Part shown: piece by piece, positions 1 to 64,000 of the stretch | Numbering within the stretch: position 1 is the stretch's first letter | Layout of the letters: every line of letters starts with the position of its first letter | Assembly (NCBI RefSeq): GCF_018882445.1 | Contig: NZ_JACVOM010000003.1 | Coordinates: 1 to 64,000 of the forward strand | Direction: 5' to 3' | Length of the DNA stretch: 64,000 nucleotides | From: Polynucleobacter sp. 15G-AUS-farblos | GTDB lineage: Bacteria; Pseudomonadota; Gammaproteobacteria; Burkholderiales; Burkholderiaceae | Position numbers and translations under genes: made by a program | Notes under the pieces: generated by a model | Seen by the model: the letters and a program-made list of their open reading frames with translations, nothing else | The model's database searches: none | Told to the model about the DNA's origin: nothing

Positions 1-90
1 ATGGAGTCTTCGCGGGTACAAGCCCTAGAAAATCCATTTGGTCCCAAAGTATTGGGGATGTGATTGGTAAAGGTGAAAACCATGTGGTCG

Positions 91-119
91 GTACCGGACG
101 TAAAGCATGTGTCCGGTAC
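91..119. repeat. Perfect inverted repeat beyond the tRNA 3' end
   Basis: Arms GTACCGGAC (91-99) and GTCCGGTAC (111-119) are exact reverse complements around an 11-nt loop. It lies just past the 3' end of the leftward tRNA, so it could form a hairpin in the tail of the rpoD-tRNA transcript. No T-run follows on either strand, so it is not a classical intrinsic terminator. The rest of bases 1-133 shows no gene I can support. Confidence 0.5.
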
Positions 120-133
120 GTACCTTGCTTTTC

Positions 134-210
134 TGGTGGGCCCACCAGGACTTGAACCTGGGACCAAAGGATTATGAGTCCTCTGCTCTAACCAACTGAG
201 CTATAGGCCC
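134..210 (-). tRNA. tRNA with CAU anticodon, probably tRNA-Ile2 (lysidine-modified)
   Basis: A 77-nt cloverleaf read on the minus strand: a 7-bp acceptor stem starting GGGCCTA, D-arm AGCTCAGTTGGTTAGAGC, anticodon stem AGGA/TCCT around loop CTCATAA, T-arm with GGTTCAAGTCC, and an encoded 3' CCA. Anticodon CAU fits elongator Met, initiator Met or Ile2. The C-G pairs at acceptor positions 4-69 and 5-68, and the close match of the anticodon and variable region to E. coli ileX, favour Ile2, whose C34 is converted to lysidine by TilS to read AUA. Its 5' end is only 13 nt past the rpoD stop, in the same orientation, so it is probably co-transcribed with rpoD and released by RNase P. Confidence 0.9.
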
Positions 211-223
211 GTTAGTCTTTGGT

Positions 224-2740
224 TTAATCTTCCTCGAGGAAGGTCTTAAGCTTGTCACTACGGCTTGGATGACGCATTTTGCGAAGCGCCTTAGCTTCAA
301 TCTGACGAATACGCTCACGCGTTACATCAAACTGCTTACCAACTTCTTCAAGCGTATGGTCAGTACTCATCTCAACACCAAAACGCATACGCAATACTTT
401 TGCTTCACGCGGTGTTAATGAATCCAGAACATCTTTAACCACGTCACGCATAGAGTCATGCAACGCCGCTTCGGCTGGAGCCAATGTATTTCCATCTTCA
501 ATGAAGTCGCCCAAATGAGAGTCTTCATCGTCACCAATTGGTGTTTCCATGGAGATAGGCTCTTTAGCAATCTTCATAATCTTGCGAATCTTGTCCTCAG
601 GAATTTCCATCTTGAGTGCCAAGGTTGCAGCATCTGGCTCATGACCAGTTTCTTGCAAGATCTGACGGCTGATACGGTTCATCTTATTGATCGTCTCAAT
701 CATATGAACAGGGATACGGATCGTACGGGCCTGGTCAGCGATAGAACGCGTAATAGCCTGACGAATCCACCATGTTGCATAAGTAGAGAACTTATAACCA
801 CGACGGTATTCAAACTTATCTACCGCCTTCATCAAACCGATATTGCCTTCTTGAATCAGATCCAAGAACTGCAAGCCACGGTTGGTGTATTTCTTAGCAA
901 TAGAGATCACCAAACGTAAGTTGGCTACTGTCATCTCACGCTTCGCTTCACGAGCACGCTTCTCGCCCGCAATCATTTGCTTATTGACTTCTTTTAACTC
1001 CGGCAATGGAATAACGACATTCTTCTGAATATCAATTAACTTTTGTTGAAGCTCTTGAATTGCTGGAACGTTGCGTTGCAAAAGTGCACCGTAAGGCTTG
1101 TTCTCTTTAAGCAACTTTTCAGTCCAAGTTAAATTCATAGACATCTTAGGGAAATCTTTTAATACTTCACCACGATTGACGCCGACTTTATCTACCAACA
1201 AACTCACAATACCGCGCTCGAGCTTCCATACTTGGTCTACTTGTGAGCGCATGGTGTCGCATAACTTCTCAACACTCTTGGCTGTAAGACGGAATCCAAG
1301 CAATTCTGCACGAATAGCATCTTGTGCCTTGATCCAAGCTGGGCAGTTATAACCATCCTTATCAAATGCACGACGCATTTTGTCAGCTTGAGTACGAACA
1401 ATTGCAAACTTCTCCAAGGAAATTTGTTTTAGTTCTTCTAATTGCTTAGCATTTGCTGTTGCAGCACCACCGCCGCCACCGCCTTCGTCATCACCCTCTT
1501 CATCACTCTCTTCAGCATCAGGATCGATCTCTGGCTCTTCTGGTCCAAGCTTAATGTCTTCAGCATTTGGATCAACCAAACCATCCACAAACTGATCGAT
1601 TTCCATTTCACCAGAAGCAATCTTGTCTACGTTACTCAAGATTTCACCAATGGTGACAGGGCAAGCAGCCAAAGCCATCACCATATCTTTAAGGCCGGCT
1701 TCGATTTTCTTCGCAATGACGATCTCGCCTTCGCGCGTCAACAAATCAACCGTACCCATTTCACGCATATACATACGGACTGGATCAGTGGTACGACCAA
1801 ACTCTGAATCTACGGTAGACAAAGCAGCTTCCGCTTCTTCTTCCGCCTCTTCTTCTGATGCAGCTGCTGCTGTATTGTCAGAAAGAATTAATGTTTCAGC
1901 ATCAGGCGCCTGCTCGTAAACAGTAATACCAATGTCATTTAACAAGCTAATCAAAGTTTCTAATGCATCCGCATCAGACAACTCATCAGACATCACGTCA
2001 TTCATCTCGCCATGAGTTAAGTAACCCTTGGACATACCCATCTTGATCAAGGTCTTCAAGCGAGCACGACGTAACTCTTGCTGTTCTTCTGTACCTAATT
2101 GCTGGGCAGCAAATTCTTTCAAGAGCGCCTTTTCTTTTGCCTTACGCTCACGTGCTTTTTGACGATCTGTTAATACTGGCTCTGCATTATCTGCAGGTGC
2201 ATCTGCTTTTGCTTTGCGACCGCGTTTCTTTTCTTCCTCAACTACTGGTGCCTCAACTTCAGGTGCCTTTACTTTTTTGGCAGGCACGACTTTAACCTCT
2301 GCCTTAACCGCTTTAGCTGGAACTTTTACAGCCGCCTTCACTGGCTTAGCTGGAGTCTTGGCTGCTACTTTAGTTTTGAGTGCTGGTTTAGCAACTACTT
2401 TAGATTTAGGTACCGGCTTAGTAGGAGTCTTGGCTGCTACTTTAGTTTTGAGTGCAGGTTTAGCTGGAGCCTTTGCTTTTAGAGCTGGCTTTGCTACTAC
2501 CTTGGCTTTTGGAGCTGGTTTAGCTGGAGCCTTTGCTTTTAGAGCTGGCTTTGCTACTACCTTGGCTTTTGGAGCTGGTTTAGCTGGGGCCTTTGCTTTT
2601 AGAGCTGGCTTTGCTACTACCTTGGCTTTTGGAGCTGGTTTAGCTGGGGCCTTTGCTTTTGGGGCTGGTTTAGCAGGCGCCTTAGCTTTAGGTGCTACTT
2701 TTACTGGTTTGGCTGGTTTTTTGGTCTTGGTATTAGGCAT
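224..2740 (-). CDS. rpoD: RNA polymerase primary sigma factor RpoD (sigma-70) with long basic N-terminal tail
   Basis: Housekeeping sigma factor that directs RNA polymerase to -10/-35 promoters. Of 838 residues, about 1-220 are an extra N-terminal tail rich in Lys, Ala, Pro and Val, including three copies of a 20-residue repeat at 31-90. Region 1.1 begins near residue 221 ([13 protein letters not shown] at about 238-250). An acidic stretch with a six-Gly run lies in the non-conserved region. Region 2 carries [19 protein letters not shown] and [19 protein letters not shown]; region 4 carries [18 protein letters not shown] near the C-terminus. The enterobacterial protein is about 613 residues, so the excess is mainly the tail. 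It is the last protein gene of rpsU-yqeY-dnaG-rpoD, 223 nt below dnaG with its own candidate promoter, and is followed at once by a tRNA. Confidence 0.97.
2461..2660 (-). repeat. 60-bp in-frame tandem repeat inside rpoD
   Basis: Bases 2461-2520 and 2521-2580 are identical and 2581-2640 differs at one position; partial, more diverged copies flank on both sides. The unit is a multiple of three and encodes the 20-residue block [21 protein letters not shown] related imperfect repeat ([10 protein letters not shown]) lies at about 2340-2460. Near-identity at the DNA level, not just the protein level, points to recent unequal crossing-over or slippage. Confidence 0.95.
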
Positions 2741-2874
2741 TTATTAGCACTTACTCACATTACTGTTATTGATATCGACTGATTAAGTACAGCCCCGTGG
2801 TCCACTTACCCCAAATTTCTTGAAAATAAAGCGCAAGTGGCTGAATTAATTCGTTTTTTTCTTGGGAACAGAGG

Positions 2875-2880
2875 ATTATA
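2875..2880 (-). promoter_or_regulatory. Candidate rpoD promoter -10 element
   Basis: A consensus TATAAT on the minus strand lies in the 223-nt dnaG-rpoD gap, which would give an rpoD leader of about 130 nt. No good -35 hexamer is seen at 16-18 nt (GGGCAA-like). A short inverted repeat GTCG-ATTG-CGAC sits just upstream at 2881-2892. Internal rpoD promoters are known in this operon in other proteobacteria; here it is inferred from sequence. Confidence 0.4.
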
Positions 2881-2963
2881 GTCGATTGCGACTTTTTTGC
2901 CCTCTGTTCTCCTATAAATATGGGGGAATTTAGGAGGATTTCTAGGGGTATTTCAGAAAATTC

Positions 2964-4907
2964 TTAGGAGAATTTCAGTTTTTCGCCCAACTCACGATAG
3001 CGAGCTCGATCTTGGTCATCAGCCGTATTACCGGCGATTTTTTGGGCAATTTCGGTCATTTCTTGTTTGAGGTGGCTTAATTCTAGCTTTTTGAAGGCGC
3101 CGCCCAAATCAGCAACCGCCCCATCGAGCTCCAAATCTGAATCCATCACCCGTTTTCTCAGCACTTCATAAAGTGGCGCCATTGGACTGCGAGAAAGTTG
3201 ATCCTGGAACATGGCGAAAGCACCCGCCCCCACAACTGCAGGTTTGCCATCATCACCAGCAATGAATTCCACTTGATCACATTGAGCCAATAAATCACTC
3301 ATTAATTCGAGCGCCTTAGCCGATCTTTGCTCTGCCGCTTTTAATGCCAATGCACGTTGATTGCTATCGAGTGCTTTACCCAAATGGGGAAACTGAATCA
3401 AAACACGTAACATTTGCTCAGCTAAATCCATGGGCGCTTTAGGTGGTTCAATATTTTGAGTAGCCACTCTTTTTGCTGACCCCTTGGAGGCCTGCCAAGG
3501 AGCGCCCTGCCTATTACCCGCATTAGTGAATGTACTTTGGGTTCGTGCTTGTGCAGGCTGATAGCTATTTTGTTGCATCGGCACCGGCACCACAGTCAAA
3601 CCACAAAATGCTTCAAGCTCAGCAGGAGTGGTGTTGGTGCGAATAGCTAACTCACGCAGAATTTGCGTACGCAGTGCAATCGGTGGCATCGAGAGTAGCA
3701 AAGGCTTAGCGGCGTGATGTGTATGTGCTCTACCCTCTGGCGTTGTTAGCTCGTGGCCTTCACTCACTATCTTGAAAAAGAAGCTGGAGATCGACATCGC
3801 TTCTTTAATAACTTTCTCAAATGCCGGCGCCCCATAAGCACGCACATAACTATCGGGATCATGCTCAGTTGGCAAGAATAAGAAACGAATTTCTTTATCA
3901 TCAGACATCAATGGCAAACAAGCCTCTAATGCACGTTGTGCAGCTCGCTGCCCTGCTGAGTCGCCATCAAATGAGAAGACGACTTTATCGGTTTGACGCA
4001 ATAACATACGTACATGGTTTGCTGTGCAGGCTGTACCTAAGGTAGCCACTGCATTGGGGAAGCCCAATTGTGCAAGTGCCACGACGTCCATATATCCCTC
4101 GCACACCAAGACATACTCTTGCGCTCGAATCGCCTGCCTTGCTTCAAACAAACCGTAGAGCGTATTGCCTTTTGAAAATAATGGTGTCTCTGGAGAATTT
4201 AAATATTTAGGCTCACCCTGATCGAGGATGCGACCACCAAAGCCGATCGTTTGACCCTTGGGATTACGAATTGGGAACATGACGCGATCGCGGAAACGGT
4301 CGTAGCGCTTCACAGGCTGGTTGCCTTCTGTCTGCTCACCCTGAATTAATAAGCCGCCTTCAAGTAATGTCTTAGCAACCTCTTCGTTGGCATACGTTCC
4401 GAAGACTGCTTCCAAGCCCTGCCAACCATCAGGCGCATAGCCCAGGGCGTAACGCTTTGCAATCTCGCCTGTTAGTCCACGTCCTTTGAGGTACTCCACT
4501 GCTCGCGTATTTCCTTTGAGTTGTTGACGATACCAATCGGCTGCCGCACTCATCACTTCGCTCAAGGCCATCGCCTGCTGTTGGCGTGCCACATCATTTG
4601 CAGTACGCTCTTCGCGCGGAACATCTAAACCAGCGGAGCGAGCTAAATCTTCAATCGCATCGACATAACCCAGACCGGAGTATTCCATTAAAAAACTAAT
4701 TGCAGAGCCATGCGCTCCACAACCGAAGCAGTGATAAAACTGCTTAGTAGGAGATACGGAAAATGATGGTGACTTCTCAGAATGGAAGGGGCACAAACCT
4801 TGAAAGTTCGCGCCCGCTTTTTTGAGCTTCACGTGCTGCCCAACCACATCCACGATGTCAACCCGATTTAAAAGATCGGCGATGAAGGATTGAGGAATGA
4901 GTGCCAT
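2964..4907 (-). CDS. dnaG: DNA primase
   Basis: Synthesises RNA primers at the replication fork, recruited through the replicative helicase DnaB. The 647-residue protein has the CHC2 zinc-binding domain at the N-terminus (Cys39, His42, Cys60, Cys63 within CPFH...CFGC), the TOPRIM catalytic core with EGYMDV near 268-274 and the FDGDSAGQ metal-binding motif near 315, and a C-terminal helicase-binding region after about residue 480. A linker rich in Gln, Ser and Asn at about 430-480 separates core and tail. It lies 37 nt below yqeY and upstream of rpoD in the macromolecular-synthesis operon. Confidence 0.97.
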   Translation of the reverse strand: MALIPQSFIADLLNRVDIVDVVGQHVKLKKAGANFQGLCPFHSEKSPSFSVSPTKQFYHCFGCGAHGSAISFLMEYSGLGYVDAIEDLARSAGLDVPREERTANDVARQQQAMALSEVMSAAADWYRQQLKGNTRAVEYLKGRGLTGEIAKRYALGYAPDGWQGLEAVFGTYANEEVAKTLLEGGLLIQGEQTEGNQPVKRYDRFRDRVMFPIRNPKGQTIGFGGRILDQGEPKYLNSPETPLFSKGNTLYGLFEARQAIRAQEYVLVCEGYMDVVALAQLGFPNAVATLGTACTANHVRMLLRQTDKVVFSFDGDSAGQRAAQRALEACLPLMSDDKEIRFLFLPTEHDPDSYVRAYGAPAFEKVIKEAMSISSFFFKIVSEGHELTTPEGRAHTHHAAKPLLLSMPPIALRTQILRELAIRTNTTPAELEAFCGLTVVPVPMQQNSYQPAQARTQSTFTNAGNRQGAPWQASKGSAKRVATQNIEPPKAPMDLAEQMLRVLIQFPHLGKALDSNQRALALKAAEQRSAKALELMSDLLAQCDQVEFIAGDDGKPAVVGAGAFAMFQDQLSRSPMAPLYEVLRKRVMDSDLELDGAVADLGGAFKKLELSHLKQEMTEIAQKIAGNTADDQDRARYRELGEKLKFS

Positions 4908-4944
4908 GAGGCCAGTATGAAAGGATTCTGCTTACTTGGCTAAT

Positions 4945-5391
4945 TTACTTCGCAAGCGCCGCTTTTACCAAACCAGAAACCTTACCCATATCTGCTTTGC
5001 CAGCTAATTGAGTCTTGAGCGCACCTATGACCTTGCCCATATCTTGTGGACCAGCAGCACCTGTGGAAGCGACTGCTGCAGCAACCGCTGCCTCTACTTC
5101 AGCATCTGATAACTGGGCTGGTAGATACGCTTGCAGAATCGCCATCTCTCCTGCCTCGATTGCCACCAAATCATCTCGCCCTGCTTTCTCAAACTGGAAG
5201 ATAGAGTCTTTGCGCTGCTTCATCATTTTTTCAACAGTAGCAATGACGCCTGCATCATCGACCACAATGCGCTCATCCACTTCGCGCTGCTTGATTGCCG
5301 CCAATAAAAGACGGATAGCACCTAAGCGCGCAGTTTCTTTTGCACGCATGGCGGATTTCATATCTTCAGTGATTTGATCTTTAAGACTCAT
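4945..5391 (-). CDS. yqeY: GatB/YqeY domain-containing protein
   Basis: A 148-residue protein of the YqeY family, homologous to the C-terminal tail domain of the amidotransferase subunit GatB that contacts tRNA. The typical start (LKDQITEDMKSAMRAKE), the central LLLAAIKQREVDER and the C-terminal GKVIGALKTQL region match the family over its usual length. The exact role of stand-alone YqeY proteins is not established; tRNA-related function is inferred from GatB. It sits between rpsU and dnaG, the standard position in betaproteobacteria. Confidence 0.93.
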   Translation of the reverse strand: MSLKDQITEDMKSAMRAKETARLGAIRLLLAAIKQREVDERIVVDDAGVIATVEKMMKQRKDSIFQFEKAGRDDLVAIEAGEMAILQAYLPAQLSDAEVEAAVAAAVASTGAAGPQDMGKVIGALKTQLAGKADMGKVSGLVKAALAK

Positions 5392-5444
5392 GACCTAGTT
5401 CCCGATTATTAAATATTGAAAGATGTTGAACGATTAAAAAGCAA

Positions 5445-5475
5445 AAACCCGCTGCGTTTCACCGTCAGCGGGTTT
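5445..5475 (-). terminator. Intrinsic terminator after rpsU
   Basis: A 10-bp stem AAACCCGCTG / CAGCGGGTTT (5445-5454 with 5466-5475) and an 11-nt loop; on the minus strand it runs into TTTTTGCTTTTT. It lies between rpsU and yqeY, so it probably ends or attenuates most rpsU transcripts before the rest of the operon, allowing more S21 than primase and sigma factor. Confidence 0.88.
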
Positions 5476-5510
5476 CAAAGCTTCTCGGTGAAGAGAGCTT
5501 TTAAATTCTA

Positions 5511-5723
5511 TTAGTAAAGCTTCTTGGGCAACATTTGGCTGCGAATACGCTTGTAATGGCGTTTTGCAGCAGCAGCCTTTTTACGCTTACGCTCAGCCGT
5601 TGGCTTCTCGTAAAACTCGCGGGCACGCAAGTCTGTCAAAAGACCATTTTTTTCAATGGTGCGCTTGAAACGGCGCAATGCCACTTCAAATGGTTCGTTT
5701 TCGCGGAGGCGGACTGTAGTCAT
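5511..5723 (-). CDS. rpsU: 30S ribosomal protein S21
   Basis: Small basic 70-residue ribosomal protein of the 30S platform, involved in early steps of translation initiation. The sequence begins [20 protein letters not shown] and ends in the Lys/Arg-rich tail [16 protein letters not shown], as in other S21 proteins, at full family length. It is the first gene of rpsU-yqeY-dnaG-rpoD and is followed by a strong terminator, so it is probably expressed more highly than the genes below it. An extended -10 promoter candidate lies about 55 nt upstream. Confidence 0.96.
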
Positions 5724-5776
5724 ACTTATTTAACTCGTATATGCTCGATAGATATCGAAAAATTAACTGAATTGCG

Positions 5777-5785
5777 ATTCTAGCA
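5777..5785 (-). promoter_or_regulatory. Candidate rpsU extended -10 promoter
   Basis: On the minus strand the sequence is TGCTAGAAT: a TAGAAT hexamer preceded by the TGn extension that can substitute for a -35. It is in the 77-nt gap between divergent rpsU and tsaD, giving an S21 leader of about 47 nt. No convincing -35 is seen. Confidence 0.5.
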
Positions 5786-5800
5786 CGACCAAGCCAAAAA

Positions 5801-6871
5801 ATGATTGTTTTAGGAATAGAAACTTCTTGTGACGAGACCGGGGTGGCTTTATACAACACCACCCCCTGGGAAGAGGGTAAATCGGCCTTTTTAGGCATTC
5901 TAGGCCAGGGTTTGCACTCACAGGTCGCCATGCACCGGGATTATGGGGGCGTAGTACCAGAGCTTGCCTCTAGGGATCACATTCGTCGGGTTTTACCTCT
6001 TTTAGACCAATCTTTAGTCCAATCCGGTCTCAAATTGACCGATATTGACGCTGTAGCCTTCACCCAGGGCCCTGGATTGGCTGGCGCCCTCTTGGTTGGC
6101 AGCGCCTTTGCCAAAGGTCTGGCCCAAAGCCTGGGTCTGCCTTCCATTGGGGTACATCACCTTGAAGGTCATCTCCTCTCCCCCCTTTTGGGTGAGTCAG
6201 CTCCACAATTTCCATTTATTGCCCTACTAGTTTCCGGTGGACATACCCAGCTCATGAAAGTCTCTGGCATTGGCCAATATGAACTTTTAGGCGAAACATT
6301 AGATGATGCTGCCGGCGAGGCTTTTGACAAAACAGCCAAACTGCTGGGATTAGATTACCCGGGTGGTGCCGCTATATCCAAATTAGCTGAACATGGGCGC
6401 CCAGGAATTTTTGACTTACCAAAACCGATGCTGCACTCAGGCGACTTGGATTTTTCTTTTTCTGGTTTAAAGACTGCGGTTCTCAATCAAGTCAAAAAAC
6501 ATTCGACACAAAATATGTCCGAAGCTGACATAGCGCAATTTCATGCAGACCTTGCAAGAAGTTTTGTAGATTCAATTGTGGCCGTTCTGGTCAGCAAATC
6601 TGAGAAGGCGCTTCAACAAACTGGGTGTAATCATTTAGTTCTTGCCGGTGGAGTGGGAGCAAATTCACAATTACGCTCTGCTCTAAATGCCGCGGGCCTA
6701 AAAAAAGGCTTTGCAGTACATTATCCGCCTTTAGATTTGTGTACTGATAATGGCGTGATGATTGCATTTGCAGGCGCACTGAGAATGCTCACTGAAAATA
6801 ATGGTTCCACCACTTCGGGAGCATTTGACATTAAACCCCGTTGGGATTTAGCAAGTAATAATTTGAAGTAA
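5801..6871 (+). CDS. tsaD: tRNA N6-adenosine threonylcarbamoyltransferase TsaD
   Basis: Catalytic subunit that transfers the threonylcarbamoyl group from TC-AMP to A37 of ANN-decoding tRNAs, acting with TsaB and TsaE. The 356-residue ASKHA-fold protein shows the N-terminal [13 protein letters not shown] signature, the metal-binding histidines His120 and His124 (HHLEGH), the [10 protein letters not shown] segment, and the C-terminal [10 protein letters not shown] and [12 protein letters not shown] motifs. It is divergent from rpsU, a common arrangement in proteobacteria. The gene is full length; the next gene is convergent. Confidence 0.97.
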
Positions 6872-6882
6872 GGCTGACGCGC

Positions 6883-7710
6883 TTATTTAGATAAGCTAAT
6901 ACGGGCAAAGGCGCTGTGGTTGTGAATGGACTCAAAGTTCTCTGCCTCCACCACCAAAGAGTGAATACGCTCATCTGCCTTAAGACGCCCAGCCACATCA
7001 CGTACCAAGTCCTCTACAAACTTCGGATTGCTATAGGAGTGCTCAGTGACCCACTTTTCATCAGGGCGCTTTAATAAACCCCAAAGCTCACTCGAAGCTT
7101 CGCTTTCAGCAGCGGCAACCAAATCTTCAACAGTCATCTTGGTTTGCGAATCCAGCACAACCGACATCGTTACATGCGAGCGCTGATTATGAGCACCGAA
7201 TTCTGAAATCTCTTTAGAGCAAGGACACAAACTCATCACCGGCACTTGAGCGCGCAAACCTAACTCCACATCAAACTGACCAGCAGTATTTTGTTTTGCA
7301 GTTGCCATCCAAGTGACTTCGTAATCCATCAAGCTTTCTACACCAGAGACAGGCGCTGCTTTTTTAACGAAGTGAGTGTAAGTAAATTGCACATGGCCTT
7401 CTTTTGCATCAAGCAAAGGCAACATATTGCTCACCATCGCAACTAAGGTTGTGCTGTCAACAGGCTCATCTTGCTTTTGTAAGAGCGCCATGAAACGCGA
7501 CATATGCGTTCCCTTGACATGGGCAGGCAATGCCACATCCATCTCGAACTGCCCCACCGATGGGAAGTTTCCTGTCTTACTGCGAATAGTCAGCGGATGA
7601 CGCACACCCCGAATACCAACTTGCTCGATCGGCAAGGCGCGCTCATCCAAAGTGGATTGCACATCAGGCATAGCGCTGGCTTTCAGAAAGGCGGGGTTCA
7701 TGTCATTCAT
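6883..7710 (-). CDS. folE2: GTP cyclohydrolase FolE2 (type IB)
   Basis: Converts GTP to 7,8-dihydroneopterin triphosphate, the first step of folate synthesis. It belongs to the FolE2 (GCYH-IB) family rather than zinc-dependent FolE. The signature CPCSKEISEFGAHNQRSHV, with the catalytic cysteine, lies near residues 150-170; the PSVGQFEMDVALP start region and the C-terminal AENFESIHNHSAFARI motif are present. I place the start at the ATG at 7710 (275 aa); a TTG six codons upstream is possible, and neither has a clear ribosome-binding site. It lies 25 nt below dxs, probably in one operon. Confidence 0.95.
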   Translation of the reverse strand: MNDMNPAFLKASAMPDVQSTLDERALPIEQVGIRGVRHPLTIRSKTGNFPSVGQFEMDVALPAHVKGTHMSRFMALLQKQDEPVDSTTLVAMVSNMLPLLDAKEGHVQFTYTHFVKKAAPVSGVESLMDYEVTWMATAKQNTAGQFDVELGLRAQVPVMSLCPCSKEISEFGAHNQRSHVTMSVVLDSQTKMTVEDLVAAAESEASSELWGLLKRPDEKWVTEHSYSNPKFVEDLVRDVAGRLKADERIHSLVVEAENFESIHNHSAFARISLSK

Positions 7711-7735
7711 AACGCTATTTTCAAGCAAAACAGGC

Positions 7736-9637
7736 TTATTTGCCTACAAGCGCAGAATTTATAGCAATTTCAGTCGGAAAACGCTGTTTGATGGAATTGG
7801 CAATCCCTTCTACATCCAGGCCACACTTGGTCATTAGCAAGTTGTAGTCACCATGCTCAATAAACTGATCCGGTAGACCTAATTGCAAAAGGGGCTTATG
7901 GATTCCCATGCTTGCTAGAGCCTCCAAACAAGCACTACCAGCACCGCCTTGAATTGCGCCATCTTCAATGGTCACAAAATAATCATGGTCTGCGGCCAAG
8001 GATTTAATCAGATCCGCATCTAAGGGTTTTACAAAGCGCATGTTGACTACCGTGGCGTCAATCCCTTCTGCAACTTCTAAGGCCGCATAAAGCAAAGTAC
8101 CAAAAGCCAAGATAGCCCCTCGCTTACCAGCGGGTGCATTTGATTTACGACGAATCTCACCTTTGCCTAGTGGCAGGCTACGCAATTCTTTCGAGGGAAC
8201 TGTACCGACACCGGCGCCGCGTGGGTAGCGCACGGCGCTAGGATGCGGTTGATGAAAAGCAGTAGTTAACAAGTCGCGGCACTCTGCCTCATCAGCAGGA
8301 GTCATGACTAACATGTTCGGAATGCAACGCAAGAACGGAATATCGTAAGCACCTGCATGAGTTGCGCCATCTGCACCAACTAGTCCCGCACGATCTAATG
8401 CAAAGAGGACGGGTAAGTCTTGAAGGGCGACATCGTGGATCAATTGATCATAAGCACGCTGCAAGAAGGTGGAATAAATTGCGACAACCGGTTTCATTCC
8501 CTCGCATGCCATACCAGCAGCAAAAGTAACAGCGTGTTGCTCAGCAATGCCAACGTCGTAATACCGCTTCGGAAAATTTTGCTCAAACTCAACTAAACCA
8601 GAACCTTCGCGCATCGCTGGCGTAATACCAATTAAGAGTGGATCGGCATGTGCCATATCGCATAGCCACTCACCAAATACTTGGGTGAAGGTTTTTTTAG
8701 TAGGTGCAGATTTTTTAACGCCCTCTTCGGGATTAAATTTACTGGGTCCGTGATACAAAACAGGGTCTGCTTCAGCCAACTCATAACCCTGGCCTTTGCG
8801 AGTCACCACATGTAAGAACTGAGGGCCATCCCCTTCTAGGGCAAGGCGGCGAACGTTCTGCAACATCGGAATCAAAGCATCTAAATCATGGCCGTCAATC
8901 GGGCCAAAGTAATTAAAGCCAAACTCTTGAAAAATCGTAGAAGGTGAGACCATGCCTTTAGCATGATCCTCAAGGCGTTTAGCAAACTCACGTAAGGGAG
9001 GCGCTATAGATAGCACGCTATCTATACCCTTTTTTGTAGCTGAATAAATATTACCGCTCAGTAAGCGAGCCAGATGGCGGTTAAGCGCGCCTACTGCAGG
9101 TGAGATCGACATATCGTTATCGTTCAAAATCACCACCAGTGGCAGATCGTCATACACGCCAGCATTATTCATCGCCTCAAAAGCCATACCACCGGTCATC
9201 GCACTGTCACCAATGACTGCCACAGCGACGTGACGCTCACCCTTAGTTTGGAATGCGCGTGCCATTCCCATCGCAGCAGAAATACTGGTAGAAGAGTGCC
9301 CAGTACCAAAGGCATCAAAATCACTTTCAGTCCGATTCGGAAAACCAGAAATGCCATTGAACTGACGCAAAGTACTCATGCGCTCACGACGACCAGTCAA
9401 AATTTTATGTGGGTAGCTTTGATGTCCGACATCCCAAACGATTCGATCATCCGGAGTATCAAAGACATAGTGCAAAGCGATCGACAGCTCCACCGTACCT
9501 AAGTTGGACGAGAGATGACCGCCTGTTTTAGATACTGACTCCAAAATAAATTGACGCAATTCATCCGCAAGAGGCGAAAGCTCTTCGCGAGAAAGTTTTC
9601 TTAAATCAGCAGGGGAGTTGATGGAAGTTAAAGTCAT
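7736..9637 (-). CDS. dxs: 1-deoxy-D-xylulose-5-phosphate synthase
   Basis: Thiamine-diphosphate enzyme that condenses pyruvate and glyceraldehyde-3-phosphate to DXP, the entry step of the MEP isoprenoid pathway and also a precursor for thiamine and pyridoxal. The 633-residue protein has the expected length. The ThDP-binding segment [18 protein letters not shown] with downstream NDNDMSISP, the pyrimidine-domain [15 protein letters not shown], and the C-terminal transketolase-like domain are all visible. It lies 20 nt below ispA, so MEP entry and prenyl chain elongation are probably co-expressed; ispH, the last MEP step, is elsewhere in this window. Confidence 0.97.
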
Positions 9638-9657
9638 TCAATCGGATCAATATCTAC

Positions 9658-10560
9658 TTACTTGCCTCTGTTTACAACCAAGAAGGCCAAATCTTTTAGG
9701 GCTTGAGCTTTGCTACCAAAGCTATCTAAGCTTTGAATGGCTTTTTCTTGAAGCTCTTTAGCCGTTTTCTGTGCATAGTCTAAACCCATCAAGGTCACAT
9801 AGGTCGGCTTGTCGTTGATAGCATCTTTACCGGCTGTTTTTCCTAGGGTTTGGCTATCAGCCGTCGCATCCAAGACATCATCCACAATCTGAAATGCCAA
9901 CCCCAGGGCCCGGGAATAATCCTGCAGATGTGCCATCTGAACCGAGTTGAGTTGTGCAGCAATACCGCCCAACTCGACAGCGCAAGATAAGAGGGCCCCC
10001 GTCTTCATGGCATGCATTTGCTGCAAACCACTCAAATCTAATTTTTTACCAACGCTTTCCAAATCAATCGCCTGACCTCCAGCCATACCACGCGATCCGG
10101 ATGCCGCAGCCAAGCTAGCAATCATCGACAAGCGGACATCTGCCGCACATGGTGCATTGGCCAAAATCTCAAAGGCGCGCGTTTGCAATGCATCACCCAC
10201 CAAGAGTGCAGTAGCTTCATCAAATGCCTTATGTACTGTTGGACGTCCACGCCGCAAATCATCGTCATCCATGCAGGGCAAATCGTCGTGCACCAAGGAA
10301 TAAGCATGAATACATTCGATTGCAACTGCAGCCGCATCTAGAGCAGCTTCTGTTTTTGCATCTGAATCATTGCCTAATTGACCAGCGGCATATACCAATA
10401 AGGGACGTATGCGCTTACCGCCACCTTGAGCCGCATAACGCATTGCCTCATGCAAACGAGCTGGATTGGTTTGCGCAGAATCTAACAGCGCATCTAAAGC
10501 TGCCTCAGTTCGCTGCGAGCGAGAAGTTACCCACTCCTGAAATAGATCTACTGAATTCAT
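9658..10560 (-). CDS. ispA: Farnesyl diphosphate synthase (polyprenyl synthetase)
   Basis: Adds isopentenyl diphosphate to DMAPP and GPP to make FPP. The 300-residue protein has the first Asp-rich motif DDLPCMDDDDLRRG at residues 92-105, the GGGKRIRP substrate-binding motif at 47-54, and the second Asp-rich motif DDVLDATAD near 225. The DDxxxxD first motif is typical of bacterial short-chain synthases. It overlaps the xseB stop by one base (TAATG), indicating translational coupling, in the common xseB-ispA-dxs order. Confidence 0.96.
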   Translation of the reverse strand: MNSVDLFQEWVTSRSQRTEAALDALLDSAQTNPARLHEAMRYAAQGGGKRIRPLLVYAAGQLGNDSDAKTEAALDAAAVAIECIHAYSLVHDDLPCMDDDDLRRGRPTVHKAFDEATALLVGDALQTRAFEILANAPCAADVRLSMIASLAAASGSRGMAGGQAIDLESVGKKLDLSGLQQMHAMKTGALLSCAVELGGIAAQLNSVQMAHLQDYSRALGLAFQIVDDVLDATADSQTLGKTAGKDAINDKPTYVTLMGLDYAQKTAKELQEKAIQSLDSFGSKAQALKDLAFLVVNRGK

Positions 10561-10793
10561 TAGGCCTCAAATACCCGAACCTGTTGCTCAACCTGCGCCA
10601 GTACGCCTTGGCAATGCTTGAGCAAAGCTGCGCCGCGTTGATACGCTAAAAGGGTTTCTTCTAAAGAAAATTTTCCAGATTCCATGTCAGAGATCAGCTT
10701 TTCTAATTCCTTAACTGCCTGTTCGTAACGCAAATCAGGGTCAATTTGGACCTCAAGGCCGGGTTTTTGGCTTTCAGACTTCTTGGCGGGCAT
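10560..10793 (-). CDS. xseB: Exodeoxyribonuclease VII small subunit
   Basis: Small subunit of the nuclease that degrades single-stranded DNA to oligonucleotides, partner of XseA (not in this window). The 77-residue protein has the core YEQAVKELEKLISDMESGK followed by SLEETLLAYQRGAALLKHC, the helical hairpin of the family, at usual length. It is the first gene of xseB-ispA-dxs-folE2, with an AAGGAA ribosome-binding site about 10 nt upstream. Confidence 0.95.
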   Translation of the reverse strand: MPAKKSESQKPGLEVQIDPDLRYEQAVKELEKLISDMESGKFSLEETLLAYQRGAALLKHCQGVLAQVEQQVRVFEA

Positions 10794-10955
10794 AGGGCGA
10801 TTTCCTTGATATTTCTGATTCAGTTAGTCCTACATATTAAAGGGAGATGCGGTCCAAATGGGTATAATCCCTCCCTTCCTTTCCAATATCGATCCGTCGA
10901 TGGTTGGATTGGTTATTCCGCTTAGCTTCGGCTGACGTTTTCGGGGGTGGGGAGA

Positions 10956-12062
10956 ATGACTAATCTGGCTACCGCGCAGCAGCTTGCGCCGTCCAATTTA
11001 CAACTGCCGGTTTCGGCATATTTTGACGCTGACCTTTATCAGCGGGAAATTGAACTGCTTTTTAAGCAGGGGCCAGGCTATGTTGGCCACGAACTGATGG
11101 TGCCAGAAATTGGCTCCTATCAAACTTTGACCTCAGAAAATGAGGGCCGTTTATTGGTCCGCAATGCTGGAGGCATCGAACTGCTATCCAACGTCTGCCG
11201 TCATCGCCAAGCACTCATGCTCAATGGTCGTGGTGTTGCAGAAAATATTGTTTGCCCACTCCATCGTTGGACCTATGACTTAGCGGGCAACTTATTAGGC
11301 GCGCCGCACTTTGAAGACAAGCCTTGTCTCAACCTAGGCAAATCCCCTTTGCAAAATTGGCAAGGACTGTTATTTGAAGGTCCGCGCGATGTGCGCACTG
11401 ATTTAGCCAATCTGGGTGTTGCAGAAGATCTGCGATTTGAAGCTTACTTACTTGACCACGTAGAAGTGCACGATTGCAACTACAACTGGAAAACCTTTAT
11501 CGAGGTTTACCTTGAGGATTACCACGTGGTCCCTTTTCATCCAGGATTAGGTAAATTTGTTTCTTGCGAAGATCTCCATTGGGAGTTTGGCGATTGGCAT
11601 AGCGTACAAACTGTTGGAATTCATAAGAATCTAGAAACACCTGGCTCAGCTACTTATCGCAAATGGCATGAAGCAGTACTAAGACACCATGAAGGCAAAA
11701 CCCCAAGACATGGGGCGATCTGGCTGACCTACTACCCCAATGTGATGGTGGAGTGGTACCCCGGCGTACTTTGTGTGTCCACTTTGCATCCATTGGGCCC
11801 TAATAAGACACGCAATATCGTCGAGTTCTATTACCCTGAAGAAATTGCGCTGTTTGAGCGTGAATTTGTTGAGGCAGAACGTGCCGCCTATATGGAAACA
11901 TGTATTGAGGATGATGAAATTGCAGAGCGTATGGATGCAGGACGTGCTGCACTCCTCGCCCGTGGGATTAATGAAGTAGGGCCTTATCAAAGCCCCATGG
12001 AAGATGGCATGCAGCACTTTCATGAGTGGTACCGTCGTGTCATGAACTTCCATGGCGCATAA
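10956..12062 (+). CDS. Rieske non-heme iron oxygenase, alpha subunit; substrate unknown
   Basis: Ring-hydroxylating or demethylating-type oxygenase subunit of 368 residues from the ATG at 10956; a GTG three codons upstream is possible. The Rieske [2Fe-2S] ligands are Cys81-x-His83 and Cys100-x2-His103 (CRHR...CPLHRW). The catalytic domain has the mononuclear iron motif EVYLEDYHVVPFHPG with two His, and the bridging Asp before the first. No reductase or ferredoxin gene is adjacent, so the electron donor is encoded elsewhere. A consensus TATAAT at 10863-10868 could start its transcript, but no -35 is seen. It is divergent from the isoprenoid operon, as in other Burkholderiales. The substrate cannot be read from the sequence. 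Confidence 0.88.
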   Translation: MTNLATAQQLAPSNLQLPVSAYFDADLYQREIELLFKQGPGYVGHELMVPEIGSYQTLTSENEGRLLVRNAGGIELLSNVCRHRQALMLNGRGVAENIVCPLHRWTYDLAGNLLGAPHFEDKPCLNLGKSPLQNWQGLLFEGPRDVRTDLANLGVAEDLRFEAYLLDHVEVHDCNYNWKTFIEVYLEDYHVVPFHPGLGKFVSCEDLHWEFGDWHSVQTVGIHKNLETPGSATYRKWHEAVLRHHEGKTPRHGAIWLTYYPNVMVEWYPGVLCVSTLHPLGPNKTRNIVEFYYPEEIALFEREFVEAERAAYMETCIEDDEIAERMDAGRAALLARGINEVGPYQSPMEDGMQHFHEWYRRVMNFHGA

Positions 12063-12124
12063 TGGAATTACTAGGAAATTGCCTTAAATAACTCTCAATC
12101 CAATTTGACCAACTAGGAAGATTT

Positions 12125-12955
12125 ATGACTCCTCTAATTACCGCAAACCAGTTAGAAGAAATCATCAATAGTGGCCAGAATGTGTTGTTATGTGATTGCC
12201 GTTTTGATTTAGTAGATCCTCAGGCTGGTAGAAAAGCCTACGAAGAAAGTCATATGTTGGGAGCGATCTATGTCGATCTTGATCATGATTTATCGGGCCC
12301 TAAAAATGGAACTAACGGCAGACATCCCCTACCTAGCCCAGAAGTGTGGGCTCAGACCAAAACCCGTTTAGGAATTAATCCGCACACACTAGTAGTAGCC
12401 TACGACAAACAAGGTTCGGTTTACGCCAGCCGTTTATGGTGGATGCTCAAAGCAACTGGTCACGCAAATGTACGCGTACTCGATGGCGGTCTAGACGCTT
12501 GGAATGGGCCTATGGGTAATGTGCCCCGCACGCCTACCCCGGCAAGTCACCCAGCCTCACCAATGCCTTATTTTGGCTTGGTCTTGGTAGATGAAGTCGC
12601 GGGTAATTTGCAGTCTCAGAAATATAAAGTCATCGATGCCAGATCGAATGATCGCTACCATGGTCAAAATGAAACGCTCGATCCAGTTGGGGGTCATATT
12701 CCTGGAGCGATCAGTCACTTCTTCAAAAATAATCTTTCATCAACCGCTTTCAAAACCCCTGAGCAGCTTTATAAAGATTTCCAAGAAGTTTTAGGTGGCA
12801 CTAAAGCAGCAGAAGTCATTCATTCATGTGGCTCCGGTGTCACTGCTTGCCATAACCTGCTAGCAATGGAAGTTGCTGGTCTTAAGGGATCTCGTCTCTA
12901 CGCTGGCAGTTGGAGTGAGTGGTCCTCAAACCCAGATCGACCGATAGAACTCTAG
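12125..12955 (+). CDS. sseA: Sulfurtransferase with two rhodanese domains
   Basis: Transfers sulfane sulfur from thiosulfate or 3-mercaptopyruvate to an acceptor. The 276-residue protein has an inactive N-terminal rhodanese domain and a C-terminal one with active-site Cys235 in the loop CGSGVTA, the form typical of 3-mercaptopyruvate sulfurtransferases, which differ from thiosulfate-type loops. The linker DGGLDAW at 120-126 is typical. An AGGAAG ribosome-binding site precedes the ATG. It is 62 nt below the Rieske gene and may share its transcript. The gene symbol is by family; substrate preference is inferred from the loop. Confidence 0.85.
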   Translation: MTPLITANQLEEIINSGQNVLLCDCRFDLVDPQAGRKAYEESHMLGAIYVDLDHDLSGPKNGTNGRHPLPSPEVWAQTKTRLGINPHTLVVAYDKQGSVYASRLWWMLKATGHANVRVLDGGLDAWNGPMGNVPRTPTPASHPASPMPYFGLVLVDEVAGNLQSQKYKVIDARSNDRYHGQNETLDPVGGHIPGAISHFFKNNLSSTAFKTPEQLYKDFQEVLGGTKAAEVIHSCGSGVTACHNLLAMEVAGLKGSRLYAGSWSEWSSNPDRPIEL

Positions 12956-12971
12956 ATTGGTTGGCAGCCTT

Positions 12972-13745
12972 TTAATGCAAGAGAGACAGTAGGATGACAA
13001 ATCCGACGCCACAGGCAATCAGTACCGTTTGGCGTAAAGATTCTGCCCAGTGTGGCCGACGGTGCATTTGCGGAATGAGATCACTTACTGCTATATAGAT
13101 AAAGCTACTGGAAGCAATCACCAATAAATAGGGCATCGCTGCGTGAGCGCGCTCCAAGAAGAAGTAAGCCAAGACACCACCGACTACCGCTGATAAACCC
13201 GATATAAAGTTGTAAATCAGGGCGCGCGTTTTAGTAAACCCAGCATTGAGCAAGACAATGAAATCGCCGACCTCTTGTGGAATTTCATGGGCAATGATGG
13301 CAATCGCCGTAAAAATGCCCACTTGATAGTCGGCCATAAAAGCGGCTGCGATCAATATGCCATCCACAAAATTATGAATGCCATCACCGACTAAGATCAT
13401 CCAGCCACTGCGGCCAGCATTTTCTGCGTCATGCCCATGATGGTGGTGGTGACCATCCCCTTCATGGTGATGGTCATGGCGCAATAGAGCGATTTTCTCG
13501 AGCAGAAAAAATCCCAATAGACCGGCCAGCAAAGTAGCAAAGAGGAGTTGTGGACTTGTATCCTCCATGCTAAATGCCTCTGGCAATGAATGTAAAAAAG
13601 CAGTGGCCAGCAAAATGCCTACTGACAAACTCACCATGTTATTGACCATCTTGGACAATAAGGCCAAAGAAAAGCTAGCAGCCACCACGACACTGGCTGC
13701 CCCAGCTAAGGCAGTGACCAAGATAATGGTTTGTAAAACTGGCAT
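12972..13745 (-). CDS. ZIP-family divalent metal transporter
   Basis: Inner-membrane importer for zinc or related divalent metals, 257 residues with about eight membrane segments. A His-rich cytoplasmic loop (HDHHHEGDGHHHHHGHD, about residues 90-106) is the hallmark metal-sensing loop. Transmembrane metal-site motifs HNFVDG (124-129) and HEIPQEVGD (153-161) are intact. The gene is 16 nt from the convergent sulfurtransferase stop and a few bases below the next leftward gene. Metal specificity is not shown; Zn is the commonest for this group. Confidence 0.92.
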   Translation of the reverse strand: MPVLQTIILVTALAGAASVVVAASFSLALLSKMVNNMVSLSVGILLATAFLHSLPEAFSMEDTSPQLLFATLLAGLLGFFLLEKIALLRHDHHHEGDGHHHHHGHDAENAGRSGWMILVGDGIHNFVDGILIAAAFMADYQVGIFTAIAIIAHEIPQEVGDFIVLLNAGFTKTRALIYNFISGLSAVVGGVLAYFFLERAHAAMPYLLVIASSSFIYIAVSDLIPQMHRRPHWAESLRQTVLIACGVGFVILLSLLH

Positions 13746-13750
13746 GTGAA

Positions 13751-14626
13751 TTAAGCTACTCCATTTTTCTTAAACCAAGCGATACATTTTTCCCAGCCGT
13801 CTTTTGCAGGACCTTCACGGTAGGTTGCGCGATAGTCTGCATGAAACGCATGCGGAGCATCTGGATACACCTCAATCATCGATGCTTTGGCAGCGGGATT
13901 CTTAGGTGCAGCTTGCGCCAAAGCAGTACGCATTTGCTCCACGCTCTCCAAAGAAATGCCTGTATCCGCAGCGCCATACAAGCCAAGTACCGGCGCTTTT
14001 AAGTCAGCAGCAATATCCACTGGATGACGTGGATTACCTTCAGTCTTCTCGCCAATCAAGCGGCCATACCAGGCAACACCAGCACGGACCTGCGGCAAGG
14101 TTGCAGAAAGCCAAGTAATGCGACCACCCCAACAGAAACCAGTCACACCAACCCGCTTGAGATCACCACCATTTTTACCGGCCCAAACTAAAGCAGCCTG
14201 TAAATCGGTAATCACTTGTGCATCCGTTGTCTTGGCAACAATATTCTTTTGAATCTCTGCCACTGTTCCATATGAATTAGGATCGCCAGCACGAACGAAC
14301 TTCTCAGGGGCAATCGCGAGATAGCCCAGCTTGGCAAAACGTCGTGTGATATCTGCAATATATTCATGAACACCAAAGATTTCACTAATTACAATCACAA
14401 CAGGTAAAGAGCCTTTAGCGGCCTCAGGTCGAGATACATAAGCTGGCATCTGAAAACTGCCAACGGGAATCATTTGCTCACCAGCTTTAATGCCTTTGAA
14501 ATCCGTCTCAATTGCAGCGGCCATGACTGGCTCTGAAGCAGCCACTAATCCGATACCAATTCCGGTAGCGCCGATTGCGGATGCCTTCATAAAAGACCTT
14601 CTACTGTTTTGTGTTTTGTCATTCAT
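13751..14626 (-). CDS. Dienelactone hydrolase family protein with Tat signal
   Basis: Alpha/beta-hydrolase of the dienelactone hydrolase type, 291 residues. From the ATG at 14626, which has GGGAG eight nt upstream, it begins with a twin-arginine motif SRRSFMK followed by a hydrophobic Ala/Gly-rich stretch, so it is probably exported folded to the periplasm. The nucleophile is Cys in GFCWGG, with the acid in LYGAADTG and the histidine in PHAFHAD, the Cys-Asp-His triad of the family. The start avoids overlap with polA, 14 nt upstream. The natural substrate is unknown; a role in chlorocatechol degradation should not be assumed. Confidence 0.9.
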   Translation of the reverse strand: MNDKTQNSRRSFMKASAIGATGIGIGLVAASEPVMAAAIETDFKGIKAGEQMIPVGSFQMPAYVSRPEAAKGSLPVVIVISEIFGVHEYIADITRRFAKLGYLAIAPEKFVRAGDPNSYGTVAEIQKNIVAKTTDAQVITDLQAALVWAGKNGGDLKRVGVTGFCWGGRITWLSATLPQVRAGVAWYGRLIGEKTEGNPRHPVDIAADLKAPVLGLYGAADTGISLESVEQMRTALAQAAPKNPAAKASMIEVYPDAPHAFHADYRATYREGPAKDGWEKCIAWFKKNGVA

Positions 14627-14640
14627 TATTTGTCTCCCTA

Positions 14641-17484
14641 TTAATGAGCTTCTTCCCAATTATCGCCAATGCCGATACTAACCACCAAAGGCACCTTCAG
14701 CGTAGCTACATTGCACATTAAATCCGGCAACTTCGCTTGCAAGAGCGCTATTTCATCCAATGGCACATCAAATACCAATTCATCATGTACTTGAAGCAAC
14801 ATTTTGGTCTTTAATTGCTCCTTTTCCAGCCACTCCTGGCAAGCAATCATAGCCAGCTTAATCAAATCAGCTGCAGTTCCTTGCATTGGAGCATTAATTG
14901 CGGCACGCTCAGCACCTTGGCGGCGAGGACCGTTGGAACCCTTAATTTCTGGCAACCAAAGACGTCTACCAAAAACGGTTTCTACATAGCCGTTTTCACG
15001 CGCCTCTAAACGCGTGCGTTCCATATATTGGGCAACCCCAGGATAGCGATCGAAATACTTTGCAATGTAGTTTTGTGCTGCAGAGCGCTCAATACCTAAA
15101 TTGCCTGCCAAGCCAAAAGCACTCATGCCATAAATTAATCCGAAGTTAATGACCTTCGCGTATCGACGTTGCTCCGAATTCACATCATTTAAGGGAACTC
15201 CAAAGATCTCGGCAGCAGTGGCTTGGTGAACATCTTTACCAGCCCGAAACGCTTCCAGTAAATTCTCATCCTCGGCGATATGCGCCATGATGCGCAATTC
15301 AATTTGAGAGTAGTCTGCGGAGAGAAGCTTGCAACCTTCGGCAGGAATAAAAGCCTCCCGAATACGACGCCCCTCTTCTGTGCGAACAGGAATATTTTGC
15401 AGATTGGGATCGCTAGAAGCCAAACGCCCAGTGACAGCGGTCGCCTGAGAAAAATTGGTATGCACTCGTCCCGTCTTGGGGTCAGCCATACGTGGCAATT
15501 TTTCAATATAAGTCGACATCAACTTGGCCAAGCTACGGTAATCCAAAATACGTGCTGGCAAGGGATAGTCTTCCGCCAACTTTTGCAGCACCTCTTCATC
15601 GGTAGAGGGGGCGCCTGAAGGCGTTTTCTTAATTACCGGCAATTCAAGTTGGCCAAACAAGATTTCTGCAATTTGTTTGGGTGATTGAATATTAAAAGGT
15701 TGACCTGCTAATTGATGAATCTCGCCCTCCAACTCCAAGAGGCGCTTACCTACCTGCTGCCCTTGCTTAGCCAATAAGGCAGAGTCAATCCGAATGCCAT
15801 TGCGCTCCATCACACCCAAGACGCGCATGGCAGGCATTTCAACCTGCTCATAGATATAGAGTAAGCCAGGGCTTTCCTGAATCTGGGGCCATAACTCGTG
15901 GTGCAAGCGCAGGGTAATGTCCGCATCTTCAGCAGCATAATTTGTCGCAATTTGAAGATCGACTTGATCAAAGCCTATCTGATGAACGCCTTTGCCGCAG
16001 ACCTCTTCATAACGAATCGTTTTTAAACCGAGATGGCGCTCAGCTAGGCTATCCATATTGTGCGGCATATGCGATTCAAGTACATAGGATTCGAGCAAAG
16101 TATCAAATGCAACACCTTGGAGTGTGATGCCATAGTTGGCAAAAATATGCATGTCGTACTTTAAGTTTTGCCCAACCTTGAGGTGACTTGCACTCTCTAG
16201 CCATGGTTTCAGACGTGACAGAACAAAATCTCGATCTAATTGCGACTCACCATTACGGTGTGCAACTGGAATGTAACAAGCCTCACCCGGCTTAACCGAT
16301 AAAGAAATCCCAACCAGCTCAGCAGCTAGAGCATCAAGACTCGTAGTCTCTGTATCGACTGCCGTTAACGATGAGGTTTCAATTTTTTTCAACCACTTAT
16401 CCAGACTAGCTTCATCGACTACACATTCATATTGACGTTCGATGGCATCTTGTAAATCCGTTGTGTCTTGCGATAGAGCCTTGGTTGGAGCAGATGCAAT
16501 CGTGCGCGATTTTTTAGCATCCTCCTCCTGATGAGAATTGCTGGCAATCGGGGAGCCTGCCAAATCAAAGCCAGCTCCAGCCCCAGACTCAGACTCAGAA
16601 GCCTTATTTTCATTACCTTCCAGGCGCTTTTCAACATCTCGCAACCACGATTTAAACGCATAGCGCTCAAACAATTCTCGTAATAAAGGTGCGTCTTCTG
16701 GCTTAGCGTGCAAATCATCTAAGCCAGGTAAATGGGGCGAGAGATCGCAATCCGTTTTCACTGTGATGAGTTGACGGGCTTGCGGCAACCAATCCAAAGA
16801 TGCACGCAGATTTTCACCAACAACGCCTTTCACTTGATCAGCGTTTGCCATTAAGTTATCAAGATTTCCAAATTCGGCTAACCATTTATTTGCCGTTTTG
16901 GGACCCGCTTTAGGAACACCAGGAACGTTATCTACTGCATCACCAATAATGGATAAATAATCAACGATGAGATTTGGTGGCACACCAAATTTAGAAACAA
17001 CGCCATCGATGTCTAATTTCTCATCTGTCATGGTATTGATCAATGTCACTGATGAATTTACTAATTGCGCTAAATCTTTATCGCCAGTCGAGATAATGGT
17101 TTCCCAACCCGCTTGTGTAGCTTGAAATGACAAAGTAGCAATCACATCATCCGCCTCGACACCTGACACCATGAGTACTGGCCAACCCATTGCCTTCACC
17201 ATGGCATGAATGGGTTCGATTTGCTTCACTAAATCTTCCGGCATGGGTGAACGATGCGCCTTGTATTCGGGATACATTTCATCGCGAAACGTCTTTCCCT
17301 TGGCATCAAATACACAGGCTATATGGTCAGCCTGAATCTCAGAACGGGCGCGGCGCATCATATTGACCATGCCATAGATGGCCCCCGTAGGGTCTCCAGC
17401 CCCGTTTCTGAGGTCTGGCATGGCGTGGAAGGCACGATAGAGGTAACTTGAACCGTCTACCAACAAGAGTCTATGTTTAGTCAT
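14641..17484 (-). CDS. polA: DNA polymerase I
   Basis: Repair and Okazaki-fragment polymerase of 947 residues. The N-terminal 5'-3' exonuclease (LLVDGSSYLYRAFHA), the 3'-5' proofreading domain with the intact DTET motif, and the polymerase domain with LSADYSQIELRIMAH and the C-terminal VHDEL are all present, so the three activities look complete. I start at the ATG at 17484 (MTKHRLLLVDG); the open frame runs 50 codons further up but that part does not resemble the family. There is no Shine-Dalgarno; a TACGAT box ends 6 nt upstream. It is divergent from the DUF2782 gene. Confidence 0.97.
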   Translation of the reverse strand: MTKHRLLLVDGSSYLYRAFHAMPDLRNGAGDPTGAIYGMVNMMRRARSEIQADHIACVFDAKGKTFRDEMYPEYKAHRSPMPEDLVKQIEPIHAMVKAMGWPVLMVSGVEADDVIATLSFQATQAGWETIISTGDKDLAQLVNSSVTLINTMTDEKLDIDGVVSKFGVPPNLIVDYLSIIGDAVDNVPGVPKAGPKTANKWLAEFGNLDNLMANADQVKGVVGENLRASLDWLPQARQLITVKTDCDLSPHLPGLDDLHAKPEDAPLLRELFERYAFKSWLRDVEKRLEGNENKASESESGAGAGFDLAGSPIASNSHQEEDAKKSRTIASAPTKALSQDTTDLQDAIERQYECVVDEASLDKWLKKIETSSLTAVDTETTSLDALAAELVGISLSVKPGEACYIPVAHRNGESQLDRDFVLSRLKPWLESASHLKVGQNLKYDMHIFANYGITLQGVAFDTLLESYVLESHMPHNMDSLAERHLGLKTIRYEEVCGKGVHQIGFDQVDLQIATNYAAEDADITLRLHHELWPQIQESPGLLYIYEQVEMPAMRVLGVMERNGIRIDSALLAKQGQQVGKRLLELEGEIHQLAGQPFNIQSPKQIAEILFGQLELPVIKKTPSGAPSTDEEVLQKLAEDYPLPARILDYRSLAKLMSTYIEKLPRMADPKTGRVHTNFSQATAVTGRLASSDPNLQNIPVRTEEGRRIREAFIPAEGCKLLSADYSQIELRIMAHIAEDENLLEAFRAGKDVHQATAAEIFGVPLNDVNSEQRRYAKVINFGLIYGMSAFGLAGNLGIERSAAQNYIAKYFDRYPGVAQYMERTRLEARENGYVETVFGRRLWLPEIKGSNGPRRQGAERAAINAPMQGTAADLIKLAMIACQEWLEKEQLKTKMLLQVHDELVFDVPLDEIALLQAKLPDLMCNVATLKVPLVVSIGIGDNWEEAH

Positions 17485-17490
17485 ACCGCA

Positions 17491-17500
17491 ATCGTACAAT
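17491..17500. promoter_or_regulatory. Overlapping divergent -10 candidates, polA / DUF2782 gene
   Basis: The ten bases ATCGTACAAT contain TACAAT on the plus strand (17495-17500) and TACGAT on the minus strand (17496-17491). The minus one ends 6 nt before the polA ATG, which would give a leaderless polA mRNA; the plus one would give the rightward gene a leader of about 60 nt. No strong -35 is visible on either side. Confidence 0.35.
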
Positions 17501-17566
17501 CTAGTTGTGAATTGCCTAAAGGACCGGTTAAGTAACCGCCCATCAATAGGCTTAAAAAGGTGAAAA

Positions 17567-17974
17567 ATGATGCATGCACTTACTAACTTAATTGGCCATT
17601 TTTTAAGCCAAAACCTTGCTCTAATGAGCTTCATCGTCTTTTTTGGACTATTTGGAACTAATCTGGCTCATGCCCAGAATAACAGCCAAGCCTTGAGCCC
17701 AGCAGAGCTCAACCGCATCAATAATCAACCTTTGGCACCAGCTGTAAGCGCATCAGGGGCTGTAACCACCCCAGAAACACGCAAGCCAAGCTACCAATAT
17801 AGAGCGCGTAACGGTACTGAAATAACCGAATACAAGGACGCCAATTCACCTACCCAAGTAGATGTCAAAACGCCCTACACCAGTTACGAGATGGCTCCTC
17901 CCACTTCAGTCATGCCTGGAGTTCCCCGAGAGACTGATCTGCTGAGCGTGCCAAGTATTAGCATCCCCTTCTAG
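17567..17974 (+). CDS. DUF2782-like secreted protein of unknown function
   Basis: A 135-residue protein with a predicted signal peptide ending AHA after residue 36, so it probably acts in the periplasm or envelope. The central YRARNGTEITEYKDAN followed by VDVKTPYTSYEMAPP resembles DUF2782 proteins, which are small exported proteins coded near polA and thrB in betaproteobacteria. Family assignment is by pattern and position; the function is not known. An AAAGGTGAAAA ribosome-binding site precedes the ATG. It is 22 nt before thrB and probably co-transcribed. Confidence 0.7.
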   Translation: MMHALTNLIGHFLSQNLALMSFIVFFGLFGTNLAHAQNNSQALSPAELNRINNQPLAPAVSASGAVTTPETRKPSYQYRARNGTEITEYKDANSPTQVDVKTPYTSYEMAPPTSVMPGVPRETDLLSVPSISIPF

Positions 17975-17996
17975 TCTTTAAGCATCCAAGCAATTT

Positions 17997-18974
17997 ATGG
18001 CCGTATTTACTCCGATCGAACTGGACGATATATCCAACTGGATCTCCCAAGACTTCGATATCGGGCAGGCCACTGAGATTCGGGGCATTCATGGTGGAAT
18101 TGAAAATTCCAACTTCTTTCTTGATACGCATCTCAATGGCAAAAAACAAGAATTCGTTCTCACTATTTTTGAGCGACTATCTGCAGAGCAACTTCCCTAC
18201 TACCTAGAATTAATGCGTCACCTAGCCAATCAAGGCATCCCTGTTCCCAAACCGATTGAAAACAAACAAGGGCAGATTTTGTTTTCTCTGAAGGGCAAGC
18301 CAGCGGCCATCGTTACTAAGTTGCCTGGCTTATCTCGCCTTGAACCAGAAGCCGCACATTGCGCGCTAGTAGGTGAGATGTTGGCGAAGATGCATTTAGC
18401 TGGAAAAGATTTTTCTAAGACTCAAGAAAATCTTCGTAGCCTAGGATGGTGGCAAAAGACGGTTCCCCTGGTTTTACCGCATCTAGATCCAGCCCAAAAA
18501 GAACTACTGACCAGTGAGCTGAAAAGCCAAGAACAATTTTTTACCTCTTCCGAGTACGCCTCGCTACCCCAAGGCGCTAGCCACTGTGATTTATTCAGAG
18601 ATAACGTGCTCTTTGACCCCAAGAGCGCAACTGATGCTAGCAATGATCAGTTAGGCGGCTTCTTTGATTTTTATTTTGCTGGTACCGATAAGTGGCTCTT
18701 TGACTTAGCGGTGACTGTGAATGATTGGTGTCTGGCAGACAACAAACAAGATTTAGATCCTGCCCGTCTCAATGCCCTTCTTAGCGCCTACCAATCTGTT
18801 CGCCCATTGACTGAAAATGAACTAGCCAGTTGGCCTATGATGCTTCGCGCAGCAGCCCTACGTTTCTGGATTTCTCGCTTGTGGGATTTCCATCTTCCAC
18901 GTGATGCCCAAATGTTGACACCGCATGATCCTAAGCACTTTGAACGTATTCTTTTAAGTCGTCACTCTCTATGA
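17997..18974 (+). CDS. thrB: Homoserine kinase (ThrB, aminoglycoside-phosphotransferase fold)
   Basis: Phosphorylates L-homoserine for threonine synthesis. The 325-residue protein is the APH-fold type of homoserine kinase found in betaproteobacteria and pseudomonads, not the GHMP-kinase type of enterobacteria. It shows the start region GIHGGIENSNFFLDT, the catalytic SHCDLFRDNVLFD (Brenner-like HxDxxxxN) and the metal-binding GGFFDFYFAG. It overlaps the next gene by 4 nt (ATGA), so translation is probably coupled. Confidence 0.95.
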   Translation: MAVFTPIELDDISNWISQDFDIGQATEIRGIHGGIENSNFFLDTHLNGKKQEFVLTIFERLSAEQLPYYLELMRHLANQGIPVPKPIENKQGQILFSLKGKPAAIVTKLPGLSRLEPEAAHCALVGEMLAKMHLAGKDFSKTQENLRSLGWWQKTVPLVLPHLDPAQKELLTSELKSQEQFFTSSEYASLPQGASHCDLFRDNVLFDPKSATDASNDQLGGFFDFYFAGTDKWLFDLAVTVNDWCLADNKQDLDPARLNALLSAYQSVRPLTENELASWPMMLRAAALRFWISRLWDFHLPRDAQMLTPHDPKHFERILLSRHSL

Positions 18975-19747
18975 AACTAAACACTGTTGCCCCCAAAGAA
19001 GGCTATACCTGGATTCGTCAAGGTATCTGGCTCTTCAAACAAAATCCTTTAGGATTTTTGATGCTGGTCTTCATGTACGTATTCGCCGCACAACTTGCTG
19101 TGATGGTGCCAGTCATCGGAGTATTTGCTGTCTTGCTATTAACACCCACTTTGTCGGTTGGTTTTTTAACAGCCTGTCGCCAAGCAATTCAGAAAGAGCG
19201 CATCCGTCCGATGGTCTACATCATTGCCTTGCAATCCACCCCACTGATTCGTAAACGGATTCTGCAATTAGGCTTGATTTACGCCGCCATGATCCTGGTC
19301 ATGAGCTTTATGTTGAGCCTAGCAGTGGATTTTGAATTACTCCTGCCCTTGCTCACTAGTGACAAGCCGATTTCACAGGAAGCCATACGACAAATTTACT
19401 TAGTCTTATTTTTTGGCGCCCTTCTCTATATCCCCATTGCAATGTTGATGTGGTTCTCACCCATCTTGATTGCGTGGGCAGATATGTCAGTTCCTCAAGC
19501 GCTATTTTCTAGTTGCTTAGCTTGCTGGTCCAATCGCGGTGCATTCTTTTTGTATCTTGCTATTTGGAGCGCTGTGTTGATTGCCATACCGCTGATGGTG
19601 GGCATGATATTTGATGCGCTCAATTTTGGTCAAGCCGCCTCATACATCATTGCGCCCATCTCAATGGCAGGTCTTACCATCATGCATTGCTCTTTCTTTG
19701 CCACTTGGAAAGCCTGCTTTGCAGAGGATGAAGTGCTGCCTGTATAG
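18971..19747 (+). CDS. BPSS1780-family integral membrane protein, function unknown
   Basis: A 258-residue inner-membrane protein with about six hydrophobic segments. The N-terminus WIRQGIWLFKQNPLGF followed by a Leu/Val-rich segment is characteristic of the BPSS1780 family of Burkholderiales. No catalytic motif is apparent. It overlaps thrB by an ATGA junction and is convergent with uvrD, 13 nt away, without an obvious terminator. No function is established. Confidence 0.85.
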   Translation: MKLNTVAPKEGYTWIRQGIWLFKQNPLGFLMLVFMYVFAAQLAVMVPVIGVFAVLLLTPTLSVGFLTACRQAIQKERIRPMVYIIALQSTPLIRKRILQLGLIYAAMILVMSFMLSLAVDFELLLPLLTSDKPISQEAIRQIYLVLFFGALLYIPIAMLMWFSPILIAWADMSVPQALFSSCLACWSNRGAFFLYLAIWSAVLIAIPLMVGMIFDALNFGQAASYIIAPISMAGLTIMHCSFFATWKACFAEDEVLPV

Positions 19748-19760
19748 CCAGAGCGAGTCT

Positions 19761-22121
19761 TCAGTCGATTGCAGCTAACTTAGCAATACTGAGCTGTAAC
19801 CACTTAACGCCGTGACGCTTGAAGCTCACCTGAGCTCTTGCATCGGCGTCCTTACCTTCCAAGCCGGTCACCTTGCCTTCACCAAACTTGGTATGAAAGA
19901 CATTTTGACCAATCTTAAATGGGTAATCTCCACGAGGTGGTGCAGCCATTCTTCTCACCTCAGTGGATGCCGAACCAATTCGCTTAGTTGGTCGCGAGCG
20001 ATCACTACCTGAGTCAAAAAAATCATTGGATTCATATTCGCGTTGGCGAGTGTAGCCATCTTGCCAAGTAGAGCCCGAGCGAGATTGACCACCCCATCTG
20101 GCATCTTTAGCCTTAGGCGTTAACCACTTCAAGGATTCTTCAGGCAATTCTTCTAAGAAACGAGATGGCATGTTGTAACGTACCTGCCCATGCAACATTC
20201 TGGACTGAGTATGGGAGAGATAGAGACGCTCTTTTGCACGAGTGATTGCTACGTACATCAGGCGTCGCTCTTCCTCTAAGCCATTTTGCTCATTCACACT
20301 ATTCTCATGAGGAAATAATCCCTCTTCTAAGCCGGTAATAAAGACCGAGGTGAACTCCAAGCCTTTGGCTGAATGAACTGTCATTAATTGCACCGCATCT
20401 TGCCCAGCTTGCGCTTGGTTATCACCAGCCTCTAAGGAGGCGTGAGATAGGAATGCCGCTAGCGGAGAAATCTCAATACCAGGATCATTTTCGCCAGGTA
20501 GCATGGCCGCTGCTGCATCTTGACCATAGCCTTCTTCGGCAATGAATGCAGTAGCAGCGTTGATTAATTCTTGTAAGTTTTCTACGCGGTCTTGACCTTC
20601 ACGCTCAGTCAAGTAATGCTGAATCAAACCGCTGTGCTGAATCACAAACTCTACCGTCTCGGGCAAGGTGTTGTGACGAGTTGCTTCACGCATATGATCA
20701 ACCAAGCGGACAAATCCACCCAAGGAAGCACCTGCCTTACCCTCTAAAGAAGAGGCTGCTAAATATAAAGAGCATTGTTGAGCTCTGGCAGCATCTTGTA
20801 AGGCTTCGATTGATCGCGCACCAATTCCGCGCGTTGGAAAATTCACCACACGTGAGAATGAGGTGTCATCATTTGGATTTTCAAGCAGGCGCAAATAAGC
20901 CAAAGCATGCTTAATCTCAGCGCGCTCGAAGAATCGCAAGCCACCGTAGACACGATAAGGGATACCAGCTGAGAACAAAGCATGCTCGATGATGCGGGAC
21001 TGAGCGTTACTGCGATAAAGCAGCGCAATTTCAGTGCGCTTAGTGCCGCTACTCACCAAAGCTTTGATCTCATCAACCAGCCATGCTGCTTCAGCATGAT
21101 CGCTCGGCGCATCGTAGATTCGAACTGGCTCGCCATGCCCAGCATCAGTTCGCAAGTTCTTGCCTAAGCGCTCAGAGTTATTTGCAATCAAATGATTGGC
21201 GGTATCCAGAATATGACCATGCGAGCGATAGTTCTGCTCTAGCTTCACCATCATGGGGTGATACTGCTTTTCATACAAACGCATATTTTCAACGTCGGCA
21301 CCACGGAAAGCATAAATACTTTGATCGTCATCGCCGACAGCAAACACGGAGCTACTGCCCATACCACTGACATTGACTCGACTTGCATCATGTCCAGAAA
21401 GTAATTTCAGCCAGGCGTATTGCAATGCATTAGTGTCTTGGAACTCATCAATCAGAATATGGCGAAATCGTTCTTGATAATGTGTCCGAATGGGCTCACT
21501 GTGTTTTAACAACTCATAACTACGCAAGAGTAGTTCGGCAAAATCAACTACCCCTTCTCGCTGACACTGCTCATCGTAGGCCGCATACAGTTGAGCCATC
21601 TTTGCCTGAAAGTCATCGCCAACCGAAAGATCCTTGGCGCGCTGCCCACGCTCTTTGGCGTGAGCAATAAAGTATTGCAATTGCTTCGGTGGATATTTTT
21701 CGTCATCCACCTTCAAACCCTTTAGGAGCCGCTTGATGGCCGATAGCTGATCTTGGGTATCCAAAATCTGAAAAGTGGATGGCAGACCCGCCTCTTTGTG
21801 GTGGGCTCGCAATAAGCGATTGCAAAGACCATGGAAAGTGCCGATCCACATACCCCGGGTATTGATGGGCAGCATCGCGCTTAGACGCAACATCATCTCC
21901 TTGGCGGCCTTATTGGTAAAGGTCACCGCCAAGACCCCAATTGGGGAAACTTGTCCGGTTTGGATGAGCCAAGCAATGCGGGTGGTGAGGACGCGCGTCT
22001 TTCCGCTACCAGCCCCAGCCAAAATTAAGGCGGATTGGGCTTGGCCATTTTCATTGACGGGCGGGAGGGTTACTGCCTCGCGCTGTTCTGGATTGAGGTT
22101 CGCGAGCAAGTCTGAGTACAT
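19761..22121 (-). CDS. uvrD: DNA helicase II (UvrD)
   Basis: Superfamily 1A 3'-5' helicase used in nucleotide-excision and mismatch repair. The 786-residue protein has Walker [13 protein letters not shown], motif II DEFQDTN, motif [17 protein letters not shown], motif IV QNYRSH and motif [11 protein letters not shown] with [12 protein letters not shown]. The C-terminal Tudor-like segment ([14 protein letters not shown]) binds RNA polymerase in UvrD and PcrA. There is no Shine-Dalgarno; a TATAAT box ends 7 nt before the ATG. Divergent from valS. Confidence 0.95.
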
Positions 22122-22127
22122 CGTCCC

Positions 22128-22137
22128 AATTATAATT
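22128..22137. promoter_or_regulatory. Palindromic bidirectional -10 box between uvrD and valS
   Basis: The palindrome AATTATAATT contains TATAAT on both strands (plus 22131-22136; minus 22134-22129) within a 24-nt divergent gap. The plus hexamer ends 9 nt before the valS ATG and the minus one 7 nt before the uvrD ATG. Start points would be about 22143 and 22122, giving leaders of 0-3 nt on both sides. Neither gene has a Shine-Dalgarno and no good -35 is seen. Confidence 0.5.
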
Positions 22138-22145
22138 TGCCTCTT

Positions 22146-25037
22146 ATGCCAAATGCCTCAAATACCCCTAATTCTCCAGCGACCAGCTCGGTAGACGAAC
22201 TCGCCAAATCCTACGAACCAGCCCCCATTGAAGCCTACTGGGGCCCTGAGTGGGAGCGCAGAGGAATTGCTGATGCCAGTATGGATGAGGGCAAAGGTGA
22301 TTTTTCGATTCAACTGCCTCCGCCCAATGTCACCGGCACCCTCCACATGGGTCATGCATTTAATCAAACCATCATGGATGGCTTGGTACGTCATGCCAGG
22401 ATGTTGGGTAAAAATACCTTATGGGTACCAGGTACTGATCATGCCGGTATTGCAACTCAAATTGTGGTGGAGCGCCAGCTTGATGCTCAAAAGATTTCTC
22501 GTCATGACTTAGGTCGTGAAAAGTTCCTAGAAAAAGTCTGGGAGTGGAAAGAAACTTCTGGCAACACGATCACGCGCCAAATTCGTCGTCTAGGTGCATC
22601 GATTGATTGGGGCAAAGAGTATTTCACGATGGACAGCAAAATGTCCAAAGCGGTGGTGGAAGTATTTGTGCGCCTTCACGAACAAGGCTTGATTTATCGC
22701 GGCAAGCGTTTAGTGAACTGGGATCCCGTATTGGGCACTGCCGTTTCTGATCTCGAAGTAGTGAGTGAAGAAGAAGACGGATCGATGTGGCATATCCGTT
22801 ACCCATTAACCGATGGCTCAGGCTCCTTAACTGTGGCCACTACCCGCCCTGAAACCCTGCTGGGTGACGTTGCCGTTATGGTGAACCCAGAAGATGAACG
22901 CTATAAGCATCTCATTGGCAAATCGGTAAACCTACCTTTATGCAATCGAGAAATTCCGATCATTTCCGATGACTATGTTGACTTAAACTTTGGAACTGGC
23001 GTTGTCAAAGTAACGCCTGCACATGACTTTAATGACTATGCAGTGGGTCAACGTCATCAGCTTCCTTTGATCAATATCCTCACACTAGATGCCAAAATTA
23101 ATGAAAATGCTCCGGCCGCTTATCAAGGCATGGAGCGTTTTGCTGCGCGCAAACAAGTAGTTGCCGATCTTGAATCTGCTGGCTTGCTAGAAAAAGTACA
23201 GCCTCATAAGTTGATGGTGCCGCGCGGCGATCGCACGCAAACGATCATTGAACCGATGCTTACAGACCAGTGGTTTGTGGCGATGTCTAAGCCAAGTCCA
23301 GATAATCAATATCAACCTGGCTCATCCATTGCTGGCGCAGCTCTAGACGCTGTTACCAAAGGTGATATCAAACTGGTCCCAGAAAACTGGATCAATACCT
23401 ATACCCAGTGGCTAGCAAATATTCAAGACTGGTGCATCTCACGCCAACTGTGGTGGGGCCATCAGATTCCAGCTTGGTACGGAGATGATGGACAAATCTT
23501 TGTAGCACGTTCGGAAGAGGATGCGAAAGCTCAGGCTGTTAAAGCAGGGTACACCGGCCAACTTAATCGCGATCCAGATGTATTAGATACCTGGTTCAGC
23601 TCTGCATTGGTACCTTTTAGCTCTCTGGGTTGGCCTGAGAAAACGCCTGCGCTGGAACACTTCTTGCCATCATCGGTCTTGGTGACTGGTTTTGACATCA
23701 TCTTCTTCTGGGTAGCTCGTATGGTCATGATGACCTGCCACTTCACCGGCAAGGTGCCCTTTCATACGGTCTACGTTCACGGTTTAGTGCGAGACGCCGA
23801 GGGTCAAAAGATGAGCAAGTCCAAAGGCAATACCTTGGACCCAATCGATCTGATTGATGGCATTCAAATTGAAGAATTGGTAGCTAAGAGAACCTCTGGA
23901 TTGATGAATCCAAAGCAAGCAGAAAGTATTGGCAAGAAAACCAAGAAGGAGTTTCCAGACGGCATTCCAGCTTTTGGTACAGACGCCCTACGCTTTACCT
24001 TTGCCTCTTTGGCATCGCTAGGTCGTAACATTAATTTTGATCAAAAACGCTGCGAAGGTTATCGTAATTTCTGCAATAAGTTATGGAATGCCACTCGCTT
24101 TGTTCTGATGAATTGCTCTGGCAGCGATGAAGAGAATGGATTTGCTCCTTGTGACAATCAATGTGGTCCGGATGGCTATTTGGACTTCTCTCCAGCAGAT
24201 AAATGGATTGTGTCGATCTTGCAAAAGACGGAAGCCGATGTTGCTAAAGGCTTTGAAAACTATCGCTTCGACAATATTGCTGGCAGCATCTATCAATTTG
24301 TCTGGGATGAATACTGCGACTGGTATTTGGAGTTAGCAAAGGTGCAACTGCAAACCGGCACCCCAGCACAGCAACGCGCAACTCGCCGCACCCTGTTGCG
24401 CGTGCTTGAAACCATTCTGCGCATGGCGCATCCTTTGATTCCATTTATTACCGAGACCCTTTGGCAAACTGTTGCTCCTAAAACCGGTAAAGATGTCTCT
24501 GCACAACTCAAGCAAACAATTGCGCTTCAACCCTATCCAATCGCCCAGCTTGAAAAAGTTGATGAACAAAGTGAAGCTTGGGTGGCTCAAATTAAATCGA
24601 TTGTCGATGCCTGCAGAAACTTGCGGGGAGAGATGCAAGTGCCCCCTGGTCAAAAAGTACCGCTATGGATTAGCGGACCGGAGGCTTTCTTGCAAAAGGC
24701 TACGCCTTATCTCCTAGCCTTAGCTAAATTATCTGAAGTCAAAATCTATAGCGACGAGTCTGCCCTGGAAAAAGATGCGCCTGGCGCCCCCATTGCCCTT
24801 ATAGGCGATCTAAAGCTCCTCCTCAAAATTGAGGTGGATGTAGCAGCTGAACGCATTCGCCTAGGAAAAGAAATTGAGCGTTTGGCTAATGAAATTCAGA
24901 AAGCCAGGGTTAAACTGACCAACGAAAGCTTTGTGGCTAGGGCCCCGGCTGAGGTTGTAGCCCAAGAAAAACAACGCCTTGCAGGCTTTGAGCAAAACCA
25001 CCAGAAGCTTGTTGCACAATTAGAGCGAATTAAATAA
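22146..25037 (+). CDS. valS: Valyl-tRNA synthetase
   Basis: Class Ia synthetase charging tRNA-Val. From the ATG at 22146 it has 963 residues. The HIGH-type motif is in [15 protein letters not shown], the editing (CP1) domain carries [13 protein letters not shown], the KMSKS motif is [13 protein letters not shown], and the C-terminal coiled-coil arm ([15 protein letters not shown]) typical of ValRS is present. A TTG three codons upstream is a less likely start. No Shine-Dalgarno. galU follows after 14 nt. Confidence 0.97.
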
Positions 25038-25051
25038 GAATTGGATCCTAA

Positions 25052-25936
25052 ATGCCTTTAAGCACCAAAGCCATTACGAAAGCCGTATTTCCTGTTGCCG
25101 GTTTAGGCACACGCTTTTTGCCAGCCACTAAGGCTAGCCCTAAAGAGATGCTCAACGTGGTTGATAAACCTTTAATCCAGTACGCGGTTGAAGAAGCTAT
25201 TGCTGCTGGCATTACCGAAATGATTTTCGTAACAGGCCGCAGCAAACGTGCAATTGAAGACCATTTTGATAAGGCATATGAACTCGAAGCCGAGCTCGAG
25301 GCAAAAAACAAGCATGCCTTACTCGAAATCGTGCGAAGCGTTAAACCCAGTCATGTTGACTGCGTATATGTAAGACAAGCAGAGGCCCTGGGTCTAGGTC
25401 ACGCTGTTTTATGTGCCGAAAAATTAGTGCGTGATGAGCCATTTGCCATCATCTTGGCCGATGATTTATTAGACGGTCAGCCGCCCGTGCTCAAGCAAAT
25501 GCTCAAGGTATTTGAAGAACAAAATGGCTCTGTTATTGCAGTAGAGAAAATTGATCCGTCCAAAAGCAGCTCATATGGCATCGTCGATGGCAGCGAAGTG
25601 GCTAAAGGCATCTATCGCCTCAATGGCATCGTCGAAAAACCACAACCCCAGGATGCGCCATCAAACCTGGCAGTGGTTGGACGTTATGTTTTGTCATCAG
25701 ATATTTTTGCCCACATTCGGAATCTCAAGCCTGGTGCTGGTGGCGAGATCCAACTGACCGATGCGATTGCTTCCTTGCTAAAAGTTGAGCCTGTCTTTGC
25801 TTATGAATACGATGGCGTGCGTTTTGACTGTGGAAGCAAATTGGGTTATCTTAAGGCTTCTGTGGAATTTGCATTGCGCCACCCTGAAGTGGCAAATGAT
25901 TTTGCGGCTTACCTAAAAAGTCGCTCTCTCACTTGA
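25052..25936 (+). CDS. galU: UTP-glucose-1-phosphate uridylyltransferase
   Basis: Makes UDP-glucose from UTP and glucose-1-phosphate, feeding surface polysaccharide synthesis. The 294-residue protein starts with the nucleotidyltransferase signature [21 protein letters not shown], then [13 protein letters not shown], and carries GHAVLCAE and the metal-site ILADDL. Length and motifs match the bacterial GalU family. It follows valS at 14 nt with GGAT as a weak ribosome-binding site, so it is probably in the same transcript, and is convergent with tusA, six bases apart. Confidence 0.96.
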
Positions 25937-25942
25937 AGCTAT

Positions 25943-26182
25943 TTAGCGTCTTTTCATGTAGAAGACCAGCACTTCACCTTCGGTGGTGCTGGCAATCAAT
26001 TCATTTCCAGTCTGCTTAGCAAAAGCTGGAAAGTCGTGAGCAGCGCCAGCATCTGTCGCTTTAATCCTCAAAACTTCACCCGATTGCATAGTTGCTAAAG
26101 CTTTTTTGGTCCGCAAAATGGGAAGTGGGCAGTTCATGCCAACCGCATCTACTTCTGCATTGAATGCAATTTCCTGGCTCAC
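25943..26182 (-). CDS. tusA: TusA-family sulfurtransferase
   Basis: Small sulfur-carrier protein that moves persulfide sulfur, in E. coli for 2-thiouridine synthesis in tRNA. The 79-residue protein has the CPxP motif in [15 protein letters not shown] and the C-terminal [10 protein letters not shown] segment. I place the start at the GTG at 26182, whose last two bases plus the next form the alaS stop (GTGA overlap); a TTG five codons upstream would overlap more. Co-transcription with alaS links it to tRNA function, but this family has several paralogues with other roles. Confidence 0.9.
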
Positions 26183-28803
26183 TTGCTTGCCACCCAATCT
26201 TTTACGCCGGCCAATGCTGCACCAACCTTACTGGGGTCATTACCACCAGCCATGGCCATTTCTGGCTTGCCACCGCCTTTGCCGCCAACCTGTTGAGCAA
26301 CAAAATTGACTAGGTCACCTGCTTTGACCTTAGCAATCGAATCGGCAGTCACACCCGCAATCAAACTCACCTTATCGCCTTGCACTGAAGCCAATACGAT
26401 TGCAGCAGTTTTCAATTTAGCCTTTAGAGCATCCATCGTCTCACGCAATACCTGTGCATCTGCGCCATCTAAGCGAGCCGCCAAGACCTTCAGACCGTTG
26501 ACATCGACTGCCTGATTGGCTAACTCATCGCCTTGGCTAGCGGCCAGTTTTGAATTTGCTTTTTCTAATTCACGCTCTGCTTGACGTAAGGCATCTTGGA
26601 GTTGTGCAACGCGATTGACTACATCGCCAGGATGCGTCTTCAAGATGGCTGCAGCCTCATTGATTTTGTCTTCCAAGCCTTGCAAGAACTGCAGTGCGTT
26701 ACTACCAGTGACTGCCTCTACCCTACGAATACCGGCAGCGACACCACTCTCAGAAACAATCTTCAGACTACCAATATCTCCAGTACGCGCTACGTGCGTA
26801 CCACCGCACAATTCTTTTGAGCTACCAATCTCTAGGACACGAACTTCATCACCATACTTCTCACCGAAGAGCATCATGGCACCGGTCTTTTGTGCGTCCT
26901 CCAAAGACATCACCTTGCCAGAGGTAGCGCTGTTATCCAAAATCTCGCGATTTACGATATCTTCAATACGGCGAATTTGCTCAGCCGTCATCGGAGCATT
27001 ATGAGTAAAGTCAAAACGGGTCTTAGTAGCATCTACCAAGGAACCTTTTTGTTGTACATGATCGCCAAGTACCTCACGTAGTGCTTTGTGCAAGATATGG
27101 GTTGCACTGTGATTGCGCATGATGTCAGTACGCTGAGAAACGTCTACCAAGGCATTTAAGGTATCGCCTACTTTGATCTCGCCTTCTAAGACTTCACCCT
27201 GATGCCCAAAGACATCCGCCTGAATCTTAAAAGTATCAGCTACATCAAAACGCACGGTTTCATTACGCAGCTCGCCCTTATCACCCACTTGTCCACCGGA
27301 CTCAGCGTAGAAAGGGGTGTTATCTAAAACAATCACAGCAGCATCACCTGCTTTAACTACCTGAACTGCTGAACCATCAACATATAAGGCAGTGACTTTC
27401 GCGCCTTCATGCTTCAGCGTGTCGTAACCATGAAACTGAGTTGGCTTACCTTTGTATTCCAATCCTTGGGCCACTTTAAATTTACCTGCAGCTCGGGCTT
27501 GATCACGCTGCTTTTGCATGGCTACTTCAAAGCCTTCTGCATCGACAGTGACATCACGCTCACGACATACGTCTGCAGTCAAATCCAAAGGGAAGCCAAA
27601 AGTGTCATGCAAACGGAATGCCGTTTCGCCATCAACTACTTTTGCACCACTAGCTAAGGCACCTTCCAAGATTTCCATTCCATTGGAAATGGTTTGGAAA
27701 AAACGCTCTTCCTCTTGCTTCAGAACTTCGCTAACTTTGTCTTGTGCAGCACGTAACTCTGGATATGCCTCACCCATTTCTTTTACAAGAGCGGGCACTA
27801 GCTGATAGAAAAATGGTTTGCGTGCGCCCAACTTGTAACCATGACGAATCGCTCGACGCGCAATACGGCGCAATACATAACCACGACCCGCATTGCCTGG
27901 AATAACGCCGTCCACCACAATGAAACTACATGCGCGAATATGGTCGGCAATTACTTTCAGTGATGGGCTTTGGGCATCACAGTTCTCACCACCGGCAGCA
28001 TCCACTGCTTCCTTGGCAGCCTGCAATAAATTGACGAAGAGGTCGATCTCATAATTGGAATGTACGTTTTGCAAAACAGCAGCAATCCGTTCAAGACCCA
28101 TTCCAGTGTCCACACTTGGCTTAGGCAAAGGATGCATATTGCCGGCTTCGTCGCGATTGAACTGCATAAAAACGTTATTCCAGATTTCGATAAAACGATC
28201 GCCATCTTCTTCTGGACTTCCGGGTGGGCCGCCTGCAATGTGCTCGCCATGATCATAAAAAATCTCAGTGCATGGACCACATGGACCAGTGTCGCCCATC
28301 ATCCAGAAATTATCAGAAGCGTAGCGCGCGCCTTTGTTATCCCCAATCCGAATAATGCGGTCAGCTGGCACGCCGATTTGTTTATTCCAAATCTCGTAAG
28401 CCTCATCATCTTCTGCATAGACTGTGACCAACAGTTTTTCTTTTGGTAGCTTTAAAGTTTGGGTCAACAAATCCCAAGCAAATTGAATAGCGTCTTTTTT
28501 GAAATAATCTCCAAAAGAGAAATTACCCAACATTTCAAAAAAGGTGTGATGGCGAGCGGTATAACCCACGTTATCCAGATCGTTATGCTTTCCGCCTGCA
28601 CGGATGCATTTTTGAGCAGTCGTGGCTCGGCTATAAGGGCGCTTGTCAAAGCCTAAAAATACGTCTTTAAATTGATTCATCCCGGCATTCGTAAATAGCA
28701 GGGTTGGATCATCTCCAGGCACTACCGGGCTGGAGGGGACGATTTGGTGGCCCTTTTGGGCAAAGAAATCCAGGTATGCCTGGCGAATTTGGGAGACTTT
28801 CAT
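26179..28803 (-). CDS. alaS: Alanyl-tRNA synthetase
   Basis: Class II synthetase charging and editing tRNA-Ala. The 874-residue protein has the N-terminal catalytic core ([32 protein letters not shown]), the editing-domain zinc ligands HSATHILH and [10 protein letters not shown], and the C-terminal DHHA1/C-Ala domain ending [12 protein letters not shown]. Full length. There is no Shine-Dalgarno; an extended -10 ends 7 nt before the ATG. tusA overlaps its stop. Divergent from tctBA with a 125-nt gap. Confidence 0.97.
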
Positions 28804-28810
28804 GGCAATA

Positions 28811-28839
28811 ATTATCGCATTGGCACCCGTCTAGGGCAA
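28811..28839 (-). promoter_or_regulatory. alaS promoter candidate, predicting a leaderless mRNA
   Basis: On the minus strand: -35 TTGCCC (28839-28834), a 17-nt spacer, then TGCGATAAT, an extended -10 with GATAAT at 28816-28811. The predicted start is 28804/28803, i.e. at the A of the alaS ATG. The -35 overlaps the inverted repeat at 28829-28848. Confidence 0.55.
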
Positions 28840-28848
28840 ACCCTAGAC
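28829..28848. repeat. Inverted repeat in the alaS/tctB divergent gap
   Basis: GTCTAGGG-CAAA-CCCTAGAC: two exact 8-bp arms and a 4-nt centre. It covers the alaS -35 candidate and the TAGACA (28844-28849) that could be the -35 of a rightward tctB promoter with TACAAT at 28869-28874 (19-nt spacer). Position and symmetry suggest a regulator site; it has no T-run, so it is not a terminator. The binding protein is unknown. Confidence 0.5.
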
Positions 28849-28928
28849 AAGAACCCCCCAAGGTGCTCTACAATCGCTCAACATTAATAAATAGATCGGC
28901 AATTAAGTCGATATACAAGGAGCGCAAC

Positions 28929-29390
28929 TTGAAAATTCGCAATCAACGGGATTTTGGGGCTGGAATCATGTACATGGTTGTCGGTCTCTTTTTCGCCATC
29001 GTCGCTAGACAATATCAATATGGCACTGCGGCCAAAATGGGGCCTGGCTATTTCCCATTCTGGCTCGGCATTTTGATGGCCCTGATCGGTCTATTAGTTT
29101 TAGTGAAGTCTTTCGGTGCTAAAGCTGCGATTGAATCTATTCCTAAGTTCAACTGGCGCATCATTGCCCAGATTACAGGTGCTGTAGTTCTTTATGGACT
29201 CCTTTTACCTAGAATGGGTTTTTTAGTTGCTGTAGTGGTCTTGGTATTTGTAGCAGCAAGTGCGAGTAAGGAATTTACTTGGAAAGGTACTGCAATTAAT
29301 GCCGCCTTCCTCGTGACCTTTACCTATTCCGTGTTTGTACTGGGCTTAAAGCTCCAGTTCCCACTGCTGCCAGTTTTCTTACAACAATAA
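28929..29390 (+). CDS. tctB: Tripartite tricarboxylate transporter, small membrane subunit TctB
   Basis: Small four-helix membrane subunit of a TTT-family secondary transporter. From the TTG at 28929, with AAGGAG six nt upstream, it has 153 residues; the open frame extends further up but without a ribosome-binding site. The segment GPGYFPFWLGILMALIGLLVL is typical of TctB proteins (first helix pair), and the second half has LLPRMGFLVAVVVLVF. tctA follows after 19 nt. The usual binding-protein gene tctC is not adjacent. Confidence 0.9.
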   Translation: MKIRNQRDFGAGIMYMVVGLFFAIVARQYQYGTAAKMGPGYFPFWLGILMALIGLLVLVKSFGAKAAIESIPKFNWRIIAQITGAVVLYGLLLPRMGFLVAVVVLVFVAASASKEFTWKGTAINAAFLVTFTYSVFVLGLKLQFPLLPVFLQQ

Positions 29391-29409
29391 CGAACCGGGA
29401 CTCTACAAA

Positions 29410-30912
29410 ATGGATTTATTTACTAATTTAGCCCTCGGTTTTGAAACCGCATTTACTTTACAAAACCTGATGTATTGCCTGATTGGCTGCGTCTTGGGCA
29501 CCTTGATTGGCGTATTACCTGGCCTAGGCCCGATCGCAACCATTGCCATGCTCTTGCCTGCCACTTATGCTTTGCCTCCAATTGCTGCCTTGATTATGTT
29601 GGCTGGTATTTACTACGGCTCCCAATATGGTGGCTCCACAACCGCAATTTTGCTGAATATTCCGGGGGAGACGTCCTCGGTGGTCACGGCAATTGATGGA
29701 TACCAAATGGCTCGTAATGGCCGTGCTGGTGTTGCCTTGTTCACTGCCGGTATGGGTTCATTCTTTGCAGGTTGCGTAGCAACTTTGATCTTGGCTGCTT
29801 TCGCTGCCCCTCTCTCACAGCTTGCATTTAAATTTGGTCCCGCTGAGTATTTCTCACTCATGGTCTTGGGCTTAATTGGTGCTGTGGTTTTGGCATCAGG
29901 CTCCTTGATTAAGGCGATTGGCATGATCATCTTGGGTCTACTTATGGGCCTCATCGGTACTGACGTGAATTCTGGTGTATCTCGTTACGCTTTCGACGTT
30001 CCAGAGTTAAGTGACGGTATTGGATTCGTTGCTGTTGCAATGGGCGTATTTGGTTTCGCTGAAATCATGGGTAACCTGGAAAAGACTGGTGATGACGAGG
30101 GCTTCCTCAATAAGCTCACCACCATGGTTCCTACCAAGAACGATATCAAGCGCATGATTCCTTCAATTCTGCGTGGTACGACGATTGGTTCTGTCCTCGG
30201 CATCCTGCCTGGTGGTGGTGCTGCATTGGCTGCTTTCGGTGCTTACTCAGTTGAGAAAAAATCCTCTAAGTACAGCCATGAATTTGGTAAAGGTGCGATT
30301 GAAGGCGTTGCAGGTCCAGAGGCAGCAAACAATGCTGCTGCACAAACCTCATTCATTCCATTGCTCACATTGGGCATCCCGCCAAATGCCGTGATGGCTT
30401 TGATGGTTGGTGCAATGACCATTCATAACATCCAGCCAGGCCCACAAGTGATGACCAGCAACCCTGCTTTGTTCTGGGGTCTGATTGCATCCATGTGGAT
30501 TGGTAACGTCATGTTGATTCTCTTGAACTTGCCACTGATCGGTATCTGGGTAAAGCTCTTGAAGATTCCTTATCGCTTCCTCTATCCAGCCATCTTGGTG
30601 TTCTGCTGTATCGGTGTTTACACCGTGAACAACACCGTGTTTGATGTTTATGTGACCGCTGGCTTTGGCTTGATTGGTTACCTGTTCTTCAAACTGGGTT
30701 GCGAACCTCCTCCATTGCTTTTGGGCTTTGTACTTGGACCGATGATGGAAGAGAACTTCCGCCGCGCCCTGCTCTTGTCGCGCGGTGATTTCTCTACCTT
30801 TGTTACGCGTCCACTGTCCTTAGGATTGCTCATTGCAGCAGCCCTCTTGGTGGTCATCGTGGCATTACCAGCGGTTAAGAAAACCCGAGAAGAAGCTTTC
30901 GTAGAGGAATAA
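29410..30912 (+). CDS. tctA: Tripartite tricarboxylate transporter, large membrane subunit TctA
   Basis: Large permease of a binding-protein-dependent carboxylate transporter, 500 residues and about 11-12 membrane helices. Family signatures include GVLPGLGPIATIAMLLP near 37, YGGSTTAILLNIPGE near 75, and the repeat of the first motif as LGILPGGGAALAAFGAY near 275. The C-terminal LGFVLGPMMEENFRRALLLS is also conserved. The substrate (citrate or another carboxylate) depends on a TctC protein encoded elsewhere. A strong terminator follows. Confidence 0.95.
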   Translation: MDLFTNLALGFETAFTLQNLMYCLIGCVLGTLIGVLPGLGPIATIAMLLPATYALPPIAALIMLAGIYYGSQYGGSTTAILLNIPGETSSVVTAIDGYQMARNGRAGVALFTAGMGSFFAGCVATLILAAFAAPLSQLAFKFGPAEYFSLMVLGLIGAVVLASGSLIKAIGMIILGLLMGLIGTDVNSGVSRYAFDVPELSDGIGFVAVAMGVFGFAEIMGNLEKTGDDEGFLNKLTTMVPTKNDIKRMIPSILRGTTIGSVLGILPGGGAALAAFGAYSVEKKSSKYSHEFGKGAIEGVAGPEAANNAAAQTSFIPLLTLGIPPNAVMALMVGAMTIHNIQPGPQVMTSNPALFWGLIASMWIGNVMLILLNLPLIGIWVKLLKIPYRFLYPAILVFCCIGVYTVNNTVFDVYVTAGFGLIGYLFFKLGCEPPPLLLGFVLGPMMEENFRRALLLSRGDFSTFVTRPLSLGLLIAAALLVVIVALPAVKKTREEAFVEE

Positions 30913-30933
30913 TCTTCTTCCTACACCAGAATG

Positions 30934-30960
30934 AGCCCGCAGCAGTTTGCGGGCTTTTTC
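30934..30960 (+). terminator. Intrinsic terminator after tctA
   Basis: Stem AGCCCGCA / TGCGGGCT (30934-30941 with 30948-30955), loop GCAGTT, then TTTTTC. It separates tctBA from glnS, whose promoter candidate follows at once. Confidence 0.88.
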
Positions 30961-30988
30961 TTTATGGCTTGGGGCTTTTCTCTACAAT
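30961..30988 (+). promoter_or_regulatory. glnS promoter candidate, predicting a leaderless mRNA
   Basis: TACAAT at 30983-30988 ends 6 nt before the glnS ATG, so the predicted +1 is the A of the ATG. A weak -35 (TTTATG, 30961-30966) lies 16 nt further up, directly after the tctA terminator. No Shine-Dalgarno is present, and there is no room for a leader. Confidence 0.45.
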
Positions 30989-30994
30989 GTCACT

Positions 30995-32764
30995 ATGTCC
31001 CAAGATAGCAAACCATCCAAAGCGGTAGCGCCCATTGCCGAGCCGTCAAATTTTTTACGTCAAATCATCGATCATGACTTAGCGAGTGGTGCCTTTAAGC
31101 AGCGCACTGATTTGGCTGGACAATCGATTCCGTCGATCATTACCCGCTTTCCACCCGAGCCTAATGGCTATCTTCATATTGGTCATGCTAAGAGTATTTG
31201 CTTGAACTTCGGCTTAGCAGCCGATTACAACCAACAAGCTGGCGGTGCTCGTTGCAATATGCGACTTGATGACACCAATCCGGTTAAAGAGGATGTTGAG
31301 TACGCCGATAGTATTTTGGATGCGGTGAAATGGCTGGGCTTTGATTGGGGAACGCATCTCTATCACGCCAGTGATTACTTTGACCAGCTCTATGCTTTTG
31401 CCGAAGTGTTGATTGAACACGGCAAGGCCTATGTCGACAGTCAAAGTGCGGATGATATTCATACTAATCGCGGTAACTTTGGGCAAGCAGGCAAAAATAG
31501 TCCCTACCGCGATCGCAGCCCTGCAGAAAATTTACAACTATTTCGCGATATGCGCGATGGTAAATTCAAAGACGGTGAGCATGTGCTCCGCCTCAAGATT
31601 GATATGGCGCACCCCAATATTGTGATGCGCGATCCTGTGGTTTATCGCATTCGCCACACAGACCATCACCGCACTGGAAGCAAGTGGTGCATCTATCCGC
31701 TTTATGATTTCACACACTGTATTTCAGATGCTTTGGAAAATGTTTCTCACTCCATTTGCACGCTCGAGTTTGAAAATAATCGCCCACTCTACGACTGGAT
31801 CGTCAATTCCCTCAAGGAATTAGGCGTCTTTAAAGACCCAGTCCCCCATCAGTATGAATTTGCTCGCTTAAATCTCACTTACACCATCACTAGCAAACGC
31901 AAACTACTGCAATTGGTAGAAGAGAAACATGTTGATGGCTGGGATGATCCGCGCATGCCGACGATTGTGGGTATTCGTCGTCGTGGATACACTCCAGAAA
32001 GTATTCGCCTGTTCTGCGAGCGCATCGGTGTATCCAAAGCGGATAGCTGGATTGATATGAGCACGCTTGATCAAGCACTGCGTGACGACCTTGAAGTGAG
32101 GGCTCCACGCGCAACTGCAGTGCTAAAACCACTGAAACTAGTAGTTGAGAACTTTGATGCTGCGGCTAGCGAACCCTGTTCAGCCCCGCGTCACCCACAA
32201 CACCCTGAGTGGGGTAATCGTGAGTTTCATTTCACTAAAGAACTCTGGATCGAAGCAGATGACTTCATGCAGGAGCCTGTTAAAGGCTTCTTTCGCCTTT
32301 ACCCGCCAATCGGTGATCAGCCAGGCAGTCGAGTGCGTTTGCGCCATGGCTTTGTAGTGGAGTGCACCGGTTTTGAGACGGATGCAAAAGGCAATGTGAC
32401 CCAAGTCAATGTGACCCATTTCCCGGACAGCAAGAGCGGTACGCCTGGTTCAAATAATTACAAGGTCAAAGGGAATATCCATTGGATTAGCGCAGCTGAA
32501 GCGATCCCCGCACAGGTACGCCTCTACGATCACCTCTTTACTGATCCACATCCAGATAGTGGTGATAAAAATTTCTTAGATGCAATTAACCCCCACTCCA
32601 AGCAAACGATCTCTGCTTACTTAGAGCCTTGCATGAAAGATGCTAAAGCGGAAGATCGCTTTCAGTTTGAGCGCCATGGTTATTTTGTTGCCGATCAAGT
32701 CGAATCCAAACCAGGCAAACCTGTATTTAATCGAACCGTTGGTCTTAAGGATTCTTGGAAATAG
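30995..32764 (+). CDS. glnS: Glutaminyl-tRNA synthetase
   Basis: Class Ib synthetase charging tRNA-Gln directly. From the ATG at 30995 it has 589 residues; an earlier in-frame start at 30947 lies inside the tctA terminator and is rejected. The HIGH motif is in PPEPNGYLHIGHAKSI and the KMSKS-equivalent is TSKRKLLQL; the two C-terminal anticodon-binding beta-barrels occupy about 350-589. Its end overlaps the convergent epimerase by 20 nt. Confidence 0.97.
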   Translation: MSQDSKPSKAVAPIAEPSNFLRQIIDHDLASGAFKQRTDLAGQSIPSIITRFPPEPNGYLHIGHAKSICLNFGLAADYNQQAGGARCNMRLDDTNPVKEDVEYADSILDAVKWLGFDWGTHLYHASDYFDQLYAFAEVLIEHGKAYVDSQSADDIHTNRGNFGQAGKNSPYRDRSPAENLQLFRDMRDGKFKDGEHVLRLKIDMAHPNIVMRDPVVYRIRHTDHHRTGSKWCIYPLYDFTHCISDALENVSHSICTLEFENNRPLYDWIVNSLKELGVFKDPVPHQYEFARLNLTYTITSKRKLLQLVEEKHVDGWDDPRMPTIVGIRRRGYTPESIRLFCERIGVSKADSWIDMSTLDQALRDDLEVRAPRATAVLKPLKLVVENFDAAASEPCSAPRHPQHPEWGNREFHFTKELWIEADDFMQEPVKGFFRLYPPIGDQPGSRVRLRHGFVVECTGFETDAKGNVTQVNVTHFPDSKSGTPGSNNYKVKGNIHWISAAEAIPAQVRLYDHLFTDPHPDSGDKNFLDAINPHSKQTISAYLEPCMKDAKAEDRFQFERHGYFVADQVESKPGKPVFNRTVGLKDSWK

Positions 32765-33641
32765 TTTTCAAGAAGTGGCTTACGCTGGGATAGCGTAATG
32801 GGGTCTTTAATTCTGGCAGTCGTGTATTAGTGACCCTTCTCGACTCACGCATAAACGACCACAGCATCGGACTCACTATTTTCTGCACCTCACTTGCAGA
32901 CATTCGGGGTGGTCTTTCTAGGCCAAAGGCATCAGCCACCTCATCAAAGTAATCGCCCATTTTGGTTTGACCACCGTCACAGGTATTAATCACTCTTTGC
33001 GGTTTGCCGTGATAAACCGCCGCACAAATCAAACTTGCTAAATCATCGCTCTGGATATGATTCGAGTAAGCATCTTCTTCTCGCAATAAAGCGGGTGTTT
33101 TTGAATGTAAGCGCTCAAGTGGCAAACGATCAGCCGCATAAATACCAGGTACCCTCAAAATAGTGAGACTGACTCCATGGGTTGGCGCCCATAAACGTAA
33201 CGCACGCTCAGCATCAACCCTTCTCTGGGCACGCTCGCTCTGAGGCTGAATTGGAGTAGTCTCGCTCACCTCAGCGCCACCATGGTCTCCATAAACCCCG
33301 GTAGTACTGATATAAATCAGGCGCCTGACGACATTAGGGGCTTGGGATAAAATTCGAATAAGGTTGCGGGTTCGGCAATCACGATTTCCTTGATTTTGGG
33401 GTGGGGCCAAATGAATGACTGTTTGCGCCAAACCGGACAGTCTCCACAAAGATTCTGGCTGATCTAAATTTCCCAAAATTGGAGTCGCGCCAACCTCCCT
33501 CAACTCCTGAAAACGATTTGGCGAAGATGTTAAAGCAAAGACTCGATAACTGCGAGCAAGCTGTCTGGCAACACGCAGACCAATATCGCCGCAGCCAATA
33601 ATCAGGATTCGAGGTTTACCAAAAGATTGCATAGCTAACAT
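32745..33641 (-). CDS. NAD(P)-binding epimerase/dehydratase-like protein (YeeZ type)
   Basis: Extended or atypical short-chain dehydrogenase of about 298 residues. The N-terminal Rossmann motif is IIGCGDIGLRVARQLA, and YISTTGVYGDHGGAEVSE corresponds to the catalytic Ser/Tyr region of the family (STTGVYG). The C-terminal half is divergent. Two near starts exist, ATG 33641 and ATG 33632; neither has a ribosome-binding site. Its last 20 nt overlap glnS tail to tail. The substrate is unknown; E. coli YeeZ is also uncharacterised. Confidence 0.85.
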   Translation of the reverse strand: MLAMQSFGKPRILIIGCGDIGLRVARQLARSYRVFALTSSPNRFQELREVGATPILGNLDQPESLWRLSGLAQTVIHLAPPQNQGNRDCRTRNLIRILSQAPNVVRRLIYISTTGVYGDHGGAEVSETTPIQPQSERAQRRVDAERALRLWAPTHGVSLTILRVPGIYAADRLPLERLHSKTPALLREEDAYSNHIQSDDLASLICAAVYHGKPQRVINTCDGGQTKMGDYFDEVADAFGLERPPRMSASEVQKIVSPMLWSFMRESRRVTNTRLPELKTPLRYPSVSHFLKTISKNP

Positions 33642-33668
33642 CGTAACGATTTATTGAAAGGAATGAGA

Positions 33669-34709
33669 GTGTCTTTCCAGGTCACGCTCAAAACGAGCGG
33701 CAAACAATTTACTGTAAGCGAGGATGAAACACTCCTGGAGGCCGCCCTGCGTCAAGGTATTAACTTACCCTATGGCTGTAAAAATGGCGCCTGCGGCTCA
33801 TGTAAGGGCAAGGTACTGGAAGGCCAAGTGAGCCATGGTCAGCATAGTCAAAGCGCCCTCAGCTCAGCAGATGAAACTGCTGGCGGGACTTTATTTTGTT
33901 GCGCCCATCCAGAATCAGATCTCCTCATTGAAGCCCGTGAGGTCCAAGGCGCTGGCGATCTCGCCATACGCAAGGTTCCTTGCCGCGTTAACACCATTAC
34001 CAAACCTAGCGCTGATGTTGCTATTTTGCAGCTGCAACTTCCCGCCGCAGAACGCTTTCAATTTTTAGCTGGGCAATATTTGGAATTTCTTCTCAAGGAT
34101 GGGCAACGTCGCGCCTATTCCATTGCTAATGCCCCTGATCAAGAAGGCCCCCTCGAGTTACATATTCGTCACTTACCAGGCGGCCTGTTTACTGATTTCG
34201 TATTTGGAGCCGTTAGCCCTGCATTAAAAGAAAAAGATATTTTGCGCTTTGAAGGCCCGCTAGGAAGCTTCTTCTTGCGGGAGGATTCTAAAAAACCGAT
34301 TATTTTTGTAGCAGCTGGAACAGGCTTTGCACCAATTAAGTCGATCATCGAGCAGATGCAGGCCAAAAAAATGAAGCGGCCGATTCAGTTGTATTGGGGT
34401 GGCCGCCGCCCAGGAGACCTCTATCTCAATGATTTATGCCAGACCTGGGAAAAAGAGATGTCCAACTTCAAATACATTCCCGTGATCTCAGATGCCCTAG
34501 CGGAAGATGTCTGGCAAGGCCGTACCGGCTTTGTTCACCAAGCCGTCATGGCAGATCACCCTAGCCTCAAAGAGTTCCAGGTATACGCTTGTGGTGCTCC
34601 AGTGATGGTCAATGCCGCACGAGAGGACTTTTCATCCCAGTGTCATCTCCCGGAAGAAGAATTCTTTGCTGATTCTTTTACTAGCGCCGCAGATTTGGCC
34701 ACAAACTAA
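33669..34709 (+). CDS. Ferredoxin-NAD(P)H reductase with N-terminal [2Fe-2S] domain (CDP-6-deoxy-glucoseen reductase-like)
   Basis: Electron-transfer flavoprotein of 346 residues. A plant-type ferredoxin domain (about 1-90) has cluster cysteines in CKNGACGSC and LFCCAHP. Then follow an FAD-binding barrel with RAYSIANAP and an NAD-binding domain with VAAGTGFAPIKSII and the C-terminal YACGAPVMV. I choose the GTG at 33669 because AAAGGA lies six nt upstream; ATG 33663 is too close to it. Proteins of this kind act as reductases for oxygenases or in deoxysugar synthesis; no partner gene is adjacent here. It might serve the orphan Rieske oxygenase at 10.9 kb, but this is only a guess. Confidence 0.88.
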   Translation: MSFQVTLKTSGKQFTVSEDETLLEAALRQGINLPYGCKNGACGSCKGKVLEGQVSHGQHSQSALSSADETAGGTLFCCAHPESDLLIEAREVQGAGDLAIRKVPCRVNTITKPSADVAILQLQLPAAERFQFLAGQYLEFLLKDGQRRAYSIANAPDQEGPLELHIRHLPGGLFTDFVFGAVSPALKEKDILRFEGPLGSFFLREDSKKPIIFVAAGTGFAPIKSIIEQMQAKKMKRPIQLYWGGRRPGDLYLNDLCQTWEKEMSNFKYIPVISDALAEDVWQGRTGFVHQAVMADHPSLKEFQVYACGAPVMVNAAREDFSSQCHLPEEEFFADSFTSAADLATN

Positions 34710-34771
34710 ATCGCATTAAGCGAGATAATAGAATCACTTATTGCCCTTATTACTTTTGATCAAAAACTAAC

Positions 34772-35965
34772 ATGAACAAGCCAACCCAAGCCCTCGATAC
34801 CAATTCAGTCATGTTTATTACCCAACGCCCTGAGGTCATTATGGTCGAAGGTCGTGGCTCATGGATAGTGGATAACAATGGCAAACGTTATTTAGACTTC
34901 TTGCAAGGCTGGGCTGTGAATTGTCTCGGCCATAGCAATACAGGCATGATTGAAGCGCTCAATGCTCAAGCAAAAAAACTGATCAATCCAAGTCCTGCGT
35001 TCTATAACGAGCCCATGATTGGACTATCCAATCTACTGACAGCAAACAGTTGCTTTAATAAAGTCTTTTTTGCTAATAGTGGCGCAGAAGCAAACGAAGG
35101 CGCTATTAAGTTGGCGCGTAAATGGGGTCAGCTAAACAAGAATGGCGCCTTTGAAATCATTACCTTTGACCACAGCTTTCATGGGCGCACACTAGCGACG
35201 ATGAGCGCCTCTGGGAAGCCAGGTTGGGACACGATGTTTGCCCCTCAAGTTGCTGGCTTTCCTAAGGCAGATCTCAATGACATCGATTCAGTTAAAAAAT
35301 TGGTAAACGATAAAACTGTTGCCGTCATGATTGAACCGGTTCAAGGTGAAGGTGGCGTTATTCCAGCGACAGCTGAATTTATGCGTGAGTTGCGCCAATT
35401 CACTAAAGAGAACAACGTTTTATTAATCGTTGATGAAGTCCAAGCGGGCTGTGGTCGTACTGGCACACTATTTGCTTATCAGCATTTCGGTATTGAGCCT
35501 GACATCATGACTTTAGGAAAAGGTATTGGTGGTGGCGTTCCTCTCGCAGCACTCCTTGCTACTGATGCTGTAGCCTGCTTTGTACCTGGCGATCAAGGTG
35601 GGACTTACAACGGCAATCCACTCATGACTGCAGTTGGAATCAGTGTGATTGAACAACTCCTTGCTCCTGGTTTTTTGAGTGAAGTCAAAAGAAAAGGTGA
35701 GCTACTTAAAACCGAGTTACTAGACCTATCTTCAGAATTTCATTTAGAAGGTGAACGCGGCGAAGGTTTATTGCGCGCCCTCATGCTGGGTAAGGATATT
35801 GGTGGCAAGTTGGTGGAGCTAGCGCGTGATCGCGCTCCAGAGGGCCTACTGATTAATTCCCCGAGACCCAATCTCTTGCGTTTTATGCCTGCACTCAACA
35901 TCAGCGATGATGAGATTCGTCAGATGTGCGCCATATTGCGCGAGCTACTCAAGCAAGTAGACTAA
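34772..35965 (+). CDS. argD: Acetylornithine transaminase family protein
   Basis: Class III PLP-dependent aminotransferase of 397 residues, converting N-acetylglutamate semialdehyde to N-acetylornithine (and often succinyl-diaminopimelate synthesis). It shows the PLP lysine in [14 protein letters not shown], the phosphate-binding [28 protein letters not shown], and the aspartate of [13 protein letters not shown]. No ribosome-binding site is obvious before the ATG. argG and argF lie 20 kb away, so the arginine genes are dispersed. Related 4-aminobutyrate-type activity cannot be excluded. Confidence 0.93.
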
Positions 35966-35969
35966 AAAA

Positions 35970-36920
35970 TCAGTCAATTAGGTTTTTTGGCAAGGAAAAA
36001 GTGACATCTTCAACTACTCCGGGCAATGCTCTGACTTGGCGTAGGCCAAATTCCTGAATGCGCTTAACGATGGATTGCGCTAGAGACTCTGGCGCAGAAG
36101 CACCTGCAGTCAAACCTACCCGCTTTTTACCAAGAAACCATTCCGCCTTGAGTTGATCTGGTGCATCCACCATGTAGGAAGGCACTCCCAACTTTTCAGA
36201 CAACTCTCGCAGGCGATTAGAGTTCGAGCTCGCTGCACTACCAACCACAATCACAACATCAACTTGAGGCGCCATAAATTTCACAGCATCTTGGCGATTC
36301 TGAGTGGCATAGCAAATATCTTGTTTGCGAGGTTGAACAATATTGGGGAATTTTTTAGTGAGCGCATCAACAATTTCTTTGGTCTCATCTACAGACAAAG
36401 TAGTCTGCGTCACAAAAGCAATCTTTTCATCTACAGAAAAGGGCAGGCTTTCTATATCTTCTACTTTTTCAATCAAATACACGCCCTCTTTCACTTGCCC
36501 CATGGTTCCCTCAACCTCTGGATGTCCGGCATGGCCAATCATCAAAACGGTAAATCCATCTTTACACATTTTGACCACTTCTAAATGGACCTTGGTAACC
36601 AAAGGACAGGTGGCGTCATATACCTGTAATCCCCTCTCCTGCGCATCCTTGCGAACCTCTTGAGAAACACCATGGGCACTAAACACCACGATGCCGCCTT
36701 TGGGTACTTCATGCAAACCTTCGACAAAGACTGCACCCTTGTCACGCAATTCATTCACAACATAGGCGTTATGCACAATCTCATGTCTGACATAAATTGG
36801 CGCACCAAATCGATTCAGGGCTTCATTCACAATATTGATTGCACGATCCACGCCAGCACAAAAGCCGCGTGGCTGCGCCATCAAAATTTCAGCGCTATCA
36901 GGAATAGATGGATTAGTCAT
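35970..36920 (-). CDS. ispH: 4-hydroxy-3-methylbut-2-enyl diphosphate reductase
   Basis: Last enzyme of the MEP pathway, an oxygen-sensitive [4Fe-4S] protein making IPP and DMAPP. The 316-residue protein has the three cluster cysteines in QPRGFCAGVDRAI (about residue 21), DATCPLVTKVH and DICYATQNRQDAV. The conserved glutamate region EVEGTMGQ is present. It follows slpA by 3 nt on the same strand, the slpA-ispH order known from E. coli, but lspA is elsewhere in this window. Confidence 0.97.
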   Translation of the reverse strand: MTNPSIPDSAEILMAQPRGFCAGVDRAINIVNEALNRFGAPIYVRHEIVHNAYVVNELRDKGAVFVEGLHEVPKGGIVVFSAHGVSQEVRKDAQERGLQVYDATCPLVTKVHLEVVKMCKDGFTVLMIGHAGHPEVEGTMGQVKEGVYLIEKVEDIESLPFSVDEKIAFVTQTTLSVDETKEIVDALTKKFPNIVQPRKQDICYATQNRQDAVKFMAPQVDVVIVVGSAASSNSNRLRELSEKLGVPSYMVDAPDQLKAEWFLGKKRVGLTAGASAPESLAQSIVKRIQEFGLRQVRALPGVVEDVTFSLPKNLID

Positions 36921-36923
36921 AAC

Positions 36924-37370
36924 TTACAAAATGGCCACAATTTCAGCTTCAAAGGTTACGGGCCTACCCGCCAAAGGGTGATTGAAATCAAACCATGCAC
37001 CCTCTTCATTAATTGATTGCAATACGCCAGCATATTGAGCACCACCAGGCGCATTAAATTCAATCACATCACCCGGATTAAATTCCACATCATCATCACG
37101 ACCTTCTTTGAGCGCTTTTAGAGAAACCCATTGCACCAAATCTTCTTTACGTTCACCAAAACTTTCCTCTGGCGATAGCACTGCGCTTCGCTTTTCACCA
37201 ACACCCAATCCCAGCAACACCTTTTCAAAACAAGGAGCAAATTGACCAGAGCCCATCAAAACCGTCGCAGGACGATCAACAAAAGTATTGATGTAGTCAT
37301 CCCCACTAGGCAAGGTGAGTCGATAGTTGAGCGTCAAATAGGAATTAGGCAAAACAGTAATCTTGGTCAT
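36924..37370 (-). CDS. slpA: FKBP-type peptidyl-prolyl cis-trans isomerase (SlpA-like)
   Basis: Prolyl isomerase and possible chaperone of 148 residues from the ATG at 37370. The FKBP core (NYRLTLPSGDDYINTF near the start; GVGEKRSAVLSPEESFGE) contains an inserted flap domain around FNAPGGAQYAGVL, and the C-terminal FDFNHPLAGRPVTFEAEI is typical of the SlpA/SlyD group. No His-rich metal tail as in SlyD. There is no Shine-Dalgarno; TACAAT ends 5 nt upstream. Operon with ispH. Confidence 0.92.
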   Translation of the reverse strand: MTKITVLPNSYLTLNYRLTLPSGDDYINTFVDRPATVLMGSGQFAPCFEKVLLGLGVGEKRSAVLSPEESFGERKEDLVQWVSLKALKEGRDDDVEFNPGDVIEFNAPGGAQYAGVLQSINEEGAWFDFNHPLAGRPVTFEAEIVAIL

Positions 37371-37375
37371 AAGGA

Positions 37376-37381
37376 GATTGT
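37376..37381 (-). promoter_or_regulatory. slpA -10 candidate, predicting a leaderless mRNA
   Basis: TACAAT on the minus strand ends 5 nt before the slpA ATG, so the start point would be at or next to that ATG. The intervening CTCCTT is the reverse of a ribosome-binding site. No consensus -35 is seen. The gap to the divergent radC start is 30 nt. Confidence 0.35.
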
Positions 37382-37400
37382 ATCTAGGCCAGCGAGCGAT

Positions 37401-38096
37401 GTGCACTCCCCGATTACAGAATGGCCAAAACATGAGCAGCCTCGAGAAAAACTTCGTCTTTACGGCGCAAAAGCACTGACTGATGCAGAGCTATTGGCAA
37501 TCTTCTTGCGCGTAGGGGTAAAGGGCAAAAGTGCTGTCTCCTTGGCCCATGATTTATTGCATCAATTTGGCAATCTCCCCCGCTTAATGACCTGCAAACC
37601 CACTGAATTTATCCAAGTGCACGGTATGGGCCTATCCAAATGGTCCCAAATTCAGGCAGCCTACGAACTTGTGAAGCGAAGTCTAGAAGAGCAATTAGGT
37701 CAAGAATCAGTTTTTTCATCCCCCAGCCAGGTTAAAGAGTTCCTTCAAGCCAAAATTGGGGCCCTACCGCACGAGGTCTTCCTCTGCCTGTACCTCGACT
37801 CCCGATTGCACCTGATTGAGTGCCAGGAGCTTTTTAGAGGTTCCATTACCCAAACTGCCGTTTACCCTCGAGAAATCCTAAAAGAAGCTTTATCCCGGAA
37901 TGCCAGCGCGCTGATCGTTGCCCATAATCACCCCAGTGGCAATCCATTACCAAGCGAAGCTGACCAAGAGCTCACTAAAATCCTATTTAAAGCCCTTCAA
38001 TTGGTCGATATTCCGCTTCTAGATCATTGCATTGTGAGCGGTAGTGGTTTTTTCTCATTCTCCGACTCTGGTCTTATGAAAATTGAGCCAAAATGA
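37401..38096 (+). CDS. radC: RadC family protein (JAB/MPN domain)
   Basis: A 231-residue protein of the RadC (UPF0758) family. An N-terminal helix-hairpin-helix-like region (REKLRLYGAKALTDAELLAIFLRVG) is followed by the JAB1/MPN metalloprotease-like domain with HNHPSGNPLPSEAD, which has the His-x-His and Asp metal ligands. The name comes from an E. coli mutation later reassigned, and the real function is unsettled. The GTG at 37401 gives the normal family length; the open frame extends 53 codons back over slpA, without similarity. Ribosome-binding site weak. Confidence 0.92.
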   Translation: MHSPITEWPKHEQPREKLRLYGAKALTDAELLAIFLRVGVKGKSAVSLAHDLLHQFGNLPRLMTCKPTEFIQVHGMGLSKWSQIQAAYELVKRSLEEQLGQESVFSSPSQVKEFLQAKIGALPHEVFLCLYLDSRLHLIECQELFRGSITQTAVYPREILKEALSRNASALIVAHNHPSGNPLPSEADQELTKILFKALQLVDIPLLDHCIVSGSGFFSFSDSGLMKIEPK

Positions 38097-38106
38097 TAGT
38101 AAATAC

Positions 38107-38122
38107 TAACTTATATAAGTTA
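38107..38122. repeat. 16-bp perfect palindrome downstream of radC
   Basis: TAACTTATATAAGTTA is fully self-complementary, followed directly by the smaller palindrome TTGATCAA (38123-38130). It begins 11 nt after the radC stop, about 90 nt upstream of the rpmB -10. A loopless AT-rich palindrome is more like a protein-binding site than a terminator. Not recognised. Confidence 0.45.
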
Positions 38123-38210
38123 TTGATCAATTCCTAGGACTTTTTGGGGAGCGGATTGGACTTTTGCTGACAGCAAAGTGATTTAAGGCTAGCCCAAAAC
38201 AGGCTAGGGC

Positions 38211-38219
38211 TGATACAAT
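38211..38219 (+). promoter_or_regulatory. rpmB-rpmG extended -10 promoter candidate
   Basis: TGATACAAT is an extended -10 (TGn plus TACAAT), 31 nt before the rpmB ATG. No -35 is evident. Upstream are an inverted repeat TTTGCTG-A-CAGCAAA (about 38163-38177) and a direct repeat AGGCTAG (38186-38192 and 38201-38207), possibly regulatory. Confidence 0.5.
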
Positions 38220-38250
38220 CTTCTTTATTCGCAATTAATGGAGTTATGTC

Positions 38251-38484
38251 ATGGCAAAAGTTTGCCAAGTCACTGGGAAGAAGCCGATGGTTGGCAACAA
38301 TGTTTCCCATGCAAACAATAAAACGAAGCGTCGCTTTTTGCCTAATCTGCAAAACCGTCGTTTCTGGGTTGAATCTGAAAACCGTTGGATTAGCTTGCGC
38401 TTAACCAATGCTGGTTTGCGCGTTATCGACAAGAACGGCATCGATGCTGTGTTGTCTGATCTTCGTGCACGTGGCGAAATTTAA
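38251..38484 (+). CDS. rpmB: 50S ribosomal protein L28
   Basis: Ribosomal protein of 77 residues. [28 protein letters not shown] and the central [23 protein letters not shown] match L28 at its usual length; these are quoted only in part in most families but here fully collinear. It lies 11 nt before rpmG, the normal rpmB-rpmG operon. Confidence 0.96.
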
Positions 38485-38495
38485 GGAGCGCACAA

Positions 38496-38663
38496 ATGGC
38501 TAAAGGCGGCAGAGAAAAAATCAAGTTAGAGTCATCAGCTGGTACTGGTCACTTCTATACAACTTCAAAAAACAAGCGCACTAAGCCTGAGAAAATGGAG
38601 ATCATGAAGTTTGATCCCACTATTCGCAAGCATGTTGCTTATAAAGAAACAAAGCTGAAGTAA
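38496..38663 (+). CDS. rpmG: 50S ribosomal protein L33
   Basis: A 55-residue basic protein reading [13 protein letters not shown], then [19 protein letters not shown] and ending [11 protein letters not shown], which matches L33 at full length. AAGGAG lies 8 nt before the ATG at 38496. This form lacks the four zinc-binding cysteines of some L33 proteins, so it is the zinc-independent (C-minus) type. A terminator follows. Confidence 0.95.
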
Positions 38664-38686
38664 GTTCATTCTTGCTTCAAGCAAAT

Positions 38687-38715
38687 AAAAAACCCGCTAC
38701 ATCAGCGGGTTTTTT
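38687..38715. terminator. Bidirectional intrinsic terminator, rpmG / desaturase
   Basis: AAAAAACCCGCT / AGCGGGTTTTTT (38687-38698 with 38704-38715), 5-nt loop, T-run on both strands. It serves rpmBG from the left and the purN-rsmB-desaturase transcript from the right. Confidence 0.9.
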
Positions 38716-38767
38716 ATTGCCTCAAAATTACTAGAGGCAACAGAGACAAATATAATTTAAAAAAGAT

Positions 38768-39961
38768 TTATGCGTAGCGACGCAGTCTTAAAGAAAATTC
38801 ACGTAAGCTGGTGAGGCCACTATCTTCAGCACGTTGACACCATGCATGCAACTGAGATACCAACTGCTCTCGACTCGAATTGGAGCGACTCCAGATAGCC
38901 TGCAAATCACGACGCATCTCAATCATCTTGCGTAGCTGCGCATTACCTGCCATCAATTCTTCAAGCTTGAGCTTCTCTTCATCGGTCAAGCGTGACTCAT
39001 CTTTGGCCAACCAAGTGCGAGCATCCTTAAGATGCACTGCTAGTACTTGCATATGCTGTACTTCATTACTAAAGAAGCGACGCAATGTTTTGCTGTAACG
39101 AGCCATGATTTCATAACGATTGGCAATGATGGCTTCCAGAGTATTGTGATCAGCAGGACGTAAGTCGCTCAGTTGGGGCTTGGGCGGGGTCTTCTTCACT
39201 GTTGCCAATCCGACTGCACTCATGATCTGAATATACATCCAGCCAATATCAAATTCATACCATTTGTTTGAGAGCTTCGCACTCGTTGCGAAAGTGTGAT
39301 GATTGTTGTGCAACTCTTCACCGCCAATCAAAATTCCCCAGGGAACAATATTTCTAGAGGCATCTTCACAATCAAAATTGCGATAACCCCAGAAGTGCCC
39401 AATGCCATTAATCACACCAGCCGCAGTAATCGGAATCCACAGCATTTGAACTGCCCACACTGTTAATCCAATACCACCGAATAAAAATACGTCGATGATG
39501 AGCATCAGACCAACGCCTTGCCAAGAAAACTTGGAATACACATTGCGCTCAATCCAATCGTCTGGCGTGCCGTGACCAAACTTATCTAAGGTCTCTTGAT
39601 TGGCCGCTTCTTTTTTATAGAGCTCTGCACCACGAGTCAATACGGTATGGATGCCCAAGACCTGTGGACTATGGGGATCATCTACCGTCTCACATTTAGC
39701 GTGATGTTTGCGATGAATAGATGCCCACTCCTTGGTCACCATCCCCGTCGTGAGCCAAAGCCAAAAACGAAAGAAATGAGCAACGATGGGGTGTAACTCT
39801 AAGGCACGGTGCGCTTGGCAACGATGCAAGAAAATAGTCACAGCTGCAATGGTGATATGGGTGAGCACCAGAGTGAAGATGGTAATTTGCCACCAAGACC
39901 AATCCAAATAACCATTAGCAAGCCAATGGAGGAACAAATCAAAACCTGAAGCTGTATTCAA
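38768..39961 (-). CDS. Membrane fatty acid (acyl-CoA) desaturase
   Basis: Diiron integral-membrane desaturase of 397 residues, probably inserting a delta-9 double bond in acyl chains and so adjusting membrane fluidity. The three histidine boxes are HRCQAHR, HRKHHAKCE and HNNHHTFATS. Four hydrophobic segments lie around them. An unusual C-terminal part (about residues 290-397) is hydrophilic and helical, rich in Arg, Leu and Glu; I do not recognise it. It is the last gene of purN-rsmB-desaturase, 33 nt below rsmB. Confidence 0.9.
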   Translation of the reverse strand: MNTASGFDLFLHWLANGYLDWSWWQITIFTLVLTHITIAAVTIFLHRCQAHRALELHPIVAHFFRFWLWLTTGMVTKEWASIHRKHHAKCETVDDPHSPQVLGIHTVLTRGAELYKKEAANQETLDKFGHGTPDDWIERNVYSKFSWQGVGLMLIIDVFLFGGIGLTVWAVQMLWIPITAAGVINGIGHFWGYRNFDCEDASRNIVPWGILIGGEELHNNHHTFATSAKLSNKWYEFDIGWMYIQIMSAVGLATVKKTPPKPQLSDLRPADHNTLEAIIANRYEIMARYSKTLRRFFSNEVQHMQVLAVHLKDARTWLAKDESRLTDEEKLKLEELMAGNAQLRKMIEMRRDLQAIWSRSNSSREQLVSQLHAWCQRAEDSGLTSLREFSLRLRRYA

Positions 39962-39994
39962 AAGGGCATCCCTGAAGAGATCGAAAACCCTATT

Positions 39995-41566
39995 TTAGTC
40001 TTTAGCGGGCTTCTTGGTTTTGACCTTGATCTCTTTTTCTGCGATCTTTTCAGCGGTGGCAGATGGAGATACTGCTTTCTTTTGAAAAATGGCCCCAAAG
40101 AAACCATCGGTTCCATGAATATGAGGCCACAATTGCCACCAAGGATTGTCTGCACTACAACCAAGAGGTAATTTTTCCTTTGGAAACAATGGCTTAAGAA
40201 CTTCCGCTGCTGGTACAACCTCAAATTCTGGGTGTTTAGCCAGAAAATCCTCTGCAATCCCTTGATTTTCCTGAGGTAAAAGACTGCAAGTGGCATAAAC
40301 CAGGCGACCACCCGGCTTTAATAGGCGGGCGGCAGATCCTAAGATATTCATTTGCTTTTGATTGAGCTCTAAGACCCCATCTGGGGTTTGACGCCATTTG
40401 AGATCGGGATTACGACGCAATGTACCCATTCCACTGCAAGGGGCATCAACCAGCACTCGGTCAATCTTGCCAGCCAAGCGCTTGATCTTGGAGTCATTCT
40501 CACTATCGATCCATACGGGATGGACATTGGAGAGGCCACTACGTGCCTGTCTTGGCTTCAGGTTAGCTAAACGACGCTCTGATGTATCAAGCGCATATAA
40601 ACGTCCTGTAGAACGCATTAAGGCGCCTATTGCTAAGGTCTTACCGCCTGCGCCTGCACAAAAGTCCACTACCATTTCGCCACGCTTGGGAGCTAGCAAG
40701 TAGGCCAAGAGTTGGCTACCTTCATCTTGCACTTCAAACATGCCTGATTTGAATGCAGCCGTGTTTTGTAATGCAGGCTTACCCATGATGCGCACACCAT
40801 CAGGTGCATAGGGAGTTGGGATTGCTTGATAGCGACCACCTAAGGCATTCATCTGCGCAAGTAATTCTTCGCGATTGATCTTCATGGTGTTCGCACGTAA
40901 ATCTAACAGTGCTGAATGCATTAAAGATTTAGCCAACTCTTCACGCGATTCTTCACCAGGATATTTTCCCAATGCATCCCACAACCATTCAGGCAAATTA
41001 TTTCGTACCAATGGATTTAATGAAGCAGGATCAACTTTAGAAAAACGCTGCAACCAGTCATACTCACCAGCTTTGAGGACGTGCGCCAAATCAGCAATGG
41101 CGCTCTCAGCTCGATTAGCAGAACCCAATCCGCCCTCAGAGAGAGCGGACAGCAAACCCAATAGGGCTAAGCGTCTGGCCTGTGAACCCTCACCGCTAGA
41201 TGCAAATTGTGAGAACTCATTTTTACGACGCAGGATGGCGAATGCACTCTCTGCAATCAAAGCGCGATCCCGATTACCTAACTGAGGTTCAGCACGAAAA
41301 TATCGACTCACTACGCGATCGGCCGGTTGCTCAAAACTGAGTAACTCAGGCAACAATCTTTCTAAATGAATTGCATGCTGAGGTAATGCCTTGGCATTAG
41401 AGAAATTCTTCTGACCTTCTGGTGCGATTAAATTTCCACTCGCATTACGCCTCTCAGGACGACGCAAAGGATCTTTTGATTTTGTTGCGTAACTTTTATG
41501 AGGCGCTAAGCGGGATCCAGCTCTTGAACCGCTGGCAGATTTTCGGGGTGGACGTTCGGTACTCAT
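39995..41566 (-). CDS. RsmB/NOP-family RNA (cytosine-5) methyltransferase
   Basis: SAM-dependent rRNA or tRNA methyltransferase of 523 residues. The SAM-binding motif is VVDFCAGAGGKTLAIGAL, with the two catalytic cysteines in DAPCSGMGTLRRNPD and YATCSLLPQEN. A basic N-terminal extension (about residues 1-60) and a Lys-rich C-terminus flank the core. The N-terminal NusB-like domain of RsmB may be partly present (residues 65-180). The exact target base is not clear, so I do not assign rsmB firmly. It overlaps purN by 4 nt (ATGA). Confidence 0.9.
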   Translation of the reverse strand: MSTERPPRKSASGSRAGSRLAPHKSYATKSKDPLRRPERRNASGNLIAPEGQKNFSNAKALPQHAIHLERLLPELLSFEQPADRVVSRYFRAEPQLGNRDRALIAESAFAILRRKNEFSQFASSGEGSQARRLALLGLLSALSEGGLGSANRAESAIADLAHVLKAGEYDWLQRFSKVDPASLNPLVRNNLPEWLWDALGKYPGEESREELAKSLMHSALLDLRANTMKINREELLAQMNALGGRYQAIPTPYAPDGVRIMGKPALQNTAAFKSGMFEVQDEGSQLLAYLLAPKRGEMVVDFCAGAGGKTLAIGALMRSTGRLYALDTSERRLANLKPRQARSGLSNVHPVWIDSENDSKIKRLAGKIDRVLVDAPCSGMGTLRRNPDLKWRQTPDGVLELNQKQMNILGSAARLLKPGGRLVYATCSLLPQENQGIAEDFLAKHPEFEVVPAAEVLKPLFPKEKLPLGCSADNPWWQLWPHIHGTDGFFGAIFQKKAVSPSATAEKIAEKEIKVKTKKPAKD

Positions 41567-42192
41567 AATTTAAAAAATTGCGACTCTGGGGGTTGTAACT
41601 TCACTTGATTACCTTCTATTCGCAATCGTCCATCAAGGAACCATTTTACGGCCCGCGGGTAAATCTGATGTTCTGCAGCCAAAACTCGAGCCGCTAGGGT
41701 GTCAGCATCGTCCCCATTTAGCACTGGAACGGAGGCCTGACAAATGATTGGTCCTTCATCAACCCCCTCAGTGACAAAATGAACCGTGGCACCATGCTCT
41801 TTGACGCCCGCCTCTAAAGCACGCTCATGAGTATGCAAACCTGGGAATGCTGGCAATAGTGCTGGGTGAATATTGATGAGTCTACCCTCAAAATGTCGAA
41901 TAAAACCAGGAGTCAGAATTCTCATGAAACCAGCTAAAACCACCAAATCAGCCCCTAACTGGTCTATTTGCTGAATTAAGGCCGCATCAAAGGATTCTCT
42001 GGAGGCGTGCCCCTTATGCTCTATCGCGTACGCCGGAATACCCTGGGAGCGAGCAAATTCAAGGCCCTTAGCCGCTGAATGGTTTGCTATGACCCCGGCA
42101 AATTTGACTGGCCAATGCTCTTTTTGAGCTGTTTTGACAATGGCCTCGAAATTAGATCCGCGGCCTGAGATTAAGGTAACGATAGAAAGCAT
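41563..42192 (-). CDS. purN: Phosphoribosylglycinamide formyltransferase
   Basis: Formylates GAR with 10-formyl-THF in purine synthesis. From the ATG at 42192 it has 209 residues. Signatures are ISGRGSNFEAIVKTA near the start, and HPALLPAFPGLHTHERALE with TVHFVTEGVDEGPII carrying the catalytic His and Asp; the Asn before the HPALLP motif is present. A GTG two codons upstream is possible, but a TATATT -10-like box ends 6 nt before the ATG. No Shine-Dalgarno. purM is at the right end of this window. Confidence 0.95.
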   Translation of the reverse strand: MLSIVTLISGRGSNFEAIVKTAQKEHWPVKFAGVIANHSAAKGLEFARSQGIPAYAIEHKGHASRESFDAALIQQIDQLGADLVVLAGFMRILTPGFIRHFEGRLINIHPALLPAFPGLHTHERALEAGVKEHGATVHFVTEGVDEGPIICQASVPVLNGDDADTLAARVLAAEHQIYPRAVKWFLDGRLRIEGNQVKLQPPESQFFKL

Positions 42193-42198
42193 GCCCAC

Positions 42199-42206
42199 AA
42201 TATAAT
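42199..42206. promoter_or_regulatory. Overlapping divergent -10 candidates, purN / ribF
   Basis: AATATAAT contains TATAAT on the plus strand (42201-42206) and TATATT on the minus strand (42204-42199). The minus box ends 6 nt before the purN ATG (leaderless); the plus box would give ribF a leader of about 19 nt. No strong -35 on either side. Confidence 0.4.
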
Positions 42207-42231
42207 TGATGGCTACCCTGAAAGCGATTTT

Positions 42232-43182
42232 GTGAACGTATTCCGTGGCCCCACCCCGTTTTCTGCAGGACCCGCTTGTGCCTTAAGCATCGGAAATTTC
42301 GATGGCGTGCACAGGGGTCATCGCGCCCTACTCAAGCAGTTAGTTGAAGGCGCCAAGGAACGAGGGCTTGTGAGCTGCGTGATGACTTTCGAGCCACACC
42401 CTAAAGAATTCTTCTCACCGGAACAAGCACCACCCCGGATCATGAATCTGCGTGACAAATTAGCCGCACTTTCTAATCTCGGTATTGATCGAGTGGTCGT
42501 AGAGCATTTCAACTCCGCGTTCGCTCGCCTTAGTCCTGAAGAATTTGTATCTGAAATTATTGTGAAGCGTCTGAATGCCAAATGGATTTTGATTGGCGAT
42601 GATTTTTGCTATGGAGCAAAACGTGCTGGCAACTTTGCAAGTCTAAAAGCAGCCGGCCAACAATATGGTTTTGAAGTGTCCAGCATCCAAACCATCCTAG
42701 AGGATGGCGAACGTATTTCGAGCTCTGCACTCAGAGCAGCCCTTGCTCATGGCGACATGAAGCAAGCTGAAAAATTATTGGGTCGACCTTATGGTATTTC
42801 AGGCCATGTTATTCATGGACAAAAATTAGGTCGTACTCTCGGTTTCCCTACTTTGAATTTAGCAGTGGCCAATCACTTGCATCATCGTAAGCCAGCAACG
42901 ACTGGTATTTTCACTGCGCAAGTTTTAGGTCTCTCTGAGAAACCTTTGCCTGCGGTAGCGAGCTTAGGAGTAAGGCCCACCGTAGAAGATCAGGGTCGTG
43001 TATTGCTAGAGACTCACATATTCGATTACCAGCAAGATGTGTATGGAAAAATTATTACCGTTGAACTATTAGAAAAAATTCGGGACGAGGCAAAGTATGA
43101 CGACCTCGATACCCTCACCAATGCCATTGCAGCTGATGCAGCACATGCCAGAAATTATTTCCAGAAAAAAGCTTATGTCTGA
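42232..43182 (+). CDS. ribF: Bifunctional riboflavin kinase / FAD synthetase
   Basis: Makes FMN from riboflavin and FAD from FMN. The 316-residue protein starts at a GTG. The N-terminal FAD-synthetase domain has the nucleotidyltransferase [14 protein letters not shown] (HxGH-type) and [10 protein letters not shown]; the C-terminal kinase domain has [11 protein letters not shown] and the GVRPTVE region. First gene of ribF-ileS-lspA-coaBC-dut; it overlaps ileS by 8 nt. Confidence 0.95.
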
Positions 43183-46036
43183 AAAAGAAAACACTTATCC
43201 CGTCAATCTACTAGATACCTCATTCCCTATGCGGGGTGATCTAGCTAAGCGCGAACCTCAATGGGTTGCTCAATGGCAAAAAAATAAGCTCTACGAAAAG
43301 ATTCGTGCAGCGCATGCTAATGAACCTAAATTTATTTTGCATGATGGTCCTCCTTACGCCAATGGTGATATTCATATTGGTCACGCGGTCAACAAAATCC
43401 TCAAAGATATGATCGTAAAGTCACGTTGGTTGATGGGATTTGATGCAGTCTATGTACCAGGCTGGGATTGCCACGGCATGCCAATTGAAATCCAAATTGA
43501 AAAAGAATTTGGTAAGAATCTTCCAACCGCAGAAGTACAAGCTAAGGCACGTGCTTATGCCTTGGTACAAGTAGAGAAGCAAAAGAAAGATTTTGAGCGC
43601 TTAGGGGTACTGGGCGATTGGAATAATCCCTACCTCACCATGAGTTATCGCAATGAGGCAGACGAAATTCGTGCACTCGGCAAGATTTGGGAGAAGGGTT
43701 ATGTCTTCCGTGGATTAAAGCCAGTGAACTGGTGTTTTGATTGCGGCTCGGCATTGGCTGAGGCCGAAGTGGAATACCAAGACAAAACTGATCCCACTGT
43801 GGATGTGGGTTTTGCATTTGATGATGCCCAACGCCCAGCCTTAGCGAAAGCATTTGGAATGGCTGAGCTTCCAAATAAACCAGGTCAAATTGTGATTTGG
43901 ACTACAACACCGTGGACCATTCCTGCAAACCAAGCCATGAATGTTCATCCAGAGCTCACCTATGCACTGGTAGATGTGGGCGACAAGTTATTGATCCTTG
44001 CTCAAGATCGAGTTGAAACCTGTTTGCAGGACTACGGCCTAGAAGGCAATGTTATTGCAACTTGCCAAGGCAATCAGCTAGCGAATATTTCTTTCTGGCA
44101 CCCACTTGCTCCATTGCATGAAGGATATAAGCGTCTATCACCAATCTATCTAGCAGAATATGTCACCTTGGATACCGGTACCGGCATTGTTCATTCTGCA
44201 CCCGCCTACGGAGAGGAGGACTTTAAGTCTTGCAAGGCAAATCACTTGGATGACAAAGACATTCTGAATCCAGTGATGGGCAATGGAGTGTACGCATCCT
44301 GGCTGCCCCTCTTTGCCAATGAATACATCTGGAAAGCAAACCCCAAGATTGTGGAAGCGATGCGCGAAGCAGGTAGTTTGTTGCGCGATAAAACCTATAC
44401 CCACTCTTACATGCATTGCTGGCGTCATAAATCACCCATCATCTACCGTGCTACATCCCAATGGTTTGCAAGCATGGATAAAAAACCTTCAGATGGCAAA
44501 GGTAGTCTGCGAGAGACTGCATTAGCAGGGATCGAAAATACAGAGTTTTTCCCTGCATGGGGCAAGCAGCGACTGCATAGTATGATCGCCAATCGACCAG
44601 ATTGGACTTTATCTCGCCAGCGCCAATGGGGCGTACCAATGGCTTTCTTTGTTCATAAGGAAAGTGGTGAGCCACACCCACGCACCGAAGAACTGCTTGA
44701 AGAAGTTGCTAAGCGTGTTGAGAAAGATGGGATTGAAGCTTGGCAAAAATTAGAAGTTGCGGAACTTCTTGGAGATGAGGCAGCCCAATACGAGAAGAAC
44801 CGTGACACATTGGATGTTTGGTTTGACTCAGGCACGACTCACTGGCATGTGATTCGTGGCTCACATCGTGATGAGTTACTGACAGCCGAAGCTGAAACAC
44901 CAAATGGTCGTTTGGCAGACTTATACCTTGAGGGCTCTGACCAGCATCGCGGTTGGTTCCACTCTTCCTTGCTAACTGGCGCCATGCTCGATGGCAAGCC
45001 GCCTTATAAAGCCTTATTGACTCACGGCTTCACAGTCGATGGTCAAGGCCGCAAGATGAGTAAGTCTGTGGGTAATGTGATCGCGCCTCAGCAGGTAGCT
45101 GACAAGCTTGGTGCTGAAATCATTCGTCTGTGGGTCGCTTCAACCGATTACTCCGGTGAAATGACCATCTCAGATGAGATTCTTAAACGAGTTACTGAAA
45201 GCTATCGTCGTATTCGGAATACCTTGCGCTTTCTGTTGGCCAATCTTTCTGACTTCGATCCTAGCAAGCACGCAATGCCAGCTGATCAATGGTTAGAAAT
45301 TGACCGTTATGCAATGGCACTAGCCAATCAATTGCAAACAGATGTGCAAGCACACTACCAAGCATATGAGTTCCAACCAGCTGTAGCCCGCATGCTGACC
45401 TTCTGTTCGGAAGATTTAGGTGGCTTCTATTTGGATATTCTGAAAGATCGTCTCTACACGAGCGCACCTGACTCAGCTGATCGTCGTGCTGCACAGAATG
45501 CGCTCTTTCACATTACACGCAATCTATTGAAGTGGTTATCGCCCTTCCTCTCCTTTACCGCAGAAGAGGCATGGCATTCCTTCCCACATGGTTCAAATGA
45601 GAAAGCCAAGGATTCCATCTTCATGGAAGAGTTTGGACAGTTCCCAGCCGTTGCTAACTCAGATGAATTACTAGCCAAATGGAATCGTATTCGTGAGATC
45701 CGCTCTGAAGTTACCAAAGCCATTGAAATTGAACGTGAAGCTGGTCACGTTGGCTCATCCTTGCAGGCTGAGCTCACGATTAAAGTGGGGGATATTGACT
45801 TTGCCATTCTGCACTCACTAGAAAATGATTTGCGTTTTGTCACGATCACCTCAAGCGCCAATATTGAGTTAAGCAGCGCAGGACTTGAAGTCTTAGTTCG
45901 CGGCAGCCAATATAAAAAATGTGGCCGTTGCTGGCATCACACTGCAGATGTAGGCAGCAATGCAGAGCATGCTGATTTATGTGGGCGCTGTATCAGCAAC
46001 TTGTTTGGCAACGGCGATCACCGCCTATTTGCTTAA
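43175..46036 (+). CDS. ileS: Isoleucyl-tRNA synthetase
   Basis: Class Ia synthetase charging tRNA-Ile, 953 residues from the ATG at 43175, eight bases inside ribF. The HIGH motif is in [15 protein letters not shown], the editing domain has [17 protein letters not shown], the KMSKS motif is [14 protein letters not shown], and the C-terminal zinc-binding region has [12 protein letters not shown] with a second CGRC pair. Full length, eubacterial type 1. Together with the tRNA-Ile2 candidate at the left edge, isoleucine decoding is represented twice. Confidence 0.97.
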
Positions 46037-46045
46037 GACCAATAA

Positions 46046-46534
46046 ATGAGCCTGTCATTTCTCCGCTATCTTGCAATCGCACTCATAGTGCTATTGCTCG
46101 ATCAACTGAGCAAATGGTCTGCTCTCAGTAATTTGCAGATGGGGGTGCCTGAGCCGGTGCTCCCATTCTTAAATTGGTTGCTTCTCTTTAATCCAGGCGC
46201 TGCTTTCTCATTTTTAGCGGATGGCTCAGGTTGGCAACGTTGGTTCTTTACCGTCCTTGGTCTCGGTGCTGCAATCTATATCGTCTATTTACTTTATAAA
46301 AGCCAAAGTGAAAAAATGCTGTGCTTGGCACTGAGCTTCATTTTGGGTGGAGCGCTGGGCAATGTCTTGGACCGAGTAATGTTCGGTGCCGTGGTCGACT
46401 TTATTGATTTACATTACGCCAATTGGCACTGGCCGGCCTTTAATATTGCCGATAGCGCGATATGCATTGGGGCTGCCCTCATTATTTGGGGTGAAATTCG
46501 TAAGTCATTTGGCAAATCCCCTCAATCCCATTAA
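46046..46534 (+). CDS. lspA: Lipoprotein signal peptidase (signal peptidase II)
   Basis: Inner-membrane aspartyl protease that removes signal peptides of lipoproteins after diacylglyceryl modification. The 162-residue protein has four membrane helices; the catalytic aspartates are in GNVLDRVMFGAVVDFIDL and FNIADSAI. It lies 9 nt after ileS, the common ileS-lspA order. Confidence 0.96.
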   Translation: MSLSFLRYLAIALIVLLLDQLSKWSALSNLQMGVPEPVLPFLNWLLLFNPGAAFSFLADGSGWQRWFFTVLGLGAAIYIVYLLYKSQSEKMLCLALSFILGGALGNVLDRVMFGAVVDFIDLHYANWHWPAFNIADSAICIGAALIIWGEIRKSFGKSPQSH

Positions 46535-46543
46535 GCTGGCGCC

Positions 46544-47755
46544 ATGCAATCACTTTTAAATAAAAAAATTGTTCTTGGGATATCGGGTGGCATTGCCGCC
46601 TATAAGACTCCCGAACTTGCACGCCAGTTAATGCAAGAGGGTGCTTCGGTTCAAGTGGTAATGACAGAAGCTGCAGGGCAGTTTGTGACAGCCGTCACTA
46701 TGCAGGCTCTCACTGGCAACCCTGTCTACACCAGTCAATGGGATAGCAGCATCCCGAACAATATGGCGCATATCGAACTATCAAGAGCAGCTGATGCTAT
46801 TCTGATTGCACCCACTAGCGCAGATCTCATGGCCAAACTATCTTTAGGTTTAGCAGATGATTTGCTCAGTACCTTATGCCTCGCTAGAGATTGCCCTCTA
46901 CTTTTAGCGCCTGCTATGAATAAGCAAATGTGGGAACATGCGGCCACACAAAGAAGCGCTCAGCGATTAATCAATGATGGCGTTACCTTATTAGGCCCCG
47001 CGAGCGGCTTTCAAGCTTGCGGTGAAGTGGGCATGGGCAGAATGCTGGAGCCCGCAGAAATTAGTGAGCAAGTTGTATCCTTCTTTCAGAAAAAATCACT
47101 GGCTGGTAAAAAAGTATTAATCACAGCAGGTCCTACTTTCGAAGCCATTGATCCCGTTCGTGGCATTACCAATCACAGCTCCGGCAAGATGGGCTTTGCA
47201 ATTGCCCGTGCCGCTGTTGAAGCAGGTGCTCAGGTTCATCTCATTGCAGGCCCCTGCGATCTTGAGACCCCTCTTGCAGCCACAGGCAATATTATTCGTA
47301 CCGATGTAGTCAGCGCCAAAGAAATGCATGCTGCAACACTTCAAACGAACGATAGCGATATTTTCTTTGCCGTTGCTGCTGTAGCAGACTGGGGTGTTGC
47401 AAAACCTGCTAAAGAAAAGATTAAACGCCAGGGCCAAAAAGCGCCTGACCTAGAGTTTGTGGCTAATCCAGACATTTTGTTGGATATGGCCAAAACCGTC
47501 AAAACTAAAGCGGGTAAACCTTATCCCTATTGCGTTGGCTTTGCCGCCGAATCTACCAATCTAGAGGCGCATGCTAAAGAGAAACTCCAGCGCAAAGGCA
47601 TTCCCATGATGGTTGGCAATATTGGTCCAGACACCTTTGGTAGTGACCTTAATCAATTACTTGTCATTGATGCTCAGGGCAGCAAAAAACTCGCCAAAGC
47701 TGAAAAGTTGCAACTCGCACGGCAACTGATTCAACTCATTGCCAAAAAAATATAA
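46544..47755 (+). CDS. coaBC: Bifunctional phosphopantothenoylcysteine decarboxylase / phosphopantothenate-cysteine ligase
   Basis: Two consecutive steps of coenzyme A synthesis in one 403-residue protein. The N-terminal CoaC flavoprotein domain has LGISGGIAAYKTPEL, the active-site His in NNMAHIELS and the PAMNKQMW substrate-recognition motif. The C-terminal CoaB domain has ITAGPTFEAIDPVRGITN and a lysine-rich loop (KIKRQGQ). Between lspA and dut in the same direction, 9 nt from lspA. Confidence 0.95.
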   Translation: MQSLLNKKIVLGISGGIAAYKTPELARQLMQEGASVQVVMTEAAGQFVTAVTMQALTGNPVYTSQWDSSIPNNMAHIELSRAADAILIAPTSADLMAKLSLGLADDLLSTLCLARDCPLLLAPAMNKQMWEHAATQRSAQRLINDGVTLLGPASGFQACGEVGMGRMLEPAEISEQVVSFFQKKSLAGKKVLITAGPTFEAIDPVRGITNHSSGKMGFAIARAAVEAGAQVHLIAGPCDLETPLAATGNIIRTDVVSAKEMHAATLQTNDSDIFFAVAAVADWGVAKPAKEKIKRQGQKAPDLEFVANPDILLDMAKTVKTKAGKPYPYCVGFAAESTNLEAHAKEKLQRKGIPMMVGNIGPDTFGSDLNQLLVIDAQGSKKLAKAEKLQLARQLIQLIAKKI

Positions 47756-47805
47756 ATTCTTCTCTCTCATCTCAGCCTTAACCTTTACTTGCTTTAGGAA
47801 ATTTT

Positions 47806-48255
47806 ATGCAATCTCTACAAGTCAAAATTCTTGATGAACGTATGCGCGATCAGTTGCCTGCTTATGGCACACCAGGCAGTGCTGGTTTAGATCTTAGGGC
47901 ATGTATTGATGAAACGATTGAAATTGCACCAGGCCAGACTGTCTTAGTTCCAACGGGATTGGCAATCTATGTTGAAGATCCTCGTTATGCAGCGTTTATT
48001 CTGCCGCGCTCTGGGCTTGGCCATAAGCACGGCATTGTGCTTGGCAACCTCGTAGGCCTGATTGATTCCGATTACCAGGGCCAGCTCATGGTGAGCACTT
48101 GGAATCGTGGATCAGCCCCTTTCAAGCTAGAGCCGATGGAGCGCTTAGCGCAACTTGTCGTCATGCCGGTTCAGCAAGTAGAACTCAAAGTAGTTGAAGA
48201 ATTTACTGAGAGTAGTCGCGGCGCTGGTGGTTTTGGAAGTACTGGGCGAGCCTAA
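47806..48255 (+). CDS. dut: Deoxyuridine 5'-triphosphate nucleotidohydrolase
   Basis: Hydrolyses dUTP to dUMP, keeping uracil out of DNA and supplying thymidylate synthesis. The 149-residue trimeric-type enzyme has the five family motifs: [34 protein letters not shown] and the C-terminal [14 protein letters not shown] lies 8 nt before the ATG. Its stop overlaps the stop of the convergent transporter gene. Confidence 0.96.
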
Positions 48256-49496
48256 GAGCGATGCCCATGTTCGTCTAACTCCCCTTCCCACTTAGAGATC
48301 ACCGCCGTAGCCAAACCATTACCCAGAACATTGGTGGCAGAACGGGCCATATCTAAGAAGTGATCGATTCCCAAGATCAGTAATACGCCCGCTTCGGGCA
48401 AATTAAATTGGGAAAGGGTTGCAGCAATGACTACCAGTGAAGCGCGTGGAACGCCAGCAATACCTTTGGAAGTAATCATTAAGACCAGCAACATCAAAAG
48501 CTGTTGCGATAAAGGCATATCAATTCCATAAACCTGTGCAATAAAGATGGCGGCAAATGAGCAATACATCATAGAGCCATCTAAGTTAAAGGAATAGCCA
48601 ACCGGCAACACAAAAGAGGCGATCTTGTTCTTGCAACCAAAGCGCTCAACCTGCTCTAGCGTCATCGGATAAGCAGCTTCAGAGCTCGCAGTAGTGAAGG
48701 CCAACAAAATCGGCTGGCGCAACATCGAAACCAAATGAAATGCGCGTCTTTTGAGTACGAGCGAGCTAAGCAAAATAATGACTACCCAGAGCATCAAAAT
48801 GGATGCGTAGAAGCTAGCCATAAACTTGCCGTAGGTAAATAAAATATCCAAACCGTTTTCTGCAATCACCGAAGATACCGCAGCAAAAACTGCTACTGGT
48901 GCGAACTTCATCACCGCGGTAGTGATCTTGAGCATGATGTGAGAGAGCATGTCTAAGTTACGAATGAACTCCTCTGCTCGCTGACCAAAACTACCTGCAG
49001 CAACCCCAAAGAAGATGGCGAAGACCACGATTTGTAAAATCTCGTTCTTACCCATCGCCTCGAAGATGCTGCTTGGGAAGATATGCTGGAAAAAATCTCG
49101 AATATTAAAGCCACCCTTAGCTAGCCCTGTACTGGCGGTCACCTCTGGGATTGGCAAGTTAACACCGACTCCTGGATCAAGCAGGTTCACCATCAATAAA
49201 CCCAGCAATAAAGACACTAGGGACATAGAGATAAACCAACTGAATGTTTTTAAGCCTACGCGGCCAATAGCAGAGGCATCTCCCATACGCGAAATACCCA
49301 CTACCAAAGTACTAAAGACTAATGGCGCAATGATCATCTTAATCAGGCGCAAAAAGATATCCGTTAATACAGAGATGTATTCGACATATTGAACCGAAAA
49401 CCCAGAAGCTGAACCGAAGTGATGAACGAGATAGCCGCTGACGATCCCCAGGATCATGGCGCCAAGAATAAAGTGGGTAAGTTTTTTAGACGACAT
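48252..49496 (-). CDS. Dicarboxylate/amino acid:cation symporter (DAACS family, GltP/DctA type)
   Basis: Secondary transporter of glutamate, aspartate or C4-dicarboxylates with H+ or Na+, 414 residues with eight or more membrane segments and re-entrant hairpins. Conserved features are the serine-rich hairpin [11 protein letters not shown], the [15 protein letters not shown] helix (NxDG motif) and the C-terminal [16 protein letters not shown]. It is 12 nt below aspA on the same strand, which suggests aspartate or fumarate/succinate as substrate. GltP and DctA cannot be told apart by eye. Confidence 0.9.
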
Positions 49497-49508
49497 GAAT
49501 ATCCTTGA

Positions 49509-50918
49509 TTATTTTGACTGAATGCCAGGAGATGTCAGCACGGCTGGACTCAGGATCTTATCCAGTGTTTCTTTATCCATGAGGCCAAGCTCTAATACCA
49601 GATCAGCGACCGAGCAATTTTCTTGAAGGGCTCTTTTAGCAATCATGGTGGCATTCTCATATCCGAGATAGGGATTTAATGCAGTGGCAAGACCCGCAGA
49701 AGTGCGCACGCGCTCGGCCAATACTTCACGATTGGCGGTAATACCAACAACACAATGTGTTTTTAAAGTATTACAACCAGCACTGAGATGCTCAATACTC
49801 TTAAAAAGACTATGGGCAATAATCGGCTCAAAGGCGTTGAGCTGTAATTGTCCTCCCTCAGCAGCCATAGTGATAGTGACATCGTTACCAATCACTTCAA
49901 AAGCAATTTGATTCACCACTTCCGGAATTACAGGATTGACTTTGCCAGGCATGATAGAAGAACCGGCAGCCCGCGGTGGCAAGCGAATTTCATTTAAGCC
50001 TGCCTGTGGTCCACTAGATAGCAAACGGAGATCATTGCAAATTTTAGATAACTTGACTGCAATACGTTTGAGTACTCCAGATAGCTGAACAAAAGCACCA
50101 CAGTCCTGGGTTGCTTCAATCAGATTGGGAGAAATGACCACATCTACTCCAGAGATCTTTTTCAGATTCGCAATTGCTAACTTGGCATAGCCGACATCGG
50201 TATTGATCCCAGTTCCAATAGCGGTTGCGCCCAAATTAATCTCCGCTATCAATGAAATCGCCTCCTTCAGTCGATCTTCATCCTCCCGAATCATGACGGC
50301 ATAAGTGGAAAACTCTTGACCTAAAGTCATTGGAACCGCGTCTTGTAATTGCGTTCTACCAATCTTCAGAATATCTTTGAACTCCTCAGCCTTATCAGCA
50401 AAGGCTTGGCTCAAAGAAGCCATCGCCTTGAGCAAGCCAGGTATTGCTAGGCATGTAGCTAGGCGCAAAGACGTGGGGTAAACATCATTCGTACTCTGAG
50501 ACATATTGACATCATTAATGGGGTGCAATTTGGAATAATCACCTTTTGTGTAACCCAAGATTTCTAGCGCCCGATTTGCAATCACTTCATTGGCATTCAT
50601 ATTGGTAGAGGTACCTGCACCTCCTTGAATGACATCGACAACAAACTGATCATGCAGCTTGCCAGACTCAATCTCATGACACGCCTTGATGATAGCTTCG
50701 GCTTTCTTGGGGTCTAAGTGGCCTAGCTCTAAATTGGCTTTTGCGGCAGCCTCTTTGACATAGGCTAAGGACTTGATGAGGTCAGAGTATTCGCCAATCA
50801 CTTTGCCGGTGATGGGGTAGTTCTCAATCGCTCTTAAAGTATGAATTCCCCAATATGCATCCGCAGGAACTTGGGCATCCCCCAGAAGATCGTGCTCTGG
50901 GCGGGTGGAATTTGTCAT
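49509..50918 (-). CDS. aspA: Aspartate ammonia-lyase
   Basis: Deaminates L-aspartate to fumarate and ammonia. I start at the ATG at 50918 because GGAG lies six nt upstream; this gives 469 residues, the family length. The fumarase/aspartase superfamily signature is GSSIMPGKVNPVIPE, and the aspartase features GGAGTSTNMNANEVIANRALE and the NDVYPTSLRLA region are present. Probably one operon with the symporter below, linking uptake and catabolism of aspartate. Confidence 0.95.
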   Translation of the reverse strand: MTNSTRPEHDLLGDAQVPADAYWGIHTLRAIENYPITGKVIGEYSDLIKSLAYVKEAAAKANLELGHLDPKKAEAIIKACHEIESGKLHDQFVVDVIQGGAGTSTNMNANEVIANRALEILGYTKGDYSKLHPINDVNMSQSTNDVYPTSLRLATCLAIPGLLKAMASLSQAFADKAEEFKDILKIGRTQLQDAVPMTLGQEFSTYAVMIREDEDRLKEAISLIAEINLGATAIGTGINTDVGYAKLAIANLKKISGVDVVISPNLIEATQDCGAFVQLSGVLKRIAVKLSKICNDLRLLSSGPQAGLNEIRLPPRAAGSSIMPGKVNPVIPEVVNQIAFEVIGNDVTITMAAEGGQLQLNAFEPIIAHSLFKSIEHLSAGCNTLKTHCVVGITANREVLAERVRTSAGLATALNPYLGYENATMIAKRALQENCSVADLVLELGLMDKETLDKILSPAVLTSPGIQSK

Positions 50919-50987
50919 GTCATTCTCCATCAAAGATAGCTTCAATGTATCACCAAATACTTAAATCACTACTTTCAGGAAAAGAAA

Positions 50988-51005
50988 GGCCGCCCTGAGG
51001 CGGCC
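50988..51005 (-). terminator. Intrinsic terminator below the H1-like gene
   Basis: GGCCGCC / GGCGGCC with loop CTGA (50988-51005); read on the minus strand it continues CTTTCTTTTCC. It ends the transcript of the gene at 51028-51261, 22 nt after its stop. Confidence 0.8.
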
Positions 51006-51027
51006 CTTCTGGGAAACATGATTCTAC

Positions 51028-51261
51028 TTACTTACGAATATGCGCTTTACGAGCAGCATCTTGTGACATACCTGCTCCAGCACCTTCACGAGACTCTTTT
51101 TCAGCGGTAATTTCTTTGCGGCGCTCTTTACAAGAGCCTGCAATTTCTTGCAGCGCTTTGCGAGCACGTGCAGCAGAAGCTTTCACTCCCTTACCTTGAA
51201 ACTTTTCATTTTCAGCTTTATAGGTTTCGAAAGCTTCTAGTAATTTATCGTGATGAGACAT
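51028..51261 (-). CDS. Small basic protein, possibly histone H1-like (Hc1 type)
   Basis: A 77-residue Lys/Arg/Glu-rich helical protein beginning MSHHDKLLEAFETYKAENEKF. The middle KGVKASAARARKALQEIA resembles the conserved part of bacterial Hc1-like proteins that bind DNA, and proteins of this size are common in Burkholderiales. The match is by pattern and composition only. AAGGAAA before the ATG is a good ribosome-binding site and a strong terminator follows, consistent with a single highly expressed gene. It could instead bind RNA or act otherwise. Confidence 0.6.
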   Translation of the reverse strand: MSHHDKLLEAFETYKAENEKFQGKGVKASAARARKALQEIAGSCKERRKEITAEKESREGAGAGMSQDAARKAHIRK

Positions 51262-51290
51262 GTTTTCCTTTTTTAGTGGTTATTAGTACT

Positions 51291-53597
51291 TCAGATTTCT
51301 TCAGCGGGTGCTACATCTGCTTTGGGTGCCTTTCTTGGAGTGACAGGGGCATCAAACTCTAACTGCACTTTACCATCCGCATCAATATCAACTGCGACAT
51401 GACCGCCTTGCGCCAATTTACCAAATAGAAGCTCATCAGCAAGCGCCTTGCGAACCGTATCCTGAATGATTCGCTGCATTGGACGAGCACCCATGAGTGG
51501 ATCAAAGCCATGCTTGGCCAAATGAGCGCGCAAAGCTGAGCTGAAAGTTGCATCCACTTTCTTCTCATGCAATTGCTCTTCTAGCTGCATCAAGAACTTA
51601 TCAACTACACGCATGATGATTGTTTCATCCAGAGCCTTGAATGAAACAATCGCATCTAAACGATTGCGGAACTCAGGCGTGAAGAATTTCTTAATATCGG
51701 CCATTTCATCGCCAGATTCACGTGCATTGGTAAAGCCGATGGTAGATTTCTGCATCGCCTCAGCACCAGCATTCGTGGTCATGATAATGATGACATTGCG
51801 GAAGTCAGTCTTACGGCCATTGTTATCAGTTAATGTGCCGTGATCCATAACCTGTAAGAGGATATTGAAAATATCCGGATGGGCTTTTTCAATCTCATCT
51901 AACAAGAGGACGCAATGTGGCTTTTTATTGACAGCTTCCGTCAGCAAGCCACCTTGATCAAAGCCTACATAACCTGGGGGCGCACCAATCAAGCGACTGA
52001 CCGCATGACGCTCCATGTACTCGGACATATCAAAACGCAGGAGCTCGATCCCTAAAATATAGGCCAGCTGCTTAGCAACTTCAGTTTTACCCACACCTGT
52101 TGGACCCGAGAATAAGAAGGAGCCAATGGGTCGATCGACTTTACCCAAACCAGCACGGGTCATTTTGATTGCACTAGCCAAGGCCTCAATCGCAGGATCC
52201 TGACCAAAAACCACACTCTTAATATCGCGATCCAAGGTCTGTAACTTACTGCGGTCGTCCACAGTAACGGATTGGGGCGGTATGCGAGCAATCTTGGCAA
52301 CAATCTCCTCAATCTCAGGACGGCCAATCGTTTTCTTTTGCTTTGATTTAGGCAAAATACGCTGCGCAGCACCAGCCTCATCAATCACATCAATTGCTTT
52401 ATCAGGCAAGTGACGATCATTAATGTAACGAGAAGAGAGTTCTGCCGCAGCAACCAAAGCCGCTGATGCATATTTCACGCTGTGATGCTCCTCAAAGCGA
52501 GACTTGAGACCTCGCAGAATTTGCACAGTCTGATCTACTGTTGGCTCGACTACATCGACTTTCTGGAAGCGACGCGATAGCGCTGCATCTTTTTCAAAAA
52601 TGCCACGATATTCGGTAAAGGTGGTTGCACCAATACATTTGAGCTGACCATTCGATAGTGCTGGCTTTAACAAGTTACTAGCATCTAGCGTTCCACCTGA
52701 TGCAGCACCAGCACCAATGAGAGTATGAATTTCATCGATGAACAAAACGCCATGCGCATGATCTTTCAATGATTTCAGCACGCTCTTTAAGCGCTGCTCA
52801 AAGTCGCCGCGATATTTAGTGCCCGCTAAAAGAGCACCCATATCTAGTGAGTACACAGTAGCATTAGCCAAAATCTCGGGAACGTCACCCTTCACAATGC
52901 GCCATGCCAATCCTTCGGCAATCGCAGTCTTACCAACTCCAGCCTCACCTACCAAGAGGGGGTTATTCTTGCGGCGACGGCATAAAACCTGAATCACGCG
53001 CTCGACTTCGCTATCTCGCCCAATCAATGGATCAATCTTGCCCTGGCGAGCCAGTACATTCAAGTTCTGCGTATATTGATCGAGAGGACTTTCCTTACCA
53101 GAAGATGCTGACTCCTCAGTCTCTTGTGCAGCATCAGCAGGCTTGACCTGCTCCGCCTGATCTTTGCGTACACCATGGCTAATAAAGTTCACAACATCTA
53201 AACGAGTGACGCCTTGCTGCTGTAAGAAATACACTGCGTGAGAATCTTTTTCACCAAAAATAGCTACCAATACATTAGCGCCAGTGACTTCTTTCTTGCC
53301 ATTGGATGTGGATTGCACATGCATGATGGCGCGCTGAATCACACGCTGAAATCCTAAAGTAGGTTGGGTATCAACCTCATCGGTACCCGGTACCACTGGC
53401 GTGTTGTCATTGATAAAATTCTTTAGCTGTGCACGGAGCTCTGCAATATTCACCGCACAGGCCTTAAGCACTTCAACCGCAGTAGCATTGTCGAGCAAGG
53501 CTGCTAATAAATGTTCCACCGTAATAAATTCGTGACGCGAAGCTCTAGCGTCAACAAATGCCATGTGCAAACTCACTTCCAATTCCTGGGCAATCAT
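51291..53597 (-). CDS. clpA: ATP-dependent Clp protease ATP-binding subunit ClpA
   Basis: AAA+ unfoldase that feeds substrates to ClpP. From the ATG at 53597, which overlaps the clpS stop (ATGA), it has 768 residues. The N-terminal Clp repeat domain (about 1-140) that docks ClpS is followed by two ATPase domains with Walker A motifs [13 protein letters not shown] and [14 protein letters not shown]; the second has [12 protein letters not shown]. Length and linker match ClpA rather than ClpB (no long middle coiled coil) or ClpC. Confidence 0.96.
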
Positions 53598-53941
53598 GCT
53601 TCCTCCATAGTGCACTGTAGTGGGTGGCCCGCTTCACGGGATAATTCGACAACTTGATGCACTTTGGTGGCAGCAACGTCACGGGTAAAGATTCCGCAAA
53701 CGCCTTTGCCAACTAAATGTACCTGCAACATAATGCGTGTAGCTGTTTCATGGTCTTTATTGAAATACTCTTGAATCACCATCACCACAAATTCCATTGG
53801 TGTGTAATCGTCATTCAATAACAATACTTTAAACATCGATGGTGCTTTGACTTTTTCTGCCTGCTTTTCGAGCAGGATAGTGTCCTCGACGTAAGGATTA
53901 ACTGGGTTACCAGTAGTGGGATTTTTAGGTGTGCGACTCAT
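53594..53941 (-). CDS. clpS: ATP-dependent Clp protease adaptor ClpS
   Basis: N-end-rule adaptor that delivers proteins with destabilising N-terminal residues to ClpA. From ATG 53941 it has 115 residues; an ATG three codons up is possible. The N-terminal extension to about residue 35 is flexible, then comes the core with [17 protein letters not shown] and the C-terminal [17 protein letters not shown], containing the Asp and Thr/Met pocket residues. No Shine-Dalgarno; TAGAAT ends 7 nt before the ATG at 53941. Coupled to clpA. Confidence 0.95.
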
Positions 53942-54087
53942 GAGAAACATTCTAAACACAGATATCAAAACTTTTTATTACCGGGGTCTTGTTGCAAAAA
54001 CCCCGCAAAAACCCCTATTTAGTCCATATTGGGGCATTTTTCGATAAAAAAAGGGGTATTTACTAGGGGATATACACATTTAACTCC

Positions 54088-54116
54088 TTGACACCCCTAC
54101 AAAAAGGGCAAACAAT
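54088..54116 (+). promoter_or_regulatory. csp promoter candidate
   Basis: Consensus -35 TTGACA (54088-54093), 17-nt spacer, AACAAT (54111-54116) as -10. The predicted start near 54123 gives a leader of about 100 nt, consistent with the long structured leaders of cold-shock genes. The 258-nt gap between clpS and csp holds several G4/C4 runs and a CGGGGT/ACCCCG hairpin (53982-54005), but no further gene that I can see. Confidence 0.5.
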
Positions 54117-54127
54117 CGGGGTGTAGG

Positions 54128-54139
54128 CCTTAATTAAGG
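54128..54139. repeat. 12-bp palindrome near the predicted csp start point
   Basis: CCTTAATTAAGG is a perfect palindrome located 12 nt downstream of the -10 candidate, inside the predicted 5' leader. It could be a repressor site or part of the leader structure. Confidence 0.4.
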
Positions 54140-54226
54140 TTCTATTTAGGCGTGTTGTGGAGCGAGACTGATTAAAAAGTATTTACCCTCATCACGGTTG
54201 TTTTAAGTTTATGTAATGGAGTTCGC

Positions 54227-54430
54227 ATGGCGACCGGAATTGTTAAGTGGTTCAATGATGCAAAAGGTTTTGGCTTTATCAAACCTGATGATGGTGAAGA
54301 AGAGTTGTTCGCGCATTTCAGCGCAATTACTATGCCTGGGTTCAAAACCCTTAAGGAAAACCAAAAGGTAACGTTTGACATTACCCAAGGTCCTAAAGGC
54401 AAGCAAGCTACCAATATCCAAGCGGCTTAA
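54227..54430 (+). CDS. Cold-shock domain protein
   Basis: Single-domain nucleic-acid chaperone of 67 residues, CspA family. RNP1-like KGFGFI at residues 13-18 and RNP2-like LFAHFS at 27-32 with the flanking WFNDAK are intact. AFA-type variations (LFAHF for VFVHF) are common in betaproteobacterial homologues. It is preceded by a long leader and followed by a strong terminator, so it is monocistronic. Cold-inducibility is not shown by sequence alone. Confidence 0.94.
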
Positions 54431-54453
54431 TCGTCTCTTAGATCATTATCGAA

Positions 54454-54482
54454 AACCCAGGACTTGTTCCTGGGTTTTTTTT
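54454..54482 (+). terminator. Intrinsic terminator after csp
   Basis: AACCCAGGA / TCCTGGGTT (54454-54462 with 54468-54476), loop CTTGT, then a run of T. Confidence 0.92.
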
Positions 54483-54515
54483 CGTCCGTAATTTGCCTCA
54501 CATAAAATACCCAAC

Positions 54516-54968
54516 ATGCTCATATTCAAAAAACAACTACGCTGCTTGCTGACAATCATCTCCCTTTTTGCCCCGGGCCTTGCCTTGGCCCAAGTCAATG
54601 TCGGCTTACCCACAATTGAATTAAAAGCAGGGATGTATCGCATTCAGGCCGAATTAGCTGACAACCCAAAAGCAAGACAAGTGGGATTGATGAATCGCAC
54701 CAGCATGCCAACCAACTCAGGAATGCTCTTTGTCTTTGACCAAAAGGCAGCGCACTGCTTTTGGATGAACAATACCAAGATCCCACTATCGATCGCTTTT
54801 ATTGAAGATGATGGAAAGATTGTGAATATCGAAGAGATGCAAGCGGATACTACCAACAATCACTGCCCTAAGGCTGTAGTGCGTTATGCCCTGGAGATGA
54901 ATAAGCAATGGTTCGCAGAGCGTGTCATCGTGCCGGGCACTGTGATTACAGGGCTGCCCAAGAGGTAA
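54516..54968 (+). CDS. DUF192 family exported protein
   Basis: A 150-residue protein with an N-terminal signal peptide (hydrophobic LLTIISLFAPGLALA, cleavage predicted after Ala25), so it is likely periplasmic. The DUF192 core includes RQVGLMNRTSMPTNSGMLFVF, FWMNNTKIPLSIAFI and the C-terminal ALEMNKQWF. The family has no firmly known function. Monocistronic between two terminators. Confidence 0.9.
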   Translation: MLIFKKQLRCLLTIISLFAPGLALAQVNVGLPTIELKAGMYRIQAELADNPKARQVGLMNRTSMPTNSGMLFVFDQKAAHCFWMNNTKIPLSIAFIEDDGKIVNIEEMQADTTNNHCPKAVVRYALEMNKQWFAERVIVPGTVITGLPKR

Positions 54969-54990
54969 GTAGCAAATCTCTAGAGAATAA

Positions 54991-55016
54991 AAAACGCAGA
55001 CCGAGGTCTGCGTTTT
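54991..55016. terminator. Bidirectional terminator between DUF192 gene and ppnP
   Basis: AAAACGCAGACC / GGTCTGCGTTTT (54991-55002 with 55005-55016) with a 2-base centre, poly-A and poly-T at the ends, so it works in both directions for these convergent genes. Confidence 0.9.
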
Positions 55017-55034
55017 GCTTAATACGCATTTGCT

Positions 55035-55340
55035 TTATTCAAAGTGGCAAACATAATGCACTGGTTGTTCAGCACGAATAATGAAATAACCGCCCTTCTC
55101 TACTTCCCAACTTTGGCCAGCCTTGAACTCCTGTTCAGGTGCGCCATTAATGCTAACAAAAGCATTGCCATCTACCACTTCCATTATTTCTTTAGTGCCC
55201 AAGTCAAAACGTAAAGTACTAGGAAGCACAACGCCTACTGACTTACGAACACCATTAGGCAAGGTGACAGTGTGAGATACACACTTGCCATCAAAAAATA
55301 CATTGGCTTTTTTGCCTACTGAAACTTGATCAAATTGCAT
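55035..55340 (-). CDS. ppnP: Pyrimidine/purine nucleoside phosphorylase PpnP
   Basis: Small cupin-fold enzyme of 101 residues (formerly YaiE/DUF1255) that cleaves nucleosides with phosphate. SHTVTLPNGVRKSVGVVLP, TKEIMEVVDGNAFVSING and the C-terminal VHYVCHFE match the family at full length. GAGGAA lies 7 nt before the ATG. Single gene between a terminator and argG. Confidence 0.93.
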   Translation of the reverse strand: MQFDQVSVGKKANVFFDGKCVSHTVTLPNGVRKSVGVVLPSTLRFDLGTKEIMEVVDGNAFVSINGAPEQEFKAGQSWEVEKGGYFIIRAEQPVHYVCHFE

Positions 55341-55372
55341 CTGAATTTCCTCTAATCTGAATATGGGTTTAA

Positions 55373-56605
55373 TTATTTTTGAGCGCGCTTGCGTTTCGCA
55401 ATTTCTGCAATGCGCATACGCAAGGCATTGAGCTTGATGAAGCCACCAGCATCGGCTTGGTTATACGCACCGCCATCATCATCAAAAGTCGCGATATTTT
55501 GATCAAACAAAGTATTGGCTGAATCACGTGAGATCACAGATACGGATCCTTTGTAAAGCTTCAAACGAACCACACCATTGACCATCTGCTGGGTATGATC
55601 GATCAGGGTTTGTAAAGCAATCCGCTCTGGCGACCACCAGAGGCCGTTATAGATCAAGCTAGCGTAACGCGGCATGAGATCGTCTTTAAGGTGGGCCACT
55701 TCGCGATCAAGGGTAATACTCTCAATACCTCGGTGTGCCTTCAAGAGGATCGTACCGCCTGGGGTTTCGTAACAACCACGGCTCTTCATGCCGACAAAAC
55801 GGTTTTCCACCAAATCAAGACGGCCGATGCCATGCATTCCGCCAATACGGTTTAGTTCAGCCAATAGCTCATGTGGTTTATAGGCTTTTCCATTAATCGC
55901 AACTGGATCACCTGATTTAAATTCAATTTCAATAATTTCTGGGGCGTCAGGCGCCTTCTCAGGAGAGACAGTCCAACGCCACATTGACTCTTCAGCTTCA
56001 GCATTTGGATTTTCCAAATGACGGCCTTCGTAACTAATGTGCAATAAGTTGGCGTCCATTGAATAAGGTGATCCGCCCTGCTTATGCTTCATCTCAACAG
56101 GAATGCCATGTTTTTCAGCGTAGGCCATCAACTTTTCACGTGAAAGCAAGTCCCACTCACGCCATGGGGCGATGACTTTAATTCCTGGCTCTAATGCGTA
56201 GTAACCCAACTCAAAGCGAACCTGATCATTACCTTTACCAGTAGCGCCATGAGAAACAGCATCTGCACCTGTCAGGCGAGCAATCTCTATTTGACGCTTC
56301 GCAATCAATGGGCGGGCAATTGATGTACCTAGTAAATATTCGCCCTCATAAATCGTATTGGCACGAAACATGGGGAAAACAAAGTCTCGGACAAACTCTT
56401 CACGCAAATCATCGATAAAAATATTCTCTGGCTTGATACCAAACTGCAAGGCCTTAGCGCGGGCTGGCTCCAACTCTTCACCCTGACCCAAGTCAGCTGT
56501 AAATGTCACGATCTCACAACCATAAGTGTCTTGAAGCCACTTCAAGATCACGCTAGTGTCTAGACCACCTGAATACGCCAATACTGCTTTTTTAATATCA
56601 GACAT
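55373..56605 (-). CDS. argG: Argininosuccinate synthase
   Basis: Joins citrulline and aspartate in arginine synthesis. The 410-residue protein has the ATP-binding P-loop [11 protein letters not shown] (residues 10-20), [14 protein letters not shown] and the C-terminal [11 protein letters not shown] region. It is 61 nt below argF on the same strand; probable argF-argG unit. Confidence 0.97.
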
Positions 56606-56666
56606 GATTTCTATTCAATCAAAAAATAATCAAAACAAATTACAAAACTAAATAAATTCTTCACTT

Positions 56667-57647
56667 TTAGTCCAGGCGCCCACAGAGCAAATACTCCATT
56701 AGCGCTTTTTGAATATGCAAACGATTTTCCGCCTCTTCCCAGACAATACTTTGAGGCCCATCAATTACACCTGCAGATACTTCTTCTCCGCGATGCGCTG
56801 GTAAGCAATGCATAAACAAGGCATCCGGCTTTGCAGCAGCCATAAGCTCCTCATCAACCATCCAATCTTGGAAGGCCTTCATGCGGGAAGCGTTTTCATC
56901 TTCATACCCCATGCTAGTCCACACATCTGTTGTGACCAAGTCAGCGCCCTTGCAAGCATCCATCGGGTCAGCACACACTGTTAAATGTTTTGCCGCTTCC
57001 TCAGTCAAACGAGAAGTGTCTAGTTGATAACCTTCTGGAGCTGAAAAACGAAACTGAAAATCTAAACACTCAGCTGCCTGAATCCAGGTGTAGGCCATAT
57101 TATTGGCATCACCCACCCAAGCTACTGTTTTCCCCTGAATAGGCCCCCTTGCTTCCACGAAAGTAAAGATATCGGCTAAGACTTGGCAAGGATGAAACTC
57201 ATTGGTTAAACCATTAATCACTGGCACACGAGAATTAGCAGCAAAGCGCTCAATGATCTCCTGCCCAAAGGTACGGATCATGATGATATCCGTCATTCTG
57301 GATATCACCTGCGCAGCATCCTCTACAGGCTCACCACGCCCTAATTGAGTATCGCGAGTATTCAGGTATACAGCGTGTCCACCAAGCTGATGGATGCCTG
57401 CTTCAAAGGATAGGCGCGTCCGTGTAGAGTGCTTCTCAAAAATCATGGCTAAGGTACGGTCATGCAAAGGATGCCAAGTTTCGTAACTTTTAAATTTTGA
57501 CTTGAGCCATGCCGCTCTTTTGAGCAAATAGTCATACTCTTCGCGCGTGAGGTCAGAAAACTGCAGGTAGTGCTTCACCTGACCAGGCACTTGAGGCTTT
57601 GCCAGAGATGTCATAGTTGAGCTTTCTACTAAAGTTTTAGCTTGCAT
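56667..57647 (-). CDS. argF: Ornithine carbamoyltransferase
   Basis: Makes citrulline from ornithine and carbamoyl phosphate. The 326-residue protein has the carbamoyl-phosphate motif EKHSTRTRLSFE, HPCQVLADIFT and the ornithine-side HCLPAHRGEE. The first 11 residues are extra relative to many homologues, and an alternative start is ATG 57614. Confidence 0.96.
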   Translation of the reverse strand: MQAKTLVESSTMTSLAKPQVPGQVKHYLQFSDLTREEYDYLLKRAAWLKSKFKSYETWHPLHDRTLAMIFEKHSTRTRLSFEAGIHQLGGHAVYLNTRDTQLGRGEPVEDAAQVISRMTDIIMIRTFGQEIIERFAANSRVPVINGLTNEFHPCQVLADIFTFVEARGPIQGKTVAWVGDANNMAYTWIQAAECLDFQFRFSAPEGYQLDTSRLTEEAAKHLTVCADPMDACKGADLVTTDVWTSMGYEDENASRMKAFQDWMVDEELMAAAKPDALFMHCLPAHRGEEVSAGVIDGPQSIVWEEAENRLHIQKALMEYLLCGRLD

Positions 57648-57766
57648 TTTTTTCTCAAAGCATTCGACTGCACGAAAATAGATCCTAAAGTCATCTTACG
57701 GCCAACTCTGGCTGTTAAGCTAGAGGGCTTAGTACCCCTTATTTCTACCACGATCTTGACGCCAAC

Positions 57767-58075
57767 TTGAACCACAAAAAGCTTTTCATTCAAGGCATTA
57801 CAACTTCCGGCAAGCCATTTCGGCCCAGCGATTGGGCGGAGCGTCTTTGCGGGGTGATGGCTACCTTTCGCCCCCCAGGAGATTCTGGAGACCCTCGCTT
57901 CACTTATTCGCCCTATGTCAGACCCGTACTGATTGCAAAAGTGAAATGCGTTGTTATTGATACCAGACTAGGTGAGCTTGATCCGAGAGCGCTGGACTTT
58001 GTCGTGAACTTTGCCAAAGACAACAGCCTACCGATCGAAGAAGCGTGCGAGTTTGAACCCAAACCCCAAACCTAG
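57767..58075 (+). CDS. DUF3579 domain-containing protein
   Basis: A 102-residue soluble protein with GKPFRPSDWAERLCGVMATF and the PYVRPVLIAKVKCVVID segment that define the DUF3579 family of betaproteobacteria. It starts at a TTG with no clear ribosome-binding site. It lies between argF (divergent) and rpsT (convergent), its usual place in Burkholderiales. Function unknown. Confidence 0.88.
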   Translation: MNHKKLFIQGITTSGKPFRPSDWAERLCGVMATFRPPGDSGDPRFTYSPYVRPVLIAKVKCVVIDTRLGELDPRALDFVVNFAKDNSLPIEEACEFEPKPQT

Positions 58076-58090
58076 CCCTAAAAACAAAAA

Positions 58091-58111
58091 CCCGCTCTGA
58101 TCAGGAGCGGG
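58091..58111 (-). terminator. Intrinsic terminator after rpsT
   Basis: CCCGCTC / GAGCGGG (58091-58097 with 58105-58111); read on the minus strand it is followed by TTTTTGTTTTT. A second inverted repeat, GGTCGAA-ACTAC-TTCGACC (58116-58134), lies between it and the rpsT stop. Confidence 0.88.
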
Positions 58112-58154
58112 CTTAGGTCGAAACTACTTCGACCAGCCTAAAACAATTACAGAA

Positions 58155-58421
58155 TTACGCTGCCATCGCCTTAATAGCGGCGGACAAACGTGACTTCTGA
58201 CGTGCTGCAGTATTTTTGTGAGCGATCTTTTTATCAGCAATCTTGTCGATTGTTGCCTGAGTTGCTGCGAATACTTTCGCTGCAGATGCTTTATCACCAG
58301 TTTCGATTGCTTTACGAACTGCCTTAATGGAAGTACGAAGCTTTGAACGCAAGCTGGAGTTATGCTCGTTCTGTTTTACTGCCTGGCGTGCGCGCTTACG
58401 CGCTTGTGCTGTATTGGCCAT
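58155..58421 (-). CDS. rpsT: 30S ribosomal protein S20
   Basis: Basic 88-residue ribosomal protein: [16 protein letters not shown] at the start, [17 protein letters not shown] in the middle and the Ala/Lys-rich end [18 protein letters not shown], typical of S20. Monocistronic, with a terminator below. A TAAAAT box on the minus strand (58520-58515) about 90 nt upstream may be its promoter. Confidence 0.96.
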
Positions 58422-58573
58422 CTTTAAACCTTGCCTCTATAAATTACAAACTACGATTAGTTGAAAATCTTGTCGGACTTGCTGGATTTGTAAGCCAGCT
58501 CACCAAAACCCAAGATTTTACATTAAAGGGGCAAAAAAGCCCAGTTGCTTGATAAATAGGGGAAAATCGGCTC

Positions 58574-60127
58574 ATGAACCTGCTTTCTGCCGCTGCCAAA
58601 GTTAGCTCCCTGACGATGCTATCCCGTATTACGGGCCTCCTGAGGGAGACTTTGATCGCCCGTAGCTTTGGCGCATCCGAGTGGACTGATGCCTTTAATG
58701 TGGCTTTTAGGCTACCGAACCTTCTGCGCCGTCTATTTGCTGAGGGGGCCTTTTCCCAGGCATTTGTACCCATTTTGGGGGAAATTTCCAGCAAAGGGGA
58801 CCAAAAACAGGCTCAAATCCTCGTTAATGCGGTCGCCACCCTCTTATTTTGGGCTTTACTGCTGACGGTACTGCTTGGGGTCATTGGTGCCCCAGTGCTC
58901 ATTCTGGTGATTGCTACAGGATTTAGCGGTGGCCCTGCTTATGAGGCAAGCGTGGTCATGACCCGCATCATGTTCCCTTACATCGGGCTAATTTCCATGG
59001 TTTCACTATCGGCGGGGATTTTGAACACCTTTGGCCGCTTTGCCATCCCTGCCTTCACCCCTGTTTTACTCAATCTCGCCTTGATTGGCAGCGCAATCTT
59101 TCTGGCACCTCATTTAGATCAACCTATTTATGCCCTGAGTATTGGCGTGTTGTTGGGCGGCGTACTGCAATTAGCGATTCAAATTCCTGCCCTGTCACGT
59201 TTAGGACTTTTGCCACGTATCGGTTTATTACCAGGAGCCATTAAATCTGCAGTTCAAAATCCCGATGCCAAGCGTGTTTTAAAACTGATGGGGCCTGCAG
59301 TATTTGCGGTATCGGTCGCACAAATTTCTTTAATCATTAACACTAATATCGCTTCTCGCTTGCAAGCCGGCAGTGTTTCTTGGCTTTCTTATGCCGATCG
59401 ACTAATGGAGTTTCCAACTGCACTTTTGGGTGTTGCTTTAGGTACGGTACTGCTGCCGAGCTTAAGCAAGGCAAACGCCAAAAATGATTTAGTCCATGCG
59501 GGTGAACTTCTAATCTGGGGTTTGCAGCTAACCTTTTTATTAGCTGCACCTTGCGCCATTGCACTCTTCATTTTTGGTGAACCGATTGCAGCAGTGCTGT
59601 ATCACTACGGAAAATTTACCGCTCTCGATGTCTTAATGACGCAACGGGCTTTAGCTGCTTATGGCGTTGGTCTCATTGGCCTCATCTTGGTCAAAATTTT
59701 GGCGCCTGGTTTTTATTCTCGCCAGGATATTCGGACACCAGTCAAAATTGGCTTGCTCGTACTAGTAGCCACGCAGTTGGCTAACCTAGCCTTTGTCCCT
59801 TGGCTTGGACACGCCGGCTTGGCATTATCGGTAGGCACAGGCGCCTGTCTGAATGCGGCTCTACTATGGGTAGGACTCCATAAACGAGGCGCCCTACCCA
59901 GCTCGGCTTGGGTCAAATACCTAGGGCAATTATTGTTAGCGCTAATCCCTTTTTCTGGGGTACTTTTTTATGCTGCTAGCGCACACAATTGGATCGTCCT
60001 GCAATCAGATCCCTGGATTCGTATTGGCTTGCTGGCAGGCTGGCTTGCTTTGTCGGCTGTTGTCTACTTTGCCTCCCTGGCTTTAGTCGGAATTCGCTGG
60101 CAAAAATTCCTGCGTCATGCAAAATAG
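58574..60127 (+). CDS. murJ: Lipid II flippase MurJ
   Basis: MOP-superfamily membrane protein of 517 residues and about 14 helices that flips the peptidoglycan precursor lipid II. Family signatures: SSLTMLSRITGLLRE-like start (VSSLTMLSRITGLLRE), FNVAFRLPNLLRRLFAEGAF and the central DRLMEFPTALLGVALGTVLLP (quoted in part: EFPTALLGVALGTVLLP). Next to rpsT, its typical neighbour. The SirB1-family gene starts 5 nt after its stop. Confidence 0.96.
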   Translation: MNLLSAAAKVSSLTMLSRITGLLRETLIARSFGASEWTDAFNVAFRLPNLLRRLFAEGAFSQAFVPILGEISSKGDQKQAQILVNAVATLLFWALLLTVLLGVIGAPVLILVIATGFSGGPAYEASVVMTRIMFPYIGLISMVSLSAGILNTFGRFAIPAFTPVLLNLALIGSAIFLAPHLDQPIYALSIGVLLGGVLQLAIQIPALSRLGLLPRIGLLPGAIKSAVQNPDAKRVLKLMGPAVFAVSVAQISLIINTNIASRLQAGSVSWLSYADRLMEFPTALLGVALGTVLLPSLSKANAKNDLVHAGELLIWGLQLTFLLAAPCAIALFIFGEPIAAVLYHYGKFTALDVLMTQRALAAYGVGLIGLILVKILAPGFYSRQDIRTPVKIGLLVLVATQLANLAFVPWLGHAGLALSVGTGACLNAALLWVGLHKRGALPSSAWVKYLGQLLLALIPFSGVLFYAASAHNWIVLQSDPWIRIGLLAGWLALSAVVYFASLALVGIRWQKFLRHAK

Positions 60128-60132
60128 GATGT

Positions 60133-60975
60133 ATGCCAACACAACAACTCGACTATTTCACCTCCCTAGTTGCTGAAGACGAACACCTGCCTTTAACTGA
60201 GGCAGCGATTGCGGTTGCTCAGCACGCATATCCTGATTTAGATGTTCAAGGAGTTCTCGATCAAATTGATGAGATGGGGAACAAACTCAAGGCCCGCATC
60301 ACTCCAGACACATCACCGATGCAGCGTTTGCAAATTCTGAAGCATTTCTTTTATACCGAGTTAGGCTTTGGCCCAAACCCGAATGATTTTTACGCACCAG
60401 AAAATTCTTATCTGCACTACATCCTTGAGAATCGCAGAGGTATTCCAATTTCACTCGCGATCTTGATGATGGAGCTTGGCAATCAAATTGGATTAAAAAT
60501 TCGTGGGGTGTCATTTCCAAATCACTTCATGATGCGCATCTCCTTACAACAAGGTGAGGTGATCATGGATCCACTCACTGGTGAATCACTCTCCAAAAAT
60601 CAATTGCAAGAGATGCTGGACCCCTATTTAGATGCTAAGGGCTATCGGGGCGAGTTGAGCTTACCGCTCAACGTATTCTTGCGTGCTTCAAGCCCAAGAG
60701 AAATTCTGTCGCGCTTCTTAAGAAACCTCAAAATGATTTACTCCGAACATGAACGTTGGGAGCGCTTGCTGGGCATTCAGGAGCGCCTAGTGATACTGCT
60801 GCCAGATTCGGTTGAAGAGGTTCGCGATCGCGGCCTGATCTTTGCTCAACTGGAATATTTCCGACCAGCTCTTGATGATATGCATCGCTATCTTAGCGCA
60901 GCGCCTGAAGCCGAAGATGCGGGTGATATTCGCGAACATATCGCGACACTAGAAAGTCAAACCAAACTGCACTAA
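60133..60975 (+). CDS. SirB1-family protein (transglutaminase-like and TPR domains)
   Basis: A 280-residue protein from ATG 60133. The N-terminal half has FFYTELGFGPNPNDFYAP and ENRRGIPISLAILMMELG with VSFPNHFMMR, the transglutaminase-like core of SirB1/YchA proteins; the C-terminal half is helical with TPR-like character. Function is not established. Its last codons form one arm of a terminator hairpin, and the stop codon is in the loop. Confidence 0.88.
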   Translation: MPTQQLDYFTSLVAEDEHLPLTEAAIAVAQHAYPDLDVQGVLDQIDEMGNKLKARITPDTSPMQRLQILKHFFYTELGFGPNPNDFYAPENSYLHYILENRRGIPISLAILMMELGNQIGLKIRGVSFPNHFMMRISLQQGEVIMDPLTGESLSKNQLQEMLDPYLDAKGYRGELSLPLNVFLRASSPREILSRFLRNLKMIYSEHERWERLLGIQERLVILLPDSVEEVRDRGLIFAQLEYFRPALDDMHRYLSAAPEAEDAGDIREHIATLESQTKLH

Positions 60976-61007
60976 GGTTTAGAGCAGTTTGGTGGTTTGC
61001 TTATTTT
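60961..61007 (+). terminator. Terminator overlapping the end of the SirB1-family gene
   Basis: ACCAAACTGC / GCAGTTTGGT (60961-60970 with 60984-60993), a perfect 10-bp stem with a 13-nt loop that contains the stop codon TAA (60973-60975), followed by T-rich sequence. The left arm encodes the last residues of the protein. Confidence 0.65.
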
Positions 61008-61648
61008 TGCTTGCGCTTAAAAAGCTTATAGAGGGCAGCAAATACTACTGGGATCGCAGCAGCGCCTATGCCTACCAAAACAATCACATTTAAGTTTTGG
61101 CGAATGATCGGAATATTGCCGAAGAAGTAGCCAGCAATAACCAAGCCATAGACCCAGAGGGCTGCACCAGTGATATTAAAAAACTGGAAGCGCGAGAAGT
61201 TCATTTCTGAAACGCCGGCAACAAATGGAGCAAAGGTTCGGAAGATTGGCAAAAAACGCGCCAAGATAATCGTTTTGCCGCCATGCCTCTCATAGAACGA
61301 ATGGGTCTTGCGTAGGGCGTTTTGATCAATCCACCGTGACTTACTGTTGAATATTTTTTGACCAATCCAGCGGCCAATGAAATAGTTCAGAGTATTTCCG
61401 CCTACCGCAGCAATCATTAAGCCAGTAGTGAGGGTCCAAAAATTGAAATGCTCAGTTGCGCAATAAGCGCCAGCAATAAACAACAGGGAATCGCCTGGTA
61501 AAAATGGTGCAACTACCAAGCCAGTTTCAGCGAAGACAATACCAAATAAGAGCCCATAGGCCCAGTCTCCATACTGCTGAATCACCACATCTAAATGGCG
61601 ATCAATGTGTAATAACAAATCGCCTAATTGCATAATCGTATCAATCAA
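61001..61648 (-). CDS. DedA-family membrane protein
   Basis: Inner-membrane protein of 215 residues (DedA/SNARE-associated/VTT domain), with FAETGLVVAPFLPGDSLLF, GGNTLNYFIGRWIG and FLPIFRTFAPFVAGV motifs. DedA proteins support membrane homeostasis and are implicated in lipid carrier recycling. I place the start at the TTG at 61648, six nt from GGGAG; ATG 61633 lacks a ribosome-binding site. Divergent from miaA with a 55-nt gap. Confidence 0.9.
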   Translation of the reverse strand: MIDTIMQLGDLLLHIDRHLDVVIQQYGDWAYGLLFGIVFAETGLVVAPFLPGDSLLFIAGAYCATEHFNFWTLTTGLMIAAVGGNTLNYFIGRWIGQKIFNSKSRWIDQNALRKTHSFYERHGGKTIILARFLPIFRTFAPFVAGVSEMNFSRFQFFNITGAALWVYGLVIAGYFFGNIPIIRQNLNVIVLVGIGAAAIPVVFAALYKLFKRKQK

Positions 61649-61668
61649 CTTGAACTCCCAAAATTGGT

Positions 61669-61698
61669 TTGATACGGATATTAACAGGCTCTTATAAT
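61669..61698 (+). promoter_or_regulatory. Strong miaA promoter candidate at the start codon
   Basis: TTGATA (61669-61674), 18-nt spacer, TATAAT (61693-61698). It is the best sigma-70 match in the window and ends only 5 nt before the miaA ATG at 61704, so the +1 falls on or next to that ATG. If translation instead starts at ATG 61731 the leader would be about 27 nt, also without a Shine-Dalgarno. Confidence 0.65.
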
Positions 61699-61703
61699 AG
61701 GGC

Positions 61704-62705
61704 ATGCAAACTGAACCCTACATTCAGCCTATGCAATCTCCAGAGCTGTTTTCAACGATTTGTATTGTTGGACCCACTGGCGCAGGCAAAACGCATCTCG
61801 CCATGTCATTGGCTGAATATGCAAAATCCATTGGCCTCACTGTTGAGCTCATTAGTATGGACTCTGCCTTGGTCTATCGCGGTCTTGATATTGGTAGCGC
61901 TAAACCCACTAAAGCAGAACAAGCCGCTGTCATCCATCACTTAATAGACATTCTGGATCCCACAGAAGTGTATTCAGCCGCCCGTTTTGCAAAAGATGCA
62001 AAACGATTGTGTGAAGAAATACGTATGCGAGGAAATATCCCCATCGTGGTCGGTGGAACCATGTTGTATTGGCGTGCTTGGGCACACGGCCTCTCTTCTT
62101 TGCCACCCGCAAACCCAGAGATTCGGGTTCGACTTGAAGAGCGAGCAAAGGAAATAGGATGGCCCGCGATGCACGAACGACTAGCTCAAGTAGATTCAGT
62201 GACGGCGAGTCGATTAAAACCAAATGATTCACAACGCGTGCAACGCGCCCTAGAAGTTTATGAAATCACTGGTAAACCTATGTCTAGCTTATTAGCTGAG
62301 TCACCCAGTGAAGACGGTCGTGAGGGATCAGCGATACCACCATGGATTCATTTAGTTTCTCTTGAGCCCAGTGATCGCGCTCGACTCCATCTCAATCTAG
62401 AAAAACGTTTTGATGTTATGTTATCTGGTGGCTTGATTGAAGAGGTAGAGCTACTCAAAAAAAATATTGGCCTGCATGCCGACCTTCCAGCGATTCGCTC
62501 AGTTGGGTATCGACAGGTTTGGGAATATCTTGACGGACAAATAGATCGAGAACAAATGCGCTATAAGGCTTTAGCTGCTACTCGTCAACTAGGGAAACGC
62601 CAACTCACTTGGCTCAGGGCAATCGCTGGTAGAAATACCTTTGACCCCTTCAATCCAGATGAATTGAAGGCGGCTTTAGACTATTGCAAACAGAACTTAA
62701 AGTAA
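61704..62705 (+). CDS. miaA: tRNA dimethylallyltransferase MiaA
   Basis: Transfers the dimethylallyl group of DMAPP to A37 of tRNAs reading UNN codons. The 333-residue protein has the P-loop GPTGAGKT (23-30), SMDSALVYRGLDIGSAKPT and VVGGTMLYWRA. It uses the product of the MEP pathway, whose dxs and ispH genes are in this window. TsaD, also in this window, modifies the same position in the other tRNA class. A second ATG at 61731 is possible as start. Confidence 0.96.
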   Translation: MQTEPYIQPMQSPELFSTICIVGPTGAGKTHLAMSLAEYAKSIGLTVELISMDSALVYRGLDIGSAKPTKAEQAAVIHHLIDILDPTEVYSAARFAKDAKRLCEEIRMRGNIPIVVGGTMLYWRAWAHGLSSLPPANPEIRVRLEERAKEIGWPAMHERLAQVDSVTASRLKPNDSQRVQRALEVYEITGKPMSSLLAESPSEDGREGSAIPPWIHLVSLEPSDRARLHLNLEKRFDVMLSGGLIEEVELLKKNIGLHADLPAIRSVGYRQVWEYLDGQIDREQMRYKALAATRQLGKRQLTWLRAIAGRNTFDPFNPDELKAALDYCKQNLK

Positions 62706-62711
62706 GCGCAC

Positions 62712-63764
62712 TTAAATAACGATCGTTTGAGGAGCATCTTTAGGACGCTCTACGACTTCGCCAACAGTCCAGGATGTTAAACCCTGGGCAGCCAACGATT
62801 TTATCGCCGCATCCGCATTGGCCGGTGACACAATCACAACCATGCCAATACCGCAGTTAAATACACGGACCATTTCAGCATCTGCTACGCCGCCCTTCAT
62901 TTGCAACCAACGGAAAAGTTCTGGCATTTGCCAGCTATCACGATGCAATACCGCTTGGGTGTTTTCTGGAAGAACGCGTGGTACGTTATCTACCAATCCA
63001 CCACCCGTAATGTGCGCCATACCTTTGACATCAATCTCAGAGATCAGCTTGAGGAGTGGCTTGACATAAATCTGTGTCGGCGCCATCACCACATCACCTA
63101 GTGGGCGACCACCTAAATCGTCGCTTGGTTTTGCGCCTGCACGTTCGATAATTTTTCTAACCAATGAGTAACCATTGGAATGCGCACCACTAGATCCAAT
63201 TGCCAAAATAGTGTCACCCGGAACAATAGTTGCACCGGTAATAATTTTGGATTTCTCTACTGCGCCAACAGCAAAACCTGCCAAGTCATATTCTCCAGGA
63301 GGGTACATCCCAGGCATTTCTGCAGTTTCACCACCGATCAGAGCGCAACCAGATATTTCACAACCTTTAGCAATACCACCAACCACTGTCGCTGCTGTGT
63401 CGACAGTGAGTTTGCCGCAAGCAAAATAATCCAAGAAAAAGAGCGGCTCAGCACCTTGAACCAAAATATCATTCACGCTCATTGCGACCAGATCCTGGCC
63501 AATCGTGTCATGACGATTCCACTCGAAGGCTAAACGTAATTTAGTGCCCACACCATCGGTACCCGACACCAAAACAGGCTCTTTATAGCGCTTTGGAACC
63601 TCAAAAAGAGCCCCAAAACCGCCAATACCAGCTAAAACACCCTCTCGCATGGTCTTCTTGGCCAAGGGCTTAATGCGGTCAACTAGATCATCCCCCGCAT
63701 CAATATCGACGCCAGCGTCACGGTAGGAAAGGCCTTTTGATGGGGAATTGCTAGAAGATGTCAT
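62712..63764 (-). CDS. purM: Phosphoribosylformylglycinamidine cyclo-ligase (AIR synthetase)
   Basis: Fifth step of purine synthesis, ATP-dependent closure of the imidazole ring. The 350-residue protein has [20 protein letters not shown] at the start, [35 protein letters not shown] (quoted in part as [19 protein letters not shown]) and the C-terminal [12 protein letters not shown] weak promoter CTGACC-16 nt-TAATAT ends 12 nt before the ATG. It is convergent with miaA, 6 nt apart, and divergent from the AI-2E-family gene. Confidence 0.96.
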
Positions 63765-63836
63765 ATCTGAGTCGGAATATTAGTAAAAATTGCTACTGGG
63801 TCAGTAGAATCATTGAATTCTAGAGGATTACACGCA

Positions 63837-64000
63837 ATGTCTGAAATTTTTACCCCTTTTTTGGCCGCATTCATTCTGGCTTACGCCCTACGCCCTATAT
63901 GTCTATGGCTTGAGACACATCGCATCCCGCGAGCCCTGGCGGCCCTTTTTTCGATGCTCTTTGGACTAGCGCTTATTGTTTTCATTCTTGGCCTACTTAT
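63837..64000 (+). CDS. AI-2E family transporter (PerM-like), 5' end only
   Basis: The window ends inside this gene; 54 codons are visible. The sequence MSEIFTPFLAAFILAYALRP followed by WLETHRIPRALAALFSMLFG is typical of the first membrane segments of PerM/AI-2E proteins, permeases of uncertain substrate. purM with a divergent gene of this family is usual in betaproteobacteria, normally followed by hda. I use ATG 63837, with GAGGA upstream; a TTG at 63813 would lengthen the N-terminus. A TAGAAT box lies at 63805-63810. Confidence 0.8.
   Translation, partial: MSEIFTPFLAAFILAYALRPICLWLETHRIPRALAALFSMLFGLALIVFILGLL

Follow-up and report, generated by a model that had tools for sequence, protein, structure and literature searches.

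Two divergent genes, uvrD and valS, have their ATG codons only 24 nt apart in the 64,000-nucleotide stretch of Polynucleobacter sp. 15G-AUS-farblos DNA that we analyzed (the window), as rechecking the coordinates on the sequence confirmed. The first, on the reverse strand (19761 to 22121, ATG at 22121), encodes a 786-aa protein of the DNA helicase II family, and the second, on the forward strand (22146 to 25037, ATG at 22146), a valine--tRNA ligase of 963 aa; the intergenic gap runs from 22122 to 22145. The mechanically called open reading frame of valS begins upstream of its ATG, at an in-frame TTG at 22137. In profile searches, ValS scores above its NCBIfam cut-offs, and the top match of UvrD is TIGR01075 uvrD with 944.5 bits, under the equivalog cut-off of 1144.45. 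A family search of the assembly returned uvrD and just one other UvrD-helicase frame, of 1205 aa and not classified further, so that this genome possibly has no separate Rep. An earlier note on this DNA spoke of two essential mRNAs. This holds for valS, since ValS is an essential protein, and was overstated for uvrD, which is dispensable in E. coli; an essential uvrD in the Polynucleobacter genome is plausible, judging by its gene content.

The gap contains a perfect palindrome, AATTATAATT (22128 to 22137), whose 8-nt core ATTATAAT (22129 to 22136) is the union of two TATAAT hexamers of opposite strands that have TATA in common. The proposed -10 of uvrD lies at 22129 to 22134 on the reverse strand, 7 nt from the uvrD ATG, and that of valS at 22131 to 22136 on the forward strand, 9 nt from the valS ATG. 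The coordinates thus bear out the common palindromic -10 box that the earlier note had described. When +1 is placed seven positions past the last -10 base, 5' ends are predicted at 22122 for uvrD (1-nt leader) and at 22143 for valS (3-nt leader), in agreement with the note's proposal that transcription starts 0 to 3 nt from each ATG. Both distances fall within the spacing typical of leaderless genes (TANNNT about 6 to 7, and up to about 10, nt before the start). The offsets of 7 and 9 nt differ from the genomic optimum of 6.

Little else in the gap resembles a promoter or a ribosome binding site. At 16 to 18 nt upstream, where a -35 hexamer would be sought, the best matches to TTGACA are 1/6 for uvrD and 2/6 for valS; no extended -10 was found at the gap, and a promoter scan of 21000 to 23200 reported zero sites inside it. 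By inspection, a Shine-Dalgarno site is absent before both genes: the valS side reads TTGCCTCTT (22137 to 22145, forward strand) and the uvrD discriminator, TGGGACG (22122 to 22128, reverse strand; 22123 to 22125 are variable among relatives), has only a GGGA run, which, were the transcript longer, could act as a poor Shine-Dalgarno site. In the discriminator and initiation window of valS, only pyrimidines stand from the 7th base to the ATG, whose A is thus the first purine from that point. This stretch is purine-free in 133 of the 143 genomes with valS 6 to 9 nt from the box (in 2 of these 133 it is empty, the ATG being 6 nt off the box), and the A of the valS ATG may itself serve as start point.

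The presence of the 10-mer in the 64-kb window is not remarkable alone, as AATTATAATT occurs by chance with a mean of 0.16 and in 16 of 100 shuffles. It has a single copy in the 2.2-Mb assembly (2 sites for the reversed-pattern control), which rules out numerous palindromes of this kind. The pattern ATTATAAT-N4-14-ATG is found in the assembly only at the uvrD/valS gap, on both strands; its reversed-pattern control has 6 hits. Measured against these controls, raw counts show no excess; what is unusual is the pairing within one gap. The position and conservation of the box are not due to chance.

Among 149 genomes of the genus with a match, 147 were read, leaving out G114 and G149, whose coordinates were unlisted; G069 and G101 had no match, and locus L111, a duplicate of L025, was set aside. 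Gene starts in relatives were projected by tblastn, and the 8-mer itself served as anchor for the rows. It is exact in 147/147 genomes and lies between or beside the two genes in all of them; the 10-mer is found in 142/147. Alignment of the gap across Polynucleobacter, a check proposed in the earlier note, thus finds the palindrome kept, and the lack of conservation that the note had named as refuting did not turn up. On the tree, each of the eight core columns has 0 Fitch changes among the 144 genomes for which both flanks are available (L213, L218 and L219, cut by the fetched stretch or by a contig end, are excluded). Position 22137 is invariant too, as are 22126 to 22128 in the main clade of 118 genomes (clade A), so that the invariant run exceeds the hexamers. 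The layout of 7 + 8 + 9 nt recurs in 118 of the 147 genomes, and of the 145 with a placeable valS start, 143 have it 6 to 9 nt from the box. The two exceptions have spacings of 21 nt (L154) and 35 nt (L169); an in-frame ATG 3 nt past the box is also present in 7 genomes. No uvrD hit was found beside valS in 40 of 170 loci, all of them among the 80 named loci and some cut by contig ends, so the two genes may not be neighbours in all relatives.

Does the box serve both genes? It could serve one only, most likely valS, the other TATAAT being a by-product of symmetry and the uvrD promoter lying inside valS. In clade A, conservation on the valS side of the gap extends past the box, with 0 to 3 changes per column at 22138 to 22145, against 2, 13, 15 and 6 changes at 22122 to 22125 on the uvrD side, which speaks for this reading. 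However, the bases used by the uvrD hexamer only (22129-22130) are as invariant (144/144) as those used by the valS hexamer only (22135-22136), and a TATAAT does not force the AT that flanks it. Moreover, a uvrD box has counterparts elsewhere: TATAAT or TATACT stands 25 to 69 nt before uvrD in 15 of 20 outgroup loci, and in clade B, the sister clade, the box is kept 21 to 25 nt before uvrD, predicting a uvrD leader of 15 to 19 nt. Use of the box by uvrD may thus be the older one, and we consider a promoter for a single gene improbable. Since the bases belonging to one hexamer alone do not vary, we infer that RNA is made both ways.

The outgroups also suggest how such a box could have arisen. 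We examined 20 of the 28 named outgroup loci with both genes, scanning up to 75 nt from the uvrD start and up to 90 nt from the valS start, the latter taken as the in-frame ATG farthest upstream within reach, which may be off. The gap is larger there (156 to 322 nt in 17/20 loci), and in 14/20 loci each gene has its own -10-type box; four have a box for one gene only (valS in L042, L048 and L049, uvrD in L073) and two, L056 and L089, have neither. For these reasons the shared box looks like a merger of two promoters. The ancestral state would have been that of most outgroup loci, with a wider gap holding two -10 boxes and leaders; this gap would have collapsed onto one box in the ancestor of Polynucleobacter, leaving valS (nearly) leaderless, and the main clade would then have lost the uvrD leader. 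This probable order of steps depends on a tree that gives clade B a support of 0.869.

A promoter of this kind would not be out of place in this genome. Among 323 starts in 361 kb, 33 have a -10-like hexamer 5 to 9 nt before the ATG, where about 6 are expected, with a peak at exactly 6 nt (21 versus a background of 1.26 per offset; Poisson P ~1e-18). A perfect TATAAT occurs 12 times in the 80 nt before ATGs, nine of these at 5 to 9 nt. The best -35 matches of the 33 promoters are near random and only 1/33 has an extended TG, so -10-only promoters look normal here. Because the open reading frames were derived mechanically, with the first ATG as start, start positions are approximate. A gene-finding artefact was rejected as the source of the signature, the identical script giving a much weaker signal in a Burkholderia 8Y sample (2 hexamers at 5 to 9 nt in 134 starts, 0.5 above background) and an Undibacterium sample (8 hexamers, 3.6 above background). 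With TANNNT at exactly 6 nt in 23/167 first-of-unit starts here, 4/96 in Burkholderia and 6/114 in Undibacterium, where it is slightly raised too, the habit is stronger in this genome, not unique to it. The crude share of starts with a Shine-Dalgarno site is hardly lower (0.24 versus 0.28 in Burkholderia and 0.34 in Undibacterium). One Polynucleobacter genome of the same clade, G068, has almost no signature (171 starts with 5 hexamers at 5 to 9 nt, where 4.1 are expected, 1.0 above background; P 0.0005 at the rate of the 15G-AUS-farblos genome; TANNNT at 6 nt in 3/78) and retains the uvrD/valS gap nonetheless.

A second gap, between a methyltransferase gene and comF, shares this arrangement, its 8-mer, AGTATACT, being readable as a -10 on either strand. 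It is kept in 50/50 genomes read (the 30 best and 20 chosen among the weaker of 127 matching genomes), in a parsing that searched for that box itself; the two starts, picked by the -10 criterion, lie 27 and 12 codons downstream of where the longest frames begin. The motif AKTATAMT at 6, 7, 8 or 9 nt from an ATG has 4 hits in the assembly, namely both sides of each of the two gaps, and its reversed-pattern controls have 2, 4, 1 and 2 hits, so that the real counts are not above controls. Both gaps found in this genome are kept in every genome read. One may speculate that streamlining made a minimal class of 23-24-bp promoters, with uvrD/valS and methyltransferase/comF as members, in which one palindromic -10, the sole promoter element of two opposed genes, abuts both start codons and joins the transcription and translation starts of both into a mutually exclusive switch, and that exclusion between polymerases is a selected function (noise reduction or a fixed ratio) and not a mere by-product of compaction. 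We regard this as a tentative and rather unlikely extension.

A perfect dyad, invariant over the genomes read, might also be the operator of a dimeric regulator, its likeness to a -10 being secondary. Yet the palindrome has that single copy in the assembly, both strands carry an exact TATAAT at a spacing typical of leaderless -10s, and AGTATACT differs in sequence while also reading as a -10 both ways; an operator therefore seems very improbable. Least probable of all is that plain inertia of the sequence, in a short gap flanked by conserved genes, explains the conservation. In clade A, two changes or fewer are seen in 10 of the 14 gap columns that do not belong to the 10-mer, but 22123 to 22125 changed 13, 15 and 6 times near a fully unchanged block, the third codon positions of the flanks average 23.6 changes in the 144-genome comparison, none of the 334 eight-column windows in flanking coding DNA is invariant, and clade B has an identical 8-mer between quite different gap flanks.

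We thus favor, with a probability of roughly 0.8, a single bidirectional sigma-70-type promoter devoid of -35, formed by merger, whose palindromic -10 would yield two (nearly) leaderless mRNAs. The common symmetric -10 put forward in the earlier note is upheld by the invariance of all 8 bases of the union together with the genomic leaderless signature. Being perfectly palindromic, ATTATAAT could be opened by RNA polymerase in either orientation. Judging from the sequence, transcription would then begin at, or 1 to 3 nt from, a start codon in each orientation, and the (nearly) leaderless uvrD and valS mRNAs would be translated without a Shine-Dalgarno site, with one polymerase at a time on the box. 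Our literature search, judged by title or abstract, found no start-site map for Polynucleobacter.

Bidirectional promoters with symmetric -10 elements were reportedly described by Warman et al. 2021. According to the available text of two papers (PMC12825309, PMC10268837), a common -10 yields start points on both strands, 24% of these promoters in E. coli lie between divergent genes, and two polymerases cannot bind simultaneously. The uvrD/valS box resembles them in being one -10 readable on both strands. Start points are usually 18, 10 or 23 bp apart, allowing for slight variation (PMC12825309, PMC10268837, available text), whereas the uvrD/valS register predicts 21 bp, or 25 if both transcripts start at the A of the ATG. 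The 18-bp type is described there as nearly symmetric, with small deviations from consensus; the uvrD/valS register, unlike it, lets both strands be a perfect TATAAT. Five E. coli bidirectional promoters had a basal activity too low for competition, and forced competition lowered the opposite transcript (PMC12825309, available text). The coupling of uvrD and valS through competing polymerases, as suggested in the earlier note, is conjectural; at basal activity, these E. coli findings argue for caution about it. The gap would offer a natural system for testing polymerase exclusion without -35 elements or leaders.

The word 'leaderless' is absent from the main text of both papers (PMC12825309, PMC10268837). 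Leaderless genes are treated in other work: in Deinococcus, a TANNNT lies about 6-7 nt before the ORF and the transcript is taken to start at the start codon (PMC12340547, available text), and according to Zheng 2011, 9 of 71 betaproteobacterial genomes have leaderless genes, at 6.8% of genes on average (PMC3160421, available text), with Polynucleobacter unmentioned in the main text of that study. A full-text literature search for Polynucleobacter and leaderless found no paper; our results point to a leaderless habit in this common freshwater genus. Burkholderia cenocepacia J2315 is a related bacterium with leaderless transcripts (PMC4603805), and the available text of that paper does not name the uvrD/valS pair. 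The motif described here is likewise close to its ORF, as in the -10-adjacent ORFs of Deinococcus-Thermus (PMC12340547, available text), but differs from these and from the TA-led genes of Zheng 2011, as far as the available texts go, in that one motif, in a betaproteobacterium, faces two genes of opposite direction. Neither symmetric -10 promoters nor leaderless genes are new in themselves; one box for two (nearly) leaderless genes, apparently derived from two promoters, would be a limit case of promoter compaction.

The divergent genes uvrD (minus strand) and valS (plus strand) have 24 nt between their starts, and we confirmed the palindromic -10 box that an earlier note had proposed as common to both: within the palindrome AATTATAATT (22128-22137), TATAAT can be read on the plus strand at 22131-22136 and on the minus strand at 22134-22129. 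Since the two hexamers have four bases in common, their union is the 8-mer ATTATAAT, lying 7 nt from the ATG of uvrD and 9 nt from that of valS. The 10-mer AATTATAATT is expected 0.16 times per 64 kb (shuffled window) and has a single copy in the 2.2-Mb assembly; ATTATAAT followed by an ATG at 4-14 nt occurs in this assembly in the uvrD/valS gap only, on both strands. Such counts are no proof by themselves, because reversed-pattern controls gave 6 hits for the ATTATAAT-to-ATG pattern and 2 sites for the 10-mer. The weight of the argument rests instead on the pairing in one gap and on conservation.

The locus was matched in 149 of 151 Polynucleobacter genomes, own genome included, and 147 of these were read. 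The conservation that the earlier note had left to be checked is indeed present: all 147 keep the 8-mer and 142 the full 10-mer. We counted changes per column on a FastTree phylogeny of the 144 genomes having both uvrD and valS in the stretch. The eight columns of ATTATAAT show 0 changes, as does column 22137, against 2, 3 and 2 at 22126, 22127 and 22128 and 5 at 22138; in the main clade taken alone, 22126-22128 are invariant as well. Flanking third codon positions changed 23.6 times on average, and none of 334 eight-column coding windows in the flanks of the gap is invariant. Invariance extends alike to the bases belonging only to the uvrD hexamer (22129-22130) and to those belonging only to the valS hexamer (22135-22136), an argument that each hexamer is used.

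The layout of the window (7 + 8 + 9 nt) recurs in 118 of the 147 genomes. In a second clade of 25 genomes, the distance between box and valS start is 6-9 nt with a single exception (L169, 35 nt), and uvrD starts with GTG, 21-25 nt away from the box. One main-clade locus (L154) has lost the usual valS ATG and starts 21 nt from the box. RNA polymerase prefers a purine as starting base, and in 133 of 143 genomes no purine stands in the stretch that begins with the seventh base after the box and ends before the valS ATG; the A of this ATG is thus the likely start point, and the valS mRNA is probably truly leaderless. Seven genomes have an extra in-frame ATG 3 nt past the box. In another locus (L114), the first codons of uvrD carry six additional bases (MYLYSD versus MYSD), with box and gap layout unchanged.

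For comparison with outgroups, 20 loci were printed of 28 having both genes (Burkholderia, Paraburkholderia, Caballeronia, Cupriavidus and others); uvrD was not found beside valS in 40 of 80 named relatives. The outgroup pair is divergent with larger gaps, of 156-322 nt in 17 of 20 loci and of 755 (L056), 914 (L043) and 1135 nt (L073) in the other three. Upstream of uvrD, 15 of the 20 have a TATAAT-type box at 25-69 nt; upstream of valS, 17 have one at 19-84 nt, and 14 have boxes for both genes. A phylogeny built from UvrD and ValS of 13 Polynucleobacter and 12 outgroup loci places the genus in a single clade split into two sister clades, the second supported at 0.869. The simplest history would start from two separate promoters, one for each gene; in the genus ancestor the gap would have collapsed onto a single box, leaving valS (nearly) leaderless, and the main clade would later have lost the uvrD leader. 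A UvrD-helicase family search of the own genome matched only uvrD and one unclassified open frame of 1205 aa, so a separate Rep may be absent and uvrD may be of greater importance here than in E. coli.

A -10 adjoining the start codon is a normal device in this genome. We sampled 361 kb, comprising the window and 15 stretches of its contig (C21), for hexamers with no more than one mismatch to TATAAT, and measured their offset to the first ATG of ORFs. They peak exactly 6 nt before the ATG (21 versus 1.26 per offset). The 5-9 nt range holds 33 of them across 323 starts, which amounts to an 8.3% excess. TANNNT stands 6 nt before 23 of 167 first genes of units, and in 33 promoters of the -10-next-to-ATG type the best -35 matches barely differ from random positions. 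Elsewhere the hexamer excess is 7.7% in a second-clade genome (G027), 2.2% in Undibacterium, 0.6% in Polynucleobacter G068 and 0.3% in Burkholderia 8Y, the corresponding TANNNT counts being 9/71, 6/114, 3/78 and 4/96. The leaderless signature is therefore not uniform across the genus, as G068 shows; that genome (L257-L266) keeps the uvrD/valS box, yet has almost no general signature in 200 kb. The crude Shine-Dalgarno share is 0.24 in the own genome versus 0.26-0.34 in the other four samples, a difference that is not clear.

A scan for divergent pairs with -10-like hexamers (4/6 or better) on both sides gave eight candidates in the 361 kb, and 1, 1, 0 and 1 in 200-kb samples of G027, G068, Burkholderia and Undibacterium. 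One of the eight has the common register of uvrD/valS, CAT-N6-AGTATACT-N9-ATG. This gap, beyond the window at C21 245357-245385 (L238, about 1357-1385), separates divergent genes with a methyltransferase domain and a ComF-like phosphoribosyltransferase domain, the palindromic common -10 standing 6 and 9 nt from the starts. All 50 genomes read, of 127 matching, have AGTATACT, set 6-8 nt from one start and 9-10 nt from the other, and in several distant genomes this gap and the adjoining codons are the sole DNA still matching. An assembly-wide search for AKTATAMT placed 6, 7, 8 or 9 nt before an ATG gave 1, 1, 0 and 2 hits, respectively, which are the two sides of each of the two gaps; reversed-pattern controls gave 2, 4, 1 and 2. 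The pair is divergent in seven outgroup genomes too, with projected gaps of 159-237 nt, two of which (L339, L345) contain AGTATACT. Three other divergent pairs with 35-37-nt gaps (C21 88996/89032, 224322/224358 and 264583/264621) carry two non-overlapping leaderless-type -10s back to back. A 22-nt divergent gap at C21 326648/326671, with weak overlapping hexamers TAAAGT and TAAACT, is perhaps a third, poorer common-box case. At about 61670-61710 of the window, where two ORFs called divergent overlap by 2 nt, TATAAT lies 5 nt before an ATG and a -35-like TTGATA 18 nt upstream of that TATAAT.

Both ingredients are well described: bidirectional promoters with symmetric -10 elements (PMC12825309, PMC10268837) and leaderless genes with a -10 adjoining the ORF (PMC12340547, PMC3160421, PMC4603805). 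Betaproteobacteria are also notable for an AT-rich bias ahead of the start codons of genes lacking a Shine-Dalgarno site; according to the authors, this bias may but need not mean leaderless mRNAs (PMC5397173). Among the listed titles and abstract beginnings on leaderless genes and bidirectional, divergent or overlapping promoters, a scope outside which most subscription journals fall, we found no single box serving two leaderless genes, nor such a case among those on uvrD and valS divergence; we found no literature joining Polynucleobacter with leaderless. Competition at the box might, as the earlier note proposed, tie uvrD and valS expression together. In five E. coli bidirectional promoters, basal activity was insufficient for competition, which emerged once one direction was strengthened and then reduced the opposite one (PMC12825309). 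With its perfect consensus -10 the uvrD/valS box might be stronger than those promoters, but it has no recognisable -35.
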